41,126 nucleotides of DNA from a virus, in the IMG/VR virus record IMGVR_UViG_3300011440_000017, positions 1 through 41,126 of that record. One strand, written 5' to 3'. The first letter of the stretch is position 1. Each line of letters opens with the position of its first letter. Below the pieces are notes generated by a model, which ran no database searches, was not told the origin of the DNA, and saw only the letters and a program-made list of their open reading frames with translations. Made by a program: the position numbers and the translations under genes. Shown here piece by piece: positions 1 through 41,126 of this stretch.

Positions 1-26
1 ACAGCGCTCCGCTGCTGTGGTAGGGA
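1..26 (+). promoter_or_regulatory. Rightward extended -10 promoter candidate (first of tandem pair)
   Basis: TTGACA is read across the closure (41001-41003 plus 1-3, intact at 41001-41006). A 17-base spacer follows, then TAGGGA at 21-26 preceded by TGG, an extended -10 arrangement. The -10 matches the consensus poorly, so the call rests on the -35, the ideal spacing and the near copy downstream at 64-92, which also reads CTGTGGTAGG at the -10. Confidence 0.45.
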
Positions 27-41
27 GGCCCGCCGTCCGAT

Positions 42-130
42 GTTGGCACGATACGTGCATGGGTTGACACTGCCCCCGGGCTGTGGTAGGCGCGAGCGCT
101 CCGCCGTCCCCATGCAGGAAGCGTGCCAAC
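42..130. repeat. Inverted repeat GTTGGCACG / CGTGCCAAC flanking a promoter
   Basis: GTTGGCACG at 42-50 is the exact reverse complement of CGTGCCAAC at 122-130. The 71 bases between them contain the second tandem promoter. Widely spaced arms like these could be paired operator or replication-protein sites; no function can be assigned. Confidence 0.5.
64..92 (+). promoter_or_regulatory. Rightward extended -10 promoter candidate (second of tandem pair)
   Basis: TTGACA at 64-69, a 17-base spacer, then TAGGCG at 87-92 preceded by TGG. It repeats the CTGTGGTAGG context of the promoter at 1-26. The -10 is weak by hexamer score. It would produce a long leader crossing the repeat-rich region before the first gene at 717. 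Confidence 0.4.
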
Positions 131-190
131 CCCCGCCCGACGCCTGCGACGAAAGCCCCCCGGCCCGACGCCCGAAATGCCACCCCCTCT

Positions 191-210
191 AGAACGCGCT
201 AGAACGCGCT
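191..210. repeat. Tandem 10-bp repeat AGAACGCGCT x2
   Basis: AGAACGCGCT occurs twice head to tail (191-200, 201-210) in the non-coding control region. Together with the repeats at 273-305 and the AT-rich block at 437-530 it gives the area an origin-like look. Confidence 0.6.
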
Positions 211-272
211 CAGAGGCGCGCGGACGGGGGGGCCGCTACCTGTGCCCCGCCTAGGGGCTGCGCGCGCGAATT

Positions 273-305
273 TGAGTTTTTGCGGGGACGTTGTGAGCTT
301 TTGCG
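273..305. repeat. Iteron-like direct repeat TGAGYTTTTGCG x2, 21 bp apart
   Basis: TGAGTTTTTGCG (273-284) and TGAGCTTTTGCG (294-305) differ at one base and start 21 bp apart, two turns of B-DNA. Two sites on the same helix face suit cooperative protein binding. GCCCCGCCTAGGG also appears on both sides (about 244 and 331). No gene overlaps this stretch. The binding protein is unknown. Confidence 0.5.
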
Positions 306-436
306 CGTGCGACCGGGGCGCGAGGTCGGCCCCGCCTAGGGCAGCGAACCGGGGGCAGCGACAGCCCCAAACCGGGACGCCATGACCCCCAAAGGTCAGC
401 GCGGGAAACGGGGTCCAAGGGGTCGGGGTCTGCCCC

Positions 437-530
437 CCCTTTTACAACGCTTTATATAGGCACTTTTGAAAAGGCCCTTTTTTGCACTTTTCTAAAAGCC
501 CTCTACTACTCATATATTAAAAAGAGTAGG
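437..530. other. AT-rich block with symmetric repeats; candidate replication origin
   Basis: This AT-rich stretch is set in otherwise GC-rich non-coding DNA. It has two related units, GCACTTTTGAAAAGGCCC and GCACTTTTCTAAAAGCCC, each centred on a CTTTT...AAAAG inverted repeat. CTACTC/GAGTAG arms then flank ATATATTAAAAA. With the iteron-like repeats upstream it resembles a DNA-unwinding element. It might instead be a long leader or a promoter region, as several TATA-like hexamers lie inside. Confidence 0.4.
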
Positions 531-623
531 ACCCCACTAGACCCCAGACCCTTTGCCTTGCAAATCAACGACTTACAGCGGGTCCAACCTCCGCCCGGGG
601 TCCACCCTACCCCAGACCCCCAG

Positions 624-662
624 CGACGAACGGTCATCCCAGCCCGACGAACGGCATTGCAA
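624..662 (+). promoter_or_regulatory. Paired CGACGAACGG sites beside a -35-like box
   Basis: CGACGAACGG occurs at 624-633 and 645-654, 21 bp apart. It is the reverse complement of CCGTTCGTCG, the core of the element found upstream of TTGACA at 2018, 40939 and, diverged, 5534 and 15560. TTGCAA at 657-662 and TAATCT 16 bases later could form a weak promoter for the gene at 717. Two same-face sites suggest an operator or activator site. Confidence 0.45.
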
Positions 663-716
663 TGTGGGGGAGGGGTGCTAATCTACCCCCACACCAACCG
701 ACACCGGACCCCGCAA

Positions 717-923
717 ATGACCGCTACCAACCCCAACGCCGCGCTAGCTCAGAAAGCTGTTGACGCTGGATGGATCATTACCGGCACTGCCAAGGGCCGC
801 GTAACGTGGCTCACCCCTAACGGTGCCACGGAATGGATGGAAAAGGACCGCGTTTCCCCGGGCTTTTGGTTCCTGCACAATAGCTCTGCCCCTTTGGCAC
901 CACACCACAAGCCCACCGCCTGA
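717..923 (+). CDS. Small hypothetical early protein
   Basis: This 68-residue protein begins at the first in-frame ATG after the control region. A longer frame exists upstream only if a TTG is used, and that would run through the paired sites at 624-654, so I prefer 717. The sequence has a TGTAKGRVTWLTPNG segment followed by a Pro/His-rich tail, and no recognised domain. The ribosome site is poor. A stable hairpin follows the stop codon. It is the first gene of the rightward cluster; function unknown. Confidence 0.55.
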   Translation: MTATNPNAALAQKAVDAGWIITGTAKGRVTWLTPNGATEWMEKDRVSPGFWFLHNSSAPLAPHHKPTA

Positions 924-935
924 GGGCCCACGCCT

Positions 936-959
936 AGGGGGCCACCCACCCGGCCCCCT
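936..959 (+). other. GC-rich intercistronic hairpin
   Basis: AGGGGGCC (936-943) pairs perfectly with GGCCCCCT (952-959) over an eight-base loop. There is no T-run, so it is not a typical intrinsic terminator. It may stabilise or process mRNA, or attenuate transcription. Confidence 0.5.
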
Positions 960-998
960 CAACGTGAACCTTCCCACGCATACAAAGGCCCTCCCGCC

Positions 999-1076
999 AT
1001 GCTGGTAATCCTCACCCTCTGCACCCTCTCCGCGCTGCTGATAACACGCCTCATCGTTCGCCCCTTCATCCGCTAA
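999..1076 (+). CDS. 25-residue hydrophobic micropeptide
   Basis: A very short frame of 25 codons, starting ATG and ending TAA, encodes one hydrophobic stretch (LVILTLCTLSALLI) followed by a basic end (RLIVRPFIR). This is a plausible single-pass membrane peptide with its positive end inside. An AAAGG about ten bases upstream could serve as ribosome site, and the next gene starts 13 bases after its stop. Early phage genes of this size are common, but the reading frame alone is weak evidence. Confidence 0.4.
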   Translation: MLVILTLCTLSALLITRLIVRPFIR

Positions 1077-1089
1077 GGAAAACGCCGCC

Positions 1090-1299
1090 ATGACCCGCAA
1101 CGAAATGTTTACCCGTCTCGCCTCCCTCACGGAAGCCCAGCGCATCGCCATGTATCAGGCCGCCCGCGATGGGCATTCCGGGTATGCCGTGGCCGGGTAT
1201 GACCGCGCCAATATTAAGGCCGCTAACGCGGTGTGCGCGTGGGCTGATAAGTTCGGCCCCATCGTCCCCACGGATGACACGGTTACGGCCACCCTCTAA
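1090..1299 (+). CDS. Small hypothetical early protein
   Basis: A 69-residue soluble protein with a good ribosome site (AAGGAAAA upstream of ATG). It looks mostly helical, with segments such as MFTRLASLTEAQRIAMYQAA and ANIKAANAVCAWADKF. I do not recognise a family. It sits between a membrane micropeptide and the gene at 1338. The gap just after its stop codon holds the parS-like site. Confidence 0.65.
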   Translation: MTRNEMFTRLASLTEAQRIAMYQAARDGHSGYAVAGYDRANIKAANAVCAWADKFGPIVPTDDTVTATL

Positions 1300-1315
1300 C
1301 GTTCCACGTGAAACA
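1300..1315. promoter_or_regulatory. parS-like ParB-binding site
   Basis: CGTTCCACGTGAAACA matches the chromosomal parS consensus TGTTNCACGTGAAACA at every specified base except the first. It begins at the last base of the preceding stop codon and otherwise lies in the 38-base gap between two small genes. An exact 15-base match of this kind is very unlikely by chance in 41 kb. No ParA or ParB homologue is encoded here, so any binding protein would come from the host. It could still be coincidental, as only one copy is seen. Confidence 0.6.
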
Positions 1316-1337
1316 CGTCCCCAATCCGGAGCCTGTC

Positions 1338-1850
1338 ATGACCCAGCCCTACACCCCCGAAACCCTCGCCGCTGCCGTGAGCCCTGAGACGGCCGTTATC
1401 GTGAAGAACTACCCCTATGGGTTTAACCTGCGTTGCACCATGCGCGTATGGATCGAATTCAAGCGGGGCAAGGGCTTCCGCTATTGCACCCAGACCACGA
1501 ACCCCAAAAAGCCCGGGACGGTTTGGAATGCCCCCAAGCGGTCCACCTATGCCCGAATCAGCATGGCTATCGGACAGGACGTGAAAGGCCACCTATACCC
1601 CGCCAGCCTGAGCGAGTATTCAAGCCTAGAGGAAATGGGCACCTTCTGGCACGCCCACGGCTACAGCCTGAGCCCCGATGCCCGCGCCTCGCTGGACTAC
1701 TACCGCACCATAAAGGAAGCATACGAAAACGCATGCCGGGAAAACGGGGTTGAAAACATATACAGCGCCACACCCGAACAACGGAAGGCTGTTAGCGCCG
1801 CTTATCTCCCCATCGTCGCAGCCGCCCACAAGGCCGGAGTTTCCTACTAA
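1338..1850 (+). CDS. Hypothetical early protein, 170 aa
   Basis: The start is the ATG after GGAG at 1338; a GTG 30 bases upstream would place the parS-like site partly inside the gene. The N-terminal half is rich in aromatic and basic residues (KNYPYGFNL, RVWIEFKRGKGFRYC, STYARISM). The C-terminal half is helical (YYRTIKEAYENACRENG, QRKAVSAAYLPIVAAA). No catalytic motif is recognised. Its stop overlaps the next start (TAATG), so the two are translationally coupled. Function unknown. Confidence 0.7.
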   Translation: MTQPYTPETLAAAVSPETAVIVKNYPYGFNLRCTMRVWIEFKRGKGFRYCTQTTNPKKPGTVWNAPKRSTYARISMAIGQDVKGHLYPASLSEYSSLEEMGTFWHAHGYSLSPDARASLDYYRTIKEAYENACRENGVENIYSATPEQRKAVSAAYLPIVAAAHKAGVSY

Positions 1851-2017
1851 TGAAAACCGACTACCTTCACGCGCACGAACTGGCGGCCGACCTCAGGGAG
1901 GAACTGGCAAGCCTAGAAAGGCAGCTGGAAAACTGCCCCGCTGAGCATGTGAACCTGGCCGCGTTCATACGCGCCCAGATCGCCCAGGTTCGCGCCATGC
2001 TGAACGATTTAGCCTAG
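1850..2017 (+). CDS. Small helical protein, 55 aa
   Basis: This gene starts within the stop codon of its neighbour (TAATG), a classic coupling arrangement. The 55 residues form a continuous amphipathic, coiled-coil-like helix (ELAADLREELASLERQLEN, then RAQIAQVRAMLNDLA). It may be a small dimerising partner of the upstream product. Its stop codon lies at the edge of the conserved promoter element at 2018-2032. Confidence 0.6.
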   Translation: MKTDYLHAHELAADLREELASLERQLENCPAEHVNLAAFIRAQIAQVRAMLNDLA

Positions 2018-2068
2018 CCTACCGTTCGTCGGGGAGGGGTTGACACCCTCCCCCACATGGCCTAGTCT
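2018..2068 (+). promoter_or_regulatory. Element-associated sigma-70 promoter for the DUF932 gene
   Basis: CCTACCGTTCGTCGG (2018-2032) is followed by exactly seven bases, then TTGACA (2040-2045), a 17-base spacer and TAGTCT (2063-2068). The same element and seven-base gap occur at 5534, 15560 and 40939. The -10 is mediocre, as expected if an activator binds the upstream element. Confidence 0.6.
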
Positions 2069-2119
2069 ACACCTACACCAACCGGCCGCCTCAGGCCACC
2101 CACCAAAGGAAATGCCACC

Positions 2120-2959
2120 ATGTCCGCACTCGCTACCCGTTTCGCCGCCCCCGTTCAGTACCGCTCAAACAGCCCTCTCACGGATGAGCAAATCCGGGCC
2201 GTCGCCCCGTCAATCTTCGCCACGGACGCGCACCATTCGCGCAGCGAGCGTTACAGCTTCGTTCCCACGCTTGACGTGCTGGCCGGACTGCGGAAGGAAG
2301 GCTTTCAGCCTTTCATGGTCGGACAGAGCCGCACCCGCGTTGCCGATAAGCGCGAGTTTACAAAGCACATGATTCGCCTCCGCCACGCGTCCCAGATTGA
2401 CGCCACGGAAGCGAACGAAATCATCCTCATTAATAGCCATGATGGGACCAGCTCTTACCAGATGCTTGCCGGGATGTTCCGCTTCGTCTGTATGAACGGC
2501 CTTGTGTGTGGCGATATCTCCAACGATATCCGCGTGCGCCATAAGGGCAACATCGTGGACGATGTGATCGAAGGCGCGTATACGGTAGTTGACACCTTCC
2601 ACGACGTGGAAGAGAGCCGCGACACGATGAAGGCAATCACCCTCAACCCGGCAGAGCAAAACGTGTTTGCTCGCGCTGCCCTTCTGACCAAGTTTGAGCC
2701 CGATGAAAAGACCGGGGCTCTCCCCATCGAACCGGCCCAGATTCTCCGCCCTCGCCGCTGGGAAGATAACAGCGCCGACCTTTGGAGCGTATTCAACCGC
2801 ACCCAAGAGCACCTGATCAAGGGAGGGGTGCGGGGACGCGCCACCACGGGCCGCCGCATGACCACGCGCGAGGTGGCTGGCATTGACCAGAATGTCAAGA
2901 TCAACCGCGCCCTGTGGCAGCTGGCGGAAGGTATGGCCGAACTGAAGGCCGCCGCTTGA
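2120..2959 (+). CDS. DUF932-family phage/plasmid protein
   Basis: This 279-residue protein resembles the DUF932 family, which is widespread in phages and plasmids and has no settled biochemical role. Typical features are an N-terminal region reading TRVADKREFTKHMIRLRH, a central INSHDGTSSYQMLAGMFRFV stretch, CMNGLVCGD, and a C-terminal helical segment. An AAAGGAAA ribosome site precedes the ATG. It has its own element-associated promoter and is followed by a hairpin, so it may be a separately regulated, well-expressed early gene. Family assignment is by recall of motif pattern. Confidence 0.8.
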   Translation: MSALATRFAAPVQYRSNSPLTDEQIRAVAPSIFATDAHHSRSERYSFVPTLDVLAGLRKEGFQPFMVGQSRTRVADKREFTKHMIRLRHASQIDATEANEIILINSHDGTSSYQMLAGMFRFVCMNGLVCGDISNDIRVRHKGNIVDDVIEGAYTVVDTFHDVEESRDTMKAITLNPAEQNVFARAALLTKFEPDEKTGALPIEPAQILRPRRWEDNSADLWSVFNRTQEHLIKGGVRGRATTGRRMTTREVAGIDQNVKINRALWQLAEGMAELKAAA

Positions 2960-2990
2960 CACTAGGGAAGGGGGGAGGCATACTCCCCCC
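2956..2990 (+). other. TTGACA box and perfect GC-rich hairpin after the DUF932 gene
   Basis: TTGACA (2956-2961) overlaps the stop codon. GGGGGGAG (2970-2977) then pairs perfectly with CTCCCCCC (2983-2990) around GCATA. CATACT, 17 bases after TTGACA, could be a -10 box, but it lies inside the hairpin. No T-run follows. Attenuator, processing site and promoter all remain possible. Confidence 0.45.
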
Positions 2991-3027
2991 AACCCCCGCC
3001 AACCCATCACCAAAGAGAGCCGCCACC

Positions 3028-3246
3028 ATGCCAAAGGTTACCCATTCAATTTGCACCACTGTCGAAGGCACACTAGACGAAGTGCTAAGCCACCCCCGCC
3101 CTGAGGTGCCAGAACTGGGCGAGGTGCTGGGCCTCATTAAGACGCTGCTGTTTGTCATCGAACTGACGCCCAGCCTTGCGGAGTCTGACACCGTGAGGGT
3201 ACAGGCCGCACGGGCCCGCGAAATCCTCGCGGCGCTGGGGGGCTGA
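3028..3246 (+). CDS. Small hypothetical protein, 72 aa
   Basis: Starts at the ATG after AAAGAGAG. The frame is open further upstream, but that part reads through the preceding hairpin. The product has a short beta-like start (PKVTHSICTTVEGTLDEVL) and then hydrophobic and charged helices (LGLIKTLLFVIELTPSL, VRVQAARAREILAAL). No family recognised. It is followed three bases later by the next gene. Confidence 0.6.
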   Translation: MPKVTHSICTTVEGTLDEVLSHPRPEVPELGEVLGLIKTLLFVIELTPSLAESDTVRVQAARAREILAALGG

Positions 3247-3249
3247 AAC

Positions 3250-3498
3250 ATGACCCGGTTCATTGCATGCGCGCGGTTTGAGTTAAAGGACGGCCGCGAA
3301 CTGGTATGCCTTTACGGTATCGAACGCCTGCCCGGTAGCTGGTACGTAGAGCCGGAGGTTAACGTGGGCGACCCCGTTTACTATCTGGACGGGGAAGAGG
3401 TAGAGGTTAAAGCCCTTCCCCGTGGCTTGGATAAGGTGGCTAATCAAATGTATATGGCAACGTGGGGCGAGTATGACTACAGGGAAAAGCGCGCATGA
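3250..3498 (+). CDS. Small hypothetical protein, 82 aa
   Basis: A compact beta-rich sequence (FIACARFELKDGRELVCLYG, PGSWYVEPEVNVGDPVYYL, GEEVEVKALP) that looks like a small barrel or single-domain fold. It contains no catalytic motif I recognise. Its stop overlaps the next start as ATGA, so it is coupled to the small membrane protein that follows. Confidence 0.65.
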   Translation: MTRFIACARFELKDGRELVCLYGIERLPGSWYVEPEVNVGDPVYYLDGEEVEVKALPRGLDKVANQMYMATWGEYDYREKRA

Positions 3499-3662
3499 AT
3501 CGCCGCCCCCGGAATGGTCACCTGAGCCGCGCCAATGCCCTAAAAGAGGATCGCCGCAACCATGGCCTAGGCATTGTCGAAATCCTGCTATGGATCGCGG
3601 TCGGGGTAGTGTCAACCCTAGCCGCGCAAACGTGGCTAGACTTTTTCTCGCTGTATAACTGA
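3495..3662 (+). CDS. Small single-pass membrane protein, 55 aa
   Basis: The ATG overlaps the preceding stop codon (ATGA). A strongly basic N-terminus (MNRRPRNGHLSRANALKEDRR) precedes one transmembrane helix (IVEILLWIAVGVVSTLAA), so the N-terminus is predicted to be inside. With the two-helix protein that follows it forms a small membrane pair. Such pairs can act in lysis or superinfection exclusion, but there is no direct evidence for either here. Confidence 0.55.
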   Translation: MNRRPRNGHLSRANALKEDRRNHGLGIVEILLWIAVGVVSTLAAQTWLDFFSLYN

Positions 3663-3672
3663 GGTTTCCGCC

Positions 3673-3915
3673 ATGCCTAGCCCCCTGAATATCGCGCTAA
3701 CCCTGCTAGTCTGCGCCATCATGGCATGCGTACCCGCTGCCATCGTATGCGCCGCCACTGCATGGGTATTCCCTACTTTCATATATCCGGAGAGTGAGTT
3801 TATCCATACGATAGTGGCCGCTGGAATCGCGTTCGCGGTAGGCTGGTGGTGTAGCTTCTGCGGACTGCTGCAAATCTGCTGCCCCTCTGCTCTCTATCCC
3901 CCTGAGGATTATTAA
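3673..3915 (+). CDS. Small cysteine-rich membrane protein, 80 aa
   Basis: Two hydrophobic segments are visible: about residues 5-35 (LNIALTLLVCAIMACVPAAI, then VCAATAWVF) and about 45-70 (TIVAAGIAFAVGWWCSFCGL). Six cysteines occur within or near the membrane segments. It follows another small membrane protein by ten bases and precedes the gene at 3917 by one base. A holin-like role is possible from size and topology only. Confidence 0.55.
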   Translation: MPSPLNIALTLLVCAIMACVPAAIVCAATAWVFPTFIYPESEFIHTIVAAGIAFAVGWWCSFCGLLQICCPSALYPPEDY

Positions 3916-3916
3916 C

Positions 3917-4483
3917 ATGGCCTTTCAACGTCCCTCCCCCTCCCTGCTAGCCGCCCTCTGCATTTTCAATGGGTTGAAGCTGGCCCCCATACATACCTCG
4001 CCATTGCCGGAATTGCGCATGATTGGCAATCCGGAATGTAAACACTTTCGGCAGGTTACAAACTACCTATCCCGATTCTTTAAGGATAAGGTAGACCCCC
4101 AGGACTATTGCCCCATCGAAACGCTAGGGGATCGCATGGCCGCCGCGCCATGGATTCGCGGAGGGTTGGGGGTCCTGCAACACTTGACCCCTTTGGATAT
4201 CCCGGACGCGGACACGATAGACCCGGCTATCTGGTTTAACGAATTGGATAGGCTGGTTGCTCTGTACTGTCGGGATATGCCTTGCCCGCATTACACCATT
4301 GACCGGGCCCGGTGCATCATGGACGCATGGCAAGAGCCCGACTTCGTTCCAGTGCATAAGGACAGCCGTCAATACTATGTGGCCGAACTGTATGCCAAAG
4401 CTCGTACGCTGCAATCAGAAGATGCGTTTATCTCTTTGCCCAGTGCCATTGCACGGGCCCGAAAGACAAGCGAAAAAGTTTAG
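3917..4483 (+). CDS. Hypothetical protein, 188 aa
   Basis: A soluble protein of 188 residues with scattered Cys and His (NPECKHFRQV, YCRDMPCPHYTIDRARC) that could bind metal, although no standard zinc-finger spacing is present. The N-terminus (SPSLLAALCIFNGLKLAP) is moderately hydrophobic. It ends an apparent early operon: a promoter for the next gene follows within 20 bases. No family recognised. Confidence 0.65.
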   Translation: MAFQRPSPSLLAALCIFNGLKLAPIHTSPLPELRMIGNPECKHFRQVTNYLSRFFKDKVDPQDYCPIETLGDRMAAAPWIRGGLGVLQHLTPLDIPDADTIDPAIWFNELDRLVALYCRDMPCPHYTIDRARCIMDAWQEPDFVPVHKDSRQYYVAELYAKARTLQSEDAFISLPSAIARARKTSEKV

Positions 4484-4502
4484 GAGTTTTTGCAATAGGG
4501 TA

Positions 4503-4530
4503 TTGACACCCGCTAAAAAGCCTGTAACAT
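4503..4530 (+). promoter_or_regulatory. Sigma-70 promoter for the gene at 4580
   Basis: TTGACA (4503-4508), a 16-base spacer and TAACAT (4525-4530), preceded by an AT-rich stretch that could act as an UP element. It lacks the CTACCG element seen at other promoters in this genome, so it may belong to a different expression class. Confidence 0.6.
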
Positions 4531-4579
4531 CACCCACGCGACCCCAGTAACACAAACCACTAACCAAAAGGTGAATGAA

Positions 4580-5077
4580 ATGAACCGTAACGAACTGATC
4601 GAAGCCGCTGGCCTCCAGACCTTCGCACCGAACGCCGGCCAGAGCCCCGCTGATTACGCCGCCGCCCAGATGAAGGGACGCGGTACCGCTTTTGCCAGTG
4701 GTCCGTTCAAGGATACCGGCCGCAAGCTGGTTGCTGCTCAGACGGTCCACGGTGTGGCGCTGGTCACGCTCTCCCGCGTGAACCTGATCGATGCGCCGAA
4801 GCCGGATAGCAAGGGCTGGCAGATTGTAGCATACGACCTGTCCGGAAACGTCCTGTCCGCTACCCCGCTGGACGACACTGCTCCGAAGGGCACGAAGCGT
4901 GGCTATGCTGTGTACGGCGAAGTCCTGTCGGCCATCGAATGCCGGGACGACCTGATCCATGCCGCAATCCGCAGTGCCCGTGACGTGGCGCAAGCCCGCG
5001 TCGATGAACTGGATTCCCTGCTGCGCGAATGCGAGCCGGAAGCAGAAGCAGAAGCAGAAGAAGCAGAAGCCGCTTAA
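4580..5077 (+). CDS. Hypothetical early protein with acidic repeat tail
   Basis: The start at 4580 is chosen because AAAAGG lies eight bases upstream; a GTG nine bases earlier is in frame. The 165-residue product has a central beta-rich part (LVAAQTVHGVALVTLSRVNL, KGWQIVAYDLSGNV) and a helical C-terminus. It ends in an acidic run built from GAAGCA hexanucleotide repeats, encoding alternating Glu and Ala. The smooth codon pattern and own promoter suggest high expression. The tail could mimic DNA charge, but function is unknown. Confidence 0.7.
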   Translation: MNRNELIEAAGLQTFAPNAGQSPADYAAAQMKGRGTAFASGPFKDTGRKLVAAQTVHGVALVTLSRVNLIDAPKPDSKGWQIVAYDLSGNVLSATPLDDTAPKGTKRGYAVYGEVLSAIECRDDLIHAAIRSARDVAQARVDELDSLLRECEPEAEAEAEEAEAA

Positions 5078-5090
5078 CAGGGGCGCGCAC

Positions 5091-5177
5091 CGTGCTACGG
5101 TATGCGACCCGGAAACGCTGCCGTAGCACGTTGCGACGCTCTATCGGCCAAACCAATGGGGGCCCTTTATGGGCCCC
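5091..5177 (+). other. Two hairpins between early genes
   Basis: CGTGCTACGG (5091-5100) pairs with CCGTAGCACG (5121-5130) over a 20-base loop. Downstream, GGGGCCC (5159-5165) pairs with GGGCCCC (5171-5177) around TTTAT. Neither is followed by a clear T-run. The second could be a weak terminator or a leader structure for the gene at 5201. Confidence 0.5.
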
Positions 5178-5200
5178 TATCTATAGGAAGAGGGGGTTTT

Positions 5201-5437
5201 ATGGAATGCACTTACACCGGCGCACGGGTGTACTTTGACGAGTACGGATGCACGGTCCCGGCTGACCTGTTTACGGATAACAAAGTGGTAGTTATCCAGT
5301 GGGAGCCGAAGGGGGAGGTTTTTGATAATGGGGCCTCTGCTACTCACACCGTCCATATCCACCATGGATACCATCACAAGGGGCGCGGCATTACAGTGGT
5401 CCCGATTGACAACGTTCAAGGGAGTCTCTACCGATGA
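5201..5437 (+). CDS. Small beta-rich protein, 78 aa
   Basis: The ATG at 5201 follows a purine-rich AGAGGAAGAGGGGG site; the frame is open further upstream but there it crosses the hairpins. The product is beta-rich (ARVYFDEYGCTVPADLF, NKVVVIQWEPKGEVF) with a His cluster (HTVHIHHGYHHKG) that might bind metal. It ends in an ATGA overlap with the next gene. No family recognised. Confidence 0.6.
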   Translation: MECTYTGARVYFDEYGCTVPADLFTDNKVVVIQWEPKGEVFDNGASATHTVHIHHGYHHKGRGITVVPIDNVQGSLYR

Positions 5438-5559
5438 GCAAATCCCGCAGACAAGAGGCTACCCGGCGCGAGCGTGAGGGCAAGGCCAAACGCCGCCCAG
5501 AACGGGAGCCGAAACAGCCAAAGGTGCCCCGGTCCTACCGTCCGTCGGGTCGGGCTTGA
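5434..5559 (+). CDS. 41-residue very basic protein
   Basis: Starts inside the preceding stop (ATGA). Arg and Lys make up more than a third of the sequence (SKSRRQEATRREREGKAKRR), so the peptide is probably disordered and could bind nucleic acid. The 3' end of the gene contains the conserved CCTACCGTCCGTCGG promoter element, and its stop codon lies within the TTGACA box. Confidence 0.5.
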   Translation: MSKSRRQEATRREREGKAKRRPEREPKQPKVPRSYRPSGRA

Positions 5560-5594
5560 CAGGGCTTGACCTTTGGCCCTGCTGACTGTACCCT
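5534..5594 (+). promoter_or_regulatory. Element-associated promoter for the gene at 5641
   Basis: CCTACCGTCCGTCGG (5534-5548), seven bases, TTGACA (5556-5561). A second -35 box, TTGACC, lies at 5566-5571 with TACCCT 17 bases later (5589-5594). The element sits inside the end of a coding sequence yet keeps the exact spacing seen elsewhere. Confidence 0.5.
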
Positions 5595-5640
5595 GAACGC
5601 TCCACCCCGCCCAATCCACCGCCCAAAATATAGGATACTT

Positions 5641-5985
5641 ATGGATACCCCAGAACAGGTAGGTATTGCCGCCGTTCTAATCGCGCGTCTGGGCCTAGGC
5701 CAGCGCGACCGCTTCCTGCTAGGGACTGCCCTTATCTGCGAAGCCGCAGATAATTGCATCCAGAACGCCGCAGAAAACCCGGAAGCGCATAACCCCTTTG
5801 TTGGGGTTCCCATCGATCACGCGGAGCCGTTTGAAACGGCCGCGAATTGCCTACGCGCATATGACGTGTGGAACGAAAAGCAAATCGCGGGTATGGTAGC
5901 AGAGGAATCCGCCGCCATACAAAAGGAATTTGACAAGGTGACAGAAGATGCCGTTTCGTCCGCTACTGACGCTGGGGAGGGCTAA
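5641..5985 (+). CDS. Hypothetical protein, 114 aa
   Basis: The start at 5641 has AGGAT seven bases upstream and follows the promoter at 5534-5594; the long upstream extension of the frame overlaps that promoter. The product is acidic and helical, with a hydrophobic N-terminal part (VGIAAVLIARLGLGQRDRFL) and a charged C-terminal helix (AEESAAIQKEFDKVTEDAV). No family recognised. It begins a tightly packed run of small genes leading to the helicase. Confidence 0.6.
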   Translation: MDTPEQVGIAAVLIARLGLGQRDRFLLGTALICEAADNCIQNAAENPEAHNPFVGVPIDHAEPFETAANCLRAYDVWNEKQIAGMVAEESAAIQKEFDKVTEDAVSSATDAGEG

Positions 5986-5989
5986 GCCC

Positions 5990-6199
5990 ATGCCCGGACG
6001 AGTCCCAGAGGTAGTTTCATGGGGCATTTCGTATATCACGATTTGCGTGCCCGACAATTATACAAACGCGGAAGCGGAAGAGTTTGCAAACCGCAACCAT
6101 CCCAGCGGTACGGAATCAGGGTGGAAAGCGCCCAACGATTGCGACCGTAACAAGTGCATGGAACGCTCCGGCTGTATCCATATGAGGCTGGTATGCTGA
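5990..6199 (+). CDS. Small cysteine-containing protein, 69 aa
   Basis: I start it at 5990, four bases after the preceding stop and with GGGGAGG upstream; the frame allows a start at 5948 that would overlap the previous gene. The sequence (ISYITICVPDNYTNAEAEEF, then NDCDRNKCMERSGCIHMRLVC) has a C-terminal cluster of Cys and His (C-x4-C-x5-C-x-H, ending in C) that could bind zinc. No family recognised. Confidence 0.55.
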   Translation: MPGRVPEVVSWGISYITICVPDNYTNAEAEEFANRNHPSGTESGWKAPNDCDRNKCMERSGCIHMRLVC

Positions 6200-6244
6200 C
6201 GGCCTTATCCGGGAGCGTCTGGTTTCATTCGTCCGGAGGCTTAG

Positions 6245-6415
6245 GTGATTAGCTTATCGTTTTTTGCAGTGGTCGGCACCATCATTGGCGCGTATTTCCT
6301 AGCAGTCGCCATAACCGTTCTAGTTCTAATGATTAGAGGAATATACCAAGATGGCTACTCCCGACTACGTAAAAGACGCATTGACAAATCTGCAAGCCGT
6401 GACCGGGAGGACTGA
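6245..6415 (+). CDS. Small membrane protein with basic tail, 56 aa, GTG start
   Basis: A GTG start is supported by a strong GGAGG five bases upstream. Residues about 3-30 form one long hydrophobic segment (SLSFFAVVGTIIGAYFLAVA, then ITVLVLMI), followed by a basic tail rich in Arg and Lys (SRLRKRRIDKSASRDRE). The C-terminus is predicted to be cytoplasmic. The 3' end overlaps the next gene by 65 bases in another frame. Function unknown. Confidence 0.5.
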   Translation: MISLSFFAVVGTIIGAYFLAVAITVLVLMIRGIYQDGYSRLRKRRIDKSASRDRED

Positions 6416-6599
6416 CCTAGTTTTCCCGGTACGGACATACATTGCGAACCTAGAGGAAATCCGGTCCAAGTTGATAGCAGAGAAAGGCGATCTTGAACAC
6501 GAGCTAGCCGCGTGCTACGAAGTGGCTACCCGCAAGGCCGCCAAGAATCCGCTATATAGGCTGGCCCGCTGGTTCCAAACCCTGAGAGGTGGACAGTAA
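6351..6599 (+). CDS. Small helical protein, 82 aa
   Basis: Begins after AGAGGAA and overlaps the membrane protein gene upstream. A central coiled-coil stretch (IANLEEIRSKLIAEKGDLEH) is followed by a basic, aromatic end (LYRLARWFQTLRGGQ). It is coupled to the next frame by a TAATG overlap. No family recognised. Confidence 0.6.
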   Translation: MATPDYVKDALTNLQAVTGRTDLVFPVRTYIANLEEIRSKLIAEKGDLEHELAACYEVATRKAAKNPLYRLARWFQTLRGGQ

Positions 6600-6751
6600 T
6601 GCTTAGGCTATCTGAAAAAATAGTGTGTGAGAACATCCGCATTACGACCCTTTCCGCTACCCATAAGCGCCGCCGCAAACATGGCCTTACCGTATGGCAT
6701 GGCCTCCCGATTCTCTCTGCTGTTACTTACTTCCTAGTGAGGATGATATGA
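6599..6751 (+). CDS. Small basic protein, 50 aa
   Basis: A short frame coupled on both sides: its ATG shares a base with the previous TAA, and its own end reads ATGA with the next start. The sequence has a basic middle (SATHKRRRKHGLTVWHG) and a hydrophobic end (LPILSAVTYFLVRMI). The exact overlaps at both ends are the main evidence that it is translated. Confidence 0.45.
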   Translation: MLRLSEKIVCENIRITTLSATHKRRRKHGLTVWHGLPILSAVTYFLVRMI

Positions 6752-6996
6752 CAGCCATGGTGCATAGCATTTGCGGAGCTACAATCGCAAATTCTGTTAA
6801 GCCTGATTTCATTCCCACGAAAGGAACGATTATCGGGTCCGGTGATTTCTACCTAGCAGGAACCCAGAAACACCCATCCCCTGCAACCCCCGTAATATGT
6901 CCCGGCTGTGGGGCCCAAGTTCGCCTGCATGAATTGGAGTTTGAGCCAGATGAACGTGACAGCCCTAACAATTCACGTCCTGATAGACTGGGATAA
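6748..6996 (+). CDS. Small protein with CxxC motif, 82 aa
   Basis: Start at 6748 chosen for the ATGA overlap with the preceding gene; the frame is open upstream. It contains ICGATIANSVKPDFIPTKG, and a VICPGCGAQVRLHEL knuckle typical of half a zinc ribbon. The other metal ligands are not obvious. It overlaps the next gene by 47 bases. Confidence 0.55.
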   Translation: MTAMVHSICGATIANSVKPDFIPTKGTIIGSGDFYLAGTQKHPSPATPVICPGCGAQVRLHELEFEPDERDSPNNSRPDRLG

Positions 6997-7180
6997 TGCG
7001 CCCCCGTGGGCTCAGTTTGTAACCGTTGATAAACGGGGGGCCGTTGAAGTGCACGAATCAGAGCCCGAAGAGGAAGATGGATTCTGGGTCCGTGGAGGCT
7101 TCTGTGAAGTGGTCGGGAATATTCAGACTGTCAAGGCTGCTAAATTCGCTAACAGTGGCTCAGCGGAAATAGCCCTATGA
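6950..7180 (+). CDS. Small acidic protein, 76 aa
   Basis: Begins at the ATG nine bases after GGAG, inside the previous gene. The sequence opens with a beta-like stretch (TALTIHVLIDWDNAPPWAQF) and carries an acidic patch (HESEPEEEDGFW). It ends in ATGA with the helicase start, so it is translated with the helicase and may be a small partner or regulator of it. No family recognised. Confidence 0.55.
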   Translation: MNVTALTIHVLIDWDNAPPWAQFVTVDKRGAVEVHESEPEEEDGFWVRGGFCEVVGNIQTVKAAKFANSGSAEIAL

Positions 7181-8745
7181 TTCAGGTAGAAAAAGACTAT
7201 TTTGTAGTCCCGGCAAAGTGGTCAGCGCGGGTACGTTCCGCGCCTGAAAGAAAGTACATTGTAGCGCGTAAACTGTGGCGGCTTTCCATGAATGCCGCTA
7301 ACAGACATTTTCTCCGTGCGAACTTCACGCAAAATGAGTTTGCTTGTGACGCATGGGAACAGGCTAGGCCGGTAGGGCGACAAACAGTGGGGGCGGTAGA
7401 CGGGACCGGGCGGTTTCCTTCTAGCCCTATCGGCCTTTTGTCTCACCAGCGGGAAGCGCTGGATAAAGCGTATAACAAACGCGCATTCGCATTCTTTCAT
7501 GAAATGGGGTCGGGCAAGTCCCGCACTCTTCTAGAACTGTGGAAGCAATATTTCCTAGAGGGTAGGATTGCTGAATCCTGGGTCATTTGCCTTAATACTC
7601 TGATAGGCAATTGGCATGAACAAATCGGCCTGTGGGCCCCGGAACTAAAAGACCGTATCGAAGTGTATGGGGTTTCATCGCTGCAAGCCGGGGGCCTTCC
7701 TGATAGGCTCCGAGAGCGCACGCATGACCATCTAGCGATTGGTGTAGACGAGTCCCAATCAATCAAGAATTTCAAGGCCCGCCGCTCTGAGGTAGTACAG
7801 GAGCTAGGATTCAAGGCCGCATTTACCGACATTTTGACAGGCACGTCAATCACGAAAGGGGTGGGCGACCTGTATAGTCAATTCCAGTTTCTAGACCCTA
7901 AAATCCTAGGCTTCCGGAGCTACTATAGTTTCCGGAATCGCTATTGTGTAATGGGTGGGTTTGAAGGTAAGCAAATTATCGGTTACCAGAACCTAAACGA
8001 ATTGCTTGCCACGATTGAGCCTTATACGCATGTGGTTTCCAACCCGGTAGACTTGCCGCCGCAGGCGCACGAAACCCGGGAAGTCAAGATATCGGCAGAA
8101 CAGAAGCGCCTTTTGCGTGAACTGAAAACGCTAATGGCGACTGAGCTAGACCGTCACCTTCTGACGGTAGCAAATGCCCTCTCATTCTATACGCGTGGTG
8201 CGCAAATCCTAGGCGGGCATTTTGCAGTAGCCCCGGGACAAGTCATCCCTTTGGAGCATAATCCAAAGCTGGAAGAACTGAAAGAGATAGTGGATGGCAC
8301 TAATCAAAAGATTGTGGTATTCTGTCGGTTTGTGCCAGAGGCTCTATTGATTCAAAAGGCGTTCCTAGAATCATGTAGAGCCGTGCGAATTGATCCGGAT
8401 ATAGAGGACCCGATTGACACCGTAAACAGGTTTCAAAAAGACCCGGCTATCCGGCTGTTGGTTGCAACGTATGGACGCGGGAGCCGTGGGTTTACCATGA
8501 CTGCGGGTAAGCTTATGGTGCGGTATTCCGGTACCTTTGCATATGAGGAATTGGTACAGTCAGAAAAGCGCATTCATCGCATCGGACAGGATGAGCCGAC
8601 AATGGTCATTGATTTGTTGGCAAATGTGGCACTTGACAGGCGCATGAAAGAGATTGCAGAAGGTAAGAAAAGCCTTGCTGATTTTGTCACCCAGAGCCTA
8701 GAACATCCGAAGGCTCTCCTATCCATGTTCGATGAGGGCCTATAA
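7177..8745 (+). CDS. SNF2-type (superfamily 2) DNA helicase/translocase
   Basis: This 522-residue ATPase probably remodels or translocates along DNA during phage replication or recombination. Visible motifs are LLSHQREAL (88-95) before Walker A HEMGSGKS (108-115), DESQ (191-194) as motif II, LTGT (220-223) as motif III, VATYGRGSRGFTMTAG as motif V and QSEKRIHRIGQ (461-471) as motif VI. The last is characteristic of SNF2 proteins. The length fits the compact single-protein phage versions without accessory domains. It is coupled by ATGA to the small gene upstream and heads the replication module, six genes before the DNA polymerase. Confidence 0.9.
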   Translation: MIQVEKDYFVVPAKWSARVRSAPERKYIVARKLWRLSMNAANRHFLRANFTQNEFACDAWEQARPVGRQTVGAVDGTGRFPSSPIGLLSHQREALDKAYNKRAFAFFHEMGSGKSRTLLELWKQYFLEGRIAESWVICLNTLIGNWHEQIGLWAPELKDRIEVYGVSSLQAGGLPDRLRERTHDHLAIGVDESQSIKNFKARRSEVVQELGFKAAFTDILTGTSITKGVGDLYSQFQFLDPKILGFRSYYSFRNRYCVMGGFEGKQIIGYQNLNELLATIEPYTHVVSNPVDLPPQAHETREVKISAEQKRLLRELKTLMATELDRHLLTVANALSFYTRGAQILGGHFAVAPGQVIPLEHNPKLEELKEIVDGTNQKIVVFCRFVPEALLIQKAFLESCRAVRIDPDIEDPIDTVNRFQKDPAIRLLVATYGRGSRGFTMTAGKLMVRYSGTFAYEELVQSEKRIHRIGQDEPTMVIDLLANVALDRRMKEIAEGKKSLADFVTQSLEHPKALLSMFDEGL

Positions 8746-8746
8746 C

Positions 8747-8821
8747 ATGAAACGACTTTTCCTAGCAATCGCGCTTATCTTTCTTCTGGCCGCATGGTCT
8801 ACTTGGGTACTGGGGGCATAG
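8747..8821 (+). CDS. 24-residue membrane micropeptide
   Basis: Two bases after the helicase stop, 24 codons encode a short basic start (MKR) and a single hydrophobic helix (LFLAIALIFLLAAWSTWVL). It lies in a gap that otherwise exactly fits between two genes, and the next start follows two bases after its stop. It resembles a bare signal anchor; translation is plausible but unproven. Confidence 0.4.
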   Translation: MKRLFLAIALIFLLAAWSTWVLGA

Positions 8822-8823
8822 CC

Positions 8824-9192
8824 ATGGAATACAAGAATGAAAAAACAGTAATACACGTAACGCCTGAGGCTATCAAGAGGGCTCGCAAATCGCTAATGCT
8901 GGCTAACAAATGGGCTAATGATGTAGCCCCCAAGTTTGCCAATGGCGTAAAAGCTGTTATCGTAGACGAGAATACCGCATGGGCCCTGAACCTGATAGTG
9001 CGATTCTCTAATAGTCACCCGACACTGGGGGGCGAAGAACGATGCCTAGCCTGTACGGCATTGGAGTATATGTCAATAGTCGAAAGCTGCCATTGCCCAG
9101 ACTGCGGAAAAGACCTTAGAACCATGGTTGACAATGATCATCATGCCTGCAACAATCACTGTAACGTAGATATCCCACCCGAAGGAGCATAG
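8824..9192 (+). CDS. Putative zinc-binding protein, 122 aa
   Basis: The start at 8824 follows GGGGG and the micropeptide stop; the frame extends upstream through that peptide. The N-terminal half is helical and basic (TPEAIKRARKSLMLANKWAN). The C-terminal half carries Cys/His clusters (CLAC, CHCPDCGK, HHACNNHC) that could form one or two zinc sites. Position between the helicase and the ssDNA-related genes suggests a nucleic-acid role. No specific family recognised. Confidence 0.65.
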   Translation: MEYKNEKTVIHVTPEAIKRARKSLMLANKWANDVAPKFANGVKAVIVDENTAWALNLIVRFSNSHPTLGGEERCLACTALEYMSIVESCHCPDCGKDLRTMVDNDHHACNNHCNVDIPPEGA

Positions 9193-9195
9193 CAA

Positions 9196-9585
9196 ATGAG
9201 CGCACTAACTTTGCTGATCGAACAGATGGCCGCAATCGGTGACCAACTGGACGCGTTGGAAGAGACTCGCAAGCCCCTGCAAAAAGAATATGACCGCCTG
9301 CGCTTGGAAGCGATCCCATCCCAGATGGCAGAAGAGGACATTACTTCTGTTACTGGCGGCTTCGGCCGTTGCACCCTCACGTCTGACCTATACGTGAGCG
9401 CTCCCGATAAGCGCACGCTTCACAAGTGGCTGGAAGAGTCGGGCAATGATGCCATGATCCAGCCGACCGTAAACGCCCAGACCCTCAAAGCCTTTTGCAA
9501 GGAACAGATGGGTAAGGGCAAAGAGCTACCGGACGGGATTCTCAAAGTCACCCCGTTCAGTAGGGCAGTCATCTACACCAAGTAG
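9196..9585 (+). CDS. Conserved phage replication-module protein, 129 aa
   Basis: Preceded by AAGGAG. An N-terminal coiled coil (LLIEQMAAIGDQLDALEE, residues about 5-40) leads to a domain with GFGRCTLTSDLYVSAP, then LHKWLEESG, IQPTVNAQTLKAFCKEQM, and LKVTPFSRAVIY. I recall this ending, Q-P-T-V-x-x-x-T-L-K-A-F followed by V-T-P-F, from uncharacterised phage proteins encoded beside ssDNA-binding and recombination genes. The exact role is unknown. It probably belongs to the same operon as the next gene. Confidence 0.7.
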   Translation: MSALTLLIEQMAAIGDQLDALEETRKPLQKEYDRLRLEAIPSQMAEEDITSVTGGFGRCTLTSDLYVSAPDKRTLHKWLEESGNDAMIQPTVNAQTLKAFCKEQMGKGKELPDGILKVTPFSRAVIYTK

Positions 9586-9622
9586 CTGACGATTTTCAAC
9601 TGACGAAATGAGGAATACGAAA

Positions 9623-10369
9623 ATGGCTAAGAATCAAGACGTGGCGGTAAAGTCGAATCACGGGATCACTGTCATGCAGGAACGTCCCTCCTACATGGAC
9701 CCGGAATCGAAGCGCGGTTCGGAGGACGTGACGCAAAACGATATCACGCTCCCACGAATCGAAGTCCTGCAAGCGCTTTCCCCCCAGATTAAGCGCTCCG
9801 ATGCCAAGTATATCGAAGGCGCGGAACAGGGGATGATTTTCAACACCATTTCCGGCGAACTGTACGGGGATAACATCGTCTTTATCCCCATCGTGTTTCG
9901 CAAGGAATACATCATCTGGCAGAGCCGCGATTCTGGCGGCGGCTTCGTGGGCAGTTACCCCACGGAAGAGGAAGCCGTTTCCGCGTTGACGGAACTGGAC
10001 AATCCGGATGACCATGAAGTCAATCTTCATGCCGTGAACTTCGTCTATCTGGTGCACCCCAACGGTGTGCTGGAAGAGGCTGTTTTCAGCTGGTCCCGTT
10101 CCAAGCTGAAAGTCTCCCGGAAGCTCAACGCTTTGGTACAGATGGCTCCCGGGGACCGTTTCTCCAAAGTCTACAAGCTTCGCGCCATCGAAGAGAAGGG
10201 CAAGAAAGGCGAGTATTACAGCTACGATATCAAGCCCCTCGGCTATGTAGCAGAGGACGTTTACAAGCGGGCTGAAAAGCTGTTCAACGCTATCAAGGCT
10301 GGCGAACGTGCCATTGCCTACGGCGAAAACGAGGAAGATGCAGCAGAGGTTACTGATCCCGTCATCTGA
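9623..10369 (+). CDS. Probable phage DNA-interacting replication protein, 248 aa
   Basis: The ATG at 9623 is preferred because AGGAA lies eight bases upstream; another ATG occurs at 9608. The sequence has the pattern of an uncharacterised phage family: NDITLPRIEVLQALSPQIK near residue 40-60, then IVFIPIVFRKEYIIW and a lysine-rich C-terminal domain ending in an acidic tail (GENEEDAAEV). An acidic C-terminus, an adjacent polymerase and a strong terminator right after it are reminiscent of ssDNA-binding proteins. That role is inferred from context, not from a recognised OB-fold motif. Confidence 0.65.
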   Translation: MAKNQDVAVKSNHGITVMQERPSYMDPESKRGSEDVTQNDITLPRIEVLQALSPQIKRSDAKYIEGAEQGMIFNTISGELYGDNIVFIPIVFRKEYIIWQSRDSGGGFVGSYPTEEEAVSALTELDNPDDHEVNLHAVNFVYLVHPNGVLEEAVFSWSRSKLKVSRKLNALVQMAPGDRFSKVYKLRAIEEKGKKGEYYSYDIKPLGYVAEDVYKRAEKLFNAIKAGERAIAYGENEEDAAEVTDPVI

Positions 10370-10379
10370 TCCGCCTGCG

Positions 10380-10416
10380 GGCCCGCCCTCGGTTAGCCGG
10401 GGGCCGGGCCTTTTTT
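10380..10416 (+). terminator. Rho-independent terminator
   Basis: A 13-base-pair stem with one bulged C (arms 10380-10392 and 10397-10410, loop TTAG) is followed by TTTTTT at 10411-10416. It lies just after the abundant-protein type gene at 9623 and would reduce, not abolish, expression of the polymerase genes beyond. Confidence 0.9.
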
Positions 10417-10432
10417 CTTAGGAGTAAATGTC

Positions 10433-10702
10433 ATGCTACTTAAAGACGATATGGTAGAGGCATACAAGCTATTTATGGCCGCTGCTTTGACCGGAAGTGT
10501 CCGGCTCCTTAATGAAAGAAATGAAGAAGATGATGCCTGCACTTTTAATGCAGAGGGATTGGCAGAGGACGCTAATGACATTGCGACTGCGGCCCTAGCA
10601 TGGCTAGAAGGCTATGAAGAAGGCTATGAAGCCATGCGGCAGAATGAACGGGAGCTAGAGAGAGAAGCCGCAGCGAAGCGAGAGGGAAGGAAAAATGAAT
10701 GA
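10433..10702 (+). CDS. Small acidic helical protein, 89 aa
   Basis: Good ribosome site (AGGAG). An all-helical, acidic protein (KDDMVEAYKLFMAAALTGSV, NERNEEDDACTFNAEG) that ends in a coiled coil (MRQNERELEREAAAKREGRK). It overlaps the next gene by eight bases. No family recognised. Its position just before the DNA polymerase suggests an accessory part in replication, but nothing in the sequence shows this. Confidence 0.65.
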   Translation: MLLKDDMVEAYKLFMAAALTGSVRLLNERNEEDDACTFNAEGLAEDANDIATAALAWLEGYEEGYEAMRQNERELEREAAAKREGRKNE

Positions 10703-10934
10703 CATTGATAAAGATTGGCCGGATAACCTACCCAATTTCCACAAGGCTCCGCGCGACGAAGTGACCCCAGTATATGTAGCGCCTCTGCCGGAGCCGGTTC
10801 CCTCTTGGGTGCTGGGAGCATGGGGACCAAAACCCGATTACTATACCGCTGAGCAAATGAACGCACATTATCAGCGTGGTTTTCACGATGGATATGAACG
10901 CCGCCATATGGAAGTATTGGCCGCCCTCGCATGA
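10695..10934 (+). CDS. Small hypothetical protein, 79 aa
   Basis: Overlaps the genes on both sides, ending in ATGA with the polymerase start. The sequence is proline-rich in the middle (PVYVAPLPEPVPSWVLG) and ends with a YYTAEQMNAHYQRGFHDGYE segment. Similar short Y-x-x-G-x-x-D/x-G-x segments occur in many small phage proteins of unknown function. Coupling to the polymerase suggests co-expression. Confidence 0.6.
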   Translation: MNDIDKDWPDNLPNFHKAPRDEVTPVYVAPLPEPVPSWVLGAWGPKPDYYTAEQMNAHYQRGFHDGYERRHMEVLAALA

Positions 10935-12733
10935 CTGACATTCTCGCCGTCGATACGGAAGCCACTGGCCTAGGTCCGAAAGACCGGGCCATTGGTATAT
11001 CGTGGCAGATTACCGGGGAGGCCCCTCGGTACATCGATTTGCGTGAGGACGGAGCGGGGGAGTTTCTAAACATCCTAGACTGTACGGATGAGATACCCCT
11101 TGCCTGCCATAATGCCAGCTACGATTATCGCATGCTATATAATGCGGGTATCCGGCTTCCAATGAAACGGCTACAGGATACAGTCATTCGCGCCACCCTA
11201 CTAGATGAACATGAATACAGCTATAGTCTAGACAATCAGGGAGAGAAGTATCTAGGGCGCAAAAAGGAAACAGGAATATGGGACCAGATGGCAGAGCTAT
11301 TTGGGGGTAAGCCTACGCGCTCCGCCCAGATCGGCAGATTGCACATGGCTCCAAAGGCTTTGGTGGAAACCTATGCCATGCCCGATGCGGAATTGTGCCA
11401 CGACCTTTGGCAGAATCAGGAACGACGGATAGAGGAACAGGGCATCCGTAAGATTGTTGATTTTGAACAGTCGGTAATGCCTACTATTATCCGGTCGGAA
11501 ATGAGGGGCATACGAGTAGACGAAGCGGCTGCTAACGCGGCCGTTGATAAGCTGACCATTGAGATTGACAGGCAAAAGGCGCGGCTATTTGAGCTAACCG
11601 GATGCGTATTTAATCTGGACAGCCCCAAGCAGGTAGCGGCCCTATATAAACCCCGCATGATTGACGGGGTGTGGTTTACGCAAGATGGTACACCCCTTCC
11701 TGCGACACCCGGTGGCGATCCTAGTTTCGGCGCTGAATCCCTAAGGAGAATCAACGATGCGCTATCCACTGGTATTCTTGAAACTCGTTCCCTTGTCAAA
11801 ACGCGGGATACTTTTCTTCGTGGACATATCCTGCGAAATGCCATCAACGGACGGGTATACCCAAGTATACATCAAACAAAGGGAGAGGATGGAGGAACAG
11901 GAACCGGCCGTTTTTCTTATACAGAACCGGCCATGCAACAAATCCCCTCCCGTAACCTAGAAGTTGCAGGAGTAGTAAAGCCCATTTTCCTACCGGAAGA
12001 GGGGCAGGTATGGTTGGACGCTGATATGCACTCTTTTGAAGTGCGTGTTTTCGTGCATCTGGTCAATAACCCTGCGCTGATTGCGAAGTTCCTAGAAAAT
12101 CCACGGCTTGATTATCACCAGCACGTAGCCGACCTAACCGGGCTCCCGCGCAAGGCTGCTTTTTCAGGCGAGCCTAATGCCAAAGAGCTAAACCTTTCCA
12201 TGATTATGGGATGCGGGGACGGTTTGGTAGCTATGAAGATGGGCCTTCCGTGGGAATGGGATGAATTCAAAAAGGGCCGTGAGACTTTCCGTTATCGGAA
12301 AGCTGGCCCAGAGGCAAGGAAGATAATCGAACGCTACCATAAGCTAGTTCCCGGCGTACGGGAATTCGCTAAGCGTGCGCGTGCCACGACGGCTAAATTC
12401 GGATACCTAGAAACCTACATGGGGCGGAGACTGCGCTTCCCCAGAGGGATTAGCAATCATAAATCGCAGGCGCTAGCTGTGCAATCAACAGCAGCGGATA
12501 TCAACAAAATGAACTGGCTACTTATTGAACAGGCGCTAGGTAACGACGGACGCCTACTTTTGAACACCCATGACAGTTATGGAATGTCGGTCCCTGTTGA
12601 CTGGCAACCCGCATGGGGCAGAGTGCAGGAAGCTGTACGAGACGGTTTCCCTTGGTTCAGAGTCCCGCTAATCCTAGAACTTTCCGGGGTAGGAGGTAAT
12701 TGGTGGGAGGCATTGCATGGAACTCAACATTGA
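10931..12733 (+). CDS. Family A DNA polymerase with 3'-5' proofreading domain
   Basis: This 600-residue replicative polymerase carries a DnaQ-like exonuclease at the N-terminus: Exo I D8/E10 (VDTEATGLG), Exo II N61/D65 (HNASYDYR), Exo III Y148/D152. Polymerase motif A is D365 with E370 and R372 (DMHSFEVR). Motif B has K418 but Leu (L422) at the E. coli 762 position and Met (M426) at the tyrosine-766 position. Motif C reads THDS (H547, D548, S549), with Ser replacing the usual Glu. No 5'-3' nuclease domain is present, as in T7-type enzymes. The 3' end overlaps the primase-helicase gene by 17 bases. Confidence 0.95.
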   Translation: MTDILAVDTEATGLGPKDRAIGISWQITGEAPRYIDLREDGAGEFLNILDCTDEIPLACHNASYDYRMLYNAGIRLPMKRLQDTVIRATLLDEHEYSYSLDNQGEKYLGRKKETGIWDQMAELFGGKPTRSAQIGRLHMAPKALVETYAMPDAELCHDLWQNQERRIEEQGIRKIVDFEQSVMPTIIRSEMRGIRVDEAAANAAVDKLTIEIDRQKARLFELTGCVFNLDSPKQVAALYKPRMIDGVWFTQDGTPLPATPGGDPSFGAESLRRINDALSTGILETRSLVKTRDTFLRGHILRNAINGRVYPSIHQTKGEDGGTGTGRFSYTEPAMQQIPSRNLEVAGVVKPIFLPEEGQVWLDADMHSFEVRVFVHLVNNPALIAKFLENPRLDYHQHVADLTGLPRKAAFSGEPNAKELNLSMIMGCGDGLVAMKMGLPWEWDEFKKGRETFRYRKAGPEARKIIERYHKLVPGVREFAKRARATTAKFGYLETYMGRRLRFPRGISNHKSQALAVQSTAADINKMNWLLIEQALGNDGRLLLNTHDSYGMSVPVDWQPAWGRVQEAVRDGFPWFRVPLILELSGVGGNWWEALHGTQH

Positions 12734-15026
12734 CCTAGGCTTTTTTAAGAGCCTAGAACAAGCCGACCAAGACCGCGCTATTTATGAGGCAGCGCTTAAC
12801 TACATTAAGCTAGGTTTCAAGGTACTTCCGCAGAAGCCCGACACTAAGGGATTCATACGAAACCTGAGCATTGAACATGCGACCAGCATGCCGGAGATTG
12901 TCAAGCATTGGTTTGGCCCCGGTGGCCCGTACGAAGGCTATAACATTCTAGGCATCAACCCCAGCGGGATTGTAGCCCTAGATTTTGATAAACATGGGAA
13001 GGCTGACGGATTCGCTAATTCCGGCCTAGACCTGCATGACCTTACCGGCCTACGGGTAATCACACCCGGGGGCGGTTGTCACTTCTACACAAGTGACAAG
13101 GTTTCGTTTATCAAAAAGATACCGGGCATTGACAAGAAAACGGCATGCCTGCTGCCCCCGTCTACCGTGAATGGCGTCCGCTACTACTGGGATACCGGAG
13201 GGGAACCGGGCTCAATTCCTGAGAAAATGCTAGAGGCTCTAGGGGGCAAGGTTCCCAAGAAAAAAGAGGTAGAGGAATTTGCGGTAGTAGCCCCTGACGA
13301 CTATATCAAGGAACTGCTAACCTATTTTGACCCCGGATGTGACTATGACGAATGGCGTAATGTGGGCATGGCGTTGCATGACAACGACCCGGGCCGCAGT
13401 CGCCTAGACCTTTGGATAGAGTGGAGCCAAGGAAGCGATAAATTCCAGCCGGGAGAATGCGAGAAGCGATGGGACACGTTTAGCACTGAGCGATCCCGCA
13501 AAGTAACCCTAGCGTGGATGATAGCAACGGCTCGCCAAAGGGGGAGAGCCCCGACCGCTGCTGATATCAAGTATTCCGGCATCAATATAGACGCCTATGA
13601 AGCGGTCCTAAAGATGAACGAACGCTTCATGTGTACTACGCAAGGCGGCAATAGCATTATCTGCATCAGCAAAGATGCGGATGGGAACGAACGTCATACG
13701 CGTACAACGCCCGGTGATTTCAAGGGCCTTGTTGCAGCGAATCTCCCGCCCATTATGGTAGGGGAGAAGTACGTTCCAGCGGCGGAGTATTGGCTGAAAA
13801 GTAAGTACCGGCGCGAGGGTGATATTGTGATGGAATACCCGGGCACGGAAAGAGAGGGGGACCTCAACCAATATCAAGGCTTTGCGATAAAGCCTGTAGA
13901 GTGCCAGCCGGAGGACGTGCAATTCTTCCTAGATCATGTGAAGTATGTCATATGTGACGGGAACGAAAAGCATGCAGAGTTTTTGCTAGATATGCTGGCT
14001 GCTAAAATGCAGAAGCCTCTAGACCTGTTGGGCATAGCTCTTGTGCTAGCGGGTAGAGAGGGTACCGGCAAATCCGCTTTTGGTGAGATATTCCGACTTA
14101 TAATTGGCCCCACGCATGCTACCAAAGTGTCTACGCGCGACGCGCTGCTAGGTGCCTATTCTGGCGGTATGTCTAGCATGATATTTGTATCAGGCGAGGA
14201 AGCCGTATTCTCTGCCCACAAGGGCGAAGCGGAAAGGCTAAAGGCTCTGATAACGGAATCCCCGCTTGACTGGAATAACAAATTCATTAAGCCATGGAGC
14301 CAACGTAACTGCCTTTTCCTCATGTTCACGGCTAATGAGAACTGGGTCATTCCGGCGGGGTTCGATAGCCGCCGCTTCCTAGTGCTGAAAGTCAGTGATA
14401 TACGAATGATGGATACAGACTACTGGCAGAACAAGTATATGCCCCTGCTGTATAAGGATCATCGTAACCAGCCCAACAATCCGGAGTATCTGGGCAAGGT
14501 ACTATACTATCTGCTAACCCGCACAATTACGCATGACCTGTCTCGTGCAATGGTGACTGAGGAACTGATAGAACAGCGCAAGCTAACCAATGCAGAATCC
14601 ATGGAAGCGGCATTCTGTGAATGGACCCGGCAAACATTCATTGAATCGAAGGGTGATGAGGCCATGCTAGAGGGAGCCGGGAAAGAGTTTTCGTTCCCTG
14701 TGGTGACCTTTAAGCAAGAACAATGGGTGGAGGTCAATAATATGTATTATGATTTCCGCTCTTTCTACACACGGCGCTACTCCAAAGGTAGGGGATGCGG
14801 AACGGAGAAAGATTTCAAGGAAAGGCTATCCGCGCTTGGCATCACTATCATACGTGTAAAAAAGAACCAGCTTAAAGTGGGGGCAGGTAAGTACCCCGGA
14901 GAGCCGGATTCAAAGATACGAATAGGCCGCAGAGTTAGCCCAGATGCAATAGAAAACAGACTAGCCGAACAATATCCACTATTCATGGACCTTTCAGATG
15001 AAGAAGCCCCGGACGATTCAGAATGA
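12717..15026 (+). CDS. Prim-pol / D5-type primase-helicase
   Basis: At 769 residues this is a fused initiation enzyme. The N-terminal archaeo-eukaryotic primase domain shows D89-x-D91 (ALDFDKHG) and H122 in TPGGGCHFY. A PriCT-type linker domain follows (YDEWRNVGMALHDND, W-x-x-W-S-x-G at about 233-241). The C-terminal superfamily 3 helicase has Walker A GREGTGKS (446-453), an acidic Walker B (FVSGEEAV), sensor N540 in FTANENW and paired arginines at 552-553. It would make primers and unwind the fork for the adjacent polymerase. It overlaps both neighbours, so the trio is co-translated. Confidence 0.93.
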   Translation: MELNIDLGFFKSLEQADQDRAIYEAALNYIKLGFKVLPQKPDTKGFIRNLSIEHATSMPEIVKHWFGPGGPYEGYNILGINPSGIVALDFDKHGKADGFANSGLDLHDLTGLRVITPGGGCHFYTSDKVSFIKKIPGIDKKTACLLPPSTVNGVRYYWDTGGEPGSIPEKMLEALGGKVPKKKEVEEFAVVAPDDYIKELLTYFDPGCDYDEWRNVGMALHDNDPGRSRLDLWIEWSQGSDKFQPGECEKRWDTFSTERSRKVTLAWMIATARQRGRAPTAADIKYSGINIDAYEAVLKMNERFMCTTQGGNSIICISKDADGNERHTRTTPGDFKGLVAANLPPIMVGEKYVPAAEYWLKSKYRREGDIVMEYPGTEREGDLNQYQGFAIKPVECQPEDVQFFLDHVKYVICDGNEKHAEFLLDMLAAKMQKPLDLLGIALVLAGREGTGKSAFGEIFRLIIGPTHATKVSTRDALLGAYSGGMSSMIFVSGEEAVFSAHKGEAERLKALITESPLDWNNKFIKPWSQRNCLFLMFTANENWVIPAGFDSRRFLVLKVSDIRMMDTDYWQNKYMPLLYKDHRNQPNNPEYLGKVLYYLLTRTITHDLSRAMVTEELIEQRKLTNAESMEAAFCEWTRQTFIESKGDEAMLEGAGKEFSFPVVTFKQEQWVEVNNMYYDFRSFYTRRYSKGRGCGTEKDFKERLSALGITIIRVKKNQLKVGAGKYPGEPDSKIRIGRRVSPDAIENRLAEQYPLFMDLSDEEAPDDSE

Positions 15027-15399
15027 AAACGACCTTCGTACTTATATCCATATGGAGGCAGAGGAAAGCGGGCATCATGTAAGCCACATAGAGAGCCCCA
15101 TTACCAGCCCCGGCATTCCTGATTTGAACATCAGCCGTGCCGGTCTAGACCTTTGGCTGGAAATCAAGGTGATGAAGCGTGGCGGAATACAGATGCGACC
15201 AGCCCAAAGGAAGTGGCACCGGGAACGGGCCGCCTCTCAGGGATGGTCTTTCGTAGTGTGCTGGATTGACGGCATGATATATGTTCATAACGGCGGCGAT
15301 GCCGCTGGGTGGCTCCCCCGTAGCCTCAAGTGGCGTTCCGGGAAGCCGTACGCCCTAGAAGAGGTCTGTACCATGCTAGCCATGCTGGGGACGCTGTGA
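14998..15399 (+). CDS. VRR-NUC domain nuclease
   Basis: A 133-residue stand-alone nuclease of the PD-(D/E)XK superfamily, VRR-NUC type. Catalytic residues are visible as GIPDLNI, WLEIKVMKRGG and the following Q-x-x-W-H-x-x-x (PAQRKWHRERAASQGWSFVV). Length is usual for phage versions. It starts inside the primase-helicase gene (29-base overlap). With the SNF2 helicase it may resolve branched replication or recombination DNA; this pairing is known from other phages, but the substrate here is inferred. Confidence 0.9.
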   Translation: MKKPRTIQNENDLRTYIHMEAEESGHHVSHIESPITSPGIPDLNISRAGLDLWLEIKVMKRGGIQMRPAQRKWHRERAASQGWSFVVCWIDGMIYVHNGGDAAGWLPRSLKWRSGKPYALEEVCTMLAMLGTL

Positions 15400-15559
15400 C
15401 CGGGCCCGGGGGATCGATCTACAGGGCCGCCAGCTTGAAATCTGGTGTACTGGGGCCTTGCGAGTATCCCAGATTTCACGCAGGAGAGCATTCCGACTGG
15501 CCTTTCTAGGGGGTTCCGCTATGATCGGGGACCTGAACGAAACCTGAACGAGCTTTTTG
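15400..15559. other. Non-coding region with palindromes and a long hairpin
   Basis: No convincing gene lies here. Immediately after the nuclease stop come CCGGGCCCGG (15400-15409, perfect palindrome), GATCGATC (15412-15419) and a hairpin whose arms 15437-15451 and 15463-15477 pair at 14 of 15 positions (one G-U) around an 11-base loop. ACCTGAACGA is then repeated at 15531-15540 and 15542-15551. No T-run follows the hairpin. It could be a structured RNA, an mRNA end or a DNA-level site. The repeat lies just upstream of the promoter element at 15560. Confidence 0.55.
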
Positions 15560-15610
15560 ACTACCGCTCATCGGAAAAAATTTGACACCCCAGAAAGCCT
15601 AGGTTAATAT
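15560..15610 (+). promoter_or_regulatory. Strong element-associated promoter for the exported-protein genes
   Basis: ACTACCGCTCATCGG (15560-15574) precedes seven A/T bases and TTGACA (15582-15587). A 17-base spacer leads to TAATAT (15605-15610), the best promoter by consensus in the window. The upstream element keeps the same seven-base gap as the copies at 2018, 5534 and 40939, but differs at three positions. It would drive the three exported proteins. Confidence 0.8.
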
Positions 15611-15686
15611 TCCTGTCTGTGATCCAGTGGCCTTGGGGGCAACGCCACTGGAACCTGCCCGCCCCCGACCCCTTAGAGGATCAATC

Positions 15687-16466
15687 ATGAATAAGGCCAT
15701 TCTGGCAGCTGCCCTCATGCTGCTTATCGGTACGGCACAAGCCGTCGAAGTTGACAATACTGTCAACACCAATTCAACCTCCGGCGCAATAGCGGAATCG
15801 GAATCGGAATCCCACGCTGGCGCATCTTCCGATAACCTCAACGTTGTGAACCCCAACCAGTCCACTGAACTCTCCGTTGGGGTTGGTCTTTCACAGACGT
15901 TTGAAGCGTCCATAATCCCCCGCACCACCACCCAAAAGGTCAAGACGAATGCAGCCGTCCCGCTGGCTGCTGCTGTTTCATTCTCGTCTGACTACTGCGG
16001 CGGCACCGTTTCAGCGGGTGCATCTGGCTTCGGTCTGAGCATCGGCGGCAGTGGCCCGAAAATGGATGGCAATTGCCAGTCACTCCGCCGCGCTGAAAAG
16101 TTCGGCACCGCTGCTGCCAATGCCTACAATGCTGGGTTGCATGATATGGCAAGCCGCCTGATCGTCATGCAGGTGTGGGAGATTTGCATGGCGGAAACCA
16201 ACGCCAAGCAGGACCACGAACCCCGTACGGAAGGCGCATGCGAGCGGCTTGGTCTGCTCAGCGGCGATATCCCGCAGCCCAGAAGTGAGCCCGCTGAGCC
16301 GTCGCAACAGTCGTACCCGACCCCTCCGCAGGACTACCAGCCGCGTCAGCCCCGTGGTGAAGTGACTGAACCCTCTGACGATAGCCGGAAGCTGGCGGCT
16401 ACTACTATCCGGGGCTCCAACGGCCAGTCTCTTGAACTGGACGAAGAGGGCAAAAAGGTCAAGTAA
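15687..16466 (+). CDS. Exported phage protein with Sec signal peptide, 259 aa
   Basis: The start at 15687 (AGAGGA upstream) gives a textbook signal peptide, MNKAILAAALMLLIGTAQA, cleaved near residue 19; an upstream in-frame extension would bury it. The mature part is Ser/Thr/Asn-rich, then has a CGGTVSAGASGFGLSIGG stretch followed by a second Cys and a helical segment (SLRRAEKFGTAAANAYNAG) with two more Cys. The Pro/Gln-rich tail looks disordered. I recall phage-associated proteins with the same C-G-G-x-x-S-A-G pattern but no established function. Periplasmic or surface location is predicted. Confidence 0.8.
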   Translation: MNKAILAAALMLLIGTAQAVEVDNTVNTNSTSGAIAESESESHAGASSDNLNVVNPNQSTELSVGVGLSQTFEASIIPRTTTQKVKTNAAVPLAAAVSFSSDYCGGTVSAGASGFGLSIGGSGPKMDGNCQSLRRAEKFGTAAANAYNAGLHDMASRLIVMQVWEICMAETNAKQDHEPRTEGACERLGLLSGDIPQPRSEPAEPSQQSYPTPPQDYQPRQPRGEVTEPSDDSRKLAATTIRGSNGQSLELDEEGKKVK

Positions 16467-16493
16467 TCCCTTTGCAAAGCCAATGCGGAAGCC

Positions 16494-16525
16494 GGGGGGC
16501 AGCCGCGTTGGTTCAACCGCCCCCC
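16494..16525 (+). other. Intercistronic hairpin between exported-protein genes
   Basis: GGGGGGC (16494-16500) pairs with GCCCCCC (16519-16525). The loop contains a smaller stem, GTTG/CAAC. No T-run follows, so it may adjust the ratio of the two exported proteins or protect mRNA rather than terminate. Confidence 0.5.
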
Positions 16526-16544
16526 ATTAGATAGGAGTTATACC

Positions 16545-16928
16545 ATGAAGAACATCCTCGTCGCTCTCGCCCTGCTCGCCGTGTCGTTCGGTGCCAATGC
16601 GGTTGATCTGGGCATCGCTGCCGGTACTTTCGAGTCCGGTGCCCAATCGCAGGTCGGTTCGCAGTCGGCGGGTGGCTCGCAGGCCGCCCTGTTCGGAGTG
16701 ACCGGTCAGCAGTCGTCTGCCGTCGCCGGCAATACCGCCTTCGGTGCCACCCAGCTTTCCGGCAACGACAGTGCCGCGCAGTCGGGCTCCATTGGCTTCA
16801 CCCAGCAGCAGGGTTCGGCAGCGGCTCTCGGCCTCGCGGCTTCGGCCAATGCCAACATCGCGGCCCAGACCGGCATCGGCTTCGGCCAGAACCAGATGCA
16901 GACCGTGTACGTCTACATCCAGCCGTGA
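16545..16928 (+). CDS. Exported Gly/Ser/Gln/Ala-rich repetitive protein, 127 aa
   Basis: A clear signal peptide (MKNILVALALLAVSFGANA) with AGGAG ribosome site. The mature ~108 residues are built almost only from Gly, Ala, Ser, Gln, Asn, Thr, Phe and Val, without Cys, Lys or His. Irregular repeats (SQVGSQSAGGSQAALFGVTG, then QQSSAVAGNTAFGATQLSGN) lead to a hydrophobic end, TVYVYIQP. Composition and alternating polar/apolar pattern suggest a beta-solenoid or a fibril-forming protein of the curlin kind; homology to curlin is not claimed. A terminator follows. Confidence 0.75.
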   Translation: MKNILVALALLAVSFGANAVDLGIAAGTFESGAQSQVGSQSAGGSQAALFGVTGQQSSAVAGNTAFGATQLSGNDSAAQSGSIGFTQQQGSAAALGLAASANANIAAQTGIGFGQNQMQTVYVYIQP

Positions 16929-16975
16929 TCGGTAAAAACCTAAGGCCCGGTTACGGCCGGTAACCTATGGTTCAG

Positions 16976-17010
16976 AGGCCGGGAATCCAATCCTTCCCGG
17001 CCTTTGTTTT
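16976..17010 (+). terminator. Rho-independent terminator
   Basis: AGGCCGGGAA (16976-16985) pairs perfectly with TTCCCGGCCT (16994-17003) around an eight-base loop, followed by TTGTTTT. A smaller stem, GGTTAC/GTAACC, lies just upstream. The gene at 17027 therefore depends on read-through or an unseen promoter. Confidence 0.88.
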
Positions 17011-17026
17011 AACCCCGGAGAATCCC

Positions 17027-17293
17027 ATGAGAATCCTGCTACTCGCTTCGTTCATGCTTCTGGCCTGTGCCGATGCGTGGGCTGCTATCGGTTCCGGTAC
17101 CATCCTCCAACCCAGCCCCCAGAATCCGGGCCCCTTCCCACCCCATATGCAGCAGTGGCCCGCCCCTAGTCCTCCCAACTATCCGGTGCCAGTCTACACC
17201 GTCCCCGTTATCACCAGCATTCCCCAGCTTCCGCCTGCTATCGTTCACACTGGCGGGAACCTGCCACCGACACCGTATAACCCTACTCCGTAG
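17027..17293 (+). CDS. Exported proline-rich protein with TGGNLPP motif, 88 aa
   Basis: The start at 17027 (GGAG upstream) yields a hydrophobic signal, MRILLLASFMLLACADAWA. LLAC fits a lipobox imperfectly, so a lipoprotein or a signal peptidase I product (cut after AWA) are both possible. The mature part is very proline-rich (PSPQNPGPFPPHMQQWPAPS) and ends in HTGGNLPPTPYNPTP. The TGGNLPP motif recurs in the two leftward genes at 23989 and 24449, with 17 identical bases around one copy. The protein is probably disordered and acts in the envelope. Confidence 0.7.
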   Translation: MRILLLASFMLLACADAWAAIGSGTILQPSPQNPGPFPPHMQQWPAPSPPNYPVPVYTVPVITSIPQLPPAIVHTGGNLPPTPYNPTP

Positions 17294-17545
17294 GGGCAAG
17301 AATTCCCCGGCACCGCTGGACCTTTTCTCCGAGAGGTCTGCTAGAAGGAATGCAGTACGTGAGCCGTGGACCGGTCGGCTCACACTATATGGTGTTTAAC
17401 GTGTCCCCTTCGGCTACATCCCCGCCCCCCTGTGCGGATGTAGCTAGGGCCTACGGGCCCGGCCGCCGTCGTGAGACTCGCCTGTCAGAAGGGGGCACGC
17501 CAAACACCAGGCATTAAGCGAGGGCCCCCGAAAGGGGGCCTTCTG
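17294..17545. other. Structured non-coding region between convergent genes
   Basis: No gene is supported in these 252 bases. Perfect hairpins are GTGAGCCG/CGGCTCAC (17359-17366 with 17376-17383) and GCTACATCC/GGATGTAGC (17413-17421 with 17436-17444), then the GNRA-loop hairpin at 17523-17540. Three stable stems in a row go beyond what one terminator needs. The region could encode a small RNA or act as a bidirectional transcription block. Confidence 0.6.
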
Positions 17546-17550
17546 CTATT
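17523..17550 (+). terminator. Probable terminator at the convergence point
   Basis: GGCCCCC (17523-17529) pairs with GGGGGCC (17534-17540) around a GAAA tetraloop, followed by TTCTGCTATT. The stem also works from the other strand, where it lies just beyond the last leftward gene. The T-run is poor, so efficiency is uncertain. Confidence 0.55.
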
Positions 17551-17821
17551 TAGCTAGTCCAAAGGTGAGGAACCTTTGGTGCGCCTGTGCTGGCGTCATA
17601 AGGGATGTAGGTACACCATCCCAGCGCCCTGTTTCTACCATCAATTGTGATGTGGCAGCTAGTGCCAAGTCCATGATGAGAGGACCCGGAGCATACTGAC
17701 CACTAGAAATCAGGGCTGCCACCATCTGGCTTAGCGTTACATCAAAATAGGTGGCATTAGTCCATAGGTCCGGGATACCGGCCGTTGGGTATATCACCTT
17801 TGGGGTAGGGACGATAGGCAT
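17546..17821 (-). CDS. Small tail-fibre accessory protein candidate, 91 aa
   Basis: The ATG at 17821 shares a base with the tail-fibre stop codon (TAATG), so it is translated with the fibre gene; the longer open frame upstream is ignored. The sequence opens MPIVPTPKVIYPTAGIPDLW and has a hydrophobic stretch (SQMVAALISS). A small gene directly after a receptor-binding fibre often encodes a fibre assembly chaperone or cap, but no family is recognised and the role is inferred from position only. Confidence 0.6.
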   Translation of the reverse strand: MPIVPTPKVIYPTAGIPDLWTNATYFDVTLSQMVAALISSGQYAPGPLIMDLALAATSQLMVETGRWDGVPTSLMTPAQAHQRFLTFGLAK

Positions 17822-20400
17822 TAGGCCACCAGATAGGTAAAGGTAAACACCATTGCATGCGTAGCTGTAGACAACGAATACCACGTCATATTTACGGCGT
17901 CATTAACCGTATCCGGTGCGATAGCTATAGCCTCGCCGGGAGCCACCGTTCCCATGCCCGATCCGCAAGCTTGCCCGTTGGCCGTAAGGTTAGAGGCAAG
18001 CGGCAACGCTACTCGTATCGTTGTAACAGTATTGGCAGCGAGCGTAGCATCTATATCAATGCGCCCCGACACCGTAACCACATTGCCTACCCGCATCCAT
18101 TGGCATACCGTAGGAACGGCAGTGTCGATATTGGCTACAGGCGTAACGACCGGCGTATAGGTACCAGAGCCTATGTATTGATTCGTAGGACCGGACAGAG
18201 CGTTTGCATTGTTATGCAATACGGTACCATACAAACGGCCATTCGTGATGACCACATCACCCGGGCTAGTAGCGCCTACGTTCAAGTCAATATTACCGCC
18301 GCCTGCGGAATTGAGTTGCGCCCGCCCCGGGGAGCCTGCGGCCTCATTGCCATACAGGAATAGACTGGCACCACGCGAGCCACCGGCAGCGGGAGCCGAT
18401 TGAACGCTGACTACTTGGTTATCCGCACCATCAACGCTAACGCCCTGAATACTGAAAGCGAGACTGGAAAACCTTATAAGTCCGGTAGGACTATTCATTA
18501 GCAAATTGCCAGCCGCAACATTCAAGTTACCGGCTGCAATCGATACATCAGAAGGAGTAGCTACCGGAGTGCCCGGGGTCAGCACAATGCCACCCGGAGT
18601 ACCGGCCGCCTCGTTACCGAATACTGATATGAAACCGCCACGATTGACGGCCGCATCTCCGCCGCCTACAAGCCTCAGAATTTGATTGTCCGTAGCATCG
18701 AAACTAAGTGCACGAATACGGAAGTCCGGATTCCCATACAGAATCTCAGTGGTAGCGGACAGGTTCAGGTTCCCAGACGTGATCGTCTTTGGCCCGGCCA
18801 TCGTAGCGCCCACCGCAACCACTGGCTTGTTTGGGTCGGCAGAGTTTACCGTAATGCCGTCCCCGGCGATCACAGCATCCACCACCTTTACCCATGCGGC
18901 GGAGTTACGGCCGTAGGAGTCGCCATCCAAAGGGGCTTCGCTGATCGACCCGGCCACACCCACGGAATAATTGGTGCCGCCCTGAGGTACTAGACGCGCC
19001 TGCGTGAGATTGCCCAGATTGGTAGCGCCCTTGGTGGCGATAATGAGGGCAAGGACAGTGGCATTGGTAAGCTTCGCCGGGACCTTCAACGTTTGGGTAT
19101 CAATGCCTATGGAAGCAATGGCTTCCTGCAAGGTGGGATACGTGTTTTGTCCGTACTGATAGACCAACGTTCCACCCATGAAATACAGGCGATGAATCGA
19201 TGCCACGCCAGCGCCGCCCGGGATCGGAGTCACCACGCCCAAGCCACCCGGATCGTAGTCGGCAACCGGGACTAGCTGTGTAGCCGCGCCTGTAACAGAG
19301 GTGCCCGTGACTGGATAGAATGTTATGTCTGTCTGGTCAAGGAATGGAACAATGTTGGGACCGTTAACTTGATCCGGCCCGCCGCCAATCTGCCACACGA
19401 TACCGGCATTAAGGTCAAGGTGCAGTGTGTTGCCCAGATTGGCCTGTAGGTTACCGCCCGACAGGAGCATGTTATTGAATATCATACTCAAGTCGAAAGC
19501 GGCATACGTCATATCGCCATAGATGGTAGGCTTTGTGACGATGCTGTTAATGACCCCATTCAAATGGGTTACGGTGCCCAGAATGATATGGGTACGAGCC
19601 GCAGAAGGCAGGGAGTTACCGTCCAATTGTACGACGGTACCCGTAGCATCTACGCCTATGACCGTGAACCACGAAACAGCCATATTTGTAAGCACAAGAT
19701 TCTGTGCGGCCCATGATACCTCTGTAACGGCGGAGATATCCCGCGCGCTGGGCTCGATGATTCTTCCCGTGCCCGCAGGTATGGCTACAGTGGAAGCGTT
19801 CACCTGCGTTATGTCGGGATACGGGCCCGCTGCTGGGCGGTCCCAGCCACTCATCGCAGCCTGTGCAAATGTGGCTGAGTCAGAACCAGTGATTATCTCC
19901 CATGAGGTACCGTTATACATCAACAGGTAAGCCTTGTTGATAATGAGGTCTCCCGCCCCCAGCTGATTACCCACCGCAGAAACCACATCCTTTGGGCCGA
20001 TGCCATTTACATTCAGGGTAACCGGGCCCGTAGTGGTAGCCACTGGCACAAGCTGTACGATCATACCGATAGAGTAGGCAGACAAGCCCCCCGGCAGAGT
20101 GCCAGAAATAGCATTCACACCACCTAGGTTAATCAGCTGATAGTGAGAGCCGTCCTGTACGAAGCCTAGGGTGGCATAATTGTCACGCAATACCGGGTCA
20201 CCTACGCCCGTATGACGGAAGCCGCCCATGGGCAGGTTTGCAGTGGGCAATGTTTGGCCGTCGCGCGCAATGGATTGCGTCAGCGCCAGAGCCACATCGC
20301 TAAGCGTGGTATTGGCCCAGTTAGACGTGATAAGCGTCTGGGTAACTACGGGGTTTATACCACCCGGAAGTGCGTATTGACCTGAGCCATTGCGTGGCAT
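17821..20400 (-). CDS. Tail fibre, receptor-binding, 859 aa
   Basis: The N-terminus has the pattern common in podovirus fibres: MPRNGSGQYALPGGINPVV, then NWANTTLSDVALALTQSIA and GQTLPTANLPMGGFRHTGVG, which attach to the virion. The middle is beta-rich. Two related units of about 87-90 residues occur near residues 570-605 and 657-695, each holding DNQ and GNEAAG[TS]PG. The C-terminal ~150 residues (SGTYTPVVTPVANIDT, VGNVVTVSGRIDIDA) look like the compact receptor-binding tip found at the end of many fibres. It follows the ejection proteins and precedes a small candidate chaperone. Confidence 0.9.
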   Translation of the reverse strand: MPRNGSGQYALPGGINPVVTQTLITSNWANTTLSDVALALTQSIARDGQTLPTANLPMGGFRHTGVGDPVLRDNYATLGFVQDGSHYQLINLGGVNAISGTLPGGLSAYSIGMIVQLVPVATTTGPVTLNVNGIGPKDVVSAVGNQLGAGDLIINKAYLLMYNGTSWEIITGSDSATFAQAAMSGWDRPAAGPYPDITQVNASTVAIPAGTGRIIEPSARDISAVTEVSWAAQNLVLTNMAVSWFTVIGVDATGTVVQLDGNSLPSAARTHIILGTVTHLNGVINSIVTKPTIYGDMTYAAFDLSMIFNNMLLSGGNLQANLGNTLHLDLNAGIVWQIGGGPDQVNGPNIVPFLDQTDITFYPVTGTSVTGAATQLVPVADYDPGGLGVVTPIPGGAGVASIHRLYFMGGTLVYQYGQNTYPTLQEAIASIGIDTQTLKVPAKLTNATVLALIIATKGATNLGNLTQARLVPQGGTNYSVGVAGSISEAPLDGDSYGRNSAAWVKVVDAVIAGDGITVNSADPNKPVVAVGATMAGPKTITSGNLNLSATTEILYGNPDFRIRALSFDATDNQILRLVGGGDAAVNRGGFISVFGNEAAGTPGGIVLTPGTPVATPSDVSIAAGNLNVAAGNLLMNSPTGLIRFSSLAFSIQGVSVDGADNQVVSVQSAPAAGGSRGASLFLYGNEAAGSPGRAQLNSAGGGNIDLNVGATSPGDVVITNGRLYGTVLHNNANALSGPTNQYIGSGTYTPVVTPVANIDTAVPTVCQWMRVGNVVTVSGRIDIDATLAANTVTTIRVALPLASNLTANGQACGSGMGTVAPGEAIAIAPDTVNDAVNMTWYSLSTATHAMVFTFTYLVA

Positions 20401-20402
20401 GA

Positions 20403-21713
20403 TTATTCTCCTGAGCCGTAAATACCCGTCAAAATTCCGGGCAGTAGACCGGCCCTAAAATCATCGTATCTAGTGCGTGGCGTTGTGCCTTCCCGATAGT
20501 GCCTGTGAAGCTCGCGTAGCGGACCTGATTTATTGGCCGGTGCGCCTAGCTCTACACCCTTATCAAGCTGCCTGCGTACCCTCTCCAAAGCGGTAAGCTG
20601 TGCAGCTGTGTCTTGGTCAGCCTGTCCCATGGCGATCTTACGACGCATTGCATCGATCTGCTTACCGATCGTTTCACGCGTCTCTTGAATCTTCGCTCCG
20701 GGAATGGCAGAAGTACGTGGCAATTTAGCGAGTGCTTGGATGCTAGTAATCTCTCGGTTTAGCCATGGCGGAAGATGCTGATTAGGACGTACCGCTCGCG
20801 CCATAGCCTTTGGAGATACCTTGAACGAGCCAGTTATCTCTTCAATCATTGGCCCAACTGTCTCACGCGCAGCCTGCTTTTCAGCGGCGGCGGCAGACTC
20901 GCCACCCAGCTTATTAGCGACGCCCTTTAGGGCCGCCCCAGCAGAACGAGCCGTGGGGCTAACTGCCATTGATAGCCCTTTGAGGGCCTGTACGGGAGCG
21001 CCGCCAACGATATTAAGGCCAGCGCCCCATGCGGCATTAGCGCCCCGGCTTTCGTCAGCAGTAACGGGGGCAGCAGCGCCTATACCAGCCCCGGTTGCTC
21101 CCTCGGCCATTAGGTACGCAGCCAATCCCTTCCCGGTTTGGAGCGTCTTACCTGTATTGAGTACCTTTCCAGCGTTCAAGAGTTTGGTAGCAGCAGCCGC
21201 GCCCTTAGCCGCGCCAGTAGCAGGCACTAGGGCGGTACCAATATGGGTCAGAACTTGGCCCGTTCGACCGGCCCCAGTATCAAGAAGAGGCTCATCCATC
21301 TTTCGGATGTTTGCCTCTTCCTCCAGAAGTCTCTGGTATTCAGGGCTTTCTGAACCGTGCCGGAGATAGGTGCCCAATTGCTTTGCTCCCCGGCCCATAG
21401 AAGCGAACGCCTGTCCTGATCCAGCAAGTGCTTTCTCATGCCACGGCATTTTATCAAGCATTGCTTTCTGCATTTCAGCCGTAACCCGGGCCTCCATTTG
21501 CGCTTCCGTTTCTGGCTGCTCAAGGCTCATCGGAGTAGACTCCGGCGCGGCCATAGGAGCGCCCACACCCGGCAACCCGCCAGCATCCAAAGGGGCAGGG
21601 GCCGCTTGGCCCTGCGCGGCTTCATCATTGGCGATGATGGAATCCAGTTGCTCCTGCGTAGCGTTTTCAGGAACCGGAATCCTTCGCCCATCAGGGGTTT
21701 TCAGGAAGGGCAT
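20403..21713 (-). CDS. Internal virion / ejection-type protein, 436 aa
   Basis: N-terminal TPDGRRIPVPENATQEQLDS resembles the short opening motif of several podovirus internal proteins. A Pro/Ala-rich linker follows, then Ala/Gly-rich hydrophobic stretches (GQVLTHIGTALVPATGAAKG, ATGAGIGAAAP, LNIVGGAP) that could insert into membranes, and a charged helical C-terminus. There is no visible lytic enzyme motif. Position between another ejection-type protein and the tail fibre supports a role in genome delivery through the envelope. Identification is by composition and context. Confidence 0.6.
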   Translation of the reverse strand: MPFLKTPDGRRIPVPENATQEQLDSIIANDEAAQGQAAPAPLDAGGLPGVGAPMAAPESTPMSLEQPETEAQMEARVTAEMQKAMLDKMPWHEKALAGSGQAFASMGRGAKQLGTYLRHGSESPEYQRLLEEEANIRKMDEPLLDTGAGRTGQVLTHIGTALVPATGAAKGAAAATKLLNAGKVLNTGKTLQTGKGLAAYLMAEGATGAGIGAAAPVTADESRGANAAWGAGLNIVGGAPVQALKGLSMAVSPTARSAGAALKGVANKLGGESAAAAEKQAARETVGPMIEEITGSFKVSPKAMARAVRPNQHLPPWLNREITSIQALAKLPRTSAIPGAKIQETRETIGKQIDAMRRKIAMGQADQDTAAQLTALERVRRQLDKGVELGAPANKSGPLRELHRHYREGTTPRTRYDDFRAGLLPGILTGIYGSGE

Positions 21714-21714
21714 T

Positions 21715-23577
21715 TCATGGCTCCAATGCGTAACCCGCTTTGACTTTCAAAGGACCACCACTTACTGGCTGAGCCTCACTGAGGCCAGCAGCATCAGCCT
21801 GTAGCCTTCTGTCGATGCTATCCAGCAAGCCATGGAAATCGGTAAGCGCCTGCTGATATGCAGGAGTGCCCTGCGAACGAGAGCCAACACGGGCCGCCGC
21901 TGCCTTCAAAGCTGCGCCTTCTGCCTCTGTAATCTGGCCCGCACCGGAACCAATCATCGGCTGGATACCGGCAAGGAACGTGCCACCTGTTATCTGGTCA
22001 TGCAAAGCAAGGGCTTCCATTTCCGGCGTTCCGCCACGTACCGCTGCCCATATCTTACGGGCCTTCGGATCATCCGGGATACGGCCACCCATGCCACCAG
22101 TAATATTAGGCAGAGCCGGATGGGTCATGAGCCTCTTAATAGAGTCACGCATTCCTGCCATGACCGGGGCAAACTTGCTATAGCTAGCCTTCGCAGCTTC
22201 CCTGCGCTCAGCGGCCTTGGTAGCCTGTACTTCTGCACCCTTGATTGTGGAGGCAGTCTGAGCCGCTATGTCAGCAGTCGCAGCTTCCGCTTCGGCCTTA
22301 GCCGTAACCTTTGCAGTTTCGATGTTGGCTGCGTTAGCTTGATCCGTGGTCATGGTAAGAGGCTGACCGTCGGAGCCCATCACTGGCTCCGATTGCCCCT
22401 GCCGTGCACCGCTTGTAAACACACGATTTATCTTGCCGGTACTCTCATCACGGAATAGGCGAGAAGCCGTCTTAGCTGTACCCTGTGAAATCTCTTCCGT
22501 GCCATCGCTGAAATACTTGTAGATTTTGCCGTCATCCGTTTCACGGGTACTAACAAGCCTACGCCCACCACCAACTTCCTTGGGGTCAACGCCCATCATA
22601 CCCAGATAGGCACGCAAGGTTTGATCGGTTGGATTGTCACTCAAAGGCTGTGGCCCAGCAGGCGGAGCGCCGGGTGGGGGAATGGTAGCAGTGGCCTGAT
22701 CCGGCATACCCAAAGCGCTGCCCATCTGAGCCGTGATATCCGGGGTAATCGATACGGGGCCCGCTTCCTCACCGGGCATCATGGAATTGTTAGCCATTTC
22801 CTGCGTAACATACGCATCGATTGCTTCACGCGGAGCGCCAGCCGCTTCCATCTCAGCCACTTTGGCCTGTATCTCTGGCATTTTGAAGGGGGACATACCT
22901 TCAATAATCGGGGGCTTGCCGGGTATGGCTTGCGGACCAGCAGGCGGGGCCGGGGGTTGCGCCTGTTGGGCTGCAATCTTATCCGCAATCGCCTGCTTGA
23001 CAATTGAAAGGGCAGCTTCATTACCCATACCCGCTACAGATTTGAGGGTATTGGTAAGCTCAGCTTTGTGTTCCGGGGGCAAGGTTTCCCATCCCGGGAT
23101 ATCCGGGGGAGGTTCAGGCGCGGGAGGCTGGCCGCCAGCGGGCGCACCAGCAGGCATACCCAAGGCAGCACCCATCTGGTCGGCTACAGGGGAAGGCTTA
23201 GCGCCAGCTGGAACAGCACCGGCATTTTCCTGTTGCCCCATCTGTTGCATAACGCGGACGATTTCACGGTTCCTTTCCTCGTTCAAAGCATCCTCTGCTT
23301 TGTCGCCTTTATAGTCAGCAAACATACTACCCAGCCCGCCGATAGCCTTTTCAGCCATGCCAGAGTAGTTGGGAATATAGGTTCCCTGAATGTCATAGAG
23401 CGCGCCACGGGAGCCTTGGGTTACACTCCCTAGCTCCCGTTCCTTTGTTGCCATCTCATGTAGCTGTGCCTGCCGTTCCCGCAATCTCTTGGCACGACGA
23501 GTCTGCTTCTGGATAGTCGGAAGGTTTTCCAGAATCGCTTGCGTGGTGAGCGGGTCAAGTGCAAACTTGGCGGCCAT
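21715..23577 (-). CDS. Large ejection-type virion protein, 620 aa
   Basis: Long, Ala/Gly/Pro/Gln-rich protein. Residues ~7-110 (LDPLTTQAILENLPTIQKQ ... GALYDIQGTYIPNYSG ... YKGDKAEDALNEERNREI) resemble the whole of the small protein encoded just upstream at 23587-23976. Proline-rich linkers fill the middle, and a helical C-terminal third ends with ALTDFHGLLDSIDRRL. It probably replaces one of the large internal proteins of T7-like virions. No transglycosylase or protease motif is visible. Confidence 0.6.
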   Translation of the reverse strand: MAAKFALDPLTTQAILENLPTIQKQTRRAKRLRERQAQLHEMATKERELGSVTQGSRGALYDIQGTYIPNYSGMAEKAIGGLGSMFADYKGDKAEDALNEERNREIVRVMQQMGQQENAGAVPAGAKPSPVADQMGAALGMPAGAPAGGQPPAPEPPPDIPGWETLPPEHKAELTNTLKSVAGMGNEAALSIVKQAIADKIAAQQAQPPAPPAGPQAIPGKPPIIEGMSPFKMPEIQAKVAEMEAAGAPREAIDAYVTQEMANNSMMPGEEAGPVSITPDITAQMGSALGMPDQATATIPPPGAPPAGPQPLSDNPTDQTLRAYLGMMGVDPKEVGGGRRLVSTRETDDGKIYKYFSDGTEEISQGTAKTASRLFRDESTGKINRVFTSGARQGQSEPVMGSDGQPLTMTTDQANAANIETAKVTAKAEAEAATADIAAQTASTIKGAEVQATKAAERREAAKASYSKFAPVMAGMRDSIKRLMTHPALPNITGGMGGRIPDDPKARKIWAAVRGGTPEMEALALHDQITGGTFLAGIQPMIGSGAGQITEAEGAALKAAAARVGSRSQGTPAYQQALTDFHGLLDSIDRRLQADAAGLSEAQPVSGGPLKVKAGYALEP

Positions 23578-23586
23578 AGCTTTCTC

Positions 23587-23976
23587 CTAGTACCACGAAC
23601 CGCCGAAACCGCGCGGCATCCCATAGTCCGTATCACTACGCGGGAAGAATGGGGTATCCCGCTTGCCGGAATTGCGGGCCATTTCGTCCCGCGCGTCCAT
23701 GGTCCTTTGTTTCATGGCAGCACGGCCCTGCATGAAGTCACCGATGGCGGCCACGGCTTCCTGCATCTTATCGCCTATCGGATTGATATAGTCTCCTTCT
23801 ATATCATATAGGGCACCGCTACGCATCTGACCCTGCCCCGGCCTTCCTGTAGTCTGACCGGAGCGCAAAGCGCTAGCTCGTCGCTGACTCGCCTGCTGCT
23901 CTGGCAACTGCGCCATAATGGCTTTCAGAGTCTCAGGATCAATTGAGGTTAGGTCGATACCACCGGGGCTAAACAT
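23587..23976 (-). CDS. Paralogue of the 620-aa protein's N-terminus, 129 aa
   Basis: DPETLKAIMAQLPEQQASQR aligns with the opening of the neighbouring 620-residue protein (DPLTTQAILENLPTIQKQTR). RSGALYDIEGDYINPIGDKM matches RGALYDIQGTYIPNYSGM, with helical continuation after both. The short protein thus looks like a duplicated N-terminal module that may co-assemble with, or occupy the same virion site as, its large relative. The C-terminus (FFPRSDTDYGMPRGFGGSWY) is unique. Confidence 0.65.
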   Translation of the reverse strand: MFSPGGIDLTSIDPETLKAIMAQLPEQQASQRRASALRSGQTTGRPGQGQMRSGALYDIEGDYINPIGDKMQEAVAAIGDFMQGRAAMKQRTMDARDEMARNSGKRDTPFFPRSDTDYGMPRGFGGSWY

Positions 23977-23988
23977 GATCCTACTCCC

Positions 23989-24438
23989 TTATCTACGACC
24001 CGGGCCGAACCTGCCACCCATCCGGTCACCCATCGGCATAGGTGGCAGGTTCCCGCCTGTCCGCATGTGCGGCGGAACTATGCCAGTATTACCCGGCACT
24101 GGCGGCTGGTTTCCCCCGGTCCCCATTTGCGGGAATTGACCGGGCGGAGGAATACCCATCGGAGGCATATCGCCACCCGTACCCATTGGCGGCATTGGCG
24201 AAGGAGGCAAATTGCCACCCGTACCAACCATGCCCGGGGGTGGCGGCTCAGCCATGGGAGGCGGGCCCATGCCACCCGGGCCCATTGGCATGCCCGCACG
24301 CGGCCCTAGACCGGGAGGGGTCACAACGTTACCGGGACCGGGGCCCATTACACCGCCACCGGGAGGGGGTGCAATCATTGGCTTCCGGAGTGCGCCTGCC
24401 ATGCGCTCGGGTGCCATTGCTGGATACGGAATTGCCAT
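23989..24438 (-). CDS. Pro/Gly/Met-rich protein with four TGGNLPP-type motifs, 149 aa
   Basis: Almost wholly low complexity, probably disordered. The second half carries four copies of a motif: GTGGNLPPSP, GTGGDMPPMG, GTGGNQPPVP and RTGGNLPPMP. One copy also occurs in the next gene (24449) and one in the exported protein at 17027. AAGGAG precedes the ATG. It sits among ejection proteins, so a virion or assembly role is likely. The rich methionine content (over ten percent) is unusual. Confidence 0.6.
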   Translation of the reverse strand: MAIPYPAMAPERMAGALRKPMIAPPPGGGVMGPGPGNVVTPPGLGPRAGMPMGPGGMGPPPMAEPPPPGMVGTGGNLPPSPMPPMGTGGDMPPMGIPPPGQFPQMGTGGNQPPVPGNTGIVPPHMRTGGNLPPMPMGDRMGGRFGPGRR

Positions 24439-24448
24439 TTCATTCTCC

Positions 24449-25075
24449 TTAACGCTTGGGTGGGAACTGGCCGGGGGCAGGAATGCCCATCAGGTTTGGA
24501 TCAATAGGACCACCATAGGACCCGGGCCTTTGGACTGGTGCAGGAAGTGAAAATGGCATCATTGAACCGGCAGCATTTCCACCGGGAGCGGCACCACCTA
24601 CGGGAGTAGGCGGCAAATTGCCACCTGTGCCAACCATCGGTCCAAAGGCGGGAGCAAATGCCGGGGGTGGGGGAGGCGGCGTAGACGGGGCAGCAGGCGG
24701 CGGCGCTACAGCAGCAGGAGGGGCAGGCGGCATTGCTGCCAACGTAGCCGCATGCTGTGCCGCCTTTGCCTCTTCCTGTTGCTTGATCGGACCATAGACA
24801 AAATCACGGGCAAGCGGGTCCACCTTCATACTCCACTTGCCTAGGGGGTCCTTTGATATGGCCTTAGCCATGAGTCCATGAGCCTTGCCTTCCACCTTCT
24901 GGTGCAAGTCCACGAACTTGCCAGCGGCACGGTCTACCTTATCGCCTATCTTGTGAAGGCCCAATTTCTTACCCAACGGATCATACTTTTTCAGCGACTT
25001 GACAAGCTTGTTACTGGCCTTGCCACCCGGGAGGGTAGAACGGACTGCCTTTTTGATTGAACTAAAGAAGCCCAT
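24449..25075 (-). CDS. Virion-region protein with basic helical head and Pro-rich tail, 208 aa
   Basis: The first ~110 residues are basic and helical (SSIKKAVRSTLPGGKASNKL, DRAAGKFVDLHQKVEGKAHG). An Ala/Pro linker follows, then GTGGNLPPTPVGG and a GIPAPGQFPPKR end that mirrors GIPPPGQFPQ in the next gene. The basic head could bind DNA or membrane lipids. It overlaps the end of the S74 protein gene by 14 bases and is probably part of the ejection set. No family recognised. Confidence 0.6.
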   Translation of the reverse strand: MGFFSSIKKAVRSTLPGGKASNKLVKSLKKYDPLGKKLGLHKIGDKVDRAAGKFVDLHQKVEGKAHGLMAKAISKDPLGKWSMKVDPLARDFVYGPIKQQEEAKAAQHAATLAAMPPAPPAAVAPPPAAPSTPPPPPPAFAPAFGPMVGTGGNLPPTPVGGAAPGGNAAGSMMPFSLPAPVQRPGSYGGPIDPNLMGIPAPGQFPPKR

Positions 25076-26492
25076 TTTCCCTCTCCTTAGCTAGATGCCG
25101 GAATGCGCCCAGCAGCAGAGCAACAAATGCTTCACCATCTACCTTCAAGTAACCCTGCTCGGCTGGGTTGACTAGATGCGGAAATACCTTGGCTACTTCA
25201 TCCGCAATCAGGCCAGTCGCACGCTTGCCATTAGGCCATGTGAACGAATGCGGATGAATCAACAGCATTGCCTTGTAAGCATCCTCATCCGAAACTACCT
25301 CAATTTCTTCCTTCAAGGCTGCGTCAGAGAAGTAGCTACCAACTGCGCCACCCACTGCTGCGCCTGCCGGAGCCGCCGCGCCGCCGGTAAATGCACCGGC
25401 TGCTACGCCACCGATAACTGCGCCCCACGCGGAGCCAGTTTGAGCCCTACGTGCGGCTTGGTCATTTGCCCGCTGCACAGCGGCTTGATAGCTCTGCTGC
25501 GTGGCGTCCATAAGGTTTGCACCCTCTGCGCCGCCAGCGCTGGAAAAGCCGGGGAACTGCGGACGATAGCCTAGGGAGGCATCGCCGATAAGGCCCGCCG
25601 TTTGATTCGCAGTTTGATATGGCAGCATATACCGTGCCATGGCCTGATTGAACTGCTGATTCTGGCCTTGTGCCCCCGTCTGATACTGGGACATATAATT
25701 CTGCGACTGCTGCAACGCAGATTGAAGCTGCGTATTGTAGCGGTCCCGGTCCTCCTGCGAACGGGTCATAGCAGAGCTAAGCTGCGTGCCATATAGGTTC
25801 CGTTCCTCGGCTGCTCTAGCCAAAGCGCCTTGGAGTTGGGTGCCGTATACATCGCGTGCTTCCTGCGATCCCGCCAGCTGGCCTTGTAGCTGTGCCTGCG
25901 AGGTCACATCACCCTGCGAGGTCAGTAGGTTTTGATAGGCGCGGTTGTATGCTTCGGTACCGGGCTGTAGGCCCTGCAAACGAAGCCTAGTTTCCATCTG
26001 GGATCGGTCGGTTGCTTGACTGGGACGAATGCGTGCCAGCAGCGATTCAGCATACTTGTTGGCAAACGCATCGCCGGATGCCTGATCGTACTTAGGCAGT
26101 GTCTTTAGTACGTCAGAGTTAAACTGGCCCATGCCCAAGGCATAGGGGTTGTACTGGCCCACATTAAGGCTGTGCTGTTGATATCCCGGAGTGCCCGGAG
26201 CATTAAGCCCTTGGCCCTGCTGATTCAATAGCCCCTGAACGCCGCTTAGCTGTTGCCATTGCTGGGCCATAGACGCATCGTAAAGTTGCTGCGTCCGTGG
26301 ATTCCATTGTTCAGTCTGGGTCCATTGCCCTGTAGCCGGATCAACATGCCACGAAATAGAGCCAGTAGGGCTCTGCTGTGTTGGCCTATTGGCAGTCGTC
26401 TGCCTTTCAACAGCAGCAGCATCGATTCCAGCCTGCTGATTGGCTAGACCTACATAGTCCGGAGGGGGAGGGGTTTTTCCGCCGCTGCCCAT
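25062..26492 (-). CDS. Gln-rich coiled-coil protein with C-terminal S74 autoprotease/chaperone
   Basis: At 476 residues, the body is Gln-rich with an 18-residue repeat (YGTQLQGALARAAEE at 216, YGTQLSSAM at 234, YNTQLQSAL at 252). A Gly/Ala-rich hydrophobic segment (about 356-386) follows. The C-terminus matches the Peptidase_S74 intramolecular chaperone: FSDAALKEEI with S389 and K394 as the expected cleavage dyad, then GLIADEVAKVFP. Self-cleavage before S389 would release the last ~88 residues. S74 normally helps trimeric fibres fold; here it is attached to a helical, possibly membrane-active body. Context is tail/ejection genes. Confidence 0.8.
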   Translation of the reverse strand: MGSGGKTPPPPDYVGLANQQAGIDAAAVERQTTANRPTQQSPTGSISWHVDPATGQWTQTEQWNPRTQQLYDASMAQQWQQLSGVQGLLNQQGQGLNAPGTPGYQQHSLNVGQYNPYALGMGQFNSDVLKTLPKYDQASGDAFANKYAESLLARIRPSQATDRSQMETRLRLQGLQPGTEAYNRAYQNLLTSQGDVTSQAQLQGQLAGSQEARDVYGTQLQGALARAAEERNLYGTQLSSAMTRSQEDRDRYNTQLQSALQQSQNYMSQYQTGAQGQNQQFNQAMARYMLPYQTANQTAGLIGDASLGYRPQFPGFSSAGGAEGANLMDATQQSYQAAVQRANDQAARRAQTGSAWGAVIGGVAAGAFTGGAAAPAGAAVGGAVGSYFSDAALKEEIEVVSDEDAYKAMLLIHPHSFTWPNGKRATGLIADEVAKVFPHLVNPAEQGYLKVDGEAFVALLLGAFRHLAKERENGLL

Positions 26493-26493
26493 G

Positions 26494-26949
26494 TCATGCT
26501 TCCTCCCGATATATTGCCGGAGTAGCCCTAGCCTTTAGGTGGGGCCAATGAGTTGCCATTTTTTCTGTGCCATGGTACATGAGACAATCGCTACCATCAG
26601 AGTAATAGTCTGGAAGCGTGGAAATTAGCTCATATCCCAGATTCTCTACCAGCTTAATAGCTGACCTATTGAATGATGAGACAGGGCTATACACATGCTC
26701 CACACCTAGCTGACGGAACAAGTAGTCATGCCCGGCCCACCAGAAGGTGCGGGATACTCTCCGCCCTTTGGCTATCCACACATGCAAGTGAATACTCTTG
26801 CCGTTGTATTGGTCAAATACGGCGATAGCAATAGGCTCATTGTCATCGTACTCTGCAAGCACCTGTGCGCTCTGCGTAAATAGAGCCCCGCCCATGAGGC
26901 TGGAATACTCATTGAGTACAAGCCTGTTTGTGTTGATCCAGCGGCTCAT
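26494..26949 (-). CDS. GNAT-like acetyltransferase fold protein, 151 aa
   Basis: Start set at 26949 by the ATGA overlap with the nozzle gene. The sequence has the order expected of a GNAT fold: PIAIAVFDQYNGKSIHLHVW, a basic loop (AKGRRVSRTF), then YLFRQLGVEHVYSPVSSFNR and SAIKLVENLGYELIST, like the C-terminal V-x-x-x-N-x-x-x-x-x-L/V-x-E-x-x-G-F segment. Similar proteins sit beside tail genes in other podoviruses, where they are annotated as internal virion proteins or acetyltransferases. Catalytic activity is uncertain. Confidence 0.65.
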   Translation of the reverse strand: MSRWINTNRLVLNEYSSLMGGALFTQSAQVLAEYDDNEPIAIAVFDQYNGKSIHLHVWIAKGRRVSRTFWWAGHDYLFRQLGVEHVYSPVSSFNRSAIKLVENLGYELISTLPDYYSDGSDCLMYHGTEKMATHWPHLKARATPAIYREEA

Positions 26950-28532
26950 ATCAGGCCCCCAGCTTCCCACACCCATTCCACTGCTGCAACGGATAGCGGG
27001 GAGGATGTAGAAACACGCAGCTGCCACGCCAAAGCGTAACCCAATACGTTAGCCGATACCCATGGACGATAAACGTTCTCTAGTCCTGCCCAGTTAGCAG
27101 CGTCCCAGAGACTCACGTCCCACACAGCGTTACCCTGCGCGAAACTAGGAGTGGGTTGAAGCAGGAACGGGTCGAGCCGGAAGTCCGGCAAGGCTCGCAT
27201 CTTGAAAGAGGGCTTGACTTCGGTATGAAATATGGGTCGCATGAACTTGGCATGTTTGTTGGCCGTCGGGTTGTCCAAGTAGCTATACGCGCTGAACGCA
27301 TATGCTTCTATTGGATTGCCACCTGTACCATCGCGTAGAACCTCGTCCACATGCTCGTTAGGAGTGAGTATCAATACCCGTCCATTGTCAGTACCCATAT
27401 ACACGGTGCGATCGAGCGTGCGGAGCGTGCGAACAGGATAGTCGAACTTGCCCCATGCTCCGGTAAGCAGATTCATCACCAGCTGGACTGGGGCTTGGGC
27501 TCTCTCGTCATAGATATTAATGGCGATCAGAGCAAGCTCCGACTGGAACCCCACTTCAACAGGGAAGCGCGCGGGAGTAGGCGCAGCTAGTCTAATGAGC
27601 GTCCGGGAGATGCGGCGGGTCAATACGTTTGATAGCAGGATTTCAGTAGCCGAACCCTGAATCAAAGTGGACAACGGAATGAGGCCGCGTCGGGACAGGA
27701 ACAAAGTATCCCCGCCGTAGTCTGCCACAGCGCGCGGACCAAGCGGCGGGGCAACAAAGAAGATTGCATCCAAAGTCCAATCCGCAGAATTGGAAGGATC
27801 ATTGCCAGAATATGATGCAATCTCGCCAGTCGAAGTGATGAATAGGAGTCTGTCATCCAATCCCTCACCTGTATCCATGCTCCATCGTGCCATGGCAATT
27901 AGGTATCCGCCACGACGGAAAAGACCACCTAGGAAAAACGGCTTGGCTTCGCCACCTACTGAGTCGATGGGCAAATACCATGCAGTCATGGAGCCGGTTT
28001 GAAGGAACCACAACCGGCCTTTATGTACGAGGACAAAGTTGAACGTGTTTGGATTGACGCCCTTTATTTCGCCGGGGGCGGCGGGTGTAGTTACCTGTGT
28101 GAACTGAGTCCACGTAGTACCATTGAAAAGCTTTGACTGTGCACCGTTCACGGTAATCAGAAATTGTCCTGCGGCGGTTGCAAAGTTTGTCCACTCCAAC
28201 TGCCCGTTAGTAATGGCAGTTACCGCCGCAGGAGCATTGCTGCTCACGCTAATGTCAAAAATGCCAACGTCCGTAGACGCAAATTTCTTGAACGATCCGT
28301 CCACGGCATTGTATGAGAAGATGGTCTTAATGGGGTTGACCAGCCCGGTCACCCATTCCTGATAGCCATTGCGCACAGTAAGTGTGCCGGTATCAGGGAA
28401 GAAATTCATGGCATCAATCATGAACTCAGGGCCCATGATTGCCAGCGGGTCAAGATCGTTGATTCCGCCCACGGGAGCAGGTAGCGCAAGCGCTTGACTG
28501 ACCTGTACTTTTTGCTGGCGGAGCCCTCTCAT
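26946..28532 (-). CDS. Tail nozzle protein (tail tubular protein B-like), 528 aa
   Basis: The start at 28532 overlaps the adaptor stop as ATGA and has GGGAG upstream; a TTG nine bases earlier is less likely. The beta-rich sequence repeats short blade-like segments (GRLWFLQTGSMTAWYLP, DDRLLFITSTGEIASYSG, DTLFLSRRGLIPLS) typical of the propeller-containing nozzle of T7-like tails. The opening (LPAPVGGINDLDPLAIMGPE, then FPDTGTLTVRNGYQEW) also fits. It would form the distal tube through which DNA leaves, below the adaptor ring encoded upstream. Confidence 0.85.
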   Translation of the reverse strand: MRGLRQQKVQVSQALALPAPVGGINDLDPLAIMGPEFMIDAMNFFPDTGTLTVRNGYQEWVTGLVNPIKTIFSYNAVDGSFKKFASTDVGIFDISVSSNAPAAVTAITNGQLEWTNFATAAGQFLITVNGAQSKLFNGTTWTQFTQVTTPAAPGEIKGVNPNTFNFVLVHKGRLWFLQTGSMTAWYLPIDSVGGEAKPFFLGGLFRRGGYLIAMARWSMDTGEGLDDRLLFITSTGEIASYSGNDPSNSADWTLDAIFFVAPPLGPRAVADYGGDTLFLSRRGLIPLSTLIQGSATEILLSNVLTRRISRTLIRLAAPTPARFPVEVGFQSELALIAINIYDERAQAPVQLVMNLLTGAWGKFDYPVRTLRTLDRTVYMGTDNGRVLILTPNEHVDEVLRDGTGGNPIEAYAFSAYSYLDNPTANKHAKFMRPIFHTEVKPSFKMRALPDFRLDPFLLQPTPSFAQGNAVWDVSLWDAANWAGLENVYRPWVSANVLGYALAWQLRVSTSSPLSVAAVEWVWEAGGLI

Positions 28533-29248
28533 GTATTCCAACTCCCGTCCGGTACATTTTGCCCGCTGATATAGAAGTAATCAATCCTGCTATCAAGGTG
28601 GATGACAGGAGCCCCGGTTGTCTGTGCTTTTTCAGCATTCAGCATGTAGTCAAACTGGTTGCCTAGGTCCGTGGCATCCATGCCCTTTGCATTCCATAGT
28701 TTGAACTTGACACCCGCAGTCATCAGGAAGCTATCGAATACAGGCTCATCCGCATCCGCTGTTACCTTGTCCTTATACATCAACGTTACTGGATCAAATA
28801 CCCAGTTACGAGAGATATAGTAGAAATTAAGTGTTTCACCTGCGGGGGGAACAGGAAATACAGTGAACTTATCACGCAGGATACGATACCTGTAATACAC
28901 ACCTACAGACACGATCCCGAACTGCACCCATGACCAGCCCTGCGGACTCATGGGACCAAACATGGGGCGCTGATTGGTACTCGCCCATTGCGTTTGATTG
29001 ACTATCCTTCCGAAATCCGCTGGAAGGTCAAACTCAGAAGCCACACCATCGCAAAGAATGGTAAGTGTTTTCTCAAGGAATTGCCAATCGTGAACCTTGA
29101 CCAGCTGAGTGCCTAGAGAATTGACCAGACCGAGCACTTGAAACCCGGTCTGGTCATCAAACGGAGAAAGGATCGTAGGAACCTGCGGAAGTCCAAGCTC
29201 CTGCAATGCTTGATTTACAGTGTTGATAGCAGAGTCTTGGACGGCCAT
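28529..29248 (-). CDS. Head-tail adaptor (tail tubular protein A-like), 239 aa
   Basis: Residues at the start (AINTVNQALQELGLPQVPTI) and a central DWQFLEKTLTILCDGVASEF / DLPADFGRIVNQTQW pattern match the gp11-type adaptor of podoviruses. So do FTVFPVPPAGETLNFYYISR and the helical C-terminus (LMTAGVKFKLWNAKG). Length is slightly above the usual ~200. Placement directly before the nozzle gene, with a four-base overlap, supports this. It would bind beneath the portal and receive the fibres and nozzle. Confidence 0.85.
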   Translation of the reverse strand: MAVQDSAINTVNQALQELGLPQVPTILSPFDDQTGFQVLGLVNSLGTQLVKVHDWQFLEKTLTILCDGVASEFDLPADFGRIVNQTQWASTNQRPMFGPMSPQGWSWVQFGIVSVGVYYRYRILRDKFTVFPVPPAGETLNFYYISRNWVFDPVTLMYKDKVTADADEPVFDSFLMTAGVKFKLWNAKGMDATDLGNQFDYMLNAEKAQTTGAPVIHLDSRIDYFYISGQNVPDGSWNT

Positions 29249-29251
29249 GGT

Positions 29252-29818
29252 TTACTTCCCTTTTTTCATGTTGGCAATAAGGGCAGTTTGCTCAGCAATG
29301 GTATTCTCCATCGCTGCCAGCTTATCCTTTAGCGTTTCGTACTCCGCTTGCATCTTGATAAACGGGGCACTTTTTTCCGCCTTGTCCACCATGTTCTGCG
29401 CCCGCTGTTTCAGCTTGAACAGGCCCGGGATACGAGTGCACACGTCATCATTGACGTTTGCCAACTGTTCCAGCGAGCGGATTCGCAGGTAAGAAAGTTC
29501 CTCTACCTGCGAGCGGGTAATCCAAGGCGCTTCCACCAAAGGTGTGCCGATGTTTTGCTCCGTTTCGCCACTCTTGAATTCCCTATAGGCGGGTGCGAAA
29601 CGCTTCTTGTCCATATCCGTTACCGGACGCTGGATGATATTGGTCTGGTTGCCGGGGACACGGATTTCCACATAGTCAACATCCTTGTAAATGGGTCGGC
29701 CCGCTTCGTCCGATGCGGCCTCATCAAGCTTGGGCCGCACATAGAACTTTACATAGACCGACTTATCACCGGCCTCACGGGATTTGAAATCTTCAACATC
29801 AAAGTCTGCGGTTTGCAT
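29252..29818 (-). CDS. Conserved small virion-region protein with coiled-coil end, 188 aa
   Basis: The start at 29818 has AAGGAG ideally placed. An N-terminal beta-rich part (YVKFYVRPKLDEAASDEAGR, YVEIRVPGNQTNI) is followed by SQVEELSYLRIRSLEQLANV, a helix-hairpin-like segment, then a C-terminal coiled coil (YETLKDKLAAMENTIAEQTA). Proteins of this layout are frequent beside podovirus capsid or tail genes but uncharacterised. An assembly-scaffold or head-tail role is possible. Confidence 0.65.
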   Translation of the reverse strand: MQTADFDVEDFKSREAGDKSVYVKFYVRPKLDEAASDEAGRPIYKDVDYVEIRVPGNQTNIIQRPVTDMDKKRFAPAYREFKSGETEQNIGTPLVEAPWITRSQVEELSYLRIRSLEQLANVNDDVCTRIPGLFKLKQRAQNMVDKAEKSAPFIKMQAEYETLKDKLAAMENTIAEQTALIANMKKGK

Positions 29819-29828
29819 AGGGGGCTCC

Positions 29829-29984
29829 TTAGCCGAGTAGGCCCCGTTCAATAACGGCAACGAGGGTGACGAGTGCCAGCCCCAGCCAACCCAGATGCAC
29901 GCGCGGGCTGAAAGTGACATTGAACGCTGCCAGCAGCAGGCAGACGAGTGCAAGAAGGAGAAGGACGGTAAGGGTGATGGTCAT
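29829..29984 (-). CDS. Two-helix membrane protein, 51 aa (holin candidate)
   Basis: This short gene fills the gap between two longer ones and has AGGAG eight bases before its ATG. It encodes two hydrophobic segments, TLTVLLLLALVCLLLAA (about 4-20) and LGWLGLALVTLVAVI (about 31-45). SPRVH separates them. Two-helix, ~50-residue proteins occur among phage holins and also among conserved late structural-operon proteins of unknown role. With no endolysin recognised nearby, the holin idea stays tentative. Confidence 0.6.
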   Translation of the reverse strand: MTITLTVLLLLALVCLLLAAFNVTFSPRVHLGWLGLALVTLVAVIERGLLG

Positions 29985-29993
29985 TTCGTACTC

Positions 29994-32000
29994 CTAGGTA
30001 TACAGGGTTTTACCGGCGACATATGCCTCGATTGCTTGGATCGTCGCTAGGGGTGTCGCCACGGTTGAGCCCCTAACAATAAGCTGGTTGAGTTGGCCGT
30101 TGAATACAAGCCCGCCGCTTCCGCGAGAGCCGACATACATGGGATATGACAGGAAGGGGCCTGTTCCTAGGTCAGTACCTATGGTATTTACGACCGCCCC
30201 ATTTCTGCGAAGGGAGGTTACGTCCCCTGCAATATCAGCAATGCCGGTATAGTATGAGGTATCGGGGGCAGGAATGCCAAGGCTGGTTCCGGCTTGCGCA
30301 ACAACGGTGCCTTTTACGGTCCATGAAACGCCGGGGGTTGCGTTTGAATTAGGCGCAAATAGCCTAAAGGTACCGTTATTGAGCGTTGTGTCAACGGATA
30401 GCTCACATACGCAACCTATCGTAGCGTCACTTACCTTAGTCACTCCGGCAAAGACCGTGACCTTATCCATAGCACCGAAGTTGATATTGCTTGTGACATA
30501 GAAATCATTGGACCCGTCGAACCGCAGATAGTGCGGGAAGCCCGCGCTATCGTAATTAGTAGCGGTAGTGACGCGTTGGAAGCGGGTGGCAACTAGGCCG
30601 TATTCCAGCTGTGGTTGAATAAGACGGAAGGTGAGGTCAACTGTACCACCGATAGCTATTGCCATATCAATGCCGACACGGGCAAGATTAGTGGCCGCAC
30701 CTGTGAATGTTCGTGCCGCAGTGAATAGCTGCTCCGTAGCAATTATGGTTTGCACAGAATTAGTATTGGTGACAAAGGCTGCACCGTTGTACTCGGATAT
30801 AAAGAGCCTACGAAGCGGGTTGTTAAATCCTACGCTTGGATCGCCAGCCAATAGCTGTATTCTGGCAGAAGAAACCCACGGTTGACCGATGGCAGCAGCA
30901 ACGCCCGTGCCCATATAAATGTCAGCGAATCCAAGGGCTCCGGAAGTATTAGTGCCGCTTACCCGATAATCGAAATATGCCCGGCCATCAGGCAACGTGC
31001 CTTTGGCTATCACTTCGCGCGTGATTCCGGCAACTGCGGAGACACTCCAGCCAGTAGGCAAAGCACCCCCCGAACCAATGACTCCAACCACTGCTAGCGA
31101 GAGGTCTGAAATAAGCTGATTCCGACGTGCCGAAACTACGGGCCTGTTAGCGGCGGTCGCCTGCGTGCCATGGATGCCGGGGATTTCCTTAACACTGACA
31201 GACCGGACAACGAAATCACATGCGCCACCACTCCGCTTAACCTCAATAGCAGAGGAACTGGTAGCCGTAAAAATGACATGTGCAATAGTGCCAGTAGTGC
31301 CATTGGTAAGATTGACACCGTTATGGGAAAGAATCCAGCCTCCCGTTGCCACTGAGGCAATATCTACATATCCCTCATAGACTTTACCAACCGTCAGAAT
31401 CCCATCTTGACGCACACCCATAATAGCGCCAGTAGTAACCACCCGCGCGCCAGTCGGTACCTGCTGCACGAAATCGCTACCCGTTTCAGCGCCACTTAGT
31501 ACCCAACCTGTAGGCCGCACCGGAGCAGTAGTCCAAGTGCCTGTGGCAAAGTTGCCATTAATCGATAGCTCAGCGCCACGGGCCCGATCATAGCGCTTAT
31601 CCAGTACCAGACCCATGGGCTGTTCAACTGCCGTTACCGGCAGGATACCCAGATTGTCCTGATACATGGTACTAAAATCACTGTAATCGTGCCAGAAACC
31701 GGGCTCTCCGGCGCTGAACAAAAGCTCAGTGACTTGGTTGGGCGAAGGATTGCTCAGCCAATAGGCCAGCATCTTATCATTGATAGTGCCGGGATAAGGC
31801 GCAAGGAGCCTCATCCAAAGGTCGTTGTTTGTGTCGGGGGTCGTGACGGGTAGCCCTAGCTGCCCTAGGAGCCACTGCCTTTCCGCATCACCGTAGGTGG
31901 CGTTCGCGCTCGCCCCCCCAGCCTTGAAAAAACTCAACAAGCCGTCATTGACAGTGCCCCCGCCTGTCGCTACGCGAATGGCATCATTGAGAGTGGTCAT
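29994..32000 (-). CDS. Tail spike/fibre-like carbohydrate-binding protein, 668 aa
   Basis: N-terminal ~90 residues hold two similar turns (GGTVNDGLLSFFKAGG, then PGTINDKMLAYWLS) that may form the virion anchor. The middle has two carbohydrate-binding-like modules with a GxW segment and repeated jelly-roll features (GNFATGTWTTAPVRPTGWVL; QPQLEYGLVATRFQRV). The C-terminal ~180 residues look like a concanavalin/LamG sandwich (YLRFDGSNDFYVTSN, YVGSRGSGGLVFNGQLNQL). It probably binds host surface glycan. It is a second receptor-binding candidate besides the fibre at 17821. Confidence 0.7.
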   Translation of the reverse strand: MTTLNDAIRVATGGGTVNDGLLSFFKAGGASANATYGDAERQWLLGQLGLPVTTPDTNNDLWMRLLAPYPGTINDKMLAYWLSNPSPNQVTELLFSAGEPGFWHDYSDFSTMYQDNLGILPVTAVEQPMGLVLDKRYDRARGAELSINGNFATGTWTTAPVRPTGWVLSGAETGSDFVQQVPTGARVVTTGAIMGVRQDGILTVGKVYEGYVDIASVATGGWILSHNGVNLTNGTTGTIAHVIFTATSSSAIEVKRSGGACDFVVRSVSVKEIPGIHGTQATAANRPVVSARRNQLISDLSLAVVGVIGSGGALPTGWSVSAVAGITREVIAKGTLPDGRAYFDYRVSGTNTSGALGFADIYMGTGVAAAIGQPWVSSARIQLLAGDPSVGFNNPLRRLFISEYNGAAFVTNTNSVQTIIATEQLFTAARTFTGAATNLARVGIDMAIAIGGTVDLTFRLIQPQLEYGLVATRFQRVTTATNYDSAGFPHYLRFDGSNDFYVTSNINFGAMDKVTVFAGVTKVSDATIGCVCELSVDTTLNNGTFRLFAPNSNATPGVSWTVKGTVVAQAGTSLGIPAPDTSYYTGIADIAGDVTSLRRNGAVVNTIGTDLGTGPFLSYPMYVGSRGSGGLVFNGQLNQLIVRGSTVATPLATIQAIEAYVAGKTLYT

Positions 32001-32485
32001 CTGCGGTCCCTCGGGTACCGGTGTTCCTCATCCTCACGGTCCCTGCGATCCCTGTCACGGCCGCCCAAATCTAGCTCGATGCGAACCATGTAGTTCTGGG
32101 GGCAACGATACCGGGGGCGGAAGTTCCATACCCGGTAGCCATCGCGCCGGTTTTCACGATCACGGGTATAACGGCCGTCATCGTAGTAGCGGTTTTCGGG
32201 GTCCATACGACCATAGCGGTCATAACGACCATAGCGGTCATAACGGCCAGCGCGATCATAGCGGTCATCCCGGTTTGCCCAACGGCGGGAAACGCGTTCA
32301 ACGCGCCCGGTCGGGTAGCGATAGAAACAGTAGCGCTGATTTTCGTGGACTAGATAGCCCGTAAAGATCGGGATATTGAACTCGATCGTTGGGCGCCGTT
32401 GTGCCATGCCATCAGTGACGCAGCCCCCGGTTAGGAGGGTTGCGCCCATGACGATAGTGGCTAGCCATGTTTTATTACCGATCAC
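31997..32485 (-). CDS. Putative phage lipoprotein with Arg/Tyr/Asp repeats, 162 aa
   Basis: GTG start, with AAAGG upstream and an ATGA overlap with the next gene. The signal (NKTWLATIVMGATLLTGGC) ends in a lipobox-like TGGC, giving a lipidated Cys at about residue 22; the -3 Thr is less usual. The mature protein has YCFYRYPTGRVERVSRRW, then a tandem RYDRxGRYDRYGR repeat and a very basic/acidic C-terminus rich in D-R pairs. It may coat the inner or outer envelope face during late infection. No family recognised. Confidence 0.65.
   Translation of the reverse strand: MIGNKTWLATIVMGATLLTGGCVTDGMAQRRPTIEFNIPIFTGYLVHENQRYCFYRYPTGRVERVSRRWANRDDRYDRAGRYDRYGRYDRYGRMDPENRYYDDGRYTRDRENRRDGYRVWNFRPRYRCPQNYMVRIELDLGGRDRDRRDREDEEHRYPRDRR
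32209..32265. repeat. Tandem repeats inside the lipoprotein gene
   Basis: CATAGCGGTCAT recurs at short intervals with related CATAACGACC units, producing the repeated D-R-Y-[DG]-R peptide. Such arrays expand and contract by slippage, so repeat number may vary between related phages. Confidence 0.6.
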
Positions 32486-32500
32486 GATTTCTGTTACCTT

Positions 32501-33121
32501 TTACGTTACTGCCGGGCTAGCAGTTGTGGACGAACCGAAGGCCGATTGTGTGGCAATCATCGCAACGCCCGTGCGATTGGTGAAACCAGCTTCGATTGCT
32601 GCGCCATCTGCTACTGCGCCCGCTGCCGTTACCATCTTCGTACCGAAGCCAGTAAATGCAGGGCCAGCGCCAGCATCACGCGAGGAACCTGCACCGAAGG
32701 CCAGAAGCGGCTGAGCAACGTATGGCGCAACGGTGGACACACCAAGGCCGGTTGCACCGCCACCAACGATGGTATTCTTACCGCCACCAATGGCAGTCAG
32801 AATTGCCAGCGTAGCCGCAACCGGAACAGCAGCGGTACTTGCAGGCATCGAAATGCCGGGAGTGTAGTCGTCGGTATAGCCCTTATCCTTGATCGACTGC
32901 GCGGCAGTCGCAGGGGCCGTACCGTTAGCGACATTGATAACCGGGCCGACATTCAAACCGAAGCCGATGCCGGTGCTGAGAGCGCCTGTAGACGCGTTGC
33001 CGGTCTGGTCCTTATCAAGCGGCGAGCCTTTGGGTCCGGAGAACGGACTCATGAGAACGGCCTTGCCGGTAGCAGGATTGGCCGGGAGAGAAACGAGGCT
33101 ACCCATGTTACGAGCAGGCAT
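32501..33121 (-). CDS. Gly/Ala/Thr-rich virion-region protein, 206 aa
   Basis: GGAGG precedes the ATG. Few charged residues; long small-residue stretches (STGIGFGLNVGPVINVANGT, PVAATLAILTAIGGGKNTIV, GGGATGLGVSTVAPYVAQP). The central hydrophobic part could be a membrane segment or a beta-structured shell. It lies between the coiled-coil protein and the lipoprotein, three genes beyond the capsid, so a minor capsid or decoration role is possible. No family recognised. Confidence 0.6.
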   Translation of the reverse strand: MPARNMGSLVSLPANPATGKAVLMSPFSGPKGSPLDKDQTGNASTGALSTGIGFGLNVGPVINVANGTAPATAAQSIKDKGYTDDYTPGISMPASTAAVPVAATLAILTAIGGGKNTIVGGGATGLGVSTVAPYVAQPLLAFGAGSSRDAGAGPAFTGFGTKMVTAAGAVADGAAIEAGFTNRTGVAMIATQSAFGSSTTASPAVT

Positions 33122-33198
33122 GTTTGCATCCTCCAGAAATAAGTGAAATACGGCTCTTTTTTAACTGGAAGCCGCAAACCAGCTACGCGCCCCCGCGC

Positions 33199-33558
33199 TT
33201 ACTTATCCCTGCGGAAGAAACCACCCTTTTCCTTTGTGGCCGGTTCATCATCGGCCTCTGGGACTGGAAGAGGGGTCGGAGCCGGGGCTGCTTCATCCTT
33301 TGCCCTTTGGGCTACAGCATCCGCCAGCCTTTTGCGTTCGACTTCGGCCCTTTCTTCTGCTATCTTGGCGGCCCTTTCTGCGCGTTCCTCTTCACACTTG
33401 AAACGCTCAGCTTCATCGCCAATGAATTCCCCGCCGACTGGCACGTTGGAGCCGGGAGGAACTTCCCCGACTTTATACGGCTTGCCAGTGGCAGGGTCAA
33501 TCGGGACTTCTGGTAGGGTATTGTCTACCACCGGATCACCGGATTTGGTCCTGGTCAT
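33199..33558 (-). CDS. Charged coiled-coil protein next to the capsid gene, 119 aa
   Basis: The protein starts with a disordered, Pro-rich part (DPVVDNTLPEVPIDPATGKP). A strongly charged single helix follows (FKCEEERAERAAKIAEERAE, continuing to about residue 90), then a Pro/Glu tail ending FFRRDK. AAGGAG lies upstream of the ATG. It directly follows the capsid gene, a position often used by head-associated or capsid-stabilising proteins. No enzymatic motif. Confidence 0.6.
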   Translation of the reverse strand: MTRTKSGDPVVDNTLPEVPIDPATGKPYKVGEVPPGSNVPVGGEFIGDEAERFKCEEERAERAAKIAEERAEVERKRLADAVAQRAKDEAAPAPTPLPVPEADDEPATKEKGGFFRRDK

Positions 33559-33568
33559 TTCGATCTCC

Positions 33569-34528
33569 TTACGGATTCACGTCTAGGCGGCCTTGGAACT
33601 GCGCGCCAGAAGTGGTCAGATTGCCAGCCCATGCAAGAATCTGCACTTCGGCATCTTGGTTGATCGAATACCGCTTGTTCGGAGACAGCGGAACGAAGTT
33701 GCGTGCACTGTGCGGACGGAACCGGATGTAATCGGTATTTAGCATGAACGCAGTACCAGCCGGGCAGAAGCCACCGATACCACCATCCAACACGCAGTCG
33801 GCATCCATGTACTTGATAGTCGGGAAACCGAGGTTACCGACCTCAGAGCCAGTGAATCTCTGCTGTGCTTGCAGGGAGGCCACATAGGCACTCCATACCA
33901 CGTTGTCCATGGGGATCAGGTCGGGGCGGTCAGCGCCACGAACCAGTTGTGCCCAGAGGGAGTTCATGTTGGCTTGGATCGTTGCGGCAGAAGCCGCATT
34001 GACTAGCTTGGAGCGCCAGAAGGTCCAAGTAACGCGGTCGATACCACCATAAACGCCAGTGGTCGGATCGAACGGAACGGCGGCATTCAGGCCCGTGATT
34101 TCCTTGCCACCGGAGCCGGTGCCATCCGCGTAGATACCGCCAGCCACCAGATTCTTCATGGTGGACTCAGCAACATCGATGCGTGCGGCCAGCAGATCGA
34201 TCATCTGTTCCGGGCCGGCATTCTGCAACATTTCCAGACCCGAAATGACGACCGGGCATGCTGCCTGCTTGATATCGAACTGAGCAGCCGAAAGCACGTC
34301 CTGCGCGGCAACGGGCAGCAGGTCATACCCGCTGTACCAACCGGCATTGCCGTTCTCGGCAAAACTGAGTTCTTCGTAGATGAGGCGGCCACCTGAGAAA
34401 GTACGCATCTTGCCCTTCTGCGAAAGCCGCATCAGGAGCGCGTTGTTCTTGGTGACGTTATCCGCAATCTTTTTCGTGCGGGATTCGATTGTCGTGGTGA
34501 TGATATCACTGACGTTCGGGAAGGCCAT
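33569..34528 (-). CDS. Major capsid protein, HK97-fold type
   Basis: The 319-residue length and segments fit HK97-like capsid proteins of podoviruses. There is an N-terminal helix (IESRTKKIADNVTKNNALLM), an E-loop-like region (GGRLIYEELSFAENGNAGWY), a long spine helix (QMIDLLAARIDVAESTMKNL) and a beta-rich P-domain end (NQDAEVQILAWAGNLTTSGA). No delta-domain protease target is obvious, since a separate scaffold gene precedes it. A leader with two hairpins and a promoter candidate would give it extra expression relative to its neighbours. Confidence 0.88.
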   Translation of the reverse strand: MAFPNVSDIITTTIESRTKKIADNVTKNNALLMRLSQKGKMRTFSGGRLIYEELSFAENGNAGWYSGYDLLPVAAQDVLSAAQFDIKQAACPVVISGLEMLQNAGPEQMIDLLAARIDVAESTMKNLVAGGIYADGTGSGGKEITGLNAAVPFDPTTGVYGGIDRVTWTFWRSKLVNAASAATIQANMNSLWAQLVRGADRPDLIPMDNVVWSAYVASLQAQQRFTGSEVGNLGFPTIKYMDADCVLDGGIGGFCPAGTAFMLNTDYIRFRPHSARNFVPLSPNKRYSINQDAEVQILAWAGNLTTSGAQFQGRLDVNP

Positions 34529-34586
34529 GGCTAATCTCCTAAGAAAGGTGTACGCACTTTCACTACCGGAGGTCAGCTCCCCGAAA

Positions 34587-34660
34587 GCCGGTCAAGCGGT
34601 GTCCATGACCGGCCCCGAGGCCCCAGCTTAGCACAGAACTGGGGAGGTTTGTCAAGCGGT
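34587..34660 (-). promoter_or_regulatory. Capsid-gene leader: promoter candidate, two hairpins, repeat
   Basis: On the leftward strand, TTGACA (34655-34650), a 17-base spacer and GCTAAG (34632-34627, preceded by TGT) form a promoter candidate. CCCCAG/CTGGGG (34644-34639 with 34626-34621) and GCCGGTCA/TGACCGGC (34613-34606 with 34594-34587) are perfect stems. GTCAAGCGGT is repeated at 34591-34600 and 34651-34660, 60 bp apart. Together they suggest separate control of capsid synthesis or mRNA stability. Confidence 0.55.
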
Positions 34661-35793
34661 CACGCTCGGCCGCTGTTTTGGTTCCATGCCTTGCGAACGG
34701 CATCGTGGATATCGTCGTTATCGTCTATCTCTTCCGCCCCCGTAAGCAGGGGTGCAGAGCCCGGCGGAACTACGCTTCGTGCTGCTGCCTGTCGCTGCGC
34801 CAACTGGCCGCCCGGTTGTGGGTTCCCAGCATACTGCTGAATCAGGTACGGCCGCAACTGCGGATTACGCCAGATGGCTAGGTCATAGGCATCTTGGTAC
34901 GTTTGTGCGTAGCCATACTCGATCAAATCCGCCATATCGTCACGGACATAATCAAGGTACTGGTGGGCTGGGTCAGCAGCGAACTGTATTAGCTCATTAT
35001 CCGCCGCTTGTTCTTCAATGGAATCCTTCCACTGCTGTAGCTGTGTTAGCTCCTGCTGTACCTGTGGCGGAATCGGTGTAGGCGTTCCATGGTGCTGGTG
35101 TGCCTGCATAAGCATCTCATCCAACTTGCCATCCATAGCAGAATTGAGGATGTTTCTGATCGGCACTCCGTACTGTTCTGCCAACGATATTACCATTGTC
35201 ATCTTTTGTGCCGGATTACCCAGCCGCATTGTCTGTTCCACTTGGATCATGGAACTGAGATATGCCCGGGGGTCCTCTTTGATATGCTCAAAGTACGCTT
35301 CAAATGGCAAAATGCTCTTGTAGATTTCCTCCATCGGCTCGTAATACTGTTGCAGCTTCTGGACACCTACCGCAGTGGCCTCTTCCCGGCGCGTGATTTC
35401 CTCCCTGATATCTTGTGGAATTTTATTCCACTTTCCTTTCATATCTGGCCGCCATGAATCCGGCGGCTTATTAGGATCAAATTTTAGCTCAGTCGGTGTT
35501 CCCAAAGGTTGGGGAGCGCCCGGGGGCACAGGAGGGGGCGGCGGAACTGGACCCTTTGGCGCAGCAGGAACCGGCTCAGGAGGCTCCGCCCCACGCGGCA
35601 GGAACTTGCCATCCGGTCCCCGCTGCAAAGGGGCATTCTTGTCATCCGGCATTACCGGAGGCAAAACTTCAGAGGCCGGAGGGCCGCTAAAGTCGTCACT
35701 GGGGCCACCACCATCGCCTAGGGGCAGCTGTTGCTGTGATTCCGCAGAGGATGAAATAGCAGCGCGGATATCGTCATGGAGGGTGTCAGGCAT
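34660..35793 (-). CDS. Scaffolding protein, 377 aa
   Basis: The first ~110 residues are disordered and Pro/Gly-rich (GPVPPPPPVPPGAPQPLG). The remainder is helical and acidic: DIREEITRREEATAVGVQKL, EAYFEHIKEDPRAYLSSMIQ, and QQELTQLQQWKDSIEEQA. A C-terminal IHDAVRKAWNQNSGRA is a probable capsid-binding end. Size, composition and position immediately before the capsid gene match scaffold proteins of podoviruses. It would be lost or removed during head maturation. Confidence 0.82.
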   Translation of the reverse strand: MPDTLHDDIRAAISSSAESQQQLPLGDGGGPSDDFSGPPASEVLPPVMPDDKNAPLQRGPDGKFLPRGAEPPEPVPAAPKGPVPPPPPVPPGAPQPLGTPTELKFDPNKPPDSWRPDMKGKWNKIPQDIREEITRREEATAVGVQKLQQYYEPMEEIYKSILPFEAYFEHIKEDPRAYLSSMIQVEQTMRLGNPAQKMTMVISLAEQYGVPIRNILNSAMDGKLDEMLMQAHQHHGTPTPIPPQVQQELTQLQQWKDSIEEQAADNELIQFAADPAHQYLDYVRDDMADLIEYGYAQTYQDAYDLAIWRNPQLRPYLIQQYAGNPQPGGQLAQRQAAARSVVPPGSAPLLTGAEEIDDNDDIHDAVRKAWNQNSGRA

Positions 35794-36205
35794 CGGGAAT
35801 TTCCTCAGTATATGGTGCGGGGGTCGGGGTGTAGCCTTCTTCCAGCTTTTGCACAGCGGCTTTCAAGTCAATGTCTAGGTCCTTGCGGTCCTCTTTCGCT
35901 AGCGGCTTCTGCCAGTCAGTTTCAGTGAACTTTTTGACGGCTGCCTCATCGTAACCTTCATGTAGCTGGACTACCCGGTTACGCTTGTTATGTTCCACTA
36001 GCTCCCGGGAGTTGGTGATTAGCGCACCGTCTACAGGCGATATAAACGGTTCAAACTTCTTTGTAAAAATACGCGGAGGCGTATAGCGGCGAGCCAGCAC
36101 ACGGCCGCACACAGGACAAGCAAACTCTCTGCAAGCCTCATAGGCGGCGAGTGAGCATATTCTTTCCCACTTCTGTCCACAGCATTCTTCATAGGTATAG
36201 ATCAT
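35786..36205 (-). CDS. Zinc-ribbon protein of the head-gene cluster, 139 aa
   Basis: The ATG at 36205 is used instead of the TTG six bases upstream. The N-terminus MIYTYEECCGQKWERICSLA and ACPVCGRVL give C-C...C-x-x-C ligands like FmdB-type zinc ribbons. The rest contains VEHNKRNRVVQLHEGYDE, a pattern I recall from uncharacterised phage proteins in the same location. It overlaps the scaffold gene by eight bases. A regulatory or assembly-chaperone role is conceivable but unknown. Confidence 0.7.
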   Translation of the reverse strand: MIYTYEECCGQKWERICSLAAYEACREFACPVCGRVLARRYTPPRIFTKKFEPFISPVDGALITNSRELVEHNKRNRVVQLHEGYDEAAVKKFTETDWQKPLAKEDRKDLDIDLKAAVQKLEEGYTPTPAPYTEEIPDA

Positions 36206-36207
36206 GG

Positions 36208-36423
36208 TCAATACTTCGTTGCACCGGGACGACGGCGAAGGGCATGAGCGCGGGCCCCTGTTCGGCTAGCTTCCCAGCGCGCTTTTTCCTCTTTCTCATG
36301 ACCCCTTTCTTCGCGCTCAAACTTCTGCCCCACAGCCTGTGGAATGCCCATGGTGGCAGCGAAGGCAGGATTGTGTGCCACTCCCTGCATCAAGCGCTTC
36401 TGTTTTTCACTCTTATACGGCAT
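36208..36423 (-). CDS. Conserved small head-region protein, 71 aa
   Basis: Short basic protein whose first half, PYKSEKQKRLMQGVAHNPAF followed by GIPQAVGQKFEREE, belongs to a very common small phage protein pattern found beside portal genes. Function is not established. It overlaps the portal gene by 11 bases and ends two bases before the next gene. Confidence 0.7.
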   Translation of the reverse strand: MPYKSEKQKRLMQGVAHNPAFAATMGIPQAVGQKFEREERGHEKEEKARWEASRTGARAHALRRRPGATKY

Positions 36424-38455
36424 TGTTATTTCCCCCGGGCTGGGTAGGCGGAGTCAGTGGCTTTGCAGCCTCTCTTTGCAGCCTCATGGCGGACTCAGCT
36501 TCATCCTGCATGCGCTCCTGCGCAAAACGGGCCTGATTTTGCTCCGCTTCCATGGCCGAGCGTTGCTGGCTGCTCTGAAACTCGATAGCGGCCATCTTTT
36601 CCTTGTGCGCTGCCTCCATGGCAAACATCTGTGTTTTGAACTCCAATTCAGCAGTGAATTTCTGCTTCATGAAGTCTAGTTCCTGCTGCCCCCGTTGCTG
36701 ATCCAAAGCGGCGGACTGTTGACGCTCCGCTATCTTGGCTTCGGACTCGGCTTTGGCGGCCTCGGCTTTGACTTGCTCTGGGGAAGGTTCTGGCGGAGCA
36801 TTTTTCGCCGCTTCTGCGGATTGCGCAAGCTGCTGCATTGCCGCGTCGAGAGCGCCTTCCAATTCGGATGCTCCCTTGAAGCCGACAGAAGCGAACTTGA
36901 CAATCTGGGCGAGGATGGGGCCCATCGCAGGGTTGCCTTCAACAGCCGGAATAGCCGATTGCAGATATTGTGATAGGACACCGACAAACTCCATTCTTTG
37001 CTTCTGTTGGAGGCCCCAGTCCGCTTGGGTCAGGGAATCAGTTTCAATATCGATGGTGTATTTCGTGAGAAAATCGTTGCGAAGTAGCTCCAACGCTGAT
37101 TGCACATATTGCTGGTCAGCCTCGGGCAGTATTCCTGTGACCTTGGATAGCTTCCCATCGCTATATAGCTGGGTCATCATTTCGCCCATGACGCGTAGCA
37201 CGTCCCGGACAAAGAAGGAAACATCCCTTTGGAAGCCATTCATTCGCACAGAGGCAAACTGCGCCTTGATTTCCTGCGCAGATGCAGTCTCGTATTGATT
37301 GGTAGAGCCACGGACGATATCTGCCATGCCCGTGACTTCAAAAAGCTGGTTCTTCATGAACTCGTAAGTGCTGACCAGCTGTTGCAGCACACTTACTATC
37401 TGTTCAACGGGGTACCAGCTTATGGAGCCTTGTACTCCGCCACGTTCGGCAAACATGGCCCAGTTGTCTACCGGAATTAGCCTGTTTTCGGTGCCGTCAA
37501 GCATGCGTCCGATGGCTGGCGTAGCGGCATCGTAGGTACCTGCAACCCGGCATGCCTCAACAATAAGGTTTATACGGGCATACAGGATATCCAATTCCAT
37601 GTACTGGTCTTGGGCGATATAGTAGTCCGGAATCGGCAAGAATTTACTTGTCGGAGGGCTCGCTACCAACGGCTTGGGGCACGGGAAGAATTTCTGTAGC
37701 TGGTAGGGGTCTTTTGCCTCGTCTAGAATCTCCCCTTCCTTGGTCAAATGAAGGACCTTTTTCTTCTTTTTGTCCCACATCTGAATGACGCAGACTTTGC
37801 CCTCATTTACCGTGTCAGCGGCAACGCTTATTCCTGCGTTGACTCCCCTCTCAGGAGTGGCAGCATTTACTTTGTCTCCCCAGCGCTTTTTTGCCTCTTC
37901 CCTGTCAACGTGCAAAATACGTCCTGCCCAAGTCACTTGTTCCCAGACTCTTTGGGGTTCGTATAGAAAATCCATCCAGTAGACGGGATCGATGACGATT
38001 TCTTCGGGAGTTTGTCCATCTTCTGAGGGGGGAATGAAGGTGATCCAGAGAGTACCAAGTCCCGGCACAAGTCGGTCAAGAATTGCGCATTTGATCGACA
38101 CGTCAAAGTTTGGTGCACAATGAATTTCATATGTCAGTCCCCGTTCCATAATCATGGCCGCTACACGCGCGGGATCGTTTTCCGTTTCCCCTTTATGCAG
38201 GCGGCTTACATCCGGCTTCGGGAGGCTGTTATAAAGGCTCTCCTTGATAACCGTTGTATTGCTATAGAACATATTGACCTTTTTAATGCCTGTATCGCCC
38301 ACCATTGACGGCCTACCAGAAGCCTCAGTCTCCCGGTCATCCGCATAGCGAGCCTCAATCTGGACCCCTCTTTCATGGAACTTTTCGGAAAACTTTTTCC
38401 ATGCCTTTAGGCGTGCGGGCCATGGATTCTTTTCCTGCTTCTTGTCAACGGCCAT
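36413..38455 (-). CDS. Portal protein, 680 aa
   Basis: The start at 38455 shares a base with the terminase stop (TGATG), with AGGAG upstream. The central region has portal-like blocks: FDVSIKCAILDRLVPGLGTL and WITFIPPSEDG, DPVYWMDFLYEP, YIAQDQYMELDILYARINLI, and YEFMKNQLFEVTGMADIVRG (the clip/stem region). The long C-terminal tail from about residue 545 is a Gln/Ala/Glu coiled coil (AEAAKAESEAKIAERQQSAA), as in the barrel helices of some podoviral portals. It forms the dodecameric DNA entry vertex used by the terminase encoded upstream. Confidence 0.88.
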   Translation of the reverse strand: MAVDKKQEKNPWPARLKAWKKFSEKFHERGVQIEARYADDRETEASGRPSMVGDTGIKKVNMFYSNTTVIKESLYNSLPKPDVSRLHKGETENDPARVAAMIMERGLTYEIHCAPNFDVSIKCAILDRLVPGLGTLWITFIPPSEDGQTPEEIVIDPVYWMDFLYEPQRVWEQVTWAGRILHVDREEAKKRWGDKVNAATPERGVNAGISVAADTVNEGKVCVIQMWDKKKKKVLHLTKEGEILDEAKDPYQLQKFFPCPKPLVASPPTSKFLPIPDYYIAQDQYMELDILYARINLIVEACRVAGTYDAATPAIGRMLDGTENRLIPVDNWAMFAERGGVQGSISWYPVEQIVSVLQQLVSTYEFMKNQLFEVTGMADIVRGSTNQYETASAQEIKAQFASVRMNGFQRDVSFFVRDVLRVMGEMMTQLYSDGKLSKVTGILPEADQQYVQSALELLRNDFLTKYTIDIETDSLTQADWGLQQKQRMEFVGVLSQYLQSAIPAVEGNPAMGPILAQIVKFASVGFKGASELEGALDAAMQQLAQSAEAAKNAPPEPSPEQVKAEAAKAESEAKIAERQQSAALDQQRGQQELDFMKQKFTAELEFKTQMFAMEAAHKEKMAAIEFQSSQQRSAMEAEQNQARFAQERMQDEAESAMRLQREAAKPLTPPTQPGGNNNAV

Positions 38456-39882
38456 CACACTCTCCTAAACTGGTTGCGCTGGCGCTCCCGATCCTTGAAG
38501 AGATTTTCAAGGTTCAGGGCACGTCCTATAGGGGTATTGTAGTGATTGGGGCCGCGTGTCGTGCTACGGCCTTTTGTGCACTGCTCGATGACCGTTTTTG
38601 ACAGCGCGAGCATACGGAAACCATCGGCTCCATGAGAGTGTTCATCATGCGCCGGTTCGGTGCTGAAAACCTTCTGTTCCGGGTCCCACTCATAGTGGTA
38701 TTGCTCTAGGTGTTCTAGGCCCTTTAGAACGCGCTTGCTCCCGGTATTAAACCACACAATCGGGATGATTGCACGCGCTGCTTGGATTCCAGCGGCCCGG
38801 CTCATGTTGGGCACTATATATGGAATCAATTTTCGTTCGATAAAACGGTCTTGGGCGGAGTAGCGTGTTGCGAACGTTTTATTCTTGGCATCGTGGGGCA
38901 ACGCAGGCATGCCGAATGCGTAGGGCTTTTCTTGCAGCTTATCTAGCCATTCGTCAGCATCGGAGCCGGTGCCCTCTTCGTAGTCAATTATATGTATTTC
39001 GCCGTTGACAATCTGGTAAAACCATATGGCGGTCGCATCACGGTGCCCGATATCCCATGCAGTGAGTACGGGGATACCCGGCATAAAGGGTTCCGGAAAC
39101 TCTATCTGTTGGTGCTCCCATTTACCCAGCTGACGGCCGAAAATCGACCCGAAATTAATGCCTTCCCAGCTGCAATAGTATTCTTGTTCGATTATCTCTT
39201 CAGGAACGCCCTCATCTTTCTCTGATTGTATGTCCTCAGGCGTAATGATGGGCCTCCCATCGTTTCGGAAGGTGTCATTTACCGTCCGGAGGCTTGTAAA
39301 CCACTTCGGATTAAGCTTGGCGGCTTTCCACTGCTTATATGCGTGGTTTTTACCGCGTGGAGTGGTGATAAAAGCGGCAAAACCACCATTCTCCAAAAGG
39401 ATGGGACGGACGAAATCCCATGCAGCGGGGTCAGAAAGGGCCCATTCCGAGAAAATAACACCTAGCGGATTGGCACCCACAAGGCTGTTATAGTTATCTG
39501 ATCCTACGACCTGATAAAAGCTGCCATTACGCAGCTTAATTGTCATCTCGTTTTCGTTGTGAGCCTCTACTAGCTCTTTAGGGAATGCCTGATTGATAAT
39601 CCTGCGCCCGGAACTGTCCACTCCGTTCCAGATTACTTTGCGTCCTTGATTCAGCGTTGGGAGCAAGTGCCAATAGGTCCCCTGTCTCAGCTGGGATGAA
39701 ATAGCAAGGCCGTTGATAGAACAGGAGTCTTTGCCCGCGCGTCGATGCCATGTCAAAAAGGCCCTCTTTCTTTCGGGGAAGCTGCCACCTTCAAAAAGAT
39801 AGTCAAAAAAGCTCCGTTGGTGGGCCATCGGGTGCCAACCGTTGGGGAGGCTTACATTCTTGTTGGCCCGATAGTCACGCAT
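38455..39882 (-). CDS. Terminase large subunit (packaging ATPase/nuclease)
   Basis: The 475-residue motor has an ATPase with a Walker A variant, WHRRAGKD (45-52, K51), Walker B GVIFSE (141-146) with the catalytic Glu, and an FITTPRGKNH coupling motif. The C-terminal RNase H-like nuclease shows D277 (TAWDIGHRDATA), D331 (LPHDAKNK) and D420 (HGADGFRM). The non-canonical Walker A is usual among phage terminases. The packaging mode (cos, pac or terminal repeats) cannot be read from the sequence. It overlaps TerS by eight bases and the portal by one. Confidence 0.92.
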   Translation of the reverse strand: MRDYRANKNVSLPNGWHPMAHQRSFFDYLFEGGSFPERKRAFLTWHRRAGKDSCSINGLAISSQLRQGTYWHLLPTLNQGRKVIWNGVDSSGRRIINQAFPKELVEAHNENEMTIKLRNGSFYQVVGSDNYNSLVGANPLGVIFSEWALSDPAAWDFVRPILLENGGFAAFITTPRGKNHAYKQWKAAKLNPKWFTSLRTVNDTFRNDGRPIITPEDIQSEKDEGVPEEIIEQEYYCSWEGINFGSIFGRQLGKWEHQQIEFPEPFMPGIPVLTAWDIGHRDATAIWFYQIVNGEIHIIDYEEGTGSDADEWLDKLQEKPYAFGMPALPHDAKNKTFATRYSAQDRFIERKLIPYIVPNMSRAAGIQAARAIIPIVWFNTGSKRVLKGLEHLEQYHYEWDPEQKVFSTEPAHDEHSHGADGFRMLALSKTVIEQCTKGRSTTRGPNHYNTPIGRALNLENLFKDRERQRNQFRRV

Positions 39883-40507
39883 CGTCGTGGCTAGCCTTTA
39901 TGGCTACATCGTCGTGGCTAGCCTTGCTGCTCTCTCTATCGTGGTCACCTAGGTCAATCGTGACCTGTGGAACCCTATCCTCGGGCCTACTGAAAATGTC
40001 TGCAAAGTTGATTTGCACATTGACACCGCTATTACCCTTGGGGCCTTCGTCGCGTGTAGCGCCAAAGTGCCGAAGCATAGCGCCTACCTCGCTGGCATGG
40101 TATTTCTTAGCCTTAACGTGGCATCCTTTTGAGGTCACGATATCAACGGCCTCTTCCCCCATCAGCTTGGGCCAATTGTTGAGCAGCTGATTTTCCACCC
40201 ATTGGTCATTAATCAGCCGATGTGCGGCGCATTCCTTTTGCAGATCGCTAATGTATGCCCTTACAACGGGATCGTTATACATGCGTTGTATGAAGGGTCT
40301 AGGAAGCTCCATGAGGGCGGCTATCTTTTTAAGTGATGTACCGGATAGCACGAACTCCATGGCAAACTGTCGTTGAAAGGGGGTGAGGTTGACGTATCCT
40401 TCTTCCCGTGCGCGTGTGACCCGTCCCGCGATACTCTTGGGATCATCGAGTGCCCAAGCCGCTTCTACGGACTCTTGCACCAAAAGGTTAGGCATCACAG
40501 TTGCCAT
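39875..40507 (-). CDS. Terminase small subunit, 210 aa
   Basis: The start at 40507 has an AAAGGAAGGGAA ribosome site and yields MATVMPNLLVQESVEAAW; the open frame continues upstream for 51 more codons, overlapping another gene. A helix-turn-helix is visible (FQRQFAMEFVLSGTSLKKIA, then MELPRPFIQRMYNDP), expected to recognise the packaging site. A central helical oligomerisation part follows. The C-terminus ends in a duplicated nine-codon unit with KASHDD. Position directly before the large subunit supports the call. Confidence 0.82.
   Translation of the reverse strand: MATVMPNLLVQESVEAAWALDDPKSIAGRVTRAREEGYVNLTPFQRQFAMEFVLSGTSLKKIAALMELPRPFIQRMYNDPVVRAYISDLQKECAAHRLINDQWVENQLLNNWPKLMGEEAVDIVTSKGCHVKAKKYHASEVGAMLRHFGATRDEGPKGNSGVNVQINFADIFSRPEDRVPQVTIDLGDHDRESSKASHDDVAIKASHDDA
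39880..39925. repeat. Duplicated 19-bp unit at the end of the TerS gene
   Basis: CATCGTCGTGGCTAGCCTT occurs at 39880-39898 and 39907-39925, a 27-base (nine-codon) period that duplicates KASHDD at the protein's C-terminus. The first copy overlaps the start of the large-subunit gene. Confidence 0.8.
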
Positions 40508-40746
40508 TTCCCTTCCTTTGTTATTCCCCTCTCCATGCCTGCCATGTTCGTCGTCACCTGTGCCCCCAGAATCGCCTGGTACCGGCATCCCCTGCTTCTC
40601 CGTATTCGTGTGATTAGATTGCATAGGTCTAGCAGAGCCTCCTGATTGCCAGCTTTCCAAAGCCTGTACGCCAAAGGGGTGTAAAACACCCAGTCAGACG
40701 GAATCGTTACTTCCGGGGTTGCAAAAGGGTGTGCCATATCGAGCAT
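40495..40746 (-). CDS. First gene of the leftward operon, 83 aa
   Basis: A protein-like frame (PEVTIPSDWVFYTPLAYRLW, KAGNQEALLDLCNLITRIRR) ending 13 bases inside the TerS gene. ATG codons at 40746 and 40737 are both possible and neither has a clear ribosome site; a leaderless or weakly translated start is possible. It competes with the upstream extension of TerS, but its more natural composition and the tight junction to the TerS start make it the better choice. No family recognised. Confidence 0.5.
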   Translation of the reverse strand: MLDMAHPFATPEVTIPSDWVFYTPLAYRLWKAGNQEALLDLCNLITRIRRSRGCRYQAILGAQVTTNMAGMERGITKEGKWQL

Positions 40747-40938
40747 CGTACGCGGGTAGGGGTCAGGGTGCAATGAATTGCGGGAGTGCGTGCAGTCTCA
40801 GGGGTTGTGAGACGGCGTTTTCGTGTGTTCTCTTTTTTCAGGACCGGGGGTGGGGCTAGCCAGCGTCGGCCCCCTGTTTTTCCGGATACCCCCGGCCGCC
40901 ATACGCTGACCCCCCCTTGCCGTATGGTCTGCCCTCTC
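40747..40938. other. Non-coding leader of the leftward operon
   Basis: No gene is supported here. An inverted repeat, GTCTCA (40795-40800) and TGAGAC (40808-40813), lies just upstream of the first leftward gene and may be an operator or an mRNA hairpin. No good leftward -35/-10 pair is visible, so the late promoter is not identified. Confidence 0.45.
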
Positions 40939-40989
40939 CCTACCGTTCGTCGGAATTGACTTGACATCCTCGCTGCGATGTGCTTGGTC
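40939..40989 (+). promoter_or_regulatory. Element-associated promoter near the genome junction
   Basis: CCTACCGTTCGTCGG (40939-40953), seven bases, then TTGACA (40961-40966). The -10 at 17 bases is TTGGTC, poor. A further TTGACA at 41001 leads into the tandem promoters at the start of the window. The element is identical to the copy at 2018-2032. Confidence 0.5.
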
Positions 40990-41003
40990 GCACGCATCGC
41001 TTG

Positions 41004-41126
41004 ACAGCGCTCCGCTGCTGTGGTAGGGAGGCCCGCCGTCCGATGTTGGCACGATACGTGCATGGGTTGACACTGCCCCCGGGCTGTGGTAGGCGCGAGC
41101 GCTCCGCCGTCCCCATGCAGGAAGCG
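41004..41126. repeat. Right copy of 123-bp terminal direct repeat
   Basis: Exact copy of bases 1-123, marking closure of a circular map or the end of a terminally redundant molecule. Confidence 0.95.

Follow-up and report, generated by a model that had tools for sequence, protein, structure and literature searches.

Genes A and B for putative exported proteins in uncultivated phages and the predicted pseudoknot in the leader of B

The locus and its transcription signals

Why would a phage place consecutive genes for putative exported proteins between its replication and tail genes, and what would such proteins do to the infected cell? The question is raised by a 41,126-base IMG/VR virus record, here called the window (the whole stretch of DNA that was analysed), in which the + strand carries the early/replication block (1-17.3 kb) and the - strand the late block (17.5-41 kb). 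The module of genes A, B and C closes the early block, with the primase/VRR-NUC genes on one side and the tail genes on the other. The nearest isolated relative judged by the primase is Stenotrophomonas phage BUCT555 (35% identity), and a near-identity DNA search with the window found no match among isolated phages. In BUCT555 an adenylosuccinate synthetase (PurZ-like) gene (L014, 13954-15033) adjoins the primase gene; no such ORF was seen beside the primase gene of the window. The features of the locus are as follows.

15582..15610, + strand: sigma-70-type promoter, TTGACA-17-TAATAT, 10/12 consensus bases
15624..15666, + strand: PK-A, predicted H-type pseudoknot, stem 1 CCAGTGGC/GCCACTGG, stem 2 GGGGGC/GCCCCC
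15687..16466, + strand: gene A, putative exported protein of 259 aa
16478..16525, + strand: PK-B, predicted H-type pseudoknot, stem 1 AGCCAATGCGG/CCGCGTTGGTT, stem 2 GGGGGGC/GCCCCCC
16545..16928, + strand: gene B, putative exported protein of 127 aa
16976..17010, + strand: terminator-like hairpin (AGGCCGGGAA...TTCCCGGCCT) with a T-rich tail between B and C, from sequence and fold
17027..17293, + strand: gene C, proline-rich putative exported protein of 88 aa, accessory
17390..17509, + strand: multi-branched RNA element with a closing stem of about 20 bp, where the two gene blocks converge (z = -7.0, 0/200 shuffles)
17520..17543, + strand: terminator-like hairpin closing the block, the top-listed terminator-like site

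The earlier note had described three consecutive ORFs with N-terminal signal sequences at 15582-17293, lying apart from the replication and structural genes and having their own promoter and intergenic RNA structures. The signal sequences are borne out by inspection of the N-termini, each of which has Lys/Arg residues, a hydrophobic stretch and an A-x-A-like site, with putative cleavage between MNKAILAAALMLLIGTAQA and VE in A, MKNILVALALLAVSFGANA and VD in B, and MRILLLASFMLLACADAWA and AIG in C; the separate setting with signals of its own is supported as well. As to the promoter, said to be the strongest, it is indeed near-consensus but not unique, being tied with three more sites of the window (2956, 4503 and 9128), and the number of promoter-like sites in the window is not above that in shuffled sequences. 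Better evidence for this putative promoter than its consensus score is its conservation: TTGACA/C/T-17-TAATAT is found at the equivalent place upstream of A in the relatives L002, L003 and L004, and a weaker version in L008 and L007.

GC hairpins of a similar kind to that between B and C are present 3' of B in L002, L003, L004 and L007. Ahead of this hairpin, at 16932-16975, a conserved GTAAAAACC...stem...GGTTCAGA follows B in the window, L003 and L004, with GTCAAAAACC in L002. The RNA element at 17390-17509 has no Rfam match; its architecture is kept, with a different sequence, in L008, L003, L004 and probably L007.

The proteins and the spread of the A-B pair

Relatives carry A, B and C as well, and since dN is far lower than dS the three are regarded as real genes. 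Protein A is composed of the signal-peptide-like N-terminus, a segment rich in S/N/Q/T/A and a core AVPLAAAVSFSSDYCGG...GPKMDGNCQSLRRAEKFG with four conserved cysteines. Mature B consists to 74% of G/S/A/N/Q/T, has 3% charged residues and no cysteine, and four long strands are predicted in it at low confidence. Although the three genes are consecutive, as the earlier note had it, the core of the supposed three-gene unit is the two-gene cassette A-B, and C is an accessory: apart from the window it was found only in the nearest relative, L008 (80% identical, dN/dS about 0.09). The motif TGGNLPP is common to C and two proline-rich proteins of the late block (23989-24438 and 24449-25075) and is repeated in one of these.

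No direct Pfam or PHROG match was obtained for A, B or C. Searches with tblastn of A and B against isolated phages and of the A core against plasmids revealed no relative of the pair, the A core giving weak pelagiphage/Dickeya-phage matches only. AlphaFold2 models were poor (pLDDT 42 for A and 50 for B), and Foldseek with these models returned nothing significant; its matches to pore-forming proteins, the best of which against any solved structure had E 0.018, were discarded, a pLDDT of 50 making them meaningless. Two members of B gave a weak YadA-anchor match (E 0.013). In alignment-to-alignment comparison the core of A resembled, over 50 residues (E 4e-7, probability 92.6%), the family phrog_20531, to which belong the pelagiphage exported proteins HTVC023P gp45, HTVC033P gp46, HTVC202P gp24 and Mosig_00202. 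Similarly to A, they have a signal peptide, an S/N/T-rich N-terminal part and a core Cys...SxG...FG...D.NC. Unlike A, they are without a B partner; their neighbours are a small membrane protein and an exported protein of acidic character, and an endolysin is often close by.

Purifying selection acts on both A and B (dN/dS 0.07-0.35 in close relatives), and they are better conserved than the neighbouring replication and tail genes. Identity in close relatives is 76-92% for A/B (52% for A in L007), compared with 35-70% for the primase and 52-80% for the tail gene. In L008 the primase is only 35% identical but A-B-C and the tail gene are close, which suggests that the module can be exchanged.

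With the distant relatives found by profile searches, A-B is present in the window phage and in no fewer than 12 further phage lineages. Wherever both genes are seen in a phage locus (17 distinct loci), B comes after A. The exception to direct adjacency is L030, where one RPDQ-LPG-repeat gene lies between the two. Proteins with RPDQ(G/S)LPG repeats adjoin A-B in the distant relatives L029 and L030. The neighbours of the pair, named from their sequences (the muramidases alone being Pfam-tested), are DNA polymerase/VRR-NUC genes in the window, L027 and L058, muramidase genes in L025 and L026, a capsid gene in L028, a portal-like gene in L068, tail and polymerase genes in L030 and a recD-like helicase/terminase in L079. 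Such widely differing settings are expected of a self-contained cassette.

In addition to the phages, two sphingomonads, Sphingomonas sp. IC081 and Novosphingobium organovorum, have chromosomal A-B with a LuxR-type gene alongside, and no phage genes were recognised around these copies. The two LuxR-type HTH genes are similar and lie divergently upstream of A-B (L031, 5905-6141; L032, 6866-7279). The presence of A-B beside such a gene in bacteria suggests that phage functions are not needed. These copies, together with one distantly A-like gene of a further bacterium (G1005), are what one would expect if A-B were a host gene pair, an envelope stress or biofilm factor carried for host fitness in long infection and devoid of an anti-phage effect. 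Against this, A-B is very rare in bacteria and its phage spread is much wider. No further copies of A were found in 299 family-level and 299 order-level genomes, nor of B in 385 class-level genomes, and the 398 phylum-level genomes had one more match to A, a weak one (G1005). We consider a pure host fitness role very doubtful. At 1000-2106 of L053, from a 1.7-Mb bacterial genome, a distant A-like gene was seen, and upstream of it are genes for a TetR-like regulator and for a small exported protein rich in glycine.

Predicted pseudoknots in the leaders

The earlier note placed a hairpin and a terminator between the genes. The terminator-like hairpin between B and C stands, and the supposed hairpin between A and B is instead predicted to be an H-type pseudoknot tied to the start of B and not a plain hairpin that attenuates. 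PK-B, which ends 19 nt ahead of the B start codon, and PK-A, which ends 20 nt ahead of that of A, rank first and second by score among the + strand pseudoknots of the whole window.

A pseudoknot is predicted 13-29 nt before the start codon in each of the 19 distinct B leaders (17 phage and two bacterial), at p<0.05 against 200 dinucleotide shuffles in 18 of them. As a background, one is predicted at 13 of 393 other ORF starts of the same records and in 17 of 190 coding windows. In the six close loci every pseudoknot ends 17-20 nt before the start codon, and stem-1 arms pair at 97% with their own partner and at 46% with each other's, figures that are biased upward as the arms were picked for pairing; the shuffle tests are free of this bias. 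Across the 19 leaders both stems and the loops vary freely in sequence. In these predicted folds it is thus the shape alone, not the sequence, that is conserved in the B leader.

The predicted fold leaves the Shine-Dalgarno sequence of B open. In L030 the pseudoknot adjoins B despite the gene inserted between A and B, and protection of the 3' end of A was set aside as its role because the distance is kept to B, not to A. A riboswitch was likewise set aside, no stem or loop sequence being fixed across the 19 leaders, and no Rfam 15 family matches at or above its gathering score. That a pseudoknot precedes A in all lineages was rejected: equivalents of PK-A were seen in the window and five close relatives only and not in distant ones. 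Three of the PK-A cases are not significant under gap-free scoring; by hand, they form a pseudoknot with a mismatch.

Operators of the phage T4 gene 32 type act in autogenous repression by the encoded single-strand-binding protein. As B is exported, autogenous repression of B is unlikely. The T4 gene 32 translational operator itself is an mRNA pseudoknot upstream of the Shine-Dalgarno sequence (PMC535899), and the B leader resembles it in the H-type pseudoknot, predicted in 19/19 cases, that is variable in sequence and lies 5' of an unstructured ribosome-binding site. It differs in that the gene codes for an exported protein, UUAAA repeats were not seen, the pseudoknot ends 13-29 nt ahead of the start codon, there is no known binding protein and bacterial copies have it as well. 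The B leader could be a new kind of cis-acting RNA, namely an H-type pseudoknot kept in shape and free in sequence in phages and bacteria alike, with obligatory control over a single exported, assembly-prone surface protein in an undescribed two-protein phage cassette; we see this as a serious possibility, although not yet as a probable one.

Possible functions of the cassette

Which role would A-B play in the infected cell? Lysis is one candidate. The pair, perhaps with C, could provide an unusual route in which exported proteins damage the envelope or work together with a diverged endolysin, the timing being set by the pseudoknots. Muramidase genes (PF11860) are found directly downstream of A-B in L025 and L026, and the pelagiphage homologues of the A core have an M15 endolysin (HTVC023P) or else an amidase (HTVC033P) in their vicinity. 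Furthermore, the late block of BUCT555 has an endolysin and a holin. None of the window, G869, G870 and G872 yielded a convincing tblastn relative of these two, and Pfam/PHROG scans of the ORFs of the window, G869 and G870 recognised no soluble endolysin, only a single member having matches, of the virion-type SLT transglycosylase kind; diverged endolysins, however, could have been missed by such scans. At most other inspected loci A-B lies beside replication, capsid, portal or tail genes, and chromosomal copies lacking recognised phage genes around them would be odd for a lethal function. None of A, B and C matches an endolysin or holin, and a muramidase gene is adjacent in L025 and L026 only. 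A lysis role has a low probability and is a weaker candidate than the surface-modifying reading.

In the position of the BUCT555 endolysin and holin, the window codes at 29994-33121 for a 668-aa protein and a lipoprotein-like 162-aa protein, and none of its ORFs was recognised as a holin or soluble endolysin. The protein encoded at 26946-28541 of the window, which has an 'amidase' match to phrog_5107, was left out of the lysis genes, since it is syntenic with tail genes and has no Pfam amidase match.

The composition of B points to another candidate. Partial or complete curli operons have been reported in pelagiphages (PMC7029224, PMC9599517), and A-B could similarly form a curli-like amyloid outside the cell, by which cells are aggregated or a matrix is built ('sibling capture', as proposed for the pelagiphage curli genes). 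Like CsgA and CsgB of the curli (type VIII secretion) system, A and B are a pair of exported low-complexity proteins, B has a curlin-like composition, and the layout resembles a nucleator and its subunit. The sequences are nevertheless unrelated and without curlin repeats (X6-Q-X-G-X2-N-X10): QxGxxN was present in none of the 12 A and 12 B proteins tested, no curlin Pfam match was obtained, and the CsgG outer-membrane exporter (PF03783) is absent from all 13 phage records, some of them fragments. Membership in the curli family was rejected on these grounds, and a curli-like amyloid of this sort is improbable.

We tentatively favour a third reading, which we hold as possible rather than probable: A-B, with C as an accessory, would be a moron-like, autonomous cassette whose products change the surface of the infected cell, their stoichiometry being set by the pseudoknot. 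The surface change would probably be directed against superinfection. Counted in favour were the A/B pairing, conservation above that of the neighbours, the signal-peptide-like starts, the pseudoknot before B, the varied settings and the bacterial copies. Similarly to superinfection-exclusion moron cassettes, A-B has its own promoter and terminator-like hairpin, lies between phage modules and has putatively exported products; as far as sequence signals go, it forms the independent transcription unit between phage modules that defines a moron. It differs from those cassettes in the conserved RNA pseudoknots, and no sequence relation to them was shown. Morons are best known from temperate phages, and a tyrosine integrase was not found in the 13 phage records, which was counted against the moron reading. 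The absence from these records of CsgG, an outer-membrane exporter through which B might leave the periplasm, was likewise counted against this reading.

Several steps of the surface-modifying cassette have sequence evidence. Transcription from the dedicated promoter would give a leader beginning close to a pseudoknot, and two Sec-exported proteins would be made from one block. In every lineage a predicted pseudoknot stands just 5' of the B Shine-Dalgarno sequence, and B is followed by a terminator-like hairpin. The pseudoknot, standing upstream of an otherwise open ribosome-binding site, would then set the amount of B relative to A by acting on the access of ribosomes or on the lifetime of the mRNA. 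A, which has four conserved cysteines, may be an anchor or nucleator at the envelope, and B a low-complexity, uncharged, beta-rich subunit that would assemble on A into a layer or fibre. The assembled layer may mask receptors or otherwise keep rival phages off.

An autonomous exported cassette and a leader pseudoknot are each the kind of thing already known. The pair with its obligatory predicted pseudoknot appears to be new, as it had no match in the libraries searched and no description was found in a short literature search. If the surface-modifying reading is right, an envelope-directed gene pair not described before is common to many uncultivated phages, and its second gene is always under a structural RNA element. 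The pair would then offer a compact, testable case of RNA conserved in structure only and a new candidate system for the remodelling of the host surface by phages.
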